NCBI GenBank assembly: GCA_963576565.1
Contig: OY755047.1
Span: 3,213,501-3,277,500 of the forward strand
Direction: 5' to 3'
Length of the DNA: 64,000 bases
Origin: Aspidapion aeneum
Taxonomy: Eukaryota; Arthropoda; Insecta; Coleoptera; Brentidae
This document shows positions 1 through 64,000 of this stretch, piece after piece. Each line of letters starts with the position of its first letter. The first letter of the stretch is position 1. The position numbers were made by a program, and so were the translations under genes. The notes below the pieces were generated by a model. The model saw only the letters and a list, made by a program, of their open reading frames with translations, had not been told where the DNA came from and made no database searches.

Positions 1-640
1 AACCTACCTCAAATTAATCCTTATTAACTCCACACTCCTGCACTAGAAAGTCCTCAAAACAAAACTGTATCCTTGGTAACACTCAAATAGTAACTAAATC
101 AGATTTTAAAGTTTGACCTCAAAAGATAAACTGAATACAAACAAAACATATAAACACGAAAACACGCACCGAAACTTGAAATTATGGACGCAAAACACTG
201 TTTCGTATTTGTTTATTTAATTTTAAACATTAAAAAACACTAAAAATCAGCTGGGAAATTCATTAAAATTCGCAAAAAATTAATGATAGTATCGAAATCT
301 TATAAAAATTCCGGGTTTAGTCATAAAAAATTGACAACAAACATGCTAAATTTAACTAATTATAATTCTAAAAATACCGGATTTATACTGAAATTTTTTA
401 AATGCACAGTGGTACTTTGGACCGTTAAAATGAATAGGTATCACAAAAAACATTTAAAAATATTCATATTCGAGTTTTTTAACGACCGCTATATTAAATC
501 CCATAAAATTTATTGCAGACTTCCGAACAAATTCTCGGTTTTGAACGAGGTTTTCCGAAGTATGGTTACATAACTTATTGTAAAGCAATTCAAATGTCTT
601 AAACTATAATACCGGCCAGAAATTGTTTTTTCTTAATCGA
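1..640. other. AT-rich sequence, nothing recognised
   Basis: No open frame here looks coding, and no terminal repeats or microsatellites are visible. Short open frames are explained by low stop density in a few stretches. Confidence 0.5.
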
Positions 641-647
641 CTCACCA

Positions 648-936
648 AGGGCGGATCCAGAGGTGCTTCTCGGGGGGGGGGGGGTACTTTTGGTGACATT
701 CTCTGTTGGTAAAAAACGGTATATATTTTTTTAAGCAGCATTTTATTGAACTAGTCAGTGGTTGTAATTTCGATGATAATAACAATAGACACTTTCCTGC
801 ACCGCAGGCAAAAATTTTGAATTTTTATAAGCAAAAACCTCGGCAAAAACATTACTTTTTACTCATTTTTTGTATATTCAAAAAATTCTCGGGGGGGGGG
901 GGCAAGTGTATATATATATATATATATATATATACC
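648..936 (+). mobile_element. hAT MITE family A, left part, ending in (AT)n
   Basis: The start GGGCGGATCCAGAGGTGCTT followed by a G run matches the left end of the complete copies at 31184-31465 and 51067-51345. The interior (GGTATATATTTTTTTAAGCAGC and the AAAACATTACTTTTTACT region) is shared with them. The right end is replaced by an AT dinucleotide run at about 908-934, so the right terminus is lost. Confidence 0.7.
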
Positions 937-949
937 TGGGACAAATTAT

Positions 950-1450
950 TAAACTGAAAATCAAGAGACAAGTAAGATTGGCTTGGGCAGCATTCAGTAA
1001 ATTAGGCTACATATTAAAAAATACAAAATACGCTTAGTACCTCTGGATCCCAGAACTGGACACTTACAAAATCAAACAAGGATAAGGTAACAAAAGCCCA
1101 AAGATCAATGGAAAGATAAATGTTACTTGTAAAGCTAACAGATACAAAAAGGAATGAATGGATAAGAAATAAAACAAAAGTAAGGCATGTCAGAGGAGAC
1201 GTAGCAAAATTAAAATGGCAAAATGCCGGTCATAATATCAAACAGAAAGACGATCGATGGAACAAATGTATTGTAAACTGGAGGCCTTAGGAAATTAAAA
1301 GAAGTAGGGGAAGATCCCAAATGAGATGGGCGGACGATTTAAAGAAACACGCGGGAACTAGATGGATGAACACGGCGACAGATAGAGAGGAGTGGAAGAT
1401 ATTGGGGGAGTCCTATGTCGAAAGATCGATTAAAGAAGGCTAAATAGATA
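950..1450 (+). pseudogene. RTE-like LINE, C-terminal reverse transcriptase remnant and 3' tail
   Basis: With stops and frameshifts allowed, the plus strand reads as the LINE region after the polymerase core: QRSMER, then RNEWIR, KLKWQNAGH, a W-R-P block, R-S-R-G-R-S-Q-M-RWADDLK, and DREEWK-LGESYV. This order is typical of RTE/BovB-type LINEs in insects. The 3' end is TAAATAGATAGA, matching the (TAGA)n tail at 2908. No intact frame remains. It is a dead, 5'-truncated copy. Confidence 0.75.
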
Positions 1451-2160
1451 GATTTTTACCTTCCTAACAAGCGCAGCAAGGGCTAGTAGAGATGGTATTG
1501 TTTTTATTGTTTGTATTGTATGGCTTTATTTATTTAAAACTGTACCTAAAATCCCAAATGTTCGTTCATAAAATATTATTTTGTGTTTTGCCAATAATAT
1601 AAATCATTAAAAATAAATCAATAAATCTATTATTTAAAATACTTGGGTCTTAAAGATTTCTATGGAATTTCCAGATTCTGGAAACCAAAGATATTCCTTG
1701 CGGAAATGTGTTTTTTTTAAACTAACCAAAACTTTTTTTTAAATAACTAACTTGAAATTTTTTTTCCATATTTTTTTAAATAAAAAACAGAATTTCAGCT
1801 CTTTAAAAAATCGTCCAAAATCATATTTTTAAATCAACAGATTTTTAAATAACAAAAATTCCCGCCAAAAACTAGAAAAGGAATCTAAAATTTCCCGCTT
1901 ATGAATAATTTTCGAAAAAAAAATGTTCAGTACATTAATAAGCATCAACAGTAACAGTACATTTTAATTACACTTTTGGATTTTCTATATCTGATTTTAA
2001 GTAAACGATAGGTAAGCCACAGTACATGTTGTCAAGGAAGGAATATATGACAATTTTTGCATACCTTTTATTTAAAAAAAAAAACAGTACATAAATATCA
2101 GCTTAACTCTATAATAGGTCAATGCGAACAGATGGTAAATCATAAAAATTTATAAAACCA
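1451..2160. other. AT-rich intergenic sequence
   Basis: Homopolymer-rich sequence with no recognised genes or element ends. The CCTTCCTAACAAGCGCAGCAAGGG segment just after the LINE tail may still be flank. Confidence 0.4.
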
Positions 2161-2162
2161 AA

Positions 2163-2340
2163 CTTTTTTGCTCGAAACAACGAGAGAAACGAGAATCTCT
2201 CGACGAGAGAGGGTCTTTCTCTCGTCTCTCCTCGAGCTGTTATTCGAGAGAAAATATCTCTCTCGTCTCGTCGAGAGAGGGCGAGACGAGAGGCGAGAGG
2301 GCGAGACGAGAGGCGAGAATCTCGCGTCTCGGCGGCAACA
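2163..2340. repeat. CGAGA-rich low-complexity block
   Basis: About 180 bases built almost only from CGAGA, CTCTCG and GAGACGAG words in both polarities, with a 3' part repeating GGCGAGACGAGA. It is far more GC-rich than its flanks and gives open frames on both strands (SRRDER and SRERVF-like), which I regard as by-products. CGAG/CTCG words are complementary, so it can fold on itself in many registers. Confidence 0.75.
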
Positions 2341-2624
2341 CAAATGTTTTCCGGCTTTTCTGGAAATATCTTAGGTCATTTCCTTGTAAGTATTTTGTGT
2401 TGGTGTGTAAAAATAGTCCTGCGAAACAGCCTTGGAAAAATTATTTCAAATTGTTCTTTAATTGATTTTCTGATTAACATGTGACTGAGAGAGGTCAAAT
2501 CCGGTATTCTCGTCTTAACATAATTATTAATCATCATCACAAACTTAATAAATATCGACATCCTATAGTCAACGATCATTATTATCAACGTTGATTTTTA
2601 TAAAGTGTGATAAATAGCGTACTG

Positions 2625-2855
2625 TAGCAGCGGCGTAGATTGAAGGGTTTCTTTGTCCCCCCCGCTCTGAGGTACTGGCGACCCATGGGTGCCCTAAGCT
2701 TTATTAAATAGTAGGGCCCACAAAGACTGCCTAATAATAAAGAGAGTATACGAAAGACATGAGGTTCGTTTTTTTTTGGTCGCAAATTTTTTTATGGGCG
2801 TTATTTTCAGACTTCGACCCCCCCCCCCCCCCCGAACCGAACCCCCCCCCCCTCC
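2625..2855 (-). mobile_element. hAT-like MITE fragment with C-rich ends
   Basis: AGCGGCGTAGATTG at the left and a TTTGGTCGCAA segment followed by a long C run at the right match the 374-bp element at 23622-23995 and the end of the 11161 copy. No clear target duplication is visible. The right end runs into a LINE tail. Confidence 0.5.
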
Positions 2856-2930
2856 GAGTGGAAGATATTGGGGGAGGCCTATGTCCAAATATGGATCGAA
2901 GAAGGCTAGATAGATAGATAGACAGATAGC
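2856..2930 (+). pseudogene. RTE-like LINE 3' end with (TAGA)n tail
   Basis: GAGTGGAAGATATTGGGGGA followed by GGCCTATGTCC and a TAGATAGATAGA tail matches the last 75 bases of the LINE at 950-1450. Only the 3' tip is present, as expected of extreme 5' truncation. Confidence 0.7.
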
Positions 2931-3803
2931 ATGGAGTTTGCTTGGAGTGTGAGTTGCATTACATCACTATCTACACTAAAAGTAATGGTTATATTTACAC
3001 GTCATAGAATATGCTATACTTTTAACCCATGGTACATAGTACCCATAGAATCTTAAAAATGTCGCGTAGTACTGCCGCACACGACGGACCGGCAATTTTT
3101 CACGTACTGCTCGTGGCATACTCTGTCTTCGATGAAAAAAAAAGAAAAAACAAAGCAATACCAATACTAAAAACGTTTCTGATGAGGAGTAACTACCTAC
3201 ATTTTTTTACGAAAAGAAAAACTGCTTTTTTCCAATTAAAAATCAGGAGTTGATATTGATTAGGTATAAGTTGACAAAATAAGATTTTTTGAAAAAACAT
3301 GGAGAGTAATTAGTAGCGGTGCGTGGTGTAAAACTTTGGGGGGGGGAGACCCAAAAAAAAAAAACTGCGGCTCAGGCGACATTTTTTTTTATGCCACGCC
3401 CAACTTTTTGGGCCATCGACTTGGCGATTATATCATATAATTAAAATATTAGATATTTATTTAGATATTAGATCTTTTATTATATTTTTTATAAATAAGT
3501 AATAAATGTATTATACCTAGTTTTTATATTTCAGGTTTTGTACAAAAAATGAAGGCTTCTGTCCTTTTACACACATTTCTAATTCGTATTCTTTGGTCAA
3601 TTCCTTTTGGGGTTTATTAATACTTTATGTTGAAATTATTAATTAAATAGGGTTACCAGATGAAAACGTCTCTAACCAGGACCAGCCGTCAAGAAAATCC
3701 GGACAAAATCCGGGCGTCAAAATTTTTTCGATGCCACACACAAAAAATTAATTTTTTTTTTATTGAAACAATAACTAATAAATAACATTATATACCTACT
3801 ATT

Positions 3804-4118
3804 TTATAGGTACTTTTCACTGCTTTGTATTTTATTCAACAGCGTTGAATTTTTAGGCAGAAGTACAAAATCGTAAAATTCTGACCAGCTCATATTTCTT
3901 AAATTGTATGAAGTCATGAGTATTCCTTTTACAGAAGATAAAAGCAGCCTATTTCTTTCTTTGTTCCACTGGGTAGAAATACTTGCATTAAAATATTTTG
4001 CCCATTTTTCGTGGGTAGGCAGATTGTGATCATCAGAAGTAGAATTGTCTGATATGTACTTTTTTAGATTACAAACTTCATCAAAATACTCTGCCAATAT
4101 ATATGCCCCTAAGCTCAC
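3804..4118 (-). pseudogene. hAT transposase C-terminal fragment
   Basis: A 104-residue open frame on the minus strand. Its middle and end, WNKERNRLLLSSVKGILM, then SWSEFYDFVLLP and NKIQSSEKYL, have the E-R-N-R-L...S-V-K...SEFYDF...L-L-K-I-SSEKY pattern seen at the C-terminus of many insect hAT-type transposases. It lies next to the left end of hAT element G, as expected for a transposase read from right to left. A second, stop-filled copy is at 62975-63240 (plus). The N-terminal zinc finger and catalytic core are absent, so it cannot act as a transposase. The upstream part of the frame is cut by the Helentron-like insertion at 4087. Confidence 0.6.
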
Positions 4119-4860
4119 ACTAGGTACTATAATTATAGTGTACGTGTGGGCTAATATAACTAAAAACTGAAATATATTTTATTCAACTCCAGACTAAATT
4201 ACCTTTTGTTTGATACCACACAAGCCATGTTTTGACTTAAACTCAAATTTGTGAAATCTACCCCCACCCTTAAAAAAACAAAAACTAAAATGAATTTTGT
4301 TAAACTCCGGACTCAATTACCTTTCGTTTGATATCACACACACCATATTTTCACTTAAACTCTAATTTTTAAAATATACCCCCACCCTTTTTTTAAAATA
4401 AATTAAAATGTATTTTGTTTAACTGCAGGCTCAATTACCTTTCGTTTGATATCACACACGCCATATTTTCACATATACTCTAATTTTTGAAATCTACCCC
4501 CACCCTTTTATTTGGTTTGTGTTCGGTGGATTTTGTTCATTTTTAAATGACACCATCTCGACCCAAGACCCAGCCTAGGTACCAAATTTCATTAAAATCG
4601 GCCAAGCTCTTTTTGAGTTATGCGCGTTGGTCGTTACAGACAGACATACAGACATACAGAGACAGACAGACATCAGACAGACAGACAGACAGACATACAG
4701 ACAGACAGACAGACAGACAGACGGCACAACAAAAAAGTTTCAAAATCATCTGAAACGCAAAGATATATAAAAATTTTTGAAATCGGAGCAACTTTTTTTT
4801 TCTTGAAAAAATGAGGATCACCATAGCTCACACTACTATAGTATAGTATATGTGTGAGCT
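4087..4860 (+). mobile_element. Helentron/HINE-like nonautonomous element, copy 1
   Basis: It begins TACTCTGCCAATATAT, has a subterminal palindrome AAGCTCACACTAGG...GTGTGGGCT, then three units of about 120 bp (4160-4515), a conserved segment ending GCGCGTTGGTCGTTACAGAC, a (CAGA)n tract, and a terminal hairpin AGCTCACACTACTATAG...GTGTGAGCT. The (GTCY)n-type microsatellite, terminal hairpins and lack of an obvious duplication fit Helentron-associated interspersed elements. The empty site at 62969-62975 is a run of seven T (seven A in this orientation). Here four A lie on the left and five on the right. Confidence 0.75.
4637..4721 (+). repeat. (CAGA)n microsatellite in Helentron-like copy 1
   Basis: Tetranucleotide tract with CATA interruptions. 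It produces the QTDRQTDR-type open frames on both strands, which are not genes. Confidence 0.9.
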
Positions 4861-4935
4861 AAAAATTGTGTGTGCTTAAGACCACACGGCAGAAGTGTCA
4901 ACTTCAACAAGGCGAAATTAATAATACTACTTTAA

Positions 4936-5238
4936 GCGGGGTCTTCACATAACGTTTTACCTTACGTCTTGCCTGTCAGTCAAAAGGGTCAAGTATGACG
5001 GTTGAAAGACTAGCGTAGACACTTGATAGTTTTAACGTACGTTTTTAGATCAGTTTTTGATACAAAACGATGGTTTTATTGGAAAACACTGCGTGATCCA
5101 GTCAGTTCTCTAGGCGGTCTTCCGTCTTAAATCAGTTCAAGTAAAACGTCCGTTTTTCCGTCTACACACAAAGTTTTACTTGATGCGTTTTGACGGAACA
5201 GGCAAGATGTAAGGTAAAACGTTATGTGAAGACCCCGC
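4936..5238. mobile_element. piggyBac-like MITE, copy 1
   Basis: Ends GCGGGGTCTTCACATAACG and CGTTATGTGAAGACCCCGC are inverted and are flanked on both sides by TTAA (4932-4935 and 5239-5242), the piggyBac target. 303 bp, noncoding. Related copies are at 6197-6734 and 62624-62922. Confidence 0.8.
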
Positions 5239-5454
5239 TTAAAGGTGAATTTACACTGCTAAATTTATCGACGATTATTGTTTAATTACATTTTTTGAAA
5301 AGTTTATTTTGCATTATTTGATGTTTATACAGGCGGCTACTTTAAAATCCGGACGTTTATGAAAAATCCGCCCGGACCCACCCGGACGTAGTAAAAATCC
5401 GGACATGTGCGGATTAATCCGGACGTCTGGTAACCCTATAATTAAAGAATTATC

Positions 5455-6190
5455 AAATTTTAAATTTTTTTAAAGTAAAATTTGGGAGTGCACGTGCACA
5501 TGTGCACTTATGGTAAAACCGCTACTTCTTACAATTACCACAACTAAGTGTCAAAAGACCGTTTCAAAAACTCTCTATTATTTTATGTATTTAGCTAAAT
5601 CTCTTTATGAGACGTTAAATTTGCAAAAAATACATCATTAAAAAACCTGGGCAAGTTTTATTGAATGTTTATAAACCTATAAAAGTGACTTCTGGTATTT
5701 ACCAAACGACCGAAAATTGAGCATTACCGACCGCGATATATTGTCGATTTTTTTTGATCGATATATTTATCGATTTTATTGCCGATCTATTGGTGCAATT
5801 ATCGATCGTTAAATGCGTACGTTTACGGTACGGATCTACATTTTTAGCGGCTTTGATTTAAACCTGAAATAAATCGGTGCCAGTCATAGAATTGCAAAAA
5901 TTTTGACGTTGTTACCTACACGTACACATACTAAAGCTTACCATTATAAATAGTAGAGACTTATTTAAACCTTTTTTAACCAAAAAGACTTTGCATAAAA
6001 CGTAAAAAACGAAGTATGAAAATTTTGTAGGCATTAGTTCTACCAAACAACCGGAAAGAATCAATAACCATATAAGGATAACGCTATTATAAGGATTTCT
6101 ATACTGCGCTCTAAGAACCCCCTCCTAGAGGGCAGTAGTAGAAGCCCCATACGAAACCCCCAATGTTTCTTTGTTGGCTTACGAATGACG
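5455..6190. other. Intergenic AT-rich sequence with CGAT cluster
   Basis: No gene recognised. Six CGAT words, three in a TATCGAT or ATCGATA context, lie between 5733 and 5809. Confidence 0.45.
5733..5809. promoter_or_regulatory. Cluster of ATCGAT / CGATA words
   Basis: Six CGAT words fall within 77 bases. They resemble DREF (TATCGATA) and BEAF-32 (CGATA) sites known from flies. Function is inferred only from the motif. No adjacent gene start was found. Confidence 0.3.
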
Positions 6191-6196
6191 CGTAAA

Positions 6197-6734
6197 GCCC
6201 GGTCTAGACATAACATTTTACCTTACGTCTTGCCTGTCAGTCAAAAGGGTCAAGTATGACGGTTGAAAGACTAGCGTACACACTTGATAGTTTTAACGTA
6301 CGTTTTTAGATCAGTTTTAGTAGCTAAACATAGTTTTTTAACCAGTTTTTCAAAATGTTGTGCTGATTTAGTTTGGTAATGTCCCCTGAAGATGTAAGTT
6401 TCTGCTTACGAAACATGTCGGGACTATTTGTTTAAAACAAATTAAAAATTAGTGGAGGAAGAGAAATTATCTTATCTAATGTCGGACGTTTCGTATACCA
6501 ACTTCTAAGTTGCACTCGAAAGGAATTAAAATTGTATCCCCTACCACAAGGAATGCCGCTAAAACTGACGTTTTACCGGAAACAAAGCCTCTACCGATCA
6601 GTTCAACAGGTCCGACATCAGTCCTGTTCAGTTCAGGCAAAACGTACGTTTTATTGTCTACACGAAAGGTTTTGCCTGATCCGTTTTACCTGATCAAGTA
6701 AAACGTCAGGGAAAACGTTATGTGTAGACCCCGC
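6197..6734. mobile_element. piggyBac-like MITE, copy 2, interrupted by Penelope fragment
   Basis: Left end CCCGGTCTAGACATAAC and right end GTTATGTGTAGACCCCGC, followed by TTAA (6735-6738). The left TTAA has decayed to GTAA. Compared with the 303-bp copy at 4936, about 240 bases are added from about 6320, and these contain the hammerhead-like motif at 6381-6424. Confidence 0.7.
6381..6424 (+). ncRNA. Hammerhead-like ribozyme motif of Penelope type (degenerate)
   Basis: GTCCC and GGGAC form a 5-bp stem I around CTGAAGA, a hairpin GTAAG-tttctg-CTTAC, then GAAAC and a GTC. These are the conserved parts, in order, of the hammerhead core (CUGANGA, stem II, GAAA, cleavage at NUH). Penelope-like elements are known to carry hammerheads in their terminal repeats. 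Two points argue against full activity: an extra T between CTGAAGA and stem II, and only two bases to close stem III, which would need a dimeric form. Confidence 0.4.
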
Positions 6735-6739
6735 TTAAG

Positions 6740-7425
6740 GCCACACACAAAGAATTTGTTTTTGGGGTTTTGCGCTTCAAAAAGGGGTAAAAACCCCACT
6801 TGAATATAATCTAAAACTATTTAAATTAAAAGTACTTACCCCTGATTTTGTAAGGGTCCTATACATATAATATAACTTCACATTGTGGCTTGGTAAGCAC
6901 TACAATTTCTAGTTCAAGTCAAGGTCAGTTTGAGAAAAACTAAAAACCAAAATCTTTTATCGAAAAACTACTCTTATAACTAACAAAACTAACACTACCT
7001 ACCTAATAGATTTTTTAAGTCAACCAAAAAAAAATCCCAACAAAATAATGCACTCCCTCTTCTGAATTTTTTCTCTTTAACAATGCGTTTCTTATGCAAC
7101 CAGGCAACAAAAAAAATCGAAGATCTATCGCGCTAGCAATTAGTTTCAAATATAATTTTAATAGTTGGATAATAATAAGATTTTATTAGATAAAAGTTTT
7201 TTAAAAGAGCCGGTGATTTTCCTGGAAGTGTCTCCGTTTTGGAATGCGCTCTATGCATCTTCAAACACATCTTCGCTCACTTGTTCTTCGGCTGTATCTA
7301 CAGGGTCTCCCAAAAGTGTCTTACTGCTTTTAAATGATCTTCAAAAATGCAAAGAAACACTATTATTGCTTATAAGTATTTTTATATCGTTTTTAGTTTT
7401 CTATAAACTTTAATTTCCTTCTTTA
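6740..7425. other. Intergenic sequence, nothing recognised
   Basis: AT-rich, no clear coding frame. The 82-codon open frame at 7165-7413 has no recognisable domain and no splice or promoter context. Confidence 0.4.
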
Positions 7426-7426
7426 G

Positions 7427-7510
7427 CCAAGGGCGCACCCAGGGGTAAGCCTCGAGGCCTGGCCTCCCCAAACCCAAGGATTTTTTAAATATTTTTTTGA
7501 AGAAAAAAAA
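7427..7510 (+). mobile_element. hAT MITE family B, left-end fragment
   Basis: GGGCGCACCCAGGGG, then a GC-rich segment and CCCAAGGATTTTTTAAATA matches the left third of the complete copy at 11161-11435. No right end. Confidence 0.6.
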
Positions 7511-7529
7511 TAGCATAAAAAAGGCTTTC

Positions 7530-8112
7530 CGTCCGCTTATTGGAGGTGTCCGCTTATGAGAGAGAACTGCAAAATTTTAATATATTATATTTATTAACAA
7601 TTTCCGCTAGCTTAAGTTTTTCCGATATTAAATTTTTCAGCGATCTTTTGTGCTGATAGATGTTTCTTCTCCGAGACGTTAACAACTTCACGTAAACTAA
7701 AAAGTTTTTTACTTGGCGCAATTTCAAAGACATCTATTACTACCCAACTGAACAATAAAAATAAGATAGCAGTACCGCCGAATAGAATATGTTGTGAATA
7801 CGACAGAAGTATTTAGTCTCCGCATTAAAACGGAAAGAGGTAATTACCCAGCTGCAGAGTGCGTTGTTGCCAACATGCTACATAATATTTATACCCCTGT
7901 CGTGCAGCGCTCCGTCCCGTTGTCAGCGGTTCGCGTTCGGGTAAGGGAGGTTTCAGAAATTTTTAATAAAAAAAATTGTCCGCGTCCGGTTATTAGAGTG
8001 TCCGGTTATAGGAGTGAATTTTATATGTAAAAAAATAGGGAAAACTTGGTTCCAACCAATTTGTCCGCCTAAAGGGAGTGTCCGCTTAATAAAGATGTCC
8101 GCAAGGTGTACC
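7530..8112 (-). mobile_element. Tigger/pogo-like derivative (TIR family GCGGAC), decayed copy
   Basis: It shares the GTCCGCTTATTGGAGGTGTCCGC start, the TATTAACAATTTCCGCTAGC interior and the GGGAGTGTCCGCTTA end with the copies at 45990, 51011 and 57678. The HTH frame is broken here, and the left terminal CAGTG is missing. Confidence 0.7.
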
Positions 8113-8263
8113 TTAATTTTACAAAAATATTAATACATATATTTTTTCTATCGTCTTCTTATAGCCTAAGGTGAGATGGCACATAATTTTTTTATAATTA
8201 CAAAATTTGTTCTATTTTATTTTTATTAATTACAACAGTTGGTTCGTTTGGTTGTATTTTATA

Positions 8264-9276
8264 CAGTGAAGTCCGGATAAAACGAACCTCAAAAATTAAC
8301 TAAATACGGTTCGTTATATCGGAGGTTCTTCATAAACAGTAATAAAAAATTTTGTTTAATTTTTTGTGTTTCTTTTTTTAATAGTATCCAAGATTAAGAA
8401 AACTAAAAATATTACAAAAAATACTATAAATTTTTATATTTTTAGAAAAAGGCACAATAATACGAATAAAGACAATTATTATTATTGTTCTACATATAAA
8501 TATGGAAAGTACATACTATGGTAGTATGTAATACATATATAAAGAAGCCTAAATCTTTTTTTTATTATTATGAAATCCATAATTTTTGTTTGTACATTTC
8601 TACTTGAAAAATATTCCCTGTTTATATAGCTTTCAAGGTTACAAAATGATGCCCATATTTTATCACGAACTTGGCGTGATTCCAAAAAATTACGAGTTTC
8701 CGAAATTTTGTTTTCCATTTCACGAATGGTTGGAACATTAGTGACTTCAACAGAATTATCTTGAACAGGATCATCATTATCCTCCTAATTATCACTTGAA
8801 TCCATGTTTGAGGTTACGGAGAGATTATAATTTGCGCATCAGTCAACGTTTCTCTTGCTACAATGTCTTTATCAATAGTCACATAATCGTTAAAATCGAA
8901 GTCACACATTTTTCTCTTAGCTTGTTCTTCTACTAAATCAAGCATATCATTATCGAATTCATACTCGTGATCATATTCTGGGTCTTGTGCATGTCTTTAC
9001 AACCATTCGTGTCGTTGCCGTATCGTCTAGTGTGAAAACGCCCATTGTCTGCTTATATAAAGTTCGTTTTAAAAGAAAAATACATATTCTAGATTATTAA
9101 AATTAGGTTCGCTATATCCGGAAGTTCGCTATATCCGGAAGTTCGCTATAAGCGGGATCGTTATAACCAGTAAGACAATACATGAGTATTTATGGATGAC
9201 TTTTGGTATAAAGAAAAAAGGTTCGTATTAACCAGAAGTTCGCTATAAACGGGTTCGTTATAAGCGGACTTCACTG
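8264..9276 (-). mobile_element. Tigger/pogo-like element, second family
   Basis: Inverted ends CAGTGAAGTCCGGATAAAACG and CGTTATAAGCGGACTTCACTG are flanked by TA on both sides (8262-8263, 9277-9278). Extra GTTCGCTATATCCGGAAG copies near the right end are subterminal repeats. 1013 bp, so internally deleted compared with a full Tigger of about 2-3 kb. Confidence 0.8.
8482..8718 (-). pseudogene. Tigger transposase C-terminal remnant
   Basis: A minus-strand frame read inward from the right end of the 8264-9276 element. It ends NVQTKIMDFIIIKKRF, close to the QTKITDFF ending common in Tigger transposases. Upstream, at 8720-9000, are more coding-like acidic segments (DPEYDHEYEFDNDMLDL) broken by stops. 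The DDE core is not present, so it is non-functional. Confidence 0.55.
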
Positions 9277-9284
9277 TATTTTTA

Positions 9285-10700
9285 CAAATTTATAAATTTT
9301 TGCGTTAAGAAAAGGCTATTTTGACCACCCTGTATACAAGGAAAATATATTAAGTACAAATAATTTTTTGCCTGTCGTGTTTTTTTATTAATTTAATAAA
9401 ATTGGCGTGTAATATACTCCAGTAATTTATCAAAATTAAAAGACAAAAAAAAGTCAAGTTCAAGAATTTCAATTTCATATTCCAAAGTGAACTTTATTGT
9501 CGAAGTAATTTTTCTTGGAACCGCGGTGAGAGTGTATAGACCCTAAGTAGTTCAGGCCCTACATCCAAGATTCAAGTCATATGTTGCGTTTAATGATAGA
9601 AGCAACACACTTGGTATGGATGAACATAAGACTCGCTCGAACATTTTACGAAAGGGAACCACCCCTCACAACCCTGGCAGGGGGGTGGTTCCCCCCCTTA
9701 AACGTGGTTTTTGACGGTTTTTTGCTAATAACTCGAAAACGGTCAACTTTTCTAAAAATATTCTAAAGATCATTTTGCAAGCGGATAAAATTTCCTTTTC
9801 GACGATGTACCTTAGTACCCTTTAGAAACAGGAAAATATTTAAAATATATATTTTTTTAAATTTTATTTTTGAGGCGACTATGCAAGATCTACTGAAAAG
9901 GAAATTTCTTTAGCTTTAAAAATGAGTTTTAAAATCGGACATGGACAATAAAATTAAAGAAAATTAAAAAAATATTGTTTATTCCACACGTCTTATTTAT
10001 TTAAATGCCTATAAAAGGTGCGCCACTGATGTAAGGGGGGCGCATTATACATTGTTAGAGAGTATTTTTGGTCACTTCAATAACTATTACTTAATTGTTT
10101 TTGGTCAAGTTAAAAGTTTGCATTATAATTAGACAATTACTGTAAAGTATCACTTTTGAGGGGGGCAAGAGGGGGGCAAGAGGGGGGATGCCCCCTCCGC
10201 ACAATTTAAATGAATTCAACTCGAAAAATTAAGTTTTAAGTTAATACTAATCAAAAAAAAATTATTGCTCACCTTGAGTATTATTTACTGAGTTTATTAA
10301 TGTTCAAAATTTGATTTGAGGATTTCTACAAACACATTTACTTTTATTTCAAGGCGGCCGCTTTAAAAAGTTATGTCTAACTTATTAAATATTTCACTGT
10401 ATAAAATGGGTTTTTAAACAAAAATACTTTTTTGAAAAAAAAAACAATTTGTCAAGAATAAAAAATGCCACAAGAAAAATAAAAAAAAACATATTTTAAA
10501 CATTTTCTCCTTTTTTCGTAGGCCTATGGAACGTACACCACTGCCTTTGGAAGAATACTGTCAAAGTTAGATAGATATCTATAATATATGTGTAATTAGA
10601 CGAAAATTCCTAGAATTTACTAGAATTAAACTATCAAATAAAAGGAACAGAGGAGTAAAATGAGAAAATTAAATAACTAAAACGTTTTTTTGTATAATTT
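9285..10700. other. Intergenic sequence with a GGAACCACCCC hairpin and a G-run cluster
   Basis: No gene recognised. At 9657-9694 GGAACCACCCC and GGGGGGTGGTTCC form a strong stem. At 10158-10200 three runs of six G separated by CAAGA form a G-quadruplex candidate followed by a complementary C-rich run. Confidence 0.5.
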
Positions 10701-11150
10701 TTGCTTTAGCGTCCCAAAATGAGCAGAATAAAGGTGGTATACCCGCTGGACTTCTTAACATTTTGTGGGCATCTGTTATTATGTAATAAGCTCGTCTTTT
10801 GTTTTTATATGCACAAGAGGGCGCCAGATAGCTTCATCAAAGTCACGTACCAAGTCCGGTAGGTACCCTGCTCGGATGGGTACCACAAGGTACTTAAAAG
10901 ATCCACGGTGGTCCAAAAACGACGCGAAGGACTCCGAAAAATTCCTTTGGCGGTCCTTCAAAATGTTTTACTTAACTTGATGAGTGCCCATTTTCTTTTA
11001 ACTCTCTTCTATTATATGATCGAAGCATTCTTCTTCTCTTCTTTAAATGCAATTTTCATTTTAATCGTTAAATGTTATCAAAACTATTTGACAATTGTCT
11101 ACATCTTTATCGCTATACAATCACTACTCCATCTGTTGAGAGATGCTTCC
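10701..11150. other. Unassigned sequence with slightly higher GC
   Basis: Open frames on both strands at 10765-10980 (RTKSGRYPARMGTTRYL on plus) show no family that I recognise. There is no splice context and no terminal repeat. It could be a decayed element. Confidence 0.3.
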
Positions 11151-11160
11151 TATTATAAAC

Positions 11161-11435
11161 CATGGGCGCACCCAGGGGGGGGGGGGTGCCGGGGCCCGCC
11201 CCCCCCAAGCCTTAGATTTTTTAATATATTTTTTACATATTTGATGATAAAACATGAAAAATACCTTAAAATTGGACATCAGGAGGCTTCGGGCCCCCCC
11301 CAACCCCAAGCCGTGGCGTAGTTGCGAAAAGACATGACGACCTTTTTTTTTTTTTGTTTTGGTCGCAAGTTTTTTGAGGGCGCGCTTCGTAGCTGTCGCC
11401 CCCCCCCCCAAGACACATTCCTGGGTGCGCCACTG
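11161..11435. mobile_element. hAT-like MITE family B, complete copy
   Basis: Ends CATGGGCGCACCCAGG and CCTGGGTGCGCCACTG, 275 bp, flanked by a 7-bp direct repeat TATAAAC (11154-11160 and 11436-11442). Long G and C runs lie just inside the ends. The interior (TTTGGTCGCAAG and TAGATTTTTTAATATA) is shared with other copies. The open frames through it are by-products. Confidence 0.8.
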
Positions 11436-11449
11436 TATAAACAATCACG

Positions 11450-11838
11450 CCACGTAGTGTAGAAAGTTCTTTCCCGCACGGTAAAATAGCATATTATTGC
11501 CCGGTGTGAAAAACTAATTTTCCTTTGAAAAAATTTAATCTTTCACACGCTTGTAGAAAAAAAAAACGTTTTTCTGTTGTAAGTTCAATACCGATTATTT
11601 TTTTGTTTTTTTTTTATATCAAGATGGTATCCGACCATAAAAAAAGAAGCCTACCATTACAAAAAGAGGCGCCATAATCGGTATGATGGTTGTATAATAG
11701 CCAATTTTGACCAATTAAAAATCAGCAACTGAAATTGATTTCTAAATTGGCGTCCGTTTTATGCCGGGGTGACTTGCCTTATCTTGGAGGTATGGTTTTG
11801 ATGGTTGAATTCACGATACACCCAAACACGACCAGCAG
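11450..11838. other. Intergenic sequence
   Basis: No coding frame or element end recognised between the MITE and repeat F. Confidence 0.4.
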
Positions 11839-12797
11839 CCCAGCAAACATGGTTTACAAAAAAAGTACTTTTTAAGTACTGGCTTTCACTGCTGCCCATA
11901 ACGGCAAAGTACTAAGTCGAAAGTACTTAATTCCTATTAATTTGGAACAACGGCCTGCATCAGGCTACCAAGTATATATTTTAGTACAAAAAACACTGTA
12001 CTTTTCAAGTAATGCATTTTTTTAAACTTCTTTGTACACAAAAGCATGTACTTTTAAAGCAATGTATTGTAACTACTTTTATTGTAAATATTGTAAGGAC
12101 ATTAGGTCACTCACCTCTCATATTTACGGAAGGAAAATATTTGATCATTATAAAAGGATCTTTAATATTTTCCTTTTCATATCAGATGATGATATATCCA
12201 AGGATTATGGAATATTTCACATCAATTTAAAAATAAATAAAATCATTTACATTCTTAAACTTGACATTCCTTCGTGTACCTGTAAAATGTTGACTAGTGT
12301 TTGCCATCTAGTGGCAGGGACGGCAAACATCAACTTCTCAGTTTTTTTTGTAAATATTTTATTTTCACAGTAAAATATTTAATATTTTTGTACTTAAATA
12401 AAGTGCTTTAAAAGCAACTATTTAAAAATACTTTTAAATATTTTTTTACTGTTATAATAATTTTGCAGTAAAACTTTTAAACTTTTAATAATCAATTAAA
12501 TGTACTTTAAGAGTCCCTTCTTCAAAATGATATTAAAATGTTTTATTGTGAATATTTTATTTTCACAGTAAAATATTTAATTGTTTTGCTGCACTTGGCA
12601 TTCTTCAAAAATAAAGTATAACTTTTCGTTGTATTAAAAATAAAGTACTAAAATGATGCATTTTTGCACTTTTAAATAATATGCAAATCAGACAATACAA
12701 AAATAATAAAAATAATGCACATCGTTGCCGATGCCAGCTGTTGCCAGCAGTTAAAGTACAATATTAGTAAAGTACCAGCAGGTCGATATTTGCTGGG
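11839..12797. mobile_element. Repeat family F (TIR CCCAGCAAA), uninterrupted copy
   Basis: Starts CCCAGCAAACATGG and ends ATATTTGCTGGG, 959 bp. It is rich in AAAGTAC/GTACTTT words and contains no convincing gene. A second copy spans 53897-57425 and is split by the Crypton-like insertion. The CAGTAAAATATTTAAT of this copy at about 12368-12383 is the empty target. Superfamily not assigned and no clear target duplication. Confidence 0.7.
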
Positions 12798-12878
12798 AGT
12801 TTATATATAGGGAAGAAAAAAAACTTAAGACAGAGATGTTGTATCTCTCCAACTCTTTTTAAAATATATGTCTCAGTA

Positions 12879-13440
12879 GTGCATGGCATGGGAATACAAC
12901 TTAACGACCGATATACCATATACACACTACAGTTTGCTGCACAATCAAGTAAGTTAGAACTATACAATAAACAAACAATATATCCATGCAATGTCACATT
13001 TGATAAGACAGGAACAGACTGTAAAGAACTGGAAAAAAGAATAGTAAAAGCAAAAAAGATTATTGGATGTCTTAACAGTATTCTATGGAGCAGAGAGATA
13101 AAAAAGAATGTAAAATTTAACATATATGAAACAATGGTAAAAAGCACCCTGTTGTATGGAATAGAGACTTATCGCGTAACAGAAAAATACAAAACAAAAA
13201 TGGAAAGTGTCGAAATGGATGCAATAAGACATGGGCGCATCCAGGAATCTGTCTGGGGGGGCCCGAGGCCTCTTGGGGGGGGAGGGGGGGCGCTAAGACT
13301 CATAATGTCGAATTTTGAGCTATTTTTCGTGTTTTTTCATGAAATATGTGGAAAATATGTAAGAAAATCTAAGCCTTGGGGGCGGCCCGGGCCCCCCCTG
13401 GGTGCGCCCATGAATAAGAAGATCAATGAGAATGAATTCA
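12879..13440 (+). pseudogene. RTE-like LINE reverse transcriptase fragment
   Basis: The frame begins MGIQLNDRYTIYTLQFA, the segment just before the FADD catalytic motif, then jumps (deletion) to KELEKRIVKAKKIIGCLN, then REIKKNVKFNIYETMVKST and GIETYRVTEKYK. The catalytic DD and following bases are lost. It is interrupted at 13230-13412 by a hAT-like MITE, after which only about 20 LINE bases remain. The 25.1-kb copy (minus) shows the intact order. Confidence 0.7.
13230..13412. mobile_element. hAT-like MITE family B inside the LINE
   Basis: Ends CATGGGCGCATCC and GGTGCGCCCATG, flanked by the 7-bp direct repeat AATAAGA (13223-13229 and 13413-13419). The uninterrupted LINE sequence is seen on the minus strand at 25151-25174 (GCAATAAGAAGATCAATGAG), which proves the insertion boundaries. 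Confidence 0.85.
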
Positions 13441-13619
13441 CTTTGCCCCGATGGCCACTATGCCCCATTGTCCCCGAACATATCATGCGGTACCATACTC
13501 CAAAAAGAACCAAATCAATTGGCTTTTATGCAGGTAACTACTTGAATCAAGGAACGCCTCTTCGCAAAATTAAGTACTTCCATATTGGTACCATGCGGAT
13601 ATCACGGTGCTAAAATGAG

Positions 13620-14840
13620 GTAGTACTTACAAACCTACCGTAAAAAAGAAAAAACGAAAAAAAGACTATGAAATTTAGTTAGTTAGTATGTGCAAAAAAA
13701 ACAGGGATAAACTGAATATAGAAATTATGGAACACTGAACACGTGATGCCTCCATGCCTAGTACTGAAACTGATAAACTTTTACTTTTGTATTTGTATAG
13801 ATGCTGTTATACTGCTTACTGAATACAGTAGAGTTCCAGGAAAAAGTCAAAACTATAGTGTTAGAAAAACAGTAAATGCAATTCATAGTTTCATTCTACA
13901 AGCCCAATTAGAAAATAAATAATTGTATTGTTTTGTGCGTTTATTTCTTTAAATAGGTATACAGGGTGAATCTGGGGAAATAGAAAAAACTAACCAACAC
14001 TACTGGGTAGGTATTCTGGGTCTTAAATGACGTGACCATCCACATCAAACGCTTTAACCAATAGCAAACTCTGAACGGTCGCGTGTGCGAAATGACTTGT
14101 CTCGACCAATGGCATAGTCGCCCGCGCTTTAGAGTTAGTGAATTTTACGCGTTTGAAGTGAAATCTGTTCTCCTGCCCCGTACCGACTGAACGTTTCTCG
14201 GTCGGATCGTAGACACATTTTTTGTTAAAGAGTTTGGTTTTAAAGAAAATTGAATAAAATGTGTAAAAAACATGTTTTTTTTAAATGTTTGTTTTTAAAT
14301 CACCCCCAATTAGCAACGTCGCTGGAGAGTTTGTTATAACTCAAACCTCACCGAGTATTACATTGTTGGAAAGGAAATTTTTTGTCTACAATAAAGTATA
14401 GTATATTAAGCTTAGTTTCTGAGAAAATTAGATACAACCTGTAACAAAAATTGTTTATTTTCTGCTTTTTTTAAATTGATTTAATTTACAGATGCCCCTG
14501 AAGTTTTACTTATGAAACCAATCCGAGCATGTTATACATCGTTTTCAAAAGAATTTTATTGATTATAACAAACCATAATACATGTTTTCCCGAAGACATT
14601 AGTTTTTTTTTTAAATAAAATATATCTTGAAAAAACCATGTCTATGTATTTATTCAACTTTTAAAAAAAAATTCAATTTACGGACGCCGCTAGAAAGCTT
14701 GTTATCAGTCAGACGTTATTGAATTATACCTTGTTAAAAAGGGGATTTTATTGTCTATAATAAAGTATAGTACAAATTTTTCTTACAAGCTTAATTTTTA
14801 AGAAAATTTGGAAAAACCGCTAACTTTCAGATTTTGGTGG
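13620..14840. other. Unassigned; GC-richer stretch with two CCAAT words
   Basis: Mostly AT-rich. 14035-14205 is GC-richer and contains AACCAATAGC and GACCAATGGC, promoter-like CCAAT words, but no gene start follows. The rest holds degenerate AT-rich sequence. Confidence 0.3.
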
Positions 14841-15885
14841 GTTTGGGGGTGATAGAAGGCTGATACTTCTAAAGCTCAGGTCCCTAATGTTTCTGGAAGT
14901 AGGCAATGTTAATTTTACATAATTTTACATTTATAAGGCAAAAAAGTAAATTAAAATTTTGGTGTTTTTAAATTTTTTCCTATAGTTTTATCAAAGTTTC
15001 AATGAGTCTTCTAAAGCTCAGCAGCTCAGCTCTTTAGCTTTTCTGGAAATGGAGAGTGTTACTTTTACATAACTTTACATTTATTGGAAAGGGAAGTTAA
15101 TTAAAATTTAGGGTTTTTAAATTTTCTTTTATAGTTTTATCATGATTCCTATCGGCCTTCCAATGCTCAGCTCTCTAGCGTTTCTGAAAGTGGGCAATGT
15201 TACTTTTACATAATTTTAAATTTATAGGGGAGGGAAGCAAATAAAGATTTTGGGGTTTTTAAATTTTTTCCTATAGTTTTATCATATTTCCTATCAGTCT
15301 GCCAAAGCTCACCTCTCTAGCGCCGTTGGAAGTGGGCAATGTTATTTTTACATAAATTCACATGTATGACAAGGGGAGTGAATTAGAATTTTGGGGTGTT
15401 TTAATTTTTTTCTATAGCTTTATCATAGTTACTATCGGCCTTCCAAAGCTGAGCTCTCTAGCATTTCTGGAAGTGGGCAATGTTACTTTTAAATAACTTT
15501 ACATGTATAGGGGAGGGAAGTAAATTAGAATTTTGAGTTTTTTTTGATTTTTTCCAGGGGTTTGGTCATAATTTCTATCAGTCTGCCAAATTTTAGCTTT
15601 GTAGCATGTCTGGAAGTACAGTAGTAGTAGTCAGTGAGTGAGTAGCAATTTCTATATTTTTTGAAATTTCGTAACTACTTTACTACTTCATCGAAGTCCA
15701 TGAAACTTGGAGGGGTTGTTACCTCTATGAAGGTCTACGACTGTGCACAGTTTGAGATTCGTAGCGCATTCTCAAGTAGAGTTTTAGATAGGTAAAATAT
15801 GGGCTGAAATGTTTCAAGAAAAGATGGTACGGCAGCGCGAACTTGGCGAGGTACTGCCATGCCCTCAGATACATATTTTGAATGC
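14840..15885 (+). repeat. Repeat family D with about 145-bp tandem units
   Basis: Five to six units share AAGCTCAGCTCTCTAGCG, GTGGGCAATGTTACTTTTAC and TATAGTTTTATCAT-type blocks. They are followed by a single-copy tail with CGTAACTACTTTACTACTT, GTTTCAAGAAAAGATGG and ACTGCCATGCCCTCAGAT. The same order, inverted, occurs at 37395-38165, and the tail alone at 35110-35290 and 47735-47925. Confidence 0.75.
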
Positions 15886-16459
15886 ACACCTATGTCAATT
15901 TGGGCTTTACAGCAGCAAATTAAAATTTCGCCGCCATGTTCGCCGCCATCTTGAATATCTGAGCCCTTGCCAATATTTCTAGATGGCCACAGGGATATTC
16001 GGATTTAGCGGGGTAGAAATAGTCATATTATTGTTCTGTTATTTTAAGTTGTTCTTTGCTATTTTACAAAATTCATTTTTAAAGTTTAGGAAAATGCAAT
16101 AGAGGGGAACAAAAAATATACTATAACAGTACTATCCTAGCTAATGTTAGCAGCGAATGCCTACAACTTTTGTTTTTACTTTTTTTTAAAACAAATGTAG
16201 TTTTAGTGCTGATTGAGTAGCCTTTAACCCTCCAGTGGTGACGAGAATTCGGCATATTTTATTAGTTATCAAGCAAACTGGCAATATAAAACAAAAAATT
16301 TTTTTTGGAAACAATGTATAAAACATAAAATGTGTAAAATTAAAATACCACCACTCGCGGGTTAACTAAGCACAAGCTTTTTTCTGAATTTAAGTATATA
16401 TTTTTTTTACTATTTAGTGTTTTTTTAAGACATTTGCTATTTATTTTTATACATATATA

Positions 16460-17092
16460 CAGTGTGTCCACGTAAGTTGGCGGCATATGGGAAACTTTTT
16501 TATTATTAGCTTTACGAAAAAAAGTTATTCTTCATAAAAAGTTCTGCATGGTCCAAAACCTAAAATGCAACCATCAGATGTTAATTTTTTTCAGTCATAT
16601 TACGAGGTTTGTCAAAAAATGTGATTTTTGTTCTAGAGTAAAGTACCTTTCTTTTTGACAATATCAAAAATTGTTATAAAGAAAAGATGTTTAGAATTAA
16701 AAATAGCTTTCAAATATTCAACATTGTTTATTTACATTAAAAAAATATTTTTATTTTTTATTTTTTTAAGTTTGCACATTAATGCATAATTAATCTAGGA
16801 TGCAAATAATAATAATGTAAATAAACAATGTTAAATATTTGAAAGCTATTTTTAATTCTAAACATCTTTTCTTTATAACAATTTTCGATATTGTCAAAAA
16901 AAAAGGTACTTTACTCTAGAGCAAAAATCACATTTTTTGACAAACCTCGTAATATGACTGAAAAAATTTAACATCTGATAGTTGCATTTTAGGTTTTGGA
17001 CCATGCAGAACTTTTTATGAAGAATAACTTTTTTTCGTAAAGCTAATAATAAAAAAGTTTCCCATATGCCGCCAACTTACGTGGACACACTG
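16460..17092. mobile_element. Foldback mariner-like MITE
   Basis: Starts CAGTGTGTCCACGTAAGTTG and ends with its complement, with TA on both sides (16458-16459 and 17093-17094). The two halves, about 280 bp each, are nearly perfect inverted copies around an AT-rich centre near 16776. It has no coding capacity. A transcript would fold into a long hairpin. Confidence 0.85.
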
Positions 17093-17776
17093 TATATTAG
17101 ATAAGTATGGCTTTGTCAATGTTCACTGTATCTATGACAATAAAGCTACTTTTGAATCAGAATGAATGAAAAAAAATTGCCAAAAAGTAATATAAAATGC
17201 TTCTAGAAAGTGGATTTTCCGAAATCTTGCCTTAACTACAGGACTTGATAACACCCTGTAAATTTTTTGTCAGTAACTGCATCTTCACGATAATAAATCG
17301 AAAAATTAACACCGGCCGAATAAAAACCGTAACCAAGTGATGAGCTGTAGGCGAGATATAAAGGCTTATTAGGCGTAATTAAAAGGGAAGAAAATAATAA
17401 GTTTCAAGACACATTTCTTGGAATCGCCAATATGATATTGTATTCACTGCGTGATGAAAAGAACAACCTATCAGAGTCGGTGCGGTATTGATACACACCG
17501 TATTACGGACCAAAGAACATACTGGCTGAAAAAAAAAACATGTTATACAAGGTCTGACAATTGAATTTTAAGACCGGCCCCCGTACTAACAGGTTTTAAA
17601 TCTCCACGCTTCGGGCGGTCGGAGTTAATAATCTTGATGTGCGTTCTACTACCGCGCGCAATCCTGTCGCCTTTCCTGTACTAGTTGGGCTTACGCAATG
17701 GTTTGAAGCGGATCGTGCATAGCTCATTTGGTGGAATTACGACAAACGAAAAAATTGAGCAATGTTATAATTTAAA

Positions 17777-17844
<68 letters not shown>

Positions 17845-19079
17845 CGGTTTCACAACGTTCTACCAATCTCCACTCGTTTCTGTTTGCCCATAATTCATCA
17901 TCTAGGCCTCTTATTCTTATTTCACTGTCTATTCCTTCTCTCCAGCTTTTCCTCGGCCTTCCTCGTTTTCTTCGGCCAGTTGGTTTCCATTGTAATATTT
18001 GTTTAGGTAGTCTTCCATCATCCATTCTTTGCACATGTCCGTACCACACCAGTTGTTTTGTTCTTATATCATCCACTAAAGTACGTTCAACCACTGTCAT
18101 AATTTCTCTTATTCTTTGATTTGTAACTCTTTCTCTTTTTGATTTCCCTGCTGCTCTTCTCCAATAGTCCATCTCCGTAGCGGAAAGCATTTTTTCTGTT
18201 CTATCTTTGATGGGCCATACTTCTGAGCCGTATGTAATAATACTTTTTACAATGGTGTTATATATAAGCTTTTTGTTATGTTTTGATATACTTTGTTCCC
18301 AAATTATTCCATTTAATAAAGTTATTGCTTTTCTTCCTTGTACGTTTCTATCTTTTATAGCTTTGTCTAGTGTTCCGTCAGCTGTAATTTTTAGACCCAA
18401 GTATTTATACTCATCACAGGACTGAATTAGCTGCCCAGTATTTAAGATTAGATCATCCAACGGAATTCCCATATTTTGGCATTTTCTCTTCCAGACTTTA
18501 AGGACTTGTTCCAAATATATATTGAAGAGCGTAGGCGAGATACAGCAACCTTGTTTAAGACCTTTATTTACTTGAAAGCCTTTAGTTAGTTTTGCTTTTA
18601 TTTTAACTTTTGCCTTACTATTGCGGTATAACTCTTTGATGGCCTTAATTAGTTGTACGCTTATGTTTGTCTTTTCCAACGCTTTCCAAAGTAGGTTTAG
18701 TGGTATACTATCATATGCCTTCTGCAAATCTACGTAAAGCAGATGCAGCTATTGTCCGTATGCCATTTTCTTTTCAATAACTTGGGTTATACAAAAGAGA
18801 TGATCTGAAGTCGATCTACCCGCCCTGAAACCGGCTTGTTCTTCTGCCTCCATATCTTTATATTCGCTCTCCACTTTATTTCTTATTATTTTGCCATATA
18901 TTCTGCTTGGCGTACTAGTTACAGATATACCTCTATTATTGTCACATATATCTTTCCTTCCTTTTTTGTGTATTGTTGATATACATGACGTTTTCCACTC
19001 AGTTGGTCCTACAGCTCCATTTAAATATTTTTGAAAAAGATTCCGTAATCTCCAAAACAGTTCTTCAGTGGCATATTTG
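17777..19079 (-). mobile_element. RTE-like short LINE, copy A, with (TA)n tail and target duplication
   Basis: Flanked by the 10-bp direct repeat ATAATTTAAA (17767-17776 and 19080-19089). The 3' tail is (TA)n at 17777-17840, and the 5' end lies at CATATTTG near 19079. Reverse transcriptase on the minus strand is interrupted by one stop and an internal deletion. Copy B at 39661-40323 begins at the same 5' position. Confidence 0.85.
17840..18727 (-). pseudogene. LINE reverse transcriptase (internally deleted)
   Basis: Long minus-strand frame: MQKAYDSIPLNLLWKALEKT (fingers/palm), KGLKQGCCISPTLFNIYLEQ, then MGIPLDDLILNTGQLIQSCD, EYKYLGLKITADGT, HVQRMDDGRLPKQILQW, RKRGRPRKSWREGID and ending in LVERCETDK before the (IY)n by-product of the TA tail. 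Family knowledge places FADD between GIPL and DLILN. That catalytic stretch is deleted here while the frame is kept. Upstream, 18730-19075 encodes VPTEWK-like, IHKKGRKDICDN, GFRAGRSTSDHLF, then a stop before LHLLYVDLQ. It cannot make active enzyme. Confidence 0.8.
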
Positions 19080-19084
19080 ATAAT

Positions 19085-19700
19085 TTAAACTAAAACTCAA
19101 AAAACGGCTACTGAATGCTTTTAAATGCTAAAAGATGTCCACGGAGAGCAGTGTATGTCTCGTGCAATGATTCTTATGTGGCATGAAAGCTTTTCCGAGG
19201 GTCGTGAAGAAGTTAAAGATGATAAACGAGAAGGGCGCTCCAGCACATCCAAAACAGCGATGCTCATTGTTTTTTTTTTATATTAGGGGTGTTATTCTTA
19301 TTGAATGGGCCGGTGAGGGTCAAACAGTCAATCAACATTTATATTTGGAAGTATTGATGTAGCTAAGGGAACGTCCAAGGAAAAAACGTCCAGATTTGTG
19401 GAAGAACAACGCGTGGCTGCTCCACCAGGAGAATGCACAACAAAGTTTTTAGCTAATTAGAAGATCCCTGTCGTTAACCACCCACCATATTCACGAGACT
19501 TGGCCCCTTGCGCCTTCTACCTATTACTACCTTAAAATATTAGAACATGTCAAGGAAAAAACAGCAAGACTTCTTAACAGCCTCTCTTCTGATGATGTCC
19601 AAAATTGCTTCCAACGTTGGAAAAAAACGCATGCAATGCTGCGTCGATAGAGAAGGGCACTACATTGATGGAGAACATTTAGTAGTTGTAGTAATAGTAG
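19085..19700 (+). pseudogene. mariner transposase remnant
   Basis: With frameshifts it reads as the mariner HTH region (MLKDVHGEQCMSRAMILMW, then FSEGREEVKDDKREGRSSTS), a large gap near 19265, and then GRVKQSINIYIWKY, WLLHQENAQQS, SRDLAPCAFY and a basic tail with YIDGEH. Known D,D34D members have LLHHDNA and SPDLAPCDFF. Here both visible catalytic aspartates are replaced, and the first lies in the deleted part. A LINE also splits the element. It is inactive. Confidence 0.75.
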
Positions 19701-20399
19701 ATTTTTTACAACATTCTTATAATTTTATTGTCATACCTGATATATCAAAAAATGCCTCTTCTTAAATACGTTTCTTGTTTGCAAGAGAAGAACCATTAAT
19801 ATAGTAAAGAAATTAGCTTTATAACTTTAAAAATAACAAAGATACAGTTCCTTTTTAATAGGGAGCTCTGTTTATACCCAGATATCATATTATTATGTCC
19901 TCTGATTAGGGTCAATTCTTGATGCCGCATTATAAAACACACACGGAAAACAGTACAACAGGAAAGTTAAATCACACCCGCAAATCCAGTTATTTTTCTT
20001 ACAGATGTCTCTAGAAAAATGACGCGTGAAACTTTTGTTTTGTGTCCTTCTTTGACTAACTTTTGAGTTAGGTTTAGATCCGTTAAGGACCTACCCAATT
20101 CTTTAATTTTGATTTTATCTTCCAAAGAAAGAATGGAAAGATTGCTTTTTATAATATTACTGACGCACTTCATTATCAAGATCGATAATAAAATTTTGCG
20201 GTAAATTATAACACGACTAAAAAAGCAAAACAATATGAATAAGGTACAAAACTACCTTATTATCATGTTGTATTAATCAGAGCCATAACAAATTGACAAG
20301 CGGACCGAACCGCGATATTCTGTGGACTGGCCGCAAAATAATTGCGCCTTTCGTTGCATTACAGTGGGCTTACACATGCATGAATTAAGTAGTTTATTG

Positions 20400-20600
20400 A
20401 AAAAAAAAATAAAAGAGATTCAGGAAAAGGAACAACGAAAAGGCCGTATCTGCATGGGTTAAAGCATGGATTGCTAGTCGGTCTACTTTGGGTGCTTCCG
20501 AAAAACTTTTAGGAGAACTTGCAGCAGAAGATCCTGCGAGCTATAAAAACCATCTTCGAATGACAAAGCAACATTTTGATATTCTTCTAGAGTTTCTCTT
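20400..20600 (+). pseudogene. HARBI1-like transposase N-terminal remnant
   Basis: Reads KEQRKGRI-type basic start, then AWIASRSTLGASEKLLGELA, then EDPASYKNHLRMTKQHFDIL. This is the W-x-R...LGA...L..EL..ED..SY.N.LRM...F..L pattern of HARBI1-family transposases. One frameshift lies near the start, and the DDE domain is missing. The frame ends by about 20600. Confidence 0.7.
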
Positions 20601-20642
20601 ATTTAAACAACATTCTTTAAAATTCGGTCTGCTACTTTAAAC

Positions 20643-20931
20643 CATGGTACTTTTGGGGTGTATACTTCATTTGCACCGGCTCCGGAACGTTGGCTTTTTT
20701 TAATTTTTGTCAATTCCAAAGCATATGTGTTTCTTATGGATCATATTTTTGCTTTTACTTCTGCAACTTCAAAGCCTTCAATAGTCATTATTTTACTAAT
20801 TTTTTGGGAAGCATTATCTCGACTATCTTTGTTTTTATACGAACTACTGTGTACATCCCATAAACAAGGAAAACATTCATAGCCTTCAAGAAACTGTATG
20901 GTCAGTTCTGCTGACCACTTTTTTTAGCCAT
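20643..20931 (-). pseudogene. MADF/Myb-like accessory protein of Harbinger element
   Basis: Begins MAKK at 20931, needs one frameshift, then WSAELTIQFLEGYECFPCLW, DVHSSSYKNKDSRDNASQKI, a stop in the AKI-x-SIRNTY stretch, and ELTKIKKSQRSGAGANEVY. The W...FL..Y...P.LWD...YKN...R..A..KI pattern is a MADF (SANT-like) domain, the DNA-binding partner encoded by animal Harbinger elements. Two disabling changes suggest a recent loss. Confidence 0.65.
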
Positions 20932-21289
20932 ATTAAGCTATAAAAACAAAAATAAACAAAATTTTTAAGCTCAAACACAATGAAAATAAAAAATAATGTA
21001 AAATAATGAACTGAAAACTGGCGAGCCGACGTGCAAGCACTTGTTTACACATGAAAATGTTCCTTTTCTGCGCGCATGCGTCACCACTGGCGTCAGCAAA
21101 TTCAGTCAGCTGCAGACTTTTTTGATACATGCATCATAGAGTAAGATAGCCTATGGCAGTACTTACTCTATGCATGCATGCAAAAAAATAACTTGTGCGC
21201 AAGTCGGTGTTTACACTTGCAAATTTAACTTACTGGCGCGCCAGTTTTTATTGGCGCAGCAAATCCATGCATGTGTAAACTCTCCTTTA

Positions 21290-21480
21290 AAACAGCGGTA
21301 TGCACCCTTTCCGCTCCCACCCCGTTTCCATCGTAACGCGGGCCGCGAGATGGCTTGCGACCCGAGAAAGCCGAGCGGCTACGGATTCATCGATTCGAAC
21401 TTAATCGTATCGGCAAGCGGTCAGAGCCAGTGTCGGAGCTGAACTTTGGTCAAGGTATGCGTCGAGGCGAAATGGAACAT
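21290..21480 (+). other. GC-rich block of unknown nature
   Basis: Unlike its surroundings, this stretch is GC-rich and not low complexity. The plus frame reads EMACDPRKPSGYGFIDSN before a stop, and GGTCAAGGTATGCG at its end resembles a splice donor. It could be a 5' exon of an unseen gene or transferred sequence. I recognise no homology. Confidence 0.3.
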
Positions 21481-21944
21481 TATAGAATAAACAAATAATT
21501 AAATAAAAAATATTTTTTAAATAAGTTTTTTAAAGAGTAGTCGCCCCGGTATCTCACCTACCCTGTGGTAGGGATGGTGGGGCTGTATAAGTAGATTTTT
21601 AAATATTCGTTCTATAATCAAGCGCGGATTTGAGGGGGGGGGTAACGGGGTAATTACCTAATAAAATAACGAAAAACAGGAGAATTACCCCCCCTAGAAA
21701 AACATTTATATTACAAAAATAAAATTCATGGACTATTGCCCCCTTCCCCCCCCCCCTTACAATTTATCAAAGATCCGCGCTGGTCTATAATTTCTTGTGA
21801 GTCACGGATGACCCTAAATTAAATATTATTAAAGTTATTTATAAACATTTCGAAAATGCAATGACACGAAAAATTTACAAAAATAATCTCTGGTGACCAT
21901 CCAACAAATTTCACCTGAAACTTAAAAATTATTAGCATCACTAA

Positions 21945-22375
21945 AATATTGAAACATCCTCAAAGTATTGTATTCTTCTCGACATGAGGTATCGTAAGGC
22001 AATCTAGATGCGAGAAAACAACACCGTGATTCAAGACTCGGAAAAACGTTATTTCCAGTTTTTTAGAGTGTCAAGTCTCATTATAAGCTAATAAGGCAAA
22101 TTTTCATAATTCATATTTCAGAAACTCTACATTTTGTCAACAAAAGCAAAGAGTTGTGGTATCATCAGGTCATCTAGATGCGAAAAACCATATTATGATT
22201 GGAGATTTGCAAAAACATTTTGATGGGTTTTTAGGGTGTCAAGTCAAGTGTAAGCTCCATATGGGCAAATTTTAAAAATTCATATTTTAGAAATTATACA
22301 TTTTATCGACAAAAGCACCGATTTCTGGTCTCGTCAGGTCATCTAGATGCAAAAAAACCACATTTTGTCTTGAAA
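21945..22375. repeat. Tandem repeat, three degenerate units of about 125 bp
   Basis: Units share GGTCATCTAGATGCGAAAA, a GGGTGTCAAGTC block and TTCATATTTCAGAAA. Noncoding. Confidence 0.65.
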
Positions 22376-22810
22376 ATCAAACAAGCTTTCGTGGATAATC
22401 GGGTAAAAAGAAGTTTTTGTTTCTCTCATATCTTTTCGTGGGTAACTGGAAAGCTTACCCTTACGGGGGTCCAAGATCTAATAGACACTTAAGAAACTGT
22501 TAAAAGTTCATTGTTTCGTCCTTATGGGACTCCTCAGAACACTGCTTTGTCAATGTGACTCCCTTGCGAAGTTAATTAGACCGTTTTGTCTCTCATCCTA
22601 CGTCTATAGTGAGAAAACCCTCGCAAGAAGCTCCATCTACTGAGATACGAGAGAAACTAGAACAAGAACAGGTGAGTATAAGCTGCTATATATATCGATC
22701 GATGAAAAGATCGATTGCAAAGAAAAGGAAACCATCCGTGACCTACGACAGCACTTCTGCCTTGCAGGCCAGATCAACGCTGATTAGCGTTTTTACCATA
22801 TACATAATAT
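22375..22810 (+). repeat. Repeat family G, copy 1
   Basis: Contains AATCGGGTAAAAAGAAGTTT, GGGGGTCCAAGATCTAATAG, TTTCGTCCTTATGGGACTCC and the GAGATACGAGAGAAAC block. The same order occurs at 26565-27010, a shorter piece at 27030-27135, and inverted at 28235-28425. Confidence 0.7.
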
Positions 22811-22849
22811 TCCAATACCCACGGTAACTGCCCCCTCATGATGCAAACA

Positions 22850-23620
22850 TGAGGGCCTTGGGGTCTTTAAGAAAAAAAAGACCTGATTGGTTGCTTTCAA
22901 AGACATATGCATATTTTTTCTATATAGTACGTATTATTGCAATACCTACGGTACCTTACGATGCAGGATGCAAACATATTTGAAATAGCAATATCAATGG
23001 GTATAAGTCTATCCTCTTTGCGGCCCTTAATATAAAATGTCCTGATTGGTTATACTTTTACGCATGAATATTATTTTATTCTTGTATTCGTTACGTCAAA
23101 TCATCGGCGTACAGTTGACAAAAACTCTATTTAAATTTGGTATCTGTGCATTTTTCGTACCTTTATTTCTGAATGTTTGCATCAAACCCCAACCATTGTG
23201 TAAATAGGTAAAAGCGAGTATTGGAATATTACGTATATGTATGGTTTTTACCCACCTTCACCTGTGAGCAGCGTTGCTACCTCTACCGATTTTTCGGTAG
23301 ATCTACCGATTTAGCCTTTTACTTTACAATATACCGAATTACCATAGTTTTCTACCGATTTTTTTTTTAATAAAAAATTTTTTTTATACGCCTCGTGATC
23401 GCGAATAAAAAAGAACACCATATATAAAATAATATTTTTATTATAAGATCCTTTGAAGAATAAAAATTTTATTTCAACCCATTGTCTTTAAAATTATTTT
23501 TATGGCGCCATCTCTTGGATTTTGCGATATACTCAGCCGGCAGCCGCAAGCGGCATTAAAGATCACGCTATTATAAAAAGATGATGCGAGAAGCGATTCG
23601 ATTGGCTCCGACCTTGTGAA
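22850..23620. other. Intergenic sequence
   Basis: No gene recognised. At 23275-23360 there is a short-period CTACCGATTTTTCGGTAGAT inverted word and related CTACCGATTT repeats, echoed at 24210-24250. Confidence 0.4.
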
Positions 23621-23621
23621 T

Positions 23622-23995
23622 CCTCAGCGGCGTAGCGTGGGGGGGGCGCGGGGAGTTCGTCGCCCCCCCCCCGCCCCGAGGGTAGTGGCGCCCCATAGGT
23701 GGGAGAGGCGCCCTTGTGACTTATCGGCCGCCCCTTCACACATGATGACCTTTTTGTTTTTTTGGGTCGCAAGATTCGTGAGAGGCGCTCGTGTGACTTA
23801 TCGGCCGCCCCCTGACACATGATGACCTTTTTTTTTTTTTTTTTTTTTTTTTTGTCGCAAGATTTGTGAGAGGCGCCTTTTTGACTTTTTTTGTTTTTTT
23901 TTTGCCACAAGATTTTTTTTTCATCAGTTTTCAGAGGCGCCCTTTTTAGCTGTCGCCCCCCCCCCCGCCTTTTCGGGCACGCTACGCCGCTGAGG
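23622..23995. mobile_element. hAT-like MITE with internal tandem repeats
   Basis: Ends CCTCAGCGGCGTAGCGTG and CACGCTACGCCGCTGAGG are inverted. Inside, about three units of roughly 95 bp share GAGAGGCGC, GACTTATCGGCCGCCCC, ATGATGACC plus a T run and GTCGCAAGATT. No target duplication is visible. The long open frames on both strands are by-products of biased composition. Confidence 0.7.
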
Positions 23996-24255
23996 GTACT
24001 TGCCAGTAAATTGAATGATTCCAAGAAAATACTGCTCACACGATTTTCACATTGTTTAAGCAAGCGATGTTTATGTGCGTTATTTTTTATTTAATTCCTA
24101 ATTTTGGTATTTTGTCAGTAAAAACAAATCGTAGAAATACAATTTATCTACTAAATCAATCCAAACTATCGATAGTTCTCCAGCACTGCTTGCTAAGATG
24201 ATTAAAAAATGTACCGAAATCTACCAATTTTTCTCGAAGCCTTCTACCGAAGACC

Positions 24256-24419
24256 CAGTGGCGCACCCAGGAATGTGTCTCGGGGGGCGCCCGAGGCCTC
24301 TTGGGGGGGGCCTAAGCCTCATGATGTCAAATTTTAGGCTATTTTTTATGTTTTATCATGAAATATGTAGAAAATATGTAAAAAAATCTAAGGCTTGGGG
24401 GGGCCCGGGTGCGCCCATG
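24256..24419. mobile_element. hAT-like MITE family B, short copy
   Basis: Ends CAGTGGCGCACCCAGG and GGGTGCGCCCATG with the 7-bp direct repeat GAAGACC (24249-24255, 24420-24426). The interior lacks the GTCGCAAG part seen in the 275-bp copy. Confidence 0.8.
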
Positions 24420-24847
24420 GAAGACCTCAGAGTGGAGGGTGGCAACGCTGCATGTAAGCGTCATTCAGCGTTAGGTCATCTAGATAGGTCCATATACGTA
24501 TTATGTATATGGATAGGTCTCATGATTCCTGATGTTTATTTTCAGTATCTATATCTCGAAAGTAAAATCCAAAATAAAGAAAAATAAATCTATTAACTCA
24601 GTAGTTTTAATCGTCGAGGCGTTTAGGCGTGCGCTGCCAAAATTTGCAGTTTAAAATTACGCGAGATTTTTGAAGTGTCCTAACGATATCCGAAAAGTGT
24701 TTTTTTGTTTATTGATCCGTGATTCAACCTGATTGATGTATTTTTATTTTATTTTTTTAAATTTATTTTAAAACTAATTAAATTATATTACTACTACTAC
24801 TGTGTAGGTTTAGAACGTTTTTCTACGTTGTCCGATACCTGTTCAGT

Positions 24848-25060
24848 GGCGGATCCAGGATGTCCGGGGGGGGGGAGGGGCCAAGGAGGGAAAAAAACAC
24901 AAAACAATTTTTTTGCAGGATTTATTATCAATTAGCTTTAAAGTTTGCCACTACGTGCAAACAAAACGTGCCCAATTTTGAACAAAATCAAATTTTGCGT
25001 CAAAATTTGAAAAAAATGATTTTAGCAAAAATTTTTGAAAAATTTTATATTTGGTAAAAA
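24848..25060 (+). mobile_element. hAT-like repeat family with CAGTGGCGGATCCAGG end, left part
   Basis: Begins CAGTGGCGGATCCAGG, with a G run, CCAAGGAGGG and AAAAACACAAAA, like the left end of the element at 50899. No right end found. Confidence 0.5.
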
Positions 25061-25068
25061 TTTGCGGC

Positions 25069-26200
25069 CTATAAATTCCCATTCATATCCCCCTCGATTC
25101 CCATTCTTTCTTTTATGATCTCATTTCTTATATGATCTGTTCTGAATATTCTCATTGATCTTCTTATTGCATCCATTTCGACACTTTCCATTTCTGTTTT
25201 GTATTTTTCTGTTACGCGACAAGTCTCTATTCCGTACAACAGCATGCTTTTCAACATGGTTTCATATATGTTAAATTTTACATAGTTTTTATTTCTCTGC
25301 TCCATAAAATACATACATTAAATAACAAGACATTTAATAACCTTTTTTGCTTTCACTATTCTTTTTTCCAATTCTTTTTAAATGTGACACACATGATGTA
25401 TACATATCAAAAACATTCAACTAATGAATTTCTTTGATACATACTCATTGCATGAAGATATTGTTTGTCCGTTTTCTAGTTCTAATTTACTTAATTCGTT
25501 TCCAATACAAAAGTACTGTGATGAATTGTAGATTTCTCCAGGGTAAAGTCCTTGAACCATTGTTAAAGGAGAAGAAACGAAAAGTCCTGCTTACTTCACA
25601 AATATTTTATTGTCTAATCACGACGCGTTTCGGTTTTTAAAAAACCATTATCAAGTGGTCTAAAAACCGAAACTCGTCGTGATTAGACAATAAAATATTT
25701 GTGAAGTAAGCAGGACTTTTCGTTTCTTCTTCTTCTCCTTGAACAAAAGTACTGTGTACTGTGTGTTGTTCACGTTCACTGTTGGTATTTTTCCGTCAAC
25801 TTTCTCATCATATACTCCAAGTCTTCCTCCTCATTAGCTACAATAACTTGGTCCTCAGCAAACTGTAGTGTGTATATGGTAAATCGGTCGTTAAGTTGTA
25901 TTCCCATGCTGTGTACTTTACATTTCCAGTTTCTTAGAGCTACTGCGATATATATTTTAAAAAGGGTTGGAGAGATAAAACATCCCTGTCTTCAGCCTTT
26001 CGTTATCAGGGATTCTTTTAAAAATCGATTTCCAATTTTAATTTTAGATTTTAACCCTTTGTTAGGTTTTATGTATGTAAAACTGTCCATAATTTTTCTA
26101 TTTAAGTAATATCGTATGTTTTTTGTAGGTCCATAAGGGTAACATGAGTCTCTATATTTCTGGCTCTCCTTTTCGCAATTACTTGTTTAAGAAAAAAACA
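25069..26200 (-). pseudogene. RTE-like LINE reverse transcriptase, split by foldback insertion
   Basis: Minus-strand order from 26200 downward: a VTLMDLQKTYDI-like palm segment; the GNVKYTAWEYNLTTDLPYT and LQFAEDQVI-like region near 25850-25900; NELSKLELENGQTISSCNE near 25440-25500; then NYVKFNIYETMLKSMLLYG and ETCRVTEKYKTEMESVEMDA, ending FRTDHIRNEIIKERMG. Several stops occur. It is split by a 222-bp insertion at 25521-25742 and supplies the empty site for the MITE at 13230. It is inactive. Confidence 0.75.
25521..25742. mobile_element. Foldback Penelope-derived insertion with 14-bp target duplication
   Basis: ACAAAAGTACTGTG is directly repeated at 25507-25520 and 25743-25756. Inside, the arms AGAAACGAAAAGTCCTGC and the complement of GTGAAGTAAGCAGGAC extend over about 80 bases each as an inverted repeat around CCATTATCAAGTGG. 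Each arm contains GAAACGCGTCGTG or GAAACTCGTCGTG, a word typical of Penelope terminal regions. Confidence 0.65.
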
Positions 26201-26204
26201 TTAC

Positions 26205-26520
26205 TACGAGATCTGTTTGTAAATTAAATTACCATTTCTTTTTAAATAAAAATATAGTGGAATCTCATTGTTTATGCCCTGTAAGGTTTAGTGTGTTACT
26301 ACTTTATGGCGTCACAATGTCGATTTCGGAAAAAAATGGTCTCTCATCGTTATTCCACTGGACCCTGCATATACTTTTTTATGATTTTACAAATGACAAT
26401 AAATTTTGACTGAAAAATTTCCTGGCTCAATCTAATTTTAGCAGGTTTAGTTTAAAGTTTATGGTCTGCAAATGAAAATTTAACTGTTTTTAGTAGATAT
26501 TAAACAATTATTTTAATAAG
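26205..26520. other. Intergenic sequence
   Basis: No gene or element end recognised. Confidence 0.4.
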
Positions 26521-26522
26521 AC

Positions 26523-28430
26523 AGAACAAATAGTAGCAAACGTGAAATTTAGTATGCGTGAATTTAAAAATCAAACAAGTTTCGTGGCTAATCGGGTAAA
26601 AAGGAGTTTTTATTTCTCTCATATTTTTCCGTGGGTAGATCAAAAGCTTAACCACACGGGGTCCAAGATCTAATGGACACCTAATAAGTGTTGACAGTTA
26701 ACTGTTTCGTCCTTATGAAACTCCTTAGAACACAGCTTGGTCAATGTGACACTCTTGCGAAATTAATTAGACGGTTTTGTCTCTAATCCTATGTAAATAG
26801 TGAGAAAACTTTCGCAAGAAGCGCCATCTACCGAGATACGAGAGAAACCAAAACAAGCATGCGAAAATAAACTGCTATTCACATTGATCAATGATAAGAC
26901 CGATTACAAATAAAGAGAAACAAACTAATCTGTGACCTACGACGGCTCCTTTGCTTGTCAGGCCATCAGATACGTGAGCGTCTATCAGCGGAATTTTTAA
27001 GCCCAATAATACTAACACATGTGAAATTTAGTATCCGTGAATTTAAAAATCAAATAAGTTTCGTGGCTAATCGGGTAAAAAGGAGTTTTTGTTTCTCTCC
27101 TAGATGGCGCTTCTTGTGAAAGTTTTCTTACTATTTACCGCAGTCAACGATAAAGACCGGCCATGGCGCGTTATAAGCAAGTCGGCGGTCACGTGATTTT
27201 AGGAGTCCCAGGATTCTTATTGTATTGCTTAATATATTATATGTTTTTACACAATTTAAATAAATTAACAAAAAATTTTTGTTCTTTTATAGGCAAAAAT
27301 TGAAAAAAATATTTTGCTGATATATGTGTTTATTATGGATAAAAGAACTGAATTTATAAAATAAAAAATTATACCAAATTTGCACTCTAATATCTTCAGG
27401 TACATATATTAGGTACATAATATCGTTAGTACCTTCAAATCTATGTATGAAGTCTTTCAAAATTGGACATATCAAACCTAAGCTTTTAGTTTTTTAATTT
27501 CTCTTTGAGTGTCATCATCTTTGTCTGAGTTCTTATTCAAAGATTTATTAGCAGACACTAAATCATTGTGCTTTTTAATAAAATTATTTTAGAAAACTTT
27601 ACATGCCATTAAACTAATTTTTTCAAGCTTTGACAAAGTTTTTCTCCACAAAAACACTCGCTAGAGTTATCTGAAGAAAAATTTTCAATATAAAACATTT
27701 CACAATAATTTATTAAAAGAAAACAAGTGAATTTGTGAATAAGTGAGATGGTTTTCATATTCAATGAACTGAAGTGGTCGTCAATAATTTTTTGAAAAAC
27801 TACCCAGCACAAAATTTAATATATATTTCATTTAAGTGTAAGTTAACTACCAACTCATGTTCTTTTAAAAGCTATATCTTACTTTTTAAATATTTCACAC
27901 TACCAGAGAGATTACTATCTGTTAACAATATTTTACAAATGAGTTTTTTAATATTGCGAGGGTGCGGAAGACATATTACCGTAGAATTGTAAATTGACGT
28001 GTATGCACTGGATAACTGGATAAAGAAAGATGAAGCCAACATTAAAGTGTATCCACCATATCTTCGATTCTCAGGTTACCTTTTCAAGAGACCTAACCCC
28101 AATTAAAAAAAAAATCGACGTAAACAAACATACCAAAACTGAACACACACATGTTTTATAATGACAGCGGGCCGTAAGGCGTTTTTTTGTGAGCCTCCTA
28201 CGGTCACGTGATATTTCCGCGCCCGGGCCAAAAACGTCTAATTAACCAAGCAGTGATCTAAGGAGTCCCATAAGGACGAAACAGTTAACTGTCAACACTT
28301 ATTAGGTGTACATTAGATCTTGGACCCCCGTGAGGTTAAGCTTTTGAGCTACCCACGGAAAAATACGAGAGAAACAAAAGCTTCTTTTTACTCGATTAGC
28401 CACGAAACTTGTTGAACAGAACAAATAGTA
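26523..28430. repeat. Composite of repeat family G with inverted ends
   Basis: AGAACAAATAGTAGCAAACG at 26523 and its inverted relative AACAGAACAAATAGTATTAA near 28415 mark the two ends, each next to an inverted G segment (AAACAAGTTTCGTGGCTAAT and its complement). The 27.1-28.2 kb centre is AT-rich with no recognised gene. GGTCACGTGAT occurs at 27188 and 28203. Confidence 0.5.
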
Positions 28431-29155
28431 TTAAACTTTCATGATTAGAGACCAATTTGTGGAATTTCCGTTTCAAAATAGAATGACCAGACGTTATAGT
28501 AAAAACAGAAAATTTCGAAATAAAAAGATTTATTTTTGTTTTTTCAATGTTTAAGAAACAAAGCGAGTCTAAATTTATTTTGTTTTTACAGTTACAAATT
28601 ATACAGGATGTCCCATAACTTAAGGGCCATAGTGAGGTGATAGAGGAGGAGATTTTCGAGAAAAAAGTTTATGTAACATGGGGGTCAATACACATCTGTT
28701 TTTATGATATAGGGTATCTAAAGTTAGAGGAGTGGGGGGAAAAAGAATATTATAAAAAAAAAGAAAATCTGTCACATCCAGCTGAAATCTCAGCTTATTG
28801 TGACTTAAAAATTCGGTATTCCTTTTTTTTGATAAAATTACAAGTTGAGGAGATGGAGGCTGTCAAAATAACCTCAAAAAATTCCTTTGTTCCTGACATC
28901 ACCCAAATTTTTCATTATATTCTCATGCTTTACATTTTAACACGGGCATTTAGTTACAACAGTGTTTGGATTGTTTCAAAACATATTGAGAAAAATTGTT
29001 TTTTCTGGATTTAAAGATAAATACTAAATTGAAATATTGTATTTTCTGTTGAAAATTTATGTGTTTTTAGCAAAAGCATTCCATACAATTTCAAATAGAC
29101 AGGTTACTGTATCTAATTTGTGTTTAGAGATCATACTTTTGTTTGGTTTTGTATG
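28430..29155. other. Unassigned sequence containing TACAGGATGTCCCATAAC
   Basis: That word at 28601-28618 resembles one terminal repeat of a mariner-type element, but no partner end was found. The 125-codon open frame at 28637-29014 has no recognisable domain. Confidence 0.3.
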
Positions 29156-29159
29156 AGTG

Positions 29160-30055
29160 GCCGCTGGTGACGGTATAAATTGGGGAGGGGGGGGGGGGGC
29201 AGAAATTTATATTTAATGGAAAAAAAAGATAAAAAAACTTACCTAAACAATTTTATTTTTGCATTTTACAAACAAGCAGCTACTTGGTGTAGTTTTTTGT
29301 TTATTTGTTTATAGATAAAGTCTATTCGCCCTTCTTTTACATGCTCGGATTCGCACCAGTTTCAGACTCATCATGGCCCCGTAGAGCAACCTCAAAAATC
29401 CCACAGAATATTAGACAGTCTATTTTTTGCCACATTTTCATTATGTTCGGTAATGTTTTGCCTATAGGCACTATTTAATTGCCACCTAATATCAGTCTTG
29501 CCTAGCATAGAAAATTCTATGTGGTTATTAAGTAGCACTTACTTTGTGTCTTTAACTTTTCACTAAAGTGCTTCACTTTGTGGAGTGTTCATAATAAGAC
29601 AAATAAAGCAAAAAAAAGCATTTCGTTTTTCATAACCGCACAACCAGTTTTTAGCATCGTATAATTTTTTATTACTTGCACTAAATTTTGGTTAATTTTT
29701 ATGATTTTTAGGTCCGGTCTATGTGGCCCTAAAAATTTTATTTGTAATCAAAGTTCATATATCAACGTATTTAAATTTGCACAGTTAATTATGTAATTGA
29801 CGGCATTTATTTTCATTTTATAAACAAACGATAAGAAAAACAAAAATGACACGCGACCAGCAATTTTACTACTGACATACCCCAAATCAAAACAAACTCA
29901 TACGTCTTCACTAGGGATAGAACCGGCAACCTGTAGAAGGGCAACGGACGTTTCTGCACGATGATGATGAATGAACTAGACAATAATGTCGTACGGGAAG
30001 ATTTAACTTTTTTAAAATAAATCAATTAAAAATACTGTTTGTTGTCTAGTTTTGG
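29160..30055. mobile_element. hAT-like repeat family E, copy 1
   Basis: Shares ACAAACAAGCAGC and TTGGTGTAGTTTTT, AGGTCCGGTCTATGTGGCCC, CCCCAAATCAAAACAAACTC and the AATCAATTAAAAATACTG end with 52140-53850 and, inverted, 63545-64000. No transposase. The segment CGTCTTCACTAGGGATAG here is an empty site for the LINE inserted at 52878. Confidence 0.7.
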
Positions 30056-30627
30056 CCACCACTAACTGTAGATAAGAATTCTTAAGCTACCTAATCATTC
30101 ATTTTTATTCCATATATTGTAAGTTAGTTTTTAATAGAATCAAAAAACTTTTCCAAATAAAGTTCTGAGTATGCAGGGCTTGTGGTGCGTTTTAAGTTCA
30201 AATTTTTCAAAATGAAGTGGTCATTTTTCAAGTTGTATAATGCTGGATGGTAAATTGAGAATTTCCAAATTTTATAAGCTTAATGTAAGTCAGTTTGCCA
30301 AAAACGATGAGTAGTATGATATACTTAACTAAATATATAAATAACAAAAATATTATTCCTTCAAGTTCTGAATATTTCTGTTGACAAACATAAGATTGAT
30401 TTAAAAAAATATTAAAAACAATATTTATTAAATTCTAAAAATTATTAGTTAAATTAAATTACTATTTATAATAAACTATATTAAATGATTTCTTAACTCG
30501 TCAAAAATAATTAGAAATAATTGAAAAATATATAGAAAAAAATTTAAAAAAGCCAGTGAAAACTTTTTGTTTATTACCGGACACCTGAAAGTTTGTGATA
30601 ATAAAAAAAGTTTAAAATTACTTTAAA

Positions 30628-32288
30628 ATGAGTGACGAAGAGTGTATAGAGCTTAGTGATGTGGAGGTGAACGCTCAAAAAAATCGCGAAAACTCAAAAA
30701 GTTCAAACCAAAGTGGAGCTTGTATGAGATTTCTTAAAGCAAGTAAGTGTATTGAGCGAGTAGGTTTATTTATTTTTATTTTACAAATAAAACTTTGTCT
30801 GGGTATTATCACGGATCACCTAATGACCCGTGGTATTATGCCATTTTTATGAAATTTTTTAATTTAGAAGCGCTATTCTAGCAAAAGAAAAACCTCTAAC
30901 TTGCCAGTGATTTATAAGAAAAAAATAAATATTTACCTAATAAAATTTGAAAAACTTAAATATATAATCGAAACGTCGCGGTCGCGCTAGCGTTTTTGTC
31001 AAAAAGTTAAGTTTTACAAATTTTTTAGGAAAATATTAATTTTTTTCTTATAAACCGCTAGTCAGTGGTTAGTTACTGATTATTTTTCTAGGATAAACGC
31101 AGTGGTTTTTTGAATCCACCACAACATATAATGATTTTGTTTAGGTTTATCTAGCGTTCCTGTATGTGGAAATATTTGGATATCAAGGGCAGATCCAGAG
31201 GTGCTTTTCGGGGGGGGGGGGGGGGGTTCACTTTAGGGGACATTCTCTCTTGGTAAAAAACGGTATATATTTTTTTTTGCAGCATTTTATTAAATTAGTC
31301 AGAACATGAAAGTACAATATCCAATAGACACTTTCATGCGCCGCAAGCAAAAATTTTGAATTTTTATTAGCAAAAACCTTACTTTTTACTAATTTTTTGT
31401 ATATTGAAAAAATTCTCGGGGGGGGGGGAAGTGCCCCTAGTGCCCCCCCCCTGGATCCGCCACTGTTGGATATATCCTAATTTGCCCACAAACAGGGACT
31501 CTGGGTTTAACTAGCGTACTTTAATTTAAAATTTCACTCAAACTAATCAAAAGGGACAAGTTTAATTTTATAAACTTTTTTAAAATTCTTCTTTTAAATG
31601 TTTTCAAATTGTTTTCAGATTTTTCTTTCGAGGCGAAGAAATTTCTGAAAAATATTTTTTTCATTTTTTTTTTTTTCAAAAAGCACTTTTTTGATTGACT
31701 TTTTTTTTCAAAAATTATATCCTTAAATAAGCTTTTTTGTCCTCTTTTTAAAAGTTCGAAATCCGTTCGGTTCGATTTACTTACCTTTGTCAATTAGTCG
31801 GAAACATATCCCAACCTGTCCAGACACCCTGACCATTTATTTAAAAAATACTCTGCCAATATATGGGCCCCTAAGCTCACACTAGGTACTATAGTTATAG
31901 TGTACGTGTGAGCTAATATAAATAGAAACTAAAATATATTTTATTCAACTCCGGACTAAATTACCTTTTGTTTGATATCACACACGCCATTTTTTCACTT
32001 AAACTCTAATTTTTGAAATATACCCCCACCCTTTTTTTTTAAATAAATTAAAATGTATTTTGTTGAACTCCAGACTCAATTACCTTCCGTTTGATGTCAC
32101 ACACGCCATATTTTTCCATAAACTCTAATTTTTGAAATCAACCCCCACCCTTTTATTTGGTTTGTGCTCGGTGGATTTTGTTCATTTTTAAATGGGACCA
32201 TCTCGGCCCAAAACCCAGCCTAGGTACCAAATTTCATTAAAATCGGCCAAGCGGTTTTTGAGTTATGCGCGTTGGTCGTTACAGACAT

Positions 32289-32323
<35 letters not shown>

Positions 32324-35300
32324 TACAGACAGACAGACAGACAGACAGACAGACGGCGCAACAAAAAAGTTTCAAAATCATCTGAAACGCAAAGATATAT
32401 AAAAATTTTTGAAATCGGAGCAACTTTTTTTTTCTCGAAAAAATTAGGATCACCATAGCTCACACTACTATAGTATAGTATATGTGTGAGCTAAAAAACA
32501 TGCCCTTAAATGGACAGGTTAGGACTTAATATTTCTTAATAACCGAAGCTAAGATTTCTTTAGATATTTTCCACATATTTCATGAATACAAACATAAAAT
32601 AGGATAAACTCGGCCCCCCCCGAAACTTTTTTCTATATACGCCACTGCTTAATATAATCATAATATGACGTAATAAGGAACACTTAAGGCTAAGTAACGA
32701 AAAAAAAAGTCAGTCCAAAGGGCTATAAATCATTCGTTTTTGAAACAATTTACGTTTGAAAAAATGTTTTTGGAGAAAATTTCCGTTTACAAAAAATGTT
32801 TTCAAAAACTTTTTTGTCACAAAATGTTGGAAAAGTTGATTTTCGAAAAATGTATACCAAAAAGTGCGAAGCATTTTTTCAAAACTTAAATTTTTCGAAA
32901 AATATTTTTTTCAAAAACAAATATTTTGAATAACATTTCTTTTAAAATTATTTTCCTGTCGTCCTTTTGTAGAATTCGAATTCGGTGTTCTCGTAACCTT
33001 TGTCAATGATTGCAAACATATTCTAACCATCCAGACACTCAGTGACCTAGAAAAAAAACTTTTTAAAAACTGTTTTTCACACATTTCCCCACCTGTTATG
33101 TGTTATAATAAATTAAACTTACCCCTGAAATTTAAATAAAGGACATAGGTAACATATACAGAGGGAGAGAGAGTTGTTTTTAGGGATTAGTTTTCAAAAT
33201 ATTTAAATTTAAATTCAGTAATTTCACCTTTTTTCTTTTTTTTTCAGCATGGGCCAAATTTACCGAGACGAAATACACAGACCCTAATGATTTGGATAGT
33301 CTAGATCTTTTTTACCTTCGTAAGTAGGTTAAAAAAAATAGTCCAGATAATAATTTATAAAAATGTATAAATACATTTATAAAAATAGGGTTGCGGGAGA
33401 GTTGCCGCACTTTTTGAAAAATAGCTGTAACATCTGTAAGTCTTGAGATTTTTTTCTTCAAAATAAATCAATGCACAGGTACTGCGTTACACTTTATTAA
33501 AATACAAAAATAAGAAAACATGAACACAGCAAAAATTAAAAAAAAAAAAGTTGGCATCTCTCCCACACTGCTGGGAATAATATAATAAGTATTGAAAAGT
33601 GTTGAAAAAATATTATTTATTTTTAAGAAAAATAGGGGATGGAGTTTTCCAGCAAAAAGAGGCTTAGAAGGAGTAAAATATAAAATCAATACGTAATAAT
33701 TATGAATGAGCAAATTATAGTACGCCACTGGACCGGGAAAGATAGCGCTAATTGAAGCCATCTCTTTTTGTCGCCTTATTTTATTCTGGCCAGACTTTAT
33801 AGCAAAGAAACAAAATATACCTATGCATCCAAAGTTAATACAGTTAAAAAACAATTGTAAACATTGATTTAAGCTTTTAGGTGAAGTTTCGGCATTTTAA
33901 TTTTAAAAACCCATAGACATTCATGTAACGCCCTCTGTGAGTAAACGATGAAAGTATCGAGTGGATGGAGCTGGAGAAAGGCCGAATAAAAGAGAAATAA
34001 AACGAATGGTGGTAAATCAATGGTAGAATCACGTATAGATCGTCGAGTTTCAAGATTTTTCTTTGGTCTGTTTATATGAAAAACTTAAGTTTTACAAAGT
34101 ACACATAGATGGCCACCAAACTGGTTATGAAACAATAAAGCTCCTCCGAAGCTCTAATCAACGCAAATATTCGCCCTCAATATTGAGTCACAAGACCTAC
34201 ACGTATTAGTTTCTGGTTGAGTACTTTGAAACTATTTTCGATTTTTTTTTTAAATTTGGATTTTTTTAAAATTAGTTTTTTAAAAAATATTTTTTTGAAT
34301 TTTTTTACAAAAAAAGTTGGCGAATACATTGTGTGAAAACTAAAAAGCAGCTTTTTCGGAAAACAAAAAGGGGACATTGTTTTGAAAAGCTAAAATAATT
34401 TTTCGAAAAAAAATATAATTGAAAAAAAAAACTTATTGAGAAAAGCCTTTTCGCAAAAAATTTTTGTTTGAAAAATCGATTTTCAAAAAAATCATTTTTA
34501 TTCGATTGGAAAGTTATTTTGACAAAATAGTTTTCGAAAATAATTTTTTTAAGTTTTAATTTTTTTAAAACAAACATTTTTTTGAAAAGCTAGTTTAAGG
34601 AAATACATTTAAAAAAATATCATTCGAAAGATCTCGAAACTTTGTTTTTTGAAAAATTGTTTATTGAAAAATTGCTTGTTGAAAAAATATAATTCCAAAA
34701 AAAATCATTAAAAATTTTGTTTTTTTTTTTTAAATGACTTTTGAAAAAACGTTTGAACAAAATTTTTCGCGACCCGATAATTAGTTAATTTTTTTTTGTG
34801 GGACATTTTTTTAATAAAAACTTTTAGTTTGGGTACCGATTTTAATTGTTTTCAAGTGCTTATTTTCAGTTCAAATTACGAATTATACAAAAAAACGACT
34901 GCCGTTCTAACTAGGTTTCGATACAATCAATTAAAAAAGTTTTATTTGCAGATGTGTTTCCAGCAATGCGGAGTTTTAAAAAAAGTTTCAGTTTTAAAAA
35001 TAGTAAAACCATAACTTTATGATAAAACGGCTACTTGCAATATGCGTCCTGTTTTCACCTAACTGGATTATTATTATCACACCACACCAAAATTAAATGA
35101 TTTTGGTTCAAATCTGGGGGCACGGCAGTGCCCCGCCAAGTTCGCGCGAAAACTGTTGTACCATCTTTTCTTGAAACATTTCAACCCATATTTGACCTAT
35201 CTAAAAAACTCTACTTCGAATTCACAATCGTATATCTTTAGAGAGCTTATAATCCCTCCAAGTTTCATTGACTTCCATAAACATGCCTAGGAAACTCAAT

Positions 35301-36143
35301 GTAATTTGACAGGTCGTTAGGTTAAAGTTCTCACTAAACTCAAAAGAGGCGCTGCGGTCGCGCGTTTGTTCCTTATTCTATTTTTTTTGAGAATTATCTG
35401 TGATTTGGATTTTTCGTCCCCCTTTTTTTCAGGTAGAAAAACCTCTTCCACCGTATTTTATTTCGGGTTCATTATAAATCTGTCTTTTTGGCTTATGTAG
35501 GTAATCTTTGCTGCTGTGACGCATTAAAATTAAATTTTGTTAAATTTGTAACTTTTGCAATTTTAAATATAAAAGAATAAGAATTTCTAGTTGCTTTTCT
35601 GGGTGAAGTGTCTAAAGTTCAGACGAGTATAAAATGCATAGTTTTCCGAGACATTTTAAGGTAAGTTTTCTTATTTTCTTATTTGAGGTTAGATTGGCAT
35701 TTGATAAAATTTGTATTGGTAGTGTCTTTTTAACTTCTTATCGCTTACTTTACGGAATTATGAATACAGGTTTCCAATGCCTGATAGGTGCCCTATTTGC
35801 CCATCAATTAAACACAAATTTAGTGTTAATTTTATGTCTATCCCTTTCTTTTGATTGATATTAAGTAAAAGGGAGACACATACAAAATTAACACTAAATT
35901 TGTGCTTAATTGATGAGTAAACGAGGGATTACCCAGCAGCGTAATGTACTTTGAATAAATTTATTCCTTAATTTTAAATCTTTAATGTGGTTATAAGTTG
36001 ATTTTAGCTCACACTACTACTATACTATAGTAGTGTGAGCTATAGTGATCCTAATTTTTTCGAGAAAAAAAAAGTTGCTCCGATTTCAAAAATGTTTATA
36101 TATCTTTGCGTTTCAGATGATTTTGAAACTTTTTTGTTGCGCC

Positions 36144-36197
<54 letters not shown>

Positions 36198-36869
36198 ATG
36201 TCTGTCTGTCTGTAACGACCAACGCGCATAACTCAAGAACCGCTGACCCGATTTTAATGAAATTTGGCACCTAGGCTGAGTCTTGGGTCGAGATGGTCCC
36301 ATTTATAAAATGAACAAAATCCACCGACCACAAGCCAAATAAAAGGGTGGGGGTAGATTTCAAAAATTAGAGTTTATGTTAAAATATGGCGTGTGTGATA
36401 TCAAACGAAAGGTAATTCAGTCTGGAGTTATAAAAAATAAACTTTAGTTAAAAAAAAGGGTTGGGGTAAATTTGAAAAATTAGATTTTAAGTTAAAATAT
36501 GGCGTGTGTGTTTTGAAACGAAAGGTAATTGAGTCTGGAGTTAAACAAAAGACATTTTAGTTTTTTTTTTAAAGGGTGGGGGTAGATTTTAAAAATTAGA
36601 GTTTAAGTCAAAACATGGCTTGTTTGGTATCAAACGAAAGGTAATTAAGTCGGGAGTTCAATAAAATATATTTAAGTTTTTAGTTATATTAGCTCACGTG
36701 TACACCATAACTATAGTACCTAGTGTGAGCTTAGGTGCCCATAGATTGGCAGAGTATTTTTATTGTTTTCAGCTTTTGGATGATATGTGCGACCACTGAT
36801 AAGCTATGTATATACTACTTTGAAACATACCCTACACAACTTACAACCAAGGCGAGGAGGTACTTTTAA
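30628..36869 (+). CDS. Candidate five-exon host gene, unknown 134-residue protein
   Basis: I do not recognise this protein. Proposed exons are 30628-30742, 33248-33319, 34952-35002, 35591-35660 and 36773-36869. Exon 1 starts AAAATGAGTGACG (MSDEECIELSDVEVNAQKN, acidic) and ends before GTAAGT. Exon 2 follows a long pyrimidine tract and CAG (WAKFTETKYTDPNDLDSLDL) and ends before GTAAGT. Exon 3 reads VFPAMRSFKKSFSFKN and has a weaker GTAAAA donor. Exon 4 reads AFLGEVSKVQTSIKCIVFRD before GTAAGT. Exon 5 follows TTGTTTTCAG (FWMICATTDKLCIYYFETYP) and stops at 36867. Phases 1-1-1-2 agree throughout. Exon 3 could be skipped, or could end the protein at 35022. A possible AATAAA-like signal lies near 37105. 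Splice-site quality and continuous frame support a gene; no homology does. Confidence 0.5.
31184..31465. mobile_element. hAT MITE family A, complete copy in intron 1
   Basis: Ends CAAGGGCAGATCCAGAGG and CCTGGATCCGCCACTG, flanked by the perfect 8-bp duplication TTGGATAT (31176-31183 and 31466-31473). 282 bp, with G and C runs near the ends. Sits in the first intron of the candidate gene. Confidence 0.9.
31849..32492 (+). mobile_element. Helentron/HINE-like element, copy 2, in intron 1
   Basis: Same layout as copy 1 but with two rather than three 120-bp units. Begins TACTCTGCCAATATATGGG after six A and ends GTGTGAGCT before six A. The (CAGA)n tract is at 32281-32353. Confidence 0.8.
32540..32646 (-). 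mobile_element. hAT MITE family C fragment
   Basis: Complement reads CAGTGGCGTATATAGAAAAA, then a G run and TTTGTATTCATGAAATATGTGGAAAA, matching the left half of the element at 47939. Confidence 0.6.
32700..33240. other. Intron 1 remainder; degenerate TTTTCGAAAAA sequence
   Basis: Very AT-rich, with repeated TTCGAAAAA and TTTTGAAAAA words on both strands. The same texture appears at 31560-31760 and 34210-34760, so most of this gene's introns are built from it. Confidence 0.45.
34210..34770. repeat. Degenerate GAAAAAT / ATTTTTC intronic sequence
   Basis: Low-complexity run of short A and T tracts joined by TTCGAAAA and GAAAAAT. Open frames through it (KKIFFKKLILKKSKFKK) are by-products. Confidence 0.5.
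35110..35290 (-). repeat. Repeat family D tail fragment (intron 3)
   Basis: Complement of CCATCTTTTCTTGAAACATT and CACGGCAGTGCCCCGCCAAG matches 15690-15880 and 47735-47925. Confidence 0.65.
35800..35917. repeat. Hairpin in intron 4
   Basis: ATCAATTAAACACAAATTTA at about 35803 and its near-complement TAAATTTGTGCTTAATTGAT at about 35897 form arms of roughly 40 bases. Confidence 0.7.
36004..36755 (-). mobile_element. Helentron/HINE-like element, copy 3, ending 17 bp before an exon
   Basis: Inverted orientation: starts TTAGCTCACACTACTACTAT, CTGT tract at 36144-36212, three units of about 120 bp, ends ATTGGCAGAGTA. The 17 bases after it, TTTTTATTGTTTTCAG, are the acceptor of proposed exon 5, so the element fills the intron right up to the pyrimidine tract. 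Confidence 0.8.
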
Positions 36870-36999
36870 ATCATGTCAGATTTTCGTCAAGCTGTTAAAA
36901 AGTAGACATTTAAGAATGATTCTCTTTACGAACAACTGTTTCATTATTTATTCACTCATCACTCACCAGAAATTTTAAAAGCAAATTTAAATATGCTAG

Positions 37000-37395
37000 A
37001 TAGTGTTTGGTTTTTCATTATATTTTATTTTACCAATCAATTAGACTATGTATTATTTCATCAATAGTTAGTCGTTGATTTGTAACTTTTTTTATAATAA
37101 TAAAAACTCATTTAAAAAATGTTTTATTTATTGCACTTTATATATCATTTTCAATCTGTTTATATCTTATAGAGACAGTGTATGTCTTTATAAAATATTG
37201 ACTGATTAAAAATTTAAAAAAAAACTTTAAAATTAAAGAAAATTTATTATAAAAGGCAATTCAAATTTCCCGCCTTAACTTTTAGTTCGTCACTAAGCTC
37301 TGCAGTGGGCGCCACAGAGCTTACGACCTGTCAAACAGCCGGAGTTGCCTATCTAATAAAAACTCACTGAACCGCGCCGCAAATCCTTTATCTAT
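37000..37395. other. Possible 3' flank of the candidate gene
   Basis: AT-rich with several AATAAAA-like words near 37098-37108. Nothing else recognised. Confidence 0.3.
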
Positions 37396-38165
37396 GTCCA
37401 TAAAGTAGTAAAGTAGTTACGAAATTTTAAAAAACGTCAAAATTGCTACTCACTCACTTATCAAAATTGCCACTCACTCACTTATCTACTCACTCATGTA
37501 TAGATCATCAAAATTCTACTGTACTTCTAGACATGCTACAAAGCTGAAATTTGGCAGACTGATGGAAATTGTGACCAAACTCCTGGAAAAAATTCTAATT
37601 TACTTCCCTGCCCTTTAAATGTAAAGTTATGTAAAAGTAACATTGCCCACTTCCAGACACGCTAGAGAGATGAACTTTGGAAGTAAGTAAAAAATAAGTA
37701 TATATAAAGTAAAAAATTAAACACCCCAAAATTCTAATTTACTTCCCTCCCCTATAAATGTAAAGTTATGTAATAGTAACACGGCCTACTTCCAGAAACG
37801 CTAAAGAGCTGAGCTTTTTAAGACTGAAAGACACTATGATAAAACTATAGAAACATTTTTTAAAACACAAACAATTTAATTTACTTCCCTCTCCTATAAA
37901 TGTAAATTTATGTAAAAGTAACATTGCCCACTTCCAGAAACGCTAGAGAGCTGAGCTTTGGATGGCTGATAGTAACTATGATAAAACCATGAGAAAAAAT
38001 TTTAAAACCCCAAAATTTTTATTAACTCTCCTCCCCTATAAATGTAAATTTATGTAAAAGTAACATTGTTCACTTTCAGAAACGCTAGAAAGCTGAGCTT
38101 TGGAAGGCTGATAGGAACTATGATAAAATCATGGGAAAAAATTAAAAAACCTCAAAATTTTAAGT
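37395..38165 (-). repeat. Repeat family D, inverted copy with tandem units
   Basis: Read on the minus strand it gives four units of about 145 bp (GTGGGCAATGTTACTTTTAC blocks) followed by the CGTAACTACTTTACTACTTT tail, the same order as 14840-15700. CACTCACTTATC is itself repeated at 37451-37490. Confidence 0.7.
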
Positions 38166-38257
38166 AAGGCATTGCAAAATTTTTGAATAATATTCCGCAT
38201 ATTTTATTACTTTAGATATTAAATATTATCCAATTTCTTTAAAAAAAAAGTGGAATC

Positions 38258-38519
38258 ATAACAAAAACATTTCATGTAAAAAAAGACTGTAAATGACTCG
38301 CTCGCAGAGAGCTAAATTGAACGTAAAGAAGTTACAGCCAAACTTCTTTATGTTCAATTTAGCTAAATATAATAGTTTAAAAAAACATTTCCAAACCAGT
38401 AAGAACTTTTCATCTTGAAATTTGTATTGGAGAACTGGGCTTTACTTTATCTCAATTCCTTTTACGGAATGCCCTTTTCGCGTACTTGGCTTTTTTTTAC
38501 ATGAAATGTTTTGTTATAT
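38258..38519. mobile_element. TIR MITE with internal hairpin
   Basis: ATAACAAAAACATTTCATGT and ACATGAAATGTTTTGTTAT are inverted ends. An internal hairpin AGCTAAATTGAACGTAAAGA / TCTTTATGTTCAATTTAGCT lies at 38311-38364. A partial copy starts at about 47605. Superfamily unknown. Confidence 0.65.
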
Positions 38520-38524
38520 ATGAT

Positions 38525-39650
38525 TTATATATTTCTTTACCTTTTTTTCGCTTTTTTCTTTCCAATTAATTCAGGTTCTTTTTTTTTTAATTTATAACAA
38601 CTTTTTTTTTTGGACTTTAAACCTACTTTCTGTGTTCTGTTGTGCTGTAAATCTTTTTATTTTTTGTATTGTTTTTTTTTAGTAATTGCCGGTCTGGTAC
38701 TCAAACGATAAAAACCCTGCAAAAAAAACGATGATTTTGCCTCAAAATATGAGCTATTAAATCCGGTTTTCCGCTTTAAAAAAAAGCCTCTAAAAACCCT
38801 GCCTCAAATACCCTCAATATGATCCTATAAATCTTTTCGAAAAAAAAAACATAATTTTTAAATGCCAGTGTAGATCTAAGCAGAAAGTACCCCAACTCAA
38901 ACAAAAATAGAATTCTTGCAAAACCTTGGCTCATTGCTAGTAGCCAAATCAGGGGGCTCATTTCCAAAATATATATTTTTTATTTTTTTTATTAAACACA
39001 CTGTGTTTATTGTATTACAATCTAGTCAGTAAGACTAATTAGCAATTTTGTTTTAACTTAATTTACTAGAAAAGTCAGATTTAAACTCACTTGTTTAAGC
39101 GGTAGAATTCGATACTTGAGTCAGCTGTCGTAAATTGAAGACTATCACAGAAGTATGAGTCAAGAACAAGGAAAGACCCTTAAAATTGAATTTTCCGAAA
39201 AAATCAAGTTTAAAATGTAGCTCCCCTCCCTCAGGATCACTGAGCTTGGCGTGGGAAATTCATAAAGGTATCTGAGCAAGAATAAAAAACGATTTAAAAA
39301 AACAAGATTGTGGTAGTACTGTACTTTTTTGTCTGGCTGAGGCAGAAAAGATAAAAACTATACCTATTTCTGTCTGGTACACGACGGGAGCCCAGTAAAG
39401 TCCGGTGAAACGTCAAATTCAGTTCTTGTTTTATGCCCCTATATCCTTCATGAACCTAGATTTACATATTTATAATTTTACAGGGTAGACCATAGACATC
39501 GTTTGAGAAAACTAGACAAAAAAGTCATGCTTTATTAAGCTCAGGGAATAGGGTGTTTGACAGTAGTAAAAAATAAATACATATTTATTTTTAGATATCT
39601 CTTTAGGTCTTGGGAATGCTAAAAACAAACTTTTTTGTTTAATTTTTTCT
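38525..39650. other. Intergenic sequence
   Basis: AT-rich and T-tract-rich. No gene or element end recognised. Confidence 0.4.
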
Positions 39651-39654
39651 CAAA

Positions 39655-39660
<6 letters not shown>

Positions 39661-39707
<47 letters not shown>

Positions 39708-40323
39708 CGGTTTCACAACGTTCTACGTCTTCCGATACCCAATCTCCACTCGTTTCTGTTTGCCTATAATTCATCATCTAGGCCTCTTATTCTTATTTCA
39801 CTGTCTATTCCTTCTCTCCAGCTTCTCCTCGGAATTCCCATGTTTTGGCATTTTCTCTTCCAGACTTTAAGGACCTGTTCCAAATATATCTTGAAGAGCG
39901 TAGGCGAGATACAGCAACCTTGTTTAAGACCTTTATTTACTTGAAAGCCTTTGGTTAGTTTTGCTTTTATTTTAACTACGTAAAGCAGATGGAGCTCTTG
40001 TCTGTATGCCATTTTCTTTTCAATAACTTGGGTTATACAAAAGAGATGATCTGAAGTCGATCTACCCGCCCTGAAACCAGCTTGTTCTTCTGCCTCCATA
40101 TCTTTATATTCGCTCTCCACTTTATTTCTTATTATTTTGCCATATATTCTGCTAAGCGTACTAGTTACAGATATACCTCTATAATTGTCACATATATCTT
40201 TCCTTCCTTTTTTGTGTATTGTGGATATATATGACGTTTTCCACTCAGTTGGTACTACAGCTCCATTTAAATATCTTTGGAAAAGATTCCGTAATCTCCA
40301 AAACAATTCTTCAGTGCCATATT
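39661..40323 (-). mobile_element. RTE-like short LINE, copy B, with two in-frame deletions
   Basis: Flanked by the 9-bp repeat AAATTCATA (39652-39660 and 40324-40332), with a (TA)n tail at 39661-39703 and the same 5' boundary as copy A. The frame is open from FWRLRNLFQRYLNGAVVPTE through GFRAGRSTSDHLFCITQ and LLYV, which joins directly to VKIKAKLTKGFQVNKGLKQG; MGIP then joins directly to RRSWREGIDSEIRIRGLDDE. Copy A has about 43 residues at the first junction and about 150 at the second. Confidence 0.85.
39764..40306 (-). pseudogene. Twice-deleted LINE reverse transcriptase frame
   Basis: A 180-residue open frame in LINE copy B. It keeps the finger segment (HKKGRKDICDNYRGISVTST) and the QGCCISP segment but lacks palm motif A (LQKAYDS) and the FADD region, so no polymerase active site can form. 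Both deletions preserve frame. This may be chance or may reflect descent from a translated shortened master. Confidence 0.75.
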
Positions 40324-40414
40324 AAATTCATAGTTCTTTTAATTAAATCAATTCATTGAATTCAAACAATTAGCCACGTGATTCAAAACAGGCGGTCTAC
40401 CAATCAGCTGCGAG

Positions 40415-40422
40415 TGACGTCA
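40415..40422. promoter_or_regulatory. CRE-type palindrome TGACGTCA with CCAAT box
   Basis: TGACGTCA lies 140 bp upstream of the ATG at 40562. ACCAATCAGCTG at 40399-40410 adds a CCAAT box. A matching site with similar flank (GTTTACTG) is inverted at 41479-41486. Confidence 0.45.
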
Positions 40423-40561
40423 CAAAACAGTAAACGCCTCGAACGAACTTATTTTCTGTGTTATTTTCTTAAGGATGGCAATGTTTGCTTTGGTTTAAAG
40501 TGCGAATTATCGTCCTAAATTAGATTTTATTTTGTGTTTTGCTTATAAAAAAACATTTTCA

Positions 40562-40693
40562 ATGGAAAACGGATTCTCCGAAGCCGATAGCTCCAACTTG
40601 CCAATGCTGAATTCCTTTATGGTGGCAGGCTTCTTTGCCAACAACAGTGATTTTTGTACTGCGGAATTTAGAAACGTTAAAATGTTAATGTAA
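40562..40693 (+). pseudogene. First-exon-like fragment of an insect YqaJ/SWIM-type mobile gene
   Basis: Reads MENGFSEADSSNLPMLNSFM, then VAGFFANNSDFCTAEFRNVK and a stop. The M-x-x-x-F-M...F...F...E-x-x-x-V-K pattern resembles the N-terminal exon of uncharacterised insect proteins that continue into a SWIM zinc finger and a YqaJ-type nuclease. A donor-like GTAAAT follows at 40690. No continuation was found nearby, so this is a remnant or isolated exon. Family assignment is from memory of the pattern and is tentative. Confidence 0.45.
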
Positions 40694-41208
40694 ATATTCG
40701 ATGAGTTGTTTTGTATATAACTGAAAGTTTTTTTACGATATTCTTCGCCTACTTTTACTCATTTAGATTTTGAGGTTAGGTTATATGTTTTGCTTTTTTG
40801 TTAAATATGCCACTTACGATAGATTCAAATAAATACCCAATCATTATTATTTTAAGCATTAAGAAACAATCAAAAATATCCTTTTTAAAACAAAATTTTC
40901 TAAATACATTCTGTTTGAAAGAATTCTTATGACCCTTCATAACAAATATGCACTGCCTAGTCTTGCATATACAATGCTCAGTCCTACATTTAGCCTGCAT
41001 GTGCACTGCCTCATCCTGCATTTAGAGGTACTCCCTAGTCCTGCCTAATAACTGCCTAGAACCGCCTAAAAATTTGTACACCTTTCTGGCTATTATAGTT
41101 GTTCACCCCTTGTAATAAACATAGCCTCAAAAATTTCATCGTCATATTATCGTCATATTATAGATAACGTGAGAAAAATTAATAGAAACAATTTAGTTAT
41201 ATACTCAC

Positions 41209-41391
41209 ATCAAAGTGATCTTCACAAATGTAACGTGAAGATGTATTAGATAAGGCCCTTGGGTCTCTTCGAGCAAGTTCTGACCACTTTTTCCGTTCAT
41301 TTACTGCTGTAGGCACATGAGTAAATAGTTTTTCAGGTGTTTTTATGCTAGTATTCGAACACTGAGGCACTACACACCACTTATAGAACAT
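41209..41391 (-). CDS. THAP-domain exon (partial gene)
   Basis: A 61-residue exon from ATG at 41391 to a strong donor GTGAGT at 41208-41203. It reads MFYKWCVVPQCSNTSIKTPE, KLFTHVPTAVNERKKWSELA, RRDPRALSNTSSRYICEDHF, D. This is the C2CH THAP zinc-binding fold: C6-x4-C11, W37, then C56-x2-H59. The AVPTIF box and any further domain would be in later exons, which I could not identify below 41200. THAP domains bind DNA and occur in P-element-type transposases and in many insect proteins. The frame is uninterrupted, so it may be functional. Confidence 0.7.
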
Positions 41392-41478
41392 TTTTTTACA
41401 TAAAAAACAGTAAAAACACAGACCAAAAACAAATAAACACTTGAATGCCATGCATCTGTCCGCGAGTTTACTGCGCTG

Positions 41479-41486
41479 TGACGTCA
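41479..41486. promoter_or_regulatory. CRE-type palindrome TGACGTCA upstream of THAP exon
   Basis: 88 bases upstream of the THAP ATG. GAGTTTACTGCGCTGTGACG here is an inverted relative of the 40.4-kb flank (GTGACGTCACAAAACAGTAAAC). Confidence 0.45.
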
Positions 41487-41689
41487 TTGCAACGCCATGC
41501 TAGAAATGAGCGTTTTAGCGCAAATTCAAATCGGAAATTAGAAAACTTGATTTTAAATGTAGTCATGATAAAATATACTATTTTGATAATTTTGTATCAT
41601 TCTAAACTCTTTTCTGAAATTTTTCAAATACCCTATTGTAGAGCTGCAAGCCTGTGGGGGGAGAAAAATAGGAGCCAGATCAAGAATTA

Positions 41690-42660
41690 GATAGCCAGAT
41701 GATCTTACGGAGGATCTAAGAGCAATCAATGTAAGAAGAAAACGAAAAAGAATATAGAATATTAAGAGAAATCAATAAAAAAACAATGTAAGATACCTAA
41801 AAGGAAACGACTTAAGCTAACAAAGGAAAACAGGAAGAGAATCATCATCTTTATAGGTAAAATGTCTAGGTCTCAAGAATAGCAAATTTGAATTTCTATT
41901 TTCTATATACCTTGGGGAACTAATCCCCGAAATTGGCTTGACTCGACGCGACTGAAAGTCTCACCCATTTCATCGTTTCAAATTGTTAAACCGCTTAAAG
42001 AAGTTTCGATGGATTCACGTCTTAAATTATGACCCATAATATTATTCTACTTTAAAGAAATTTAAACTAAAAAATAATAAACCCATGTATACCCAGTTAC
42101 AAGTAATGGAATCCAATCTAACTAGGAACTACTTACGCCTTCACCAAAAATAAACTAATCAGCGCGCGCATTTATGCTTCGGTAGACTATAAAAGCAGAC
42201 GCCTTCGAACAAAATCTGCAGTGCGCTGCAAGGGCTCTGCGAAGTAGTAAGCGGATACTTGTCGGTTTTTTTTTAACAAGCCATTAAGGGGGTATTCTGG
42301 AGGGCTAAAATGTATTATTACAATCTAAACAACAACTAGAGGGGGTTAAACTATCTCTGCTTATTTCTTTTCTTCAATTGTTTAGGAAAATCCAGGCGAC
42401 TTTTTGAAGTAAATCAGAGGCAAACCTTTTTTTATTTAGATATAACATAAATTTCGCTTAAATTAATGACCCTTCGCATTTTACAACCCTTATTTTTTTG
42501 CGCTCGAATAAATTTGTTGTAAAAAAAGGGTGGATTTAAATTAGAAAAACGAATTTTTGTTTTTTTTCCAGGTTAAAAGTCTTTTCAAAAAATCATTTAA
42601 AACATTATGCATTTAAAGTTGTAACTGTAGATAAAACTATGCAAATAACAAGTAAATATA
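41690..42660. other. Intergenic; LINE tail-like piece and TATA word
   Basis: 41655-41760 reads like a LINE tail (DDLTEDLRAINV) with stops. At 42188 TATAAAAG is followed about 30 bases later by CTGCAGTGCG, a possible core promoter. No gene follows. Confidence 0.35.
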
Positions 42661-42703
42661 TATCATCAAAACAAATTTTATACTTCACACAAAGGTGTGT
42701 GTG

Positions 42704-43640
42704 TATATGTTTCAAATAATTAGAATTTAAATCTCATTAATTTTGCTGTTTTACTGGTTCTATATTGCAGTTTGAAAGAGCATTATTATACAAAAAAAAT
42801 ATATATTGATTTGCAAAGAAAAAAGATGGAAAATGTGCTGTGTGTGGATCGATAAAAATCAAAACAAATTTTATACTTCACCCAAAGGTGTGTGTGCCTA
42901 ACTTGCGAGTGTCAGAAAGAGAAGGAAGAGTTGGTTTTGGTTGTTTTCCTACTTACACAAGGTAGCATCTCTACACAAGGTAGCATCTCTAGACGTACGT
43001 TTCTGTGTGTTTCACGTCATCAGTAGAGAACAGCTGACCCAGGTAAGCCAATTTAACCAAAACCAACTCCTACATATGAAATACTCGCGTCTGTGCAGCC
43101 GTGCAATGCGAGTAAACTCCAAGGTGTAGCACCATCTAGCGAACTGGCTCGAGCACTCGAAAGTTTAAGCACACTGGCATCGTCTTGTCTGAGACTGTGC
43201 TCGAGCCAGTTCGCTAGATGGCGCTACACCTTGGAGTTCACTCGCATTGCACGGACGCGAGTGTTTCATATGTAGGAGTTGGTTTTGATTAAAATGGCTT
43301 ACCTGGGTCAGCTGTTCTCTACAGATGACGTGAAACACACAGAAACGTACGTCTAGAGATGCTACCTTGTGTAGAGATGCTACCTTGTGTAAGTAGGAAA
43401 ACAACCAAAACCAACTCTTCCTTCTCTTTCTGACACTCGCAAGTTAGGCACACACACCTTTGTGTGAAGTATAAAATTTGTTTTGATTTTTATCGATCCA
43501 CACACAGCACGTTTTCCATCTTTTTTCTTTGCAAATCAATATATATTTTTTTGTATAATAATGCTCTTTCAAACTGCAATATAGAACCAGTAAAACAGCA
43601 AAATTAATGAGATTTAAATTCTAATTATTTGAAACATATA
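42704..43640. repeat. 937-bp near-perfect palindrome (foldback element)
   Basis: The left arm from TATATGTTTCAAATAATTAG is inverted in the right arm ending CTAATTATTTGAAACATATA. Arms are about 455 bp and meet near 43172. Within each arm CTACACAAGGTAGCATCT is repeated. The outer flank 42664-42700 duplicates part of the arm (AAAACAAATTTTATACTTCA, then AAAGGTGTGTGTG). No coding capacity. The open frames on the two strands mirror each other. Confidence 0.85.
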
Positions 43641-44185
43641 TTTTCGATGAATTGACAGTTTTGTATTGTTTTTAGATCATTATTGTACTCCAAATTCTAT
43701 TATACAACGATTCACGTTCTATAGCTGAAATAAATGCAATCATAGTATGTTCAGGCTTGCTCTAAAATTTAATTCATTGCAGTGCCGTGCCTCTGGTGGG
43801 GAGTAAGGTGATCAAACCTCTCCTAAATTTTTAGGACTCAAAAATAATAGAATAGTTAGTAGTGATAAGTAGTAGAGATATGGGCAAATCGCATTTTTTT
43901 AGGCAGAATTTTTTAAGGATTTCATTATTTAAAAAAACTAAAATCTTAAGCGTACTTTATAGGTAAATGCAGCAAAGTGAGTCATGTCATGTCCCCTACA
44001 TTTTCCCTTCAATTTCTAGAAAACCCCATATTGCTTGATAACACCTCAGTCATATCATAGCACCAATAATTTTATTCATAAACAATTGTGTTTTAAATAA
44101 TATTACTTGCCTTGACAATTAATTTAAGATTTCAGTGCTGCTGAAAAATAGTTTAAAAAAAATTTATATTGTTTTTGAAATTTTA

Positions 44186-44600
44186 TCTAAAAATGGTAAA
44201 GCATATTTAGGTGAAACGAAACGTCCCTCTTCAAGTTAAATGAATATCTAAAAAGTACCCAATTAGGGGGTAATGAAAAATCCGGTTTAGCGGATCATGC
44301 ATGGTCAAATAATCACAAGATTCAGTGGTCAGAAGCTAAAGTTTTGCATAAGGAGTCGCATTGGCGAAAACAAAAGTTTATTGAGGCTGCGTTTATCAAC
44401 CAAGCACGGATATACTAAACATATGGAAAGGACTCCTTAAGGAAAACATGCGTTTCAGGATTAAAAAGAGGGGGGCCGTCATACCTGACTGCACACCAAG
44501 TAGTATAAGTAGTAGCCCAGCGACTAGATTGTTTAGTGTACACTTGAAAACAGTTAGAGATACTTACTAATCGAAACGTCGTGTTTTAAATAAATAAAGA
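44186..44600 (+). pseudogene. Penelope-like element, GIY-YIG endonuclease end and 3' terminus
   Basis: Reads GKAYLGETKRPS-like (the YIG half of GIY-YIG), then after a frame change LADHAWSNNHKIQWSEAKVL, HKESHWRKQKFIEAAFINQA. This is the C-terminal endonuclease of Penelope-like retroelements. The 3' end has CGAAACGTCGTG before AAATAAATAAAG. It is 5'-truncated and broken by stops. Confidence 0.7.
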
Positions 44601-44624
44601 CAATGTAAGTCCGAAATTTTATTT

Positions 44625-45359
44625 TTAGCTCACACATATACTATACTATAGTAGTGTGAGCTATGGTGATCCTAATTTTTTCGAGAAAAAAAAAGTTGCT
44701 CCTATTTCAAAAATTTTTATATATCTTTGCGTTTCAGATGATTTTGAAACTTTTTTGTTGCGCCGTCTGTCTGTCTGTCTGTCTGTCTGTATGTCTGTAT
44801 GTCTGTAACGACCAACGCGCATAACTCAAAAACCGCTTGGCCGATTTTAATGAAATTTGGTGCCTAGGCTGGGTCTTGGGTCGAGATGGTCCCATTTAAA
44901 AATGAACAAAATCCACCGAACAGAAACCAAATAAAAGGGTGGGGGTAGATTTCAAAAATTAGAGTTTATGTGAAAATATGGCGCGTGTGATATCAAACGA
45001 AAGGTAATTGAGTCTGCAGTTAAACAAAATACATTTTAATTTATTTTAAAAGAAAGGGTGGGGGTATATTTTAAAAATTAGAGTTTAAGTGAAAATATGG
45101 CGTGTGTGATATCAAACGAAAGGTAATTGAGTCCGGAGTTTAACAAAATACATTTTAGTTTTTTGTTTTTTTTAAGGGTGGGGGGTAAATTTCAAAAATT
45201 TGAGTTTAAGTGAAAACATGGCTTGTGTGGTATCAAACAAAAGGTAATTTAGTCTGGAGTTAAATAAAATATATTTCAGTTTTTAGTTATATTAGCTCAC
45301 ACGTACACTATAACTATAGTACCTAGTGTGAGCTTAGGGGCCCATATATTGGCAGAGTT
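44625..45359 (-). mobile_element. Helentron/HINE-like element, copy 4
   Basis: Starts TTAGCTCACACATATACTAT, short CTGT tract at 44766-44805, three units of about 120 bp, ends CCCATATATTGGCAGAGT. T-rich on both sides, consistent with insertion in a T run. Confidence 0.8.
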
Positions 45360-45364
45360 TTTAG

Positions 45365-45985
45365 TTAGTTGAGAAGGAATTGGATCCGTTGTACTCCGTT
45401 AATATTTTTTAATCCAGGATTAACATTATTATTTTTAAAGGGACGCAAGTGACAGGGTGTAAAATTGACAAACGCTTTTACAGACTTTTTTGGTTGATAG
45501 CGTTTTTGAAAGATTCGTGGTCAGCAAAAATTAAAAAATATGCTAAAAATTAAAATATCATGCAATTCCCAAAACAAAACGCAAATTTCCCAAAAATTAT
45601 ATTTTAAACTTCTGATACCCCCCTCCCCCCTCCCACCGAATTTGTTTTTGGGTACGGCAGTGATATGTTGTATTTTATGTATGTTGATTGTTGTATAATC
45701 CTGTAGGCGAATAAACTCAGCTACTTTTAACATATTTAAAGGATATTGAGATAAACCTGATAAAAAAGACACCCTCCCAAATAATAAAATATGTTCTCGT
45801 ATCGAATATCTCAAAACATAAATCAGAAAAATGACATTTTATCCCTGGTAAGGGGGTAATTTCAGAAAATTGGGTGGTAATTGAGGCAGCCATATTTTAA
45901 AAATATGACACTTTTGGGGTCTTGTTAGAAAGGGATACTTTCAATCTTGCTAACAGCCAAAAATTCAAATTACTAAAGACAACCT
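45365..45985. other. Intergenic sequence
   Basis: No gene recognised. GATACCCCCCTCCCCCCTCCC at about 45616 is a short C-rich run. Confidence 0.4.
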
Positions 45986-45989
45986 ATTA

Positions 45990-46518
45990 CAGTGAAATCT
46001 CTCCTTGCGGGCACCCCTATTAAGCGGACACTCCCTTTAGGCGGACAATTTTTTTGGAATCAAGCTTTTCCCTACTTCTTTACATGTGAAATTCACTCCT
46101 ATAACCGGACACTCTAATAACCGGACGCGGACAATTTTTTTTGGTTAAGAATTACCTCTTTGTCCGTTTTAATGCAGAGACTAAATACTTCTGTCGTATT
46201 TACAACATATTTTATTCGGCGAGACTGCTGTGTTTTATTTTTATTGTTCAGTTGGGTAGTAATAGATCTCTTTGAAATGGCGCCCAGTAAAAAAATTCTT
46301 AGTTTACGTGAAAAAATGGAAGTTGTTAACGTTTCGGAGAAGGAACATCTATCAGCACGAAAGATCGCTAAAAAATTTAATTTCGAAAAAACTCAAGCAG
46401 CAGAAATTGTTAATAAATATATATTAAAATTTCGAAGTTCTCTCTCATAAGCGGACACCTCCAATAAGCGGACAAAATGGACGAAACCGTGAGTGTCCCC
46501 TTATAGGAGTTTTCACTC
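45990..46518 (+). mobile_element. Tigger-derived element carrying only the HTH coding segment
   Basis: Left end CAGTGAAATCTCTCCTTGCG preceded by TA; right end near TTTTCACTCTTTA. Same architecture as 51011-51936 and 57678-58304 but opposite orientation. It retains the pogo HTH frame and then passes straight into the right terminal region. Confidence 0.75.
46160..46450 (+). CDS. Solo pogo/CENP-B-type HTH peptide from Tigger derivative
   Basis: Within an open frame of 96 codons, MAPSKKILSLREKMEVVNVS starts a CENP-B N-terminal (pogo) helix-turn-helix: SLREKMEVVN...HLSARKIAKKFNFEKTQAAEIVNKYIL. Tigger transposases have this DNA-binding domain followed by a CENP-B-type second HTH and a DDE domain. 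Here translation stops at FRSSLS inside the right terminal repeat, so only the first DNA-binding domain could be made. The likely start is the internal Met of MAPSKK. Expression is unknown. It could act as a competitor for terminal-repeat binding, which is inference. Confidence 0.45.
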   Translation: MSVLMQRLNTSVVFTTYFIRRDCCVLFLLFSWVVIDLFEMAPSKKILSLREKMEVVNVSEKEHLSARKIAKKFNFEKTQAAEIVNKYILKFRSSLS

Positions 46519-46524
46519 TTTAGG

Positions 46525-46985
46525 GAAAGGTACTCTTCTTTATTTTAATTTTAGTAGCTGTGTTTTTTCTATTTCTTTTACTACATGCAAAAAACTTGTT
46601 TTCTAGGCAAAGTTTTAAAAATTTTTTGAAAGAAAATTTTTCAGGATTTAGGTAAAACTTTCTGTTGTAAAAGTTGTTAGAAAAGAAAGTTTCTGGCAAG
46701 TTACAAGAGATACCCTCTAACTAAAATAGGCCCTTGGGTTTTGAAACTAAGTCTGAATACGAAATAAGATGGAATTTTGAGTAAATTTTTTGCGTTGTCA
46801 TTTTATTTTTTACTTTTTTCTTACAGTTGTGTGGCTTATAGCCCATCGCACCGACTTTTTTTTCATTACTTAGCCTTAAGTGTTCCTTATAACGTCATAT
46901 TATGATTATATTGAGAAACGCTTTAAGCTTTAAGTCGGTGAGATGGACCTTTAGAGTCAAAAATCGCGTCATGTGTGATAGATAG
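46525..46985. other. Intergenic sequence
   Basis: No gene recognised. Confidence 0.4.
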
Positions 46986-46986
46986 G

Positions 46987-47098
46987 TGCTTGGGCGCACC
47001 CGGAGGGGGGGTCCCGGGGCCCGGGCCCTCCCAAGCCTTAGATTTTCTTACATATTTCTTGAAAGAACACGAAAAATAGCGTCAAATTCGACATTTTT
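46987..47098 (+). mobile_element. hAT MITE family B, left part
   Basis: GGGCGCACCCGGAGGGGG, GC-rich block, then CCAAGCCTTAGATTTTCTTA and a CGTCAAATTCGACAT segment as in the 13230 and 24256 copies. It breaks directly into LINE sequence. Confidence 0.6.
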
Positions 47099-47604
47099 AG
47101 CTGCTGTATCCAGTTCTTCCAGCATTGTTATCAGTTCTTCTTTCTTAACTATTGTTAAGGCCGCATATTGTCAGCATAGGTGGTTCAAGTATTGTCCGCT
47201 TACTTTGATGTCTATTTCTTCCCATTCTAAGTTTTTAAAAACATCTTCTAGGGCCTGGTTAAATAGTTTAGAGTATTGTGTCACCCTGGCTGACACCTCT
47301 TCTTATGCGGATTGGCTTGTTTCCTTCGTGGATTTTGATTGATGTTGTTGCTGCTATATATATTGGCTATTAAGTCTGTGTATCTGCGATCTATACGGCT
47401 ATTAATTAAAGATGCTGTTACTACCCAGTGCTCAATGCTATCGAAAGCTTTTTCAAAGCCTACAAACGCAATATATAGTAGAATGTTGTATTCGTTGGCC
47501 CGCTTATTACCATTTTCATGGTTAAAAGGAGCTCAACTGTACTGAAACCTTTTCTGATGCCTGCTGGTTCTTTTGATTGATATCCGTTAATATTTTCGTG
47601 AAAA

Positions 47605-47930
47605 GCTTATCATAACAATATCATTTCATGTAAAAAAAAGCCAAGTACGCGAAAATGGCATTCCATAAAAAGAATTGAGATAAAAGTAAAGCCAAGTTCT
47701 CCAATACAAATTTCAAAATGAAAGGTTCTTACTAGTTTTTTTAAACTTTGCTCCCATGACTTGGAGGGGTTGTTAACTCCATGGAGATCTAAGACTGTGC
47801 AAAGTTTGAGATTCGTAGCTCATTCCAAAGTAGAGTTATAGGTAGGTCAAATATCGGCTAAAATGTTTCAAGAAAAGATGGTTACGGCGCCCAAACTTGG
47901 CGAGGCACTGCCGTGCCCTCAGATAAATTA
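47605..47930 (+). repeat. Repeat D tail joined to a TIR-MITE arm
   Basis: ATCATTTCATGTAAAAAAAA to GAAAGGTTCTTACTAG matches one arm of the 38258 MITE. From CTTGGAGGGGTTGTTAAC onward it matches the repeat D tail to CTGCCGTGCCCTCAGAT. Confidence 0.6.
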
Positions 47931-47938
47931 CATTGAGG

Positions 47939-48138
47939 CAGTGGCGTATATAGAAAAAAGTTTCGGGGGGGGGGGCCCGAGACAGTTTCGAGGGGGGCCC
48001 AAGACCTCATGAGGTCGTATTTTATGCTATTTTAGGTTTGTATTCACGAAATATGTGGAAAATATTTTAAAAAATCTCCTCAATGCAGTGGCGTACATAA
48101 AGCGCGGGCCCCCAGGCCCCCCCTTATATACGCCACTG
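47939..48138. mobile_element. hAT MITE family C with inverted copy of its own flank
   Basis: Ends CAGTGGCGTATATAGAA and TTATATACGCCACTG with the perfect 8-bp duplication CATTGAGG (47931-47938, 48139-48146). Inside, 48076-48095 reads CTCCTCAATGCAGTGGCGTA, the exact complement of the right terminus plus the duplication plus two flanking bases (48129-48148). Confidence 0.85.
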
Positions 48139-48339
48139 CATTGAGGAGTGTTATAGGTAGATAGTTTTTTAGGTCTGCTCTGTCGCCTTTTTTGTGTAGA
48201 ATAATGGTCACTGATTCTTTCCAGTTCTTTGGGATTATTTTTTCTTTAAATATTTTTTCATCAGTCCTAGGTAATACTAAATCATATGTTGAGAGTAAGT
48301 AAAACTACAAAAAAAAATATTTAAAATTAAGCCCTCTCT

Positions 48340-48860
48340 CTTTATTGGTACTCCTTTGATAAAACTTTATGTGAATAACATCCAAAAATATAAAAATATG
48401 TAAGATTTTTATACGGGATATACCTTAGAAGATATGCTTTCAACTGAAAAGTGTATCAAAGCAACTTTGTAAAGTTTCAATTGCACTTCTTCGGAGTTTT
48501 TAAATTGGATATTTTGAGACCAAAATAGAACAAGTAAAGTGAACTAAGATTTTCCTATAAAATGTTTTTTTTTGCGATGTATTTTATAAAACAAAAATAA
48601 ATGAATGAATCCATGATGGATCTGATAACTTCCTAGCCCTATTAGCACACTCCAAGTATCAGCCTTAAAAATAGCTTTTGTAAATATCTCATAAACGAAA
48701 GCTCCTACAAAGTTTTTATTGATGAGGTGCCCCGTTAAAAAGTTTTCATACTAGCGTGCGGAAAAGTAAATTTTTCGTTTGGAATGATGTACTTTTCCAC
48801 ATGATTTTACTTTTCCGCACCATTTTTATTTTTCCGCACGATTTTTTTTCGCACGTCCAA
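48340..48860. other. Intergenic; repeated CTTTTCCGCAC words
   Basis: No gene recognised. TTTTCCGCAC occurs at about 48810 and 48830 with an inverted GTGCGGAAAAG at about 48756. Confidence 0.4.
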
Positions 48861-48864
48861 TCAT

Positions 48865-50600
48865 GTCCGTGCTTGGTTTAACTGAAAACTTTTTTATTTT
48901 GCATTATAAACGCAACTTCAATAAACTATCGTTTTCGTCAATGCGACTCCTTATGCAAAACTTTAGCTTCTGACCATTGAATCTTTTCATCATTTGACCA
49001 TTCGGATTCGCTAAACCAGATGTTATTACCCATAATTGGGTACCTTTTAGATGATAATTTACTCTAACCTAAAGAAGGCGTTTCGTTTTACCTACATGTG
49101 ATTTACCACACTCACACGGGATTTGGTGAATACATTCCTTATTATTTGAGGGCTTTTCTGGTTTTGGTTTAGTTACAAAACTCCTTATTGTATTTCCCGA
49201 TAAAAATACTGTTTTTATATTATAGTGTTTGGCTATTCCTCTTATGTTTTCTGAAATCTCTAGAACACATAAAATGTTAATAAAACCCAACGGATTATTT
49301 TGAGAATTTGCTACATTTGATTTGTTTTTAATTTTAGAGCTCATTGAACTTTATTAATTTCGCGTAATAACCATTCTGTGGTTAATTCTTCATTATAAAT
49401 ACAAATATTTACGGCTCTTTAATCCAAGCTTCTTATAACTCCTTGTTTTGTAGCAACAGGATGATGAGACTTAAAATTTAGGTACTATCCCGTGTGTGTA
49501 GGTTTCCTCTATAATAGAGTAAATTTGTAAAATGAAGCTGCAAAAAGGGTGTACTTTTTTATATTTGGCATAGTAGTACCAAAAAGATTTTCCGGCCTGG
49601 GAATCTAGGATGGCGGCCGCCAAAATTTAAAAAAAAAATATTTAATTTGGTCTGCTGGTTGTAAAGGTCCCTTTTATGTTTGACCAATTAAGCGCCATCT
49701 TTGTGTCGGCTGGGAAACATCATTTTATTTAAGCACGTTTAAAGAGCTGGTCAGTAGCTTTAATATGAGGTATTAAAAATAAATATCGCGGAAAAATTAA
49801 AGAAAATATCGAAGAAAAACAATTTTTTTAAAATATAGCCGCCATTTTGTTTTAAAGTGACAGGTGTAATTTTTTTACATTTTTAAATTAAGAAGGTCCC
49901 ACTTAAAGTAAATTTATCAAAACTAATTTAATTTGTCTTAAAACAATAAATTCTTTTTTTTTCTTAACAGCAGCCGCCATCTTGGATTCCGATGCCGAAA
50001 ATCAGGGGATCCTCGATTAAAAATTTTACTTTTGATGTTAGCTACTACCATGCCAAACATAAAGAAATATACCCTTTTTGCAGCTTTTTATTGAAATACC
50101 CTACAAATTTACTCTACTTATATACAGAGGTTTGAATGTTTCGGTCTGTTCGACAAGAACATCCAAAAAAGGTAAGGCTGAATCTTTTTCAATTTCCATT
50201 GTGCATTTGATTGTTGGTCGAATACCGTTCAAATGGCGTAAAAAATTATGCAATTCGTCATCATTTTCCGGCCATATAATAAATGTGTTATTCATTTATC
50301 GTAGCCATAGTTTTGGCTTGACTGTTGCTGTGTTGATCGCATGGTCCTCAAACCACTCCATGTAGATGTTTGCTAACTGGCAAAAGAGACGAACCCATTT
50401 GGAAGTCCATCATTTTGCGTGTAAAACTTATCTTTCACTTGAAAGTAAGAGTTACGGAGACAGATCTCTTACAGATCTATCCCCCCTCCACCGATAGCGT
50501 TGTACTCTTGTGAAGTGTATGATCAGTTTGTAATTTGTTAGCACGTTGGTGTAAAGATTTTCCACATTAAAACTTTCTTTACACTTTACAGTAGTTCCTT
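48865..50600 (-). pseudogene. Penelope-like retroelement, split by a TIR element
   Basis: Minus-strand order from 50600: reverse transcriptase segment FQVKDKFYTQNDGLPNGF, then KPKLWLR, a stop, MNNTFIIWPENDDELHNFLR, RPTIKCTMEIEKDSALPFLD; after the insertion (49518-50118), RKPTHTG, NFKSHHPVATKQGVIR, linker, KECIHQIPCECGKSHVGKTK (GIY-YIG start), and WSEAKVLHKESH. This is the domain order of Penelope elements. The YVDD catalytic box reads stop-M-N-N, so polymerase activity is lost. Confidence 0.8.
49518..50118. mobile_element. TIR element inserted in the Penelope copy
   Basis: AGAGTAAATTTGTA...AAGCTGCAAAAAGGGTGTA at the left is inverted at the right as TATACCCTTTTTGCAGCTTT...TACAAATTTACTCT. TATA occurs on both sides. 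Interior holds GATGGCGGCCGCC and GCAGCCGCCATCTTGGAT inverted words. No gene. Superfamily unassigned. Confidence 0.6.
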
Positions 50601-50604
50601 ATGA

Positions 50605-50898
50605 AAATTTCGTGAAAATCGGTTCAGCTGTTTAGGAGCTATCGTGTTACGGACAGACGTCGCGACGATATTGCTAAGATAGGTCAAAATACACCCAAAT
50701 AACACATTTTCGGCGTTATCCAACCACTGCTTTGCGGGCTAAGAAGGTAAAAATTAAAATTAATAATCAAAGAAAAAGTTTTTCAAAGTTTTATTGAGTA
50801 CTGCATTAAAATTTAAAAAGAAAACTGAAAAGTCAACTCGTTAATAAAATTTCAATCAGCCAACTTTTAATCAGCTACTTTTTTCCATTTAAAAATAG
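50605..50898. other. Intergenic; microsatellite-flank-like segment
   Basis: AAATCGGTTCAGCTGTTTAG followed by GTTACGGACAGACG resembles the conserved segment next to CAGA tracts in Helentron-like elements, without a tract. Nothing else recognised. Confidence 0.4.
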
Positions 50899-51066
50899 CT
50901 GTGTAGCCAGTGGCGGGTCTAAGATATCAGGGGGGTAGGCGCCAAGAAGGGAGAAAAACACAAAAAAAAATACGCTTTTTAATAAGTTTGAGTTTAGAAA
51001 TTTGGGACTACAGTGAAACCTCCTATAAGCAGACACTCACGGATTCGTCGATTTTGTCCGCTAATT

Positions 51067-51345
51067 CAGTGGCGGATCCATGGGAGGGCACTAGGGGCAC
51101 TTGCCCCCCTCCCCCCCGAGAATTTTTTGAATATACAAAAAATGAGTAAATAGTAATGTTTTTGCTAATAAAAATTCAAAATTTTTTCTTGCGGCGCATG
51201 AAAGTGTCTATTGTTATTATCAACGAAATTACAACCATTGACTAATTCAATAAAATGCTGCTTAAAAAAATATATACCGTTTTTTACCAACAGATGTCAC
51301 CTAAAGTGCCCCCCCCCCCGAGAAGCACCTCTGGATCCGCCCTTG
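51067..51345. mobile_element. hAT MITE family A nested in the Tigger derivative
   Basis: Ends CAGTGGCGGATCCATGGG and CTCTGGATCCGCCCTTG, with the perfect 8-bp duplication CGCTAATT (51059-51066, 51346-51353). 279 bp. Confidence 0.9.
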
Positions 51346-51347
51346 CG

Positions 51348-51695
51348 CTAATTGGAGGTGTCCGCGTATGAGAGAGAACTGCGAAATTTTAATATATATT
51401 TATTAACAATTTTCGCTGCTTGAGTTTTTCCGATATTAAATTTTTCAGCTATCCTTCGTGCTGATAGATGTTTCTTCTCCGAAACGTTTACAACTTCCAT
51501 TTTTTCACGTAAACAAAGAAGTTTTTGACTAGGCGCAATTTCAAGGACATCTATTACTACCCAACTGAACAATAAAAATAAAACACAGTAGTCGCGCCGA
51601 ATAAAATATGTTGTAAATTCGACAGAAGTATTTGGTCTTCGCATTAAAACAGAAAAAGTTAATTTCCCGGTTTCAGAGTGCGTTGTTGCCAACAT
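51348..51695 (-). CDS. Solo pogo-type HTH peptide, second copy
   Basis: An uninterrupted 115-codon frame whose middle reads LREKMEVVNVSEKKHLSARR, then IAEKFNIGKTQAAKIVNKYI, the pogo/CENP-B N-terminal HTH. It runs into the terminal repeat and stops at YADTSN. The MAPSKK start of the 46-kb copy is IAPSQK here, so a start at that Met is lost and an upstream Met would be needed. It may be a fossil whose frame happens to be intact. Confidence 0.35.
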   Translation of the reverse strand: MLATTHSETGKLTFSVLMRRPNTSVEFTTYFIRRDYCVLFLLFSWVVIDVLEIAPSQKLLCLREKMEVVNVSEKKHLSARRIAEKFNIGKTQAAKIVNKYILKFRSSLSYADTSN

Positions 51696-52877
51696 ACTAC
51701 ATAATATTTATGCCCATGTCGTGCGGCACTTTGTCCCGTTGGCAGAGATTCGTGTCCAGTTAAGGGACGTTTCAGAATTTGTAAAAAAAAATTGTCCGCG
51801 TCCGGTTATTAGAGTGTCCGGTTATAGGAGACAATTTTACATGTAAGTAAATAGAGAAAAGCTTGGTTCCAGCAAATTTGTCCGCCTAAAGGGAGTGTCT
51901 GCTTATTAGAGGTGGCCGCCAGAGGAGTTTGCACTGTATATGCAAATAAATTTTTTGAAACAGTATTGTTTGTGTAAAAATGTTAAAAAACGTTAATTTT
52001 TGTGAAAAAAATGAAAGTTTAGTGTAAATTTTGTAACAAATTGCGGTTTATGTATTTTTTGTTTTTTTACAAGAAGTAAAAATTATAAGCTTTGTGTCAA
52101 AGAGGGGGGCTCTTCGTTTGCCTCCTCCCTGGATCCGCTACTCTACACAATTTTATTCTAGCATTTTACAAACAAGCAGCAACTTGGTGTAGTTTTTAGT
52201 TTATTTGTTTATAGATAAGGTCTATTCGCCCTTCTTTTACATGCGCAAAGTGCTCGGATTAGCACACGTTTCAGACTAATCATGGCCCTGTAGAGCAACC
52301 CCAAAAATCCCACAGAATTTTAAACAGTCTATTAACCTACTAAGTATATGTCTATTTTTTGCCACATCAATCATTATTTTCGGGAATGTTTTGTCTATAG
52401 GCACTATTCAATTGGCACCTAATATCAGTCTTGCCTAGTATAGAAAATTCTATGTGTTTATTTAAATAAGTAGCACTTACTTTGTGTCTCTAACTTTTCA
52501 CTAAAGTGCTTGACATCACACATTCCCTTTACCACCCACGCATGATCACTTCGTGGATTGTTCATAATAAGAAAAATGAAGCAAAAAAAATATTTCAACC
52601 AGTTTTCAGCATCGTATAATTTTTTATTACTGGCACTAAAATTTTGGTTAATTTTTAGGATTTTTAGGTCCGGTCTATGTGACCCTAAAGATTTTATTTG
52701 TAATCGAAGTTCATATTATGTCAACGTATTTAAATTTACACAGTTAATTACATAATCGACGGTACTTATTTCCACTTTGAAACCAAACAAAAACAAACAG
52801 TGGACAGGCGAACGGCAAGGCTTTTAATTACTGACCCTGACGTACCCCAAATCAAAACAAACTCATACGTATTCACT

Positions 52878-53525
52878 GATAGTCAAGCCACCCTGAAGGC
52901 GCTAAACGCACCCAAGATTGCTGACGGCTCGGTGGAAGAATGCGCAGAGGCGCTGGAGACTCTAAGCGATGGCAAACGGGTGACGCTGGTTTGGATTCCG
53001 GGACATACGGGGGTACCAGGCAACGAGAAGGCGGACGAACTCGCACGACTCGGGGCAGGAACCGCCTATGTAGGACCTGAGCCACTTTTGGGCGTGACAA
53101 AAAGACAAGTGCAAAGCGGACTCAACAAATGGGCCCAGGACGCGCTATTAAACTCCTGGGAAACAGGAACGGGTTGCAGACAGACCAGAGAATTCGTAGA
53201 CCGTCCAAAAGCGACCAGAATTAGATGGATGCTGGGACGGACACGAAAAGACCTCGGACTGCTGATAGGTACTCTAACCGGACATAACCAGTTGAGGAAG
53301 CACATGACACGTATAGGAGTCGAGAATGACCCTACCTGCCCAGCCTGTGGACAGGAAGAAGAGACATCAAGACACCTCGTGGTAGAATGCGAGGCCTACG
53401 CAAGGATGAGACAACAGGCACTCAGAGCGCCAACTCTGAGCGAGGAAGAACTGGACTTTGTAAAGAGAACAGGAAGGCCCAATGAGTTACCCGACCATCA
53501 AAGGGAAGTGCAGAGAGTGGGTTAA
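52878..53525 (+). pseudogene. LINE RNase H and CCHC-like C-terminal region
   Basis: After the host-derived start the frame reads DSQATLKALNAPKIADGSVE, EECAEALETLSDGKRVTLVW, IPGHTGVPGNEKADELARLG, ending with CPACGQEEETSRHLVVEC and VKRTGRPNELPD. The DSQ and WIPGH...GNEKADELA motifs identify a retroelement RNase H. The C-x2-C...H-x4-C knuckle is typical of R1/I-group LINE C-termini. The frame is intact and of higher GC than its flanks, suggesting a recent insertion, but endonuclease and reverse transcriptase are missing by truncation. Confidence 0.8.
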
Positions 53526-53610
53526 GGGACAGACTTGGGGCATGGCGAAAAGGGCCTACTCTGGCCTACTTGTCAGACCTGCGGGTCAACCCCCTCCCCA
53601 CTACTACTAC
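52878..53610 (+). mobile_element. R1/I-like LINE, 5'-truncated copy 1, with (ACT)n tail
   Basis: Flanked by the 8-bp repeat TATTCACT (52870-52877, 53611-53618). The tail is CACTACTACTAC. Empty versions of the site are CGTCTTCACTAGGGATAG at 29896 and its inverted relative near 63790. It encodes RNase H and a C-terminal zinc knuckle on the plus strand. Confidence 0.85.
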
Positions 53611-54439
53611 TATTCACTAAGGATAGAAGCGGCAACACGTAGGAAGGGCAACGAATCAGCCACACCGCTGAAAAACGGGTGAAATTGAAATCTTGTCCCG
53701 CGCGGTGCTGCCGGCTTGTAACTATTTACGCTAAAAAAGTTTACCCAGTTAACCACAGACTAAAAAAAAGAACTAGACATGTCGTAAGGAAAGATTTAAC
53801 TTTTTTTTTAATAAATCAATTAAAAATACTGGTTGTTGTCTAGTTTAGGGAGGGCACTGCCCCGAACCCCCCGCGCCCCCCCACGCTACGCCGCTGTTTG
53901 GAACAACGGCCTGCATCAGGCCAGCATGTATATATTTTAGTACAAAACACACTGTACTTTTAAAGTAATGCATTCTTTTAACTTCTTTGTACACAAAAGC
54001 ATGTACTTTTCAAGCAATGAGTTTTCTTCGTATTTTTAGTAAATACAAAAAAACTGAATTTTTATACATTTTTTAAAAAAAACCTGTACTTTTAAAGCAT
54101 TGTATTTTATTAATTTTTTTAGTAGTAGAAAGAAATTACTTTTATTGTAAATATTGTAAGTACATTACGTCACTCACATCTCATATTTACAAAAAGAAAT
54201 ATTAATTGATCATTATATAATTATTATATAAGATCTTTAATATTTTCCTTTTCATATCAGATGAGAATATTTCCAAAGATCATGGAACATTCCACATCAA
54301 TTTAAAAATAAATAAAATCATTCACATTCTTAAGCTTGACATTCCTTAGTGTACCAGTAAAATGTAGACTAGTGTTTACCATCTAGTGGCAAGGACGGTA
54401 AATATTTTATTTTCACAGTAATAGGTATTTACGTTACTA

Positions 54440-54541
54440 GACCGGAAATAAGGACTTTACAGGTCGACACAGGAAATTTACAGGGCGAGCCGCAGGCGAG
54501 ACCTGTAAACCTGCGGAGACCTGTAAAGTCAGTTTCCGGTC
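54440..54541. promoter_or_regulatory. Left-end inverted array of the Crypton-like element
   Basis: GACCGGAAA, GGACTTTACAGGTC at 54440-54465 is inverted as GACCTGTAAAGTC, TTTCCGGTC at 54518-54541. Between lie two more TTTACAGG/CCTGTAAA words (54477, 54502) and the pair CCGCAGG/CCTGCGG. It looks like a recombinase-binding or core-site array; function inferred. Confidence 0.45.
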
Positions 54542-54767
54542 GTGTATCGTACGTATATTTTTTTTTAACCGACATAATGAAGCACAGCTGTCTGTCTTAC
54601 TCAAAAGCTAGAGTAAGTATATGTTTGACTACTTATATTTAAACAATATTTATGCTACAATTAGGAACAATTCTTATACGCAACTACCTATATAACTATA
54701 GTAACCATTTTATATGTAAGTTACCTATATGTACCTAATATAAAATTCAAACAATTTTAATGCATCA

Positions 54768-56620
54768 TTACTTTTTCTCTTGAGTATAAATATTAAAAAT
54801 GCAGTTATGCACATTTTGGATATTTATATTTGCAGCCGAAGTATTTTCAATTTTTGGTGAATTTCTCTGCTGTATATTTATTGTTTCTGAAATGTTTGAC
54901 AACATATTATTTTGAGCATCAGACACATTAGATGTAGTAAAATCTCTGGTTGAACTTCCATTGCTGGCTGCTACTGGGAAGCTCCCGCCTGCACCTGCTC
55001 CAATTTTTTTAGCATTATCAACTTTTTGTCTCAGTGAGTGCTCAATATATCCTTCAGCAACAGAGTTTGAATGCCAGCCGCCCAAATTTTTAAGGTTTAA
55101 TATGTCTCCACCGCCTTCTATTAGGAGTGTGGCAGCGGTGCGCCTGAATGTGTGTCCGGTGAATTCTTGTGGATTTTTAAGCTGTAGAAATTTGGCGATT
55201 TTGGCAGGTGCCCCTCCTACGCCATGAAGACCTACTGGCTGCTTTCTACATTTTCCTTGAGAGTAAAATAAAAAGAATCTTTCATGCGGAACATTTGGGG
55301 GCCTTAGATTTTTGTATTTTTTAAATAACTTCAAATTTCTTTCACCAAGAATTACGAAAGTTCTTGAAACATTTGTTTTAGTGTTTGGTATATTGACTAT
55401 TATCATGTCTTCTTTCTCAGTGACGTCTTTTAGGGTTAATTTAGTAATTTCTTCCCTCCTCATTGCTCCCGAAATGGCCATGATCGTTACAACCTAAAAT
55501 CAAAAAGTAAATTTAAAATTTTTGCTAACTTTACAATTTGTGAACAGTCCCATATGCAACCGATCCGTAATAAAAACTGGTATTTTTCCTCGTCTTGTTC
55601 TTTTCACTAGCCGCAGTCGAGCGTTGCCGGATTTTATTATTTTTATCATTAAGAATGCTAAGTTATTAAACAATCGGATACCTAGTACCACAGCCTACCT
55701 AGGTAGGCTGTGCTAGTACTAACCTAGATAGTTTTAAAAATACTTTTTCCACTATTATTTAAGTAATTAGTTAAAGTATACATTTTTTATATTATTTTTT
55801 GATAAAAATAAAGATGGTAAAACAAAAAAATCTGTGTTGTATGTTTTTTTTTGTAATTTAAATGGCAAAATTTGTATGAATCTTTTGTTTGTAATAAATA
55901 ATAGTTGTAATTGAATTCCAATTTGAGTTTTTTATTTGGTTCCAAAGAATCTATATAAAACAAATTGGCATCATTGCTTAGCTTGGTAGTCCTTGTGTTA
56001 TGTTATGATTATTTTAGTTAGGTTATTGAATGAAAATTAATAAATAGAATTGTTTTTTGTTTTTACAGAAAAAATTGTTAATTGAAGCTAATAAAATTTT
56101 AAAATTTGGTTAAAAGTTACAGTGCAGTTGTTGGGATTGAAACACACGTTTTTATAACAAAAATAGCAAGGAGAATAATTAGGTTTGTTTGTATTTTACT
56201 TACTTTGAGCATTAAAAATTCCTCATCCCTTGCTTCTTCCAAAAATTTATTAATTTCTTCTCCACTGAAAACTCTGGCCTTTTTAGGCTTATATCCTGCA
56301 GACTTTTTCTTTAAAAATGCAATTAGCTTGTAGTAGCGACTAATATCAATATTTCTCCTTAATGATAAGCAAGTTTTTATTGTTGAAAATAAACTCCATA
56401 AACTATTGGACTTCAATGTGGCTGATTTTTCGGCAAAATATGCCACTAGGACATTTTCATCAATTGATTTAACTTTGTTTGTGTGACACCAATTAAGGAA
56501 TACATCATAATTTCTAGTATATCTCTCTTTGGATTTTTCTGGTAGCAAGTCGAAAGTTACCTTTGATGCTGCTTCAATTATTTCTTCCGGATTTAATTCT
56601 TCATTCATGTCCAAGTCCAT
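54768..56620 (-). CDS. Tyrosine recombinase (Crypton-type), two exons, 380 residues
   Basis: Exon 1 is 56620-56204 (139 codons) and ends CTCAAA before GTAAGT. Exon 2 is 55493-54768 and begins after ATTTTAG. The join is in phase 0. Residues 1-115 form an alpha-helical N-terminal DNA-binding (SAM-like) region (LPEKSKERYTRNYDVFLNWC, LVAYFAEKSATLKSNSLWSL). The catalytic domain contains MAISGAMRREEITKLTLKDV with the first Arg, GHTFRRTAATLLIEGGG with H-x-x-R, NLGGWHSNSVAEGYIEHS with the W/H position and the Tyr nucleophile. So R, H-x-x-R, W and Y are all present. The last 65 residues are low-complexity, Asn/Ser-rich. No disabling change is seen. It would cut and rejoin DNA through a 3'-phosphotyrosine. 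An ancient host gene is the alternative, but the insertion boundaries favour an element. Confidence 0.75.
55689..55712. repeat. 24-bp perfect palindrome in the recombinase intron
   Basis: CACAGCCTACCT and its exact complement AGGTAGGCTGTG meet without spacer, inside the intron 55494-56203. Confidence 0.85.
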
Positions 56621-56776
56621 AATTTACTTATTATTTTTTTAAATATCTCTTTTTAAACACAAGTTTTTTATTTAAAAGGCAGCCATATTGATTTATTTTA
56701 AATGTCAAAGCTGTCAAAACAAAACAATTTTTATAAGCTGTCATCACAAAGTCATGGCTAATTTGACTGAAATAGG

Positions 56777-56837
56777 GACCGGAAAGAGAACAAGAGACCG
56801 GAAAATTAAAAATAAAGATCACTTTGGAGACCGGAAA
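56777..56837. promoter_or_regulatory. Right-end GACCGGAAA direct repeats of the Crypton-like element
   Basis: Three copies at 56777-56785, 56796-56804 and 56829-56837, followed by a hairpin ACTTTCTGTAC / GTACAGAAAGT at 56870-56899 and a degenerate inverted copy TTTTCTGGTC near 56906. The same 9-mer occurs at the left end (54440) and, inverted, at 54533. Confidence 0.5.
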
Positions 56838-57677
56838 GAATCTGAACTAAACCCGCACTGTAAAATGAAACTTTCTGTACAAAAAAATGTACAGAAAGTG
56901 TATGTTTTCTGGTCGGTTGAAAAAAAAATATTTAATATTATTGTACTAAAAATAAAGTGCTTTAGAAGCAACTGTTTAAAAATACTTTTAAAATGTTTTT
57001 TCACTGTTATGTTAATTTTGCAGTAAAATTTTTAAACTTTTAATAATAAATTAAATGTACTTTAAGAGTAACTTCTTCAAAATGTTATTAAAATGTTTTT
57101 TTTTTAAGTATTTTATTTTCAAAGTAAAATCTTTAATTGTCTTGTACTAAAATAAAGTGCTTTAAAAGCAACTGCGTAAATATACTTTTAAAGTGTTTTT
57201 ATGCCATAACCCTGGCTGCACTTGTCATTCTTTAAAGAGAAAGTATAACTTTTCGTTGTATTAAAAATAAAGAACTAAAATGTTGCGTTTTTTGTACTTT
57301 TAAACATAATGCAAATTAGACAATAAAAAAATAATAAAAATAATGCATATCGTTGCCGATGCCAGTAGTTGCTAGCAGTTAAAGTACAATATTAGTAAAG
57401 TACCAGCAGGTGAATATTTGCTGGGTACACAGAGATAAAAATGTTATAGAAAGTCCATAAACTGTTTTTGCCGTGACAGTTTATTTTTTTACCTTACCAA
57501 AGTCCATAAAAGCAAACTTTTATTCGAACTTTTGGCATGAGTTCAAGAAAAGCACTGTCCGCTTGGATTTACGGATTTTTTGCACTTAATTCGACAAGTT
57601 TTCCGACCACGTGACATCATAATTTAAACTATACAGCCGAACCACATGAACAAAAGCCAACCACAATGATAGAAATA

Positions 57678-58304
57678 CAGTAAAACCTCCTATAAGCGGA
57701 CACTCACGGTTTCGTCGATTTTGTCCGCTTATTGGAGCTGTCCGCTCGTAAGAAAGAACTGCGAAATTTTGATATATATTTATTAACAATTTTCGCTGCT
57801 TGAGTTTTTCCGATATTAAATTTTTTAGCGATCTTTTGAGCTCATAGAAGTTCCTTCTCCGAAACGTTAACAACATCCATTTTTACACGTCAACTAAGAA
57901 GTTTTTTACTGGGCGCCATTTCAAAGAGATCTATTCTTACCCAACTGAATATTAGAAATAAAACACAGCAGTCGCGCCGAATAAAATATGCTGTAAATAC
58001 GACAGAAGTATTTCGTCTCCGCATTAAAACGGAAAGAGAAAATTCCCCGGCTGCAAAGTGCGTTGTTGTCAACATACTAAAAATTATTTATACCCATGTC
58101 GTGCAGCGCTTCGTCCCGTTGTCAAAGGTTCGCGTCCGGTTAAAAGAGGTTTCAGAGTTTTTTAACCAAAAAAAAATTTCCGCGTCCGGTTATAGGACTG
58201 AATCTTACATGTAAAGATATAGAGAAAAGCTTGGTTCCAACAAATTTGTCCGCTTAAAGGGAGTGTCCGCTTATTAGAGGTGTCCGCAAGGAGAGGTTTC
58301 ACTT
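57678..58304 (-). mobile_element. Tigger derivative, third GCGGAC-family copy
   Basis: CAGTAAAACCTCCTATAAGC to GGAGAGGTTTCACTT, with TA on both sides. The HTH frame is present (MAPSKKLLS at 57890 and upstream) but broken at the LLS stop. 627 bp. Confidence 0.8.
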
Positions 58305-59820
58305 TATTAGTTACTTTACTGTGCCTTAAATAGAACAATGTGTTAAAGATTTTGTAATAATAATCTTAATAAATTATTTGGGTGCACACAACTGCGAGTA
58401 GTGGATGTGTACACTAACAAACCACGCCTTCGTGATGAACTGAGGGTAATCAGCGTGCGCACATTTCTTTTTAATTTATACCACGTGACCAGCGTTCTAT
58501 CTAGGGGTAGCATTTTTGTATGGGCCATAAGGATATGGGCGGACAGATTAACGTTGCCAGTTTAGCGAAAATATCAGTATAATCTGCTAGTTCGCGAAAG
58601 GTTAACTCAGTTTTATGCAAGTGCATTCATTAAAGGCGGTGATAAACAACCAGAATAATACCTTAAAATTCTGCTTGTTCTTAAATGTAAATAATTAACT
58701 TACTTTTGAAAACAAACAGTATTTTAAAGAGTTATTCTTGTTATTGATTTTCGTTTCACATTCACTAAAGTCAATTTTTTACACCACAGTTTACCAGTCT
58801 ATTGGTAATCTAACTATTATTTAATTTTAGTTTTTTTTTAATGCATTTTTAGTCTAACCCTAACAAAGGTACACTTTGCAAGAGTTTTTTAATTGATGAT
58901 ATGTTTAATAAATGTCCTAGTGTAGCTCTTTTTTTTATTTTTTTTATTTTACTATGTGATTGTAATATACCTTTTAATCTGTGTTTTTTAAATCAATATG
59001 TATTTTAACAATAATTATTAAGTTTTACAGAATGATACTAAGTAGTATAGGTATTAAGTGTTGGTGAAATTGTTTGAACTTTTGACCACAACTATGGTAT
59101 TATGTAAAAGACTTTATTTATTATCTATTTATATTTAATGCTTTGTCAATAAAAATTTTGTATTTTTCTGACAATAAAGCATATTTGAAATTGAAATTTG
59201 AAATTGAAATGGTAGATCACAGTGAACGCAGCGTGGTTATAGGACGCGGGAGGGTGGTTGAGACCTTAGGGGGGCGGCAGAAGTGGTATTGAGCCTCAAA
59301 AGTAGTTCCGCGGAGCTCATTTAGTAATGCTTGTTAAACTAAAAACGAAAATTTTCAGAAAATATTAAAGTAATGTTATTTTAAATGCTCGCAGGCGACA
59401 TGCACCAAGGCAAAATTTTTTTAAATCCAAAAGGAACATTTTTAAACAAAAATCGATACAACAAGAAAAGTTGATGGTAAAGTTAATCGTTTTAAGGTAA
59501 AATTGGTTAAATAATACTTTTAGCTAACCCTTTTTTTAAACCAAAATCTAATGCCGACATAAAACTTGTGTATCATATTGGGTTAAAATCGTTTGAGGTG
59601 TTCATGAGTTATCGTTTATTGAGACAGACAATTTATTTTTTTATCCGATCTAGGTGTTTTAGGAACTTAATAACTCACATTTAATAAAATGTTAAAAATA
59701 AAATGTTCATGTTTTTAATAGTCCACTTCTTGTATGTGACAATTCAAGTAATAATTCTTGCCCTAAAAAAATGTTCCTGATTGTCCGCCCCTTGACGAGT
59801 GCGACCGCGTGCGCCTGTAG
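58305..59820. other. Intergenic sequence
   Basis: AT-rich, no gene recognised. TTTGAAATTGAAATTTGAAATTGAAAT at about 59185 is a short tandem repeat; 59215-59300 is GC-richer and unassigned. Confidence 0.4.
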
Positions 59821-59866
59821 TAATTTATCAAGGTGACCTTTGACAACGCTGCAAATCTTTCTGCAG

Positions 59867-59968
59867 GACTCGGGCGTATCGCAGTCTCTTTTTAATAAAT
59901 GCTATACTCTATCTGTTTTTTATCCTCTTATGAAAATGTATACCCCTAGATATGAACTTGTTTACGCG
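59867..59968 (+). CDS. Candidate isolated exon, 34 codons
   Basis: Preceded by ATCTTTCTGCAG and followed by GTATGTAAAA, both good splice sites. Only one frame is open throughout: DSGVSQSLFNKCYTLSVFYP, LMKMYTPRYELVYA. Phase 0 on both sides. No partner exon was identified and I do not recognise the sequence. A chance open frame of this length is quite likely. Confidence 0.25.
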
Positions 59969-60294
59969 GTATGTAAAAAAAGCAAAAGAAAATTAAATCA
60001 AGGAACACTTTTTAAAAGTTTATCATAACAGCTATATCTAATGTTAAAAGTGAATTTAAAATTTTATTTACGTCTTAAGCATTTTAACTTTTTAAAAGGT
60101 ACATGTTTCAACCAAACCCTACTTCGTCCTTTTGAAAATGAAAGAAAATAGAAAATCGAAATTGATTGAACTCAACGGCAAATAAATAGAGGTCAAGAAC
60201 TTTCAGACGGAGTCGAGAAAAATCTTGGAACAAAAAATTATCATCTAGGTCACTGTGTATAGATATTGAAAAAAAAAATAATAGTTTACTTACG

Positions 60295-60355
60295 GAAAAT
60301 TCTGTTCCTGGCAGGTTGCGTTCGCCCCCCTGGCTCCTATATGACACGCCACTGC
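60295..60355 (-). mobile_element. hAT-like end fragment
   Basis: GCGTTCGCCCCCCTGGCTCC and CGCCACTG form a hAT-type right terminus. The rest is not recognisable. Confidence 0.4.
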
Positions 60356-60359
60356 CAAA

Positions 60360-60516
60360 GCAGGTCCTAGAATGGCTATAAAAAAGAGGGCATCCTAAAC
60401 TAGAATGGCAATAGTCAGTCCCAAGATCAATGAGTTAAAAAAACCTGACAGAAGATGATTGTCAGGATCGAAAGGTGGAGAATAGGCGTTGGAGAACGTA
60501 GAAAAATGTTTTAAAC
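60360..60516 (+). pseudogene. LINE 3' tail fragment
   Basis: With one stop read through, GACAGAAGATGATTGTCAGG onward gives an RTE/jockey-like ending (CQDRKRWRIGVGER). It is the target of the R1/I-like LINE copy that follows. Confidence 0.4.
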
Positions 60517-60521
60517 CGACA

Positions 60522-60529
<8 letters not shown>

Positions 60530-60553
<24 letters not shown>

Positions 60554-61246
60554 TGGGGTAGGCTCTAGGCCTGGCGACTAGGCACATGAAGCGCCCTTTT
60601 CGCCAACCCCCGGGCATCCCCCTACTGCGTCCTTCCTTCGCTAAGGAATCTGCCCGTCTTCTGTACAAAGGCCAGAATATCGGGCCACCTCAGATTCAGA
60701 AGGTCCTCCGTCCCAAAGGTTTCCTCTTCGAATACCTCTCTTCTTGCCTCCTTATATGAGTCCTCGGCCCAGCATCGCTCGCACGTCGCGTCGGTCTTCA
60801 CTCTCATTTACGCCAGGTAGGACGCAGTGTCCGGTTAGGACTCCCACTATGGCTCCCACCTCTCTCCATGTTCTACGGAGCAGCTAGTCCCTACTGGATT
60901 TGCTGTATCCTGTCACGTAGATACTCCTTTGCCTGTCCTGTGTTGGTCCATTCCTTTTGTATCTCTTTCTGGGTCCACTCCATTATCCGTTAGGGCCGAC
61001 TTCATTTGCCCTCTTGTGAGTCCCAGGAAAGGCTCTGGCACGACGCATTTTTGCCGGGATCCACCCCTGGCGAGTTCGTCCGCTTTCTCGTTCCCTGGGA
61101 CTCCCATGTGGCCTGGGACCCATACGAGCTCCACCTCTCTTAGTCCGGCCAACTCTTGAAGTGCATCTGCGCACTCCGGCACCAAACACACGGGCATGGT
61201 TGGTTTGCACAGTGCTTTCAGCATAGCTTGACTGTCTGAATAGATG
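60530..61246 (-). mobile_element. R1/I-like LINE, 5'-truncated copy 2, with (TAG)n tail
   Basis: Flanked by the 13-bp repeat CGACATAGTAGTA (60517-60529 and 61247-61259). The tail on this strand is TAGTAGTAG. It encodes the same RNase H region on the minus strand. Confidence 0.85.
60622..61246 (-). pseudogene. LINE RNase H region, frameshifted
   Basis: YSDSQAMLKALCKPTMPVCL, ADALQELAGLREVELVWVPG, HMGVPGNEKADELARGGSRQ and FLGLTRGQMKSALTD are recognisable. After about 60970 the frame is lost, and CERCWAEDSYKEARREVFEE at 60700-60790 marks the C-terminal knuckle. It is truncated at nearly the same codon (DSQ) as copy 1. Confidence 0.75.
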
Positions 61247-61261
61247 CGACATAGTAGTATC

Positions 61262-61640
61262 ACTGAAAAAAATAAATATTGATTGAACAAAACATATCTA
61301 TACCTAAGTCCAGTAAAAGCTTTTCCTATTGAAGTACGAGAAAGGAATCCGAAATTTAGATGTATCCAACAGAGATACCCTGTCTTTTCTTTTTTTTTCA
61401 TGACTAAGCCTTCTAAAGTGGCCTCTCATATCCCTACCAAAAGTCGCCGAAATCGGGGATGACTTGCATCGTCGCGCGTCGCCTATAAAAGGATCCGCGC
61501 CGGACCTCGTTTAAAAATCGATACAAACTTCTCCCTAAAAAATCAAGGTTCGAACAAAAACGAGTGCTCTTCTTATAAAGGCGGCCAACAACTTTGGCTT
61601 TTCAGAATTACTTTGAAACACCCTGTAAAACAAACTTTAT
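61262..61640. other. Unassigned; TATA-type promoter candidate
   Basis: GCGTCGCCTATAAAAGGATC at about 61474-61493 is a TATA box in a GC-rich setting. No gene follows within 400 bases. The rest is not recognised. Confidence 0.35.
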
Positions 61641-61642
61641 AT

Positions 61643-61876
61643 GTAGGGGAAAGAGGGGCAAAATGGGATACTTAATTTTATAGGCTTATGTCTTCTATTA
61701 AATGATCACCATTGCGTTCGTCATTAGGAATTAAATTGGCTAGATATGTTAGCTTTATGTTTTAATTTTCAGTTTAAGCGAATAAGAACTCCATCATGCT
61801 TTTATTTTTAATTTTTTTAAAAGTTACTCTTTTACCGCATACTGGTAAGTATCCGATATTGCCCCTCTTTCCCCTA
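61643..61876. mobile_element. Small TIR MITE
   Basis: GTAGGGGAAAGAGGGGCAAA and the inverted TTGCCCCTCTTTCCCCTAC bound a 234-bp AT-rich segment. No target duplication is clear. Confidence 0.7.
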
Positions 61877-61879
61877 CTC

Positions 61880-62420
61880 TGTAAACTGTATCAATTTACG
61901 AGAAATGCTTTCGTGAGCAGTTTTTTTCCTTGCACTTTTTTTTCTGTATTTTGTTTGCCCTGATACTTCGCCCCACAAGAGGACCACCCCTGGCTCAAAC
62001 AAACTATATTTTCCCATTTCCAAAGAGTAAAAGAATGTTAAAAAATTCAAAAGCCGATGATCTTTACAGGGCTATTTTCGAGCGTTTCCAGGCTGTTTTT
62101 CAGACTTTAAAAATTCATTTTGACTCCCAAAACAGCCATTTCTGACTTCCTCAGTTATTTTTTGCCTTTCTTTAGAGGGTTATTCCTGTTCCCCTTACAA
62201 ACACACACCTGTTATCTCAACGAAGGGTGAAAGTATCAAAAAATATATTCCACTAAAAATACAGCAGGTTTTGTTATTGAAAAAAAATTGAGAACGGTTA
62301 TAAAGGAAAATTTAGAAAGCTTGGTATTAAACGAAGGGACAATGTATTCATAAAACCTTGAAAAGTTTTAATAAAAGGACGGAAATATTAACCAAAAAAA
62401 AAGTCAAATTCGGGTTACTG
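61880..62420. other. Intergenic sequence
   Basis: No gene or element recognised. Confidence 0.4.
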
Positions 62421-62421
62421 G

Positions 62422-63407
62422 TAGGGTTACCAGACGTCCGGATTAATCCGGACATGTCCGGATTTTTACTACGTCCGGGTGGGTCCGGGCGGATTTTTCA
62501 TAAACGTCCGGATTTTAAAGTAGCCGCATTTGTAAACATCAAATAATGCAAAATAAACTAGTTTCAAAAAATGTAATTAAACAATAATCGTCGATAAATT
62601 TAGCAGTGTGAATTTTCCTTTAAGCGGTCTTCACATAACGTTTTACCTTACATCTTGCCTGTTCAGTCAAAACGCATCAAGTAAAATTTTGTGTGTAGAC
62701 GGAGAAACGGACGTTTTACTTGAACTGATTTAAGACGGAAGACCGCCAGAGAACTGACCGGATCACGCATTTTTTTCCAATAAAACCATCGTTTTGTATC
62801 AAAAACTGATCTAAAAATGTACGTTAAAACTATCAAGTGTCTACGCTAGGCTTTCAACCGTCATACTTGACCCTTTTGACTGACAGGCAAGACGATGGTA
62901 AAACGTTATGCTAAGACCCCGCTTAAAGTAGTATTATTAATTTCGCCTTGTGGTCTTAAGCACACACAATTTTTTTGATGAAGTTTGTAATCTAAAAAAG
63001 TACATATCAGACAATTTTACTTCTGATGACCACAATCTGCCTACCCACGAAAAATTGGCAAAATATTTTAAGTATTTCTACCCAGTGGACCAAAGAACGA
63101 AATAGGCTGCTTTTATCTTCTGTAATAAGGAATACTCATGACTTCATACAATTTAAGAAATATGAGCTGCTCAGAATTTTACAATTTTGTACTTCTGCCT
63201 AAAAATTCAACGCTGTTGAATAAAATACAAAGCAGTAAAAAGTACCTATAAAATAGTACGTATATTATGTTATTTATTAGTTATTGTTACAATAAAAAAA
63301 AAGTTGATTTTTTGTGTGTGGCATCGAAAAAATTTTGACGTCCAGATTTTGTCCGGATTTTCTTGACGGCTGGTCCTGGGTAGAGACGTTTTCATCTGGT
63401 AACCCTA
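62422..63407 (+). mobile_element. hAT element G, copy 2 (no Helentron-like insertion)
   Basis: TAGGGTTACCAGACGTCCGG at the left and CATCTGGTAACCCTA at the right; flanks GTTACTGG and TACTGGTT share TACTGG, a decayed or shortened duplication. Contains the piggyBac MITE at 62624-62922 and a stop-filled transposase end at 62975-63240. The 7-T run at 62969 is the empty site for the Helentron-like element of copy 1. Confidence 0.8.
62624..62922. mobile_element. piggyBac-like MITE, copy 3
   Basis: GCGGTCTTCACATAACG to GTTATGCTAAGACCCCGC, with TTAA at 62620-62623 and 62923-62926. Same location within the hAT as copy 1. Confidence 0.8.
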
Positions 63408-63544
63408 TACTGGTTTGGCAAATTTCCAAAAATTAATAATATTGAACTTTCGCAAAGTATAAAAGCAAATAAAAAAAAACAAAAAATATTTGAAAGAAAA
63501 ATTCTTAACACCGGACGTCCCAGGAACGTCCCTGTAGGTCCAGT

Positions 63545-64000
63545 GGCGGGTGCTACAGGGAGGGCAACGGGGCAGTGCCTCGAAAACAAACAGTATTTTT
63601 AATTGATTTATTTAAAAAAAGTCAAATCTTTCCTTACGACATATCTAGTTCTTTTTGTTAGTCTGTGGTTAACAAAAGGCGATTAATTGTGTAAACGCAG
63701 GCGCGGGAGGAATGTTTGTTTTAGTTAACGTCGGCCATATTCATTGTGCGAAAACGTTCGTTGTCCTTCCTATGTGTTGCCGATGCTATCCTTAGTGAAG
63801 TTAGTATGAGTTTGTTTTGATTTGGGGTAGGTCAGTAGTTAAAACCTTGCCGATCGCGTGTCCATTGTTTGTTTTTGTTTGTTTTTAAAATAAAAATAAA
63901 TACAGCCGATTATATAACTGCGCAAATTTAAATACGTTGATATATGAACTCGATTACAAATAAAATCTTTAGGGCCACATAGACCGGACCTAAAAATCCT
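63545..64000 (-). mobile_element. hAT-like repeat family E, copy 3, running off the window
   Basis: Begins CAGTGGCGGGTGCTACAGGG and is inverted relative to 29160-30055 and 52137-53850 (AATTGATTTATTTAAAAAAA, GAGTTTGTTTTGATTTGGGG, GGGCCACATAGACCGGACC). It contains a third, empty version of the LINE target near 63790. The other end lies beyond the window. Confidence 0.7.

Follow-up and report, generated by a model that had tools for sequence, protein, structure and literature searches.

The window, by which we mean the whole 64,000-nucleotide stretch of DNA analysed, contains at positions 54422-56926 what is, judged by its sequence, a complete, spliced tyrosine-recombinase (YR) transposon inserted in a copy of repeat F. 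We read it as a recently amplified, autonomous, CryptonI-like DNA transposon, whose recombinase would join the two ends of the element and recombine their junction with a dyad-symmetric site without target duplication; to this reading as a whole we assign roughly three chances in four. On the DNA evidence we regard as established the many young copies, the conservative insertion, the symmetric target, the terminal motifs, the left hairpin and the single fixed exchange point next to GWAA. Among animal DNA transposons, Cryptons form the YR class; their excision and integration, at least in the published passages at hand, so far rest on analogy with bacterial elements. Here, many fresh copies let the target site and the point of DNA joining be read directly.

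The element and its recombinase gene

The recombinase gene lies on the minus strand. Open reading frames and splice signals place exon 1 at 56204..56620, with the start codon at 56620, and exon 2, stop included, at 54768..55493. The predicted 710-nt intron between them (55494..56203) has a GTAAGT donor starting at 56203 and a TTTTAG acceptor ending at 55494; both splice sites are intact in all 21 full copies, and homologous proteins align straight across the junction. The exons are predicted to join in phase 0 and to encode 380 residues without an internal stop, as an earlier note on this DNA had described.

The product matches Pfam Phage_integrase (PF00589) with E 2.3e-17, in line with the tyrosine-recombinase identity first proposed. 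Open reading frame, Pfam match and alignment together put the catalytic domain (R151, K178, H253, R256, W279, Y288) and a C-terminal tail in exon 2. Across 18 aligned proteins there is no variation at R151, H253, R256 and W279 and hardly any at K178 and Y288; these positions include the R, H-x-x-R, W/H and Tyr of the original description. We take these six residues to have the catalytic roles given to them in the tyrosine-recombinase literature. A Pfam scan of the product found neither a GCR1_C domain nor any other added C-terminal domain. XerA (PDB 5hxy) matches by sequence (E 2e-6, about 20% identity) and also by the predicted fold of exon 2 (E 2e-5); since that model is only moderately confident (pLDDT 70.7, pTM 0.42), the fold match serves as supporting evidence.

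Within 54422-56926, the two YR exons are the only open reading frames of at least 120 aa: none of that length encodes a reverse transcriptase, a DDE transposase or another replication gene, and the reverse transcriptase and RNase H of DIRS/Ngaro-type elements are absent from the list of reading frames. Relatives of the protein with a named organism are all from insects, except for one bacterial MAG protein (P0021); among viral contigs, 13 pattern matches yielded no confirmed relative. For a reverse transcriptase reading frame elsewhere in the window, every named match at E <= 1e-60 is from a beetle, and the insect host is probably a beetle too. We are nearly certain that the element is a Crypton-type YR transposon. 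By its features and relatives it appears closest to CryptonI of insects.

As inserted, the element measures 2,505 bp (54422..56926), delimited by the empty copy of repeat F and by edges common to other copies. Set against that empty copy, the exchange falls at 54421|54422 on the left side and at 56926|56927 on the right side; since target and element both have the AA, each point is uncertain by 1-2 nt. The edges first placed by the same comparison, 54421-56922, were right to about 1 and 4 bases. The empty target occupies 12370..12383 (plus strand), with its exchange point at 12373|12374. In the filled copy, target logo and empty site identify the left half of the target, GTAA (positions -2, -1, +1 and +2), at 54418..54421. 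It is followed at 54422..54432 by the element's overlap TAGGTAT and then a right-hand half-site, TTAC. The right terminus GGTTGAAAAAAA lies at 56915..56926, and 56927..56936 holds the remainder of the split target, namely the target's own overlap and right half-site, as read from the empty site and the target-site alignment (all on the plus strand).

No terminal repeat beyond AA is present at the very ends. Subterminally, the motif GACCRGAAA occurs six times at the ends against 0.03 expected. The form GACCGGAAA is found on the plus strand at 54440..54448 (outer left) and at 56777..56785, 56796..56804 and 56829..56837 (inner right), and on the minus strand at 54533..54541 (inner left); the outer right copy at 56906..56914, on the minus strand, reads GACCAGAAA. 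The two left copies form the arms of a 102-nt subterminal hairpin (54440..54541), with a DNA-fold z of -9.6 on the plus strand and -10.0 on the minus strand. This hairpin is strong in the diverged relative L155 (z -9.75) but weak in other older copies, where z runs from -3.9 to +0.6; across ten left ends, a single pair has changed on both sides. A further hairpin lies at the right end, at 56870..56899, with a 12-bp stem and a 6-nt loop.

Copies across the genome

Should no second copy with the same edges exist, the earlier note would have taken the locus for a host gene or a fossil. Searching genome-wide at no more than 2 mismatches, we counted 151 ORF tags, 152 right ends and 517 left ends, the last including older Crypton relatives; reversed-pattern controls for all three gave 0 matches. 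The element is present in each of the 30 loci fetched first, 99.2-100% identical over the ~1.68 kb that each locus covered; in L030 it has a small internal deletion. Mean pairwise divergence among 21 full copies is 0.28%, and the reading frame is intact in 18 of these and frameshifted in three. The suggestion that an intact copy would be uncommon understated the family. The copy in the window is identical to copy L039 over 2,507 bp, neither of the two having private variants among the 21, and recent movement of the element is strongly supported. Exonic differences among copies stand at N:S 24:11, against an expected 3.76:1, a ratio that gives no clear indication of selection on the reading frame.

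Several insects have homologues listed as uncharacterised single genes, which could suggest that the locus is a host gene, or a domesticated or fossil Crypton. Given about 150 dispersed, near-identical copies that have edges of their own, differing flanks and an intact empty site, the probability of this is negligible, and for the window locus we consider it refuted by the copy data.

Passive spread, as part of another repeat or through segmental duplication and without use of the element's own recombinase, could be suspected from some left-only loci. We examined 20 such loci, picked among listed exact left ends for which no right end was listed. In seven (L155-157, L166, L168-170) we found an identical 651-bp piece of another repeat with an older Crypton left end in it; L167 shares the first 333 bp of this piece and L171 a part of it. 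Of the others, L172 is a young copy and the rest are older, diverged Crypton ends, and we accordingly do not accept the left-only copies as proof of one-ended transposition. Passive spread is very improbable for the young full-length copies, whose differing flanks meet the element at the same base. Copies L048 and L053 also speak against it: their flanks are 95.6% identical on the right (930 bp) and 88.5% on the left (1,272 bp), and the elements differ at 4 of 2,510 sites. As these alignments read, the two are independent insertions at the same base, with the site in common and the insertion event separate.

Target site and exchange point

Three empty sites are available: the other copy of repeat F, a third paralogue (L059) of the repeat holding L048 and L053, and the tandem-repeat target of L082, judged by inspection. 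In each, insertion was conservative, with no target duplication beyond the shared AA; the right-end bases equal those of the empty site (3/3), and the filled A-run exceeds the empty one by 5. Adding the AA core, we assign 7 A's of the right terminus to the element and the remaining run to the target; a run of at least 7 is found in 67 of 67 readable right ends.

For 31 copies, picked for their best-matching left ends, the left flanks are biased to AATAGG; unbiased ends come from the 40 ORF-selected copies alone. A target model derived on 28 sites was then confirmed on 37 held-out ones. The target is dyad-symmetric, about GWAA-N6(7)-TTWC. In the 37 held-out sites the right arm, predicted at +8..+12, scored 0.96 versus -0.94 for the next-best offset, a value reached by none of 2000 shuffles. 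At -2, 22 of the 39 held-out left ends have G (P 3e-8), and T at +9 is found in 30 of 38 (P 8e-9). Over 65 sites, AA is found at +1,+2 in 64 and an exact GWAA in 31; an exact TTWC lies at +9 in 16, at +10 in 6 and at +8 in 2, the right half-site being weaker than the left. We hold this anatomy with considerable confidence. The element's own junction has a similar symmetry, arranged as in a tyrosine-recombinase site whose overlap is 6-7 bp; its right terminus (GAAAAA) is no clean mirror of the target arm.

The junctions are one-sided. On the left, the element's overlap is kept (TAGGTATTTACG) in 39 of 39 readable ORF-selected ends. The reciprocal product is absent from all 67 readable right ends (29 of 31 left-end-selected and 38 of 40 ORF-selected sites; 95% upper bound 4.4%). 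Genome-wide, the reciprocal pattern occurs exactly at one place, where the copy's left end is normal; we therefore rejected it as a target that happens to start TAGG. An exact junction-pattern search of the assembly found no tandem or circle copy.

We propose that the spliced 380-aa recombinase would join the two element ends into a junction GGTTGAAAAAAA-TAGGTAT-TTACG, probably in a circular intermediate, and that this junction would recombine with a genomic site of the above symmetry, leaving the target bases unduplicated. The GACCRGAAA repeats and hairpins may act as accessory recombinase sites. Because the left end always has the element's overlap and the right end that of the target, a single strand pair might be exchanged, with the other resolved by replication or host nucleases. 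The junctions lead us to either a fixed exchange of one strand or repair with a strict bias, and we rate one-strand exchange itself at slightly less than even. The full scheme, with a fixed exchange of one strand during excision as well as integration, a symmetric hairpin-flanked junction meeting a symmetric genomic site, and the second strand left to replication, as for integron cassettes and bacterial strand-biased circularizing elements (SEs), is put forward tentatively.

Ordinary two-strand recombination, in which repair of a mismatched 6-7 bp overlap always favours the same strand and one product survives, would fit half-sites 6-7 bp apart, the standard YR layout (6-8 bp according to PMC3212892). 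Same-strand repair at both junctions would yield the observed products, but replication before repair would leave reciprocal copies, of which we saw none; we find this explanation rather unlikely. It is doubtful that the true overlap is only AA at +1,+2 (2-3 bp), with the symmetric arms as binding sites and not cleavage boundaries. The near-invariance of AA would suit it, as would the exchange, which maps to +1..+3 and which two left ends with T at +1 place right of +1. Yet L162 and L172 used another copy's left half-site, in reverse complement, as their target, with the exchange 7 bp from the usual point, indicating that the mirror position can also be used. We also know of no YR with an overlap as short as 2-3 bp. 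Either a very short overlap or one-directional mismatch repair would give identical junctions.

With about 150 young, mostly intact copies, the family gives edges, target, empty sites and exchange point at near base resolution. Animal Crypton insertion becomes testable, as enzyme, donor junction and target are all known, and a eukaryotic YR accepting loosely conserved 14-bp sites would be useful for site-specific integration studies. One-strand exchange, if true, would make insect Cryptons copy-making (replicative) elements, and this mode would explain the burst to about 150 near-identical autonomous copies.

Comparison with known systems

Xer/Cre-type recombinases have a similar catalytic domain (XerA), though ours is not a resolution or dif system. 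Conjugative transposons of the Tn916/Tn1549 type (compare PMC10214605 and PMC5871717) likewise insert by a YR that recombines a circular junction with AT-rich, loosely conserved sites, the overlaps being mismatched. When Tn916 excises, heteroduplex spacers and variable coupling sequences result, whereas here the overlap is constant and conjugation genes are lacking. SEs, in published accounts, also have a YR and a symmetric site, whose ~6-bp spacer shows by its fate that a single strand is exchanged. They are bacterial, with two YRs, Tfp and Srap between 13-19 bp inverted repeats, in contrast to our single YR gene. They also carry 6 donor bases to the right end of the new site; unlike them, the Crypton here keeps a constant overlap on the left and the target's on the right.

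Among eukaryotic elements (PMC3212892), CryptonF of fungi is also a YR transposon with conservative insertion. Its ends have 4-6 bp direct repeats and its protein a GCR1_C domain, while here at most AA is repeated and Pfam finds no such domain. CryptonI of insects is nearest: there too the YR is the sole gene, without an added C-terminal Pfam domain, relatives are insect, long terminal inverted repeats are missing and short non-autonomous derivatives exist. In that source, Kojima and Jurka (2011), comparing 50 CryptonI-1_RPro copies, report that animal Cryptons lack terminal repeats of every kind, which one-strand exchange, if true, would explain, and that Crypton copy numbers are low in most hosts. 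Compared with CryptonI as described there, the present family has about 150 autonomous copies of young age, GACCRGAAA repeats and a hairpin in subterminal position, a target of defined dyad symmetry and an exchange point that could be mapped.

Gene, relatives and copies of the Crypton

The Crypton at 54422-56926 interrupts repeat F, as the earlier note had claimed: the copy of this repeat from 12368 onward is empty (CACAGT-AAAA-TATTTAAT), and the other is filled (CACAGT-AATAGG...GGTTG-A9-TATTTAAT). The note's two-exon gene stands as well. Minus-strand exons 56620-56204 and 55493-54768, with GTAAGT and TTTTAG borders, join in phase to encode 380 residues, and homologues align without a break across the predicted junction. 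Its assignment as a tyrosine recombinase is borne out by a Pfam Phage_integrase match (E 2.3e-17, residues 118-291). The NCBIfam XerA-type model matches 18 of 18 aligned proteins, with E 8.8e-14 for the window protein, whose score of 51.7 bits is far below the equivalog cut-off of 220. In the PDB, the sequence matches XerA (5hxy, E 2e-6) and the predicted exon-2 structure (pLDDT 70.7) resembles XerA, XerH and Cre.

We found 38 related proteins at E <= 1e-3 and, by profile search, 81 relatives at E <= 1e-10 among the best 7,996 candidates scored; identity to the window recombinase is mostly 35-53%. Many are environmental sequences without an organism name. Those named come from insects, with one exception: beetles (Zophobas, Diabrotica, Leptinotarsa, Photinus, Pyrocoelia, Brassicogethes, Onthophagus, Ignelater, Aquatica, Molorchus, Exocentrus), Hymenoptera (Vollenhovia, Leptopilina, Cotesia, Chelonus, Eretmocerus), Planococcus and Chrysoperla. 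The exception, P0021, is a close relative filed under a MAG of Candidatus Acidiferrales, possibly insect DNA misassigned to a bacterial bin. For a reverse-transcriptase ORF in the window, the only organism-named matches at E <= 1e-60 come from the beetles Coccinella, Sitophilus, Cylas, Diorhabda and Harmonia, which makes a beetle the probable host.

After a variable linker, many relatives conserve a C-terminal motif like xIxNxxNCTFNINI (residues ~363-376; 54771-54821, minus strand), perhaps a strand contacting other recombinase subunits. A loose pattern for it occurs within the last 45 residues of 21 of the 38 relatives at E <= 1e-3; several of the other proteins are partial.

The genome-wide search for further copies proposed in the earlier note was productive. 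Pattern counts allowing up to two mismatches gave 151 matches to a 26-base ORF tag, 152 to the right end and 517 to the left end, while the reversed-pattern controls gave none for any of the three across the whole genome; young copies that carry the ORF thus number about 150, and left ends are far more numerous. With a 180-bp left-end query, 40 of 40 scored candidates (the best 40 of 1,134) were perfect; the element is present in 30 of 30 fetched loci at 99.2-100% identity, and all of the best 108 of 2,744 protein-search candidates are exon-2 places at 95-100% identity.

We sampled 20 left ends among the listed exact matches without a listed right end. Seven loci (L155-L157, L166, L168-L170) are pieces, identical over 651 bp, of another, very young repeat bearing an older Crypton left end; L167 has 333 bp in common with it, and L171 shares its flank by eye. 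L172 is the single young copy, and most of the remainder are older, diverged left ends. Two of these, L164 (~200 bp) and L173 (~400 bp), with related left and right ends, are apparently short non-autonomous derivatives.

We compared 21 full copies, namely the window element and 20 loci (L039-L058) chosen as best left-end matches and so biased to young copies. They diverge by 0.28% on average (0-0.76%). All 21 keep intact splice sites, and 18 keep the full ORF; L056, L047 and L040 carry frameshifts, and the right end of L040 is missing as well. Variants are mostly private, at a mean distance of 0.13% to the per-column majority; neither the window copy nor L039 has any of its own. Exonic changes comprise 24 nonsynonymous, 11 synonymous and no stops (N/S 3.76 expected if random), with no clear signal of selection on the ORF.

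Edges and target-site symmetry

The start base is identical in all young copies. In L048 and L053 the element sits at the same base of one dispersed repeat, whose third copy, L059, is empty and has four A's where the filled copies have nine; in the tandem-repeat target of L082, A3 becomes A8 by inspection. In all three cases, repeat F included, the filled A-run equals the empty one plus five, and no further target base is gained or lost. Between L048 and L053, 4 of 2,510 element sites vary, far less than in the flanks (35 of 930 sites on the right; 88.5% identity over 1,272 bp on the left), so they are two independent insertions, unless gene conversion homogenised the element. L077 and L127 carry it at an equivalent base of one repeat family by eye, a second recurrent target.

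We numbered targets from the AA shared with the element (+1, +2). Both ends were read in the first 28 sites (L053 omitted as a repeat of L048). With exchange set after +2, their profile is symmetric about a centre 5.5 bp to the right: -2 (A7 G16 T5) mirrors +12 (A7 C16 T5), -1 (A14 G3 T11) mirrors +11 (A15 C2 T11), and A-rich +1 to +4 face T-rich +8 to +10. Forty more copies, picked by ORF independently of their ends, gave 37 held-out sites. There the left arm learned on the 28 sites, reverse-complemented, scored best at exactly +8..+12 (0.96; runner-up offset +7, -0.94; 0 of 2,000 shuffles reached 0.96). Across the 65 sites, G stands at -2 in 36, AA at +1,+2 in 64 and A at +3 in 62; 16 sites have TTWC starting at +9 (0.8 expected), 6 at +10 and 2 at +8. 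On this held-out test and these counts, the symmetry is real but loose. The inferred element junction, AAAA-TAGGTAT-TTAC, would have the layout of the target, with an overlap of 6-7.

Architecture of the ends

The element contains six GACCRGAAA motifs, each within ~150 bp of an end: 54440 (+), 54533 (-), 56777 (+), 56796 (+), 56829 (+) and 56906 (-). Outer copies face inward and inner copies outward. A first-order model of the element predicts 0.03 occurrences, and none of 1,000 draws yielded more than 1; elsewhere the window matches the degenerate motif once, and four exact GACCGGAAA occur in 75,662 bases of flank. Since the motif resembles an ETS-type promoter site, it may have a role in transcription.

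Pairing of the two left motif copies closes a 102-nt hairpin at its base (z -9.6, a stability reached by 0 of 200 shuffles; z -10.0 on the opposite strand); the right-end fold is weaker (z -3.75). The left end of L155, at 88% identity, retains the hairpin (z -9.75). In other older left ends it has decayed (z -3.9 to +0.6) and only a single pair has changed on both sides, which leaves selection on the structure unproven.

Loci L151, L150 and L152 (C1:145204600-145208500) hold ~132 bp of Crypton left end midway in an inverted duplication, whose arms extend for at least 1.9 kb each and are 99.5% identical. The arrangement looks like the product of a strand folding back on itself at the hairpin; it could also be an assembly artefact.

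One-sided exchange and known systems

Among the 40 ORF-selected copies, all 39 readable left ends show TAGGTATTTACG. We could read 67 right ends, 38 from these 40 copies and 29 from the 31 earlier sites; all 67 have an A-run of at least 7 followed by target-like sequence, and in none does the element's overlap appear, as it would in a reciprocal product. Genome-wide, GGTCGGTTG-A7-TAGG has one exact place and no true reciprocal product: the copy there has a normal left end, and on the right GAATTTACC follows, so the match is target sequence.

T at +1 in two left ends places the exchange right of +1. In L162 and L172 the target is the left end of another copy, read as its reverse complement; exchange there follows GTAA and lies 7 bp off the usual point (2 of 109 scanned flanks, some sites fetched twice); both half-sites are therefore usable, yet exchange is one-sided in each event. 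These two copies lie head to head with the Cryptons whose left ends took the insertion.

Random resolution of a heteroduplex predicts half reciprocal products, against a 95% upper bound of 4.4% from the data. One-strand exchange is our preferred reading of these junctions; strictly directional repair and an overlap of AA only are possible alternatives to it.

As judged from sequence, the family is real, young, autonomous and CryptonI-like. To our knowledge it is new as a family, its kind being already known, and its worth lies in its resolution on mechanism. Searching titles and abstract openings in the open literature, with subscription journals and Repbase outside this scope, we found no target site or exchange point for an animal Crypton. 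In Kojima and Jurka 2011 (PMC3212892), CryptonI is defined from insects, animal Cryptons are described as lacking terminal repeats after a comparison of 50 copies of one family, and movement through a circle is modelled by analogy. One-strand exchange, with a 6-bp spacer, is described for strand-biased bacterial elements (PMC9345347, PMC10214605); their spacer rule differs from that of the window Crypton.
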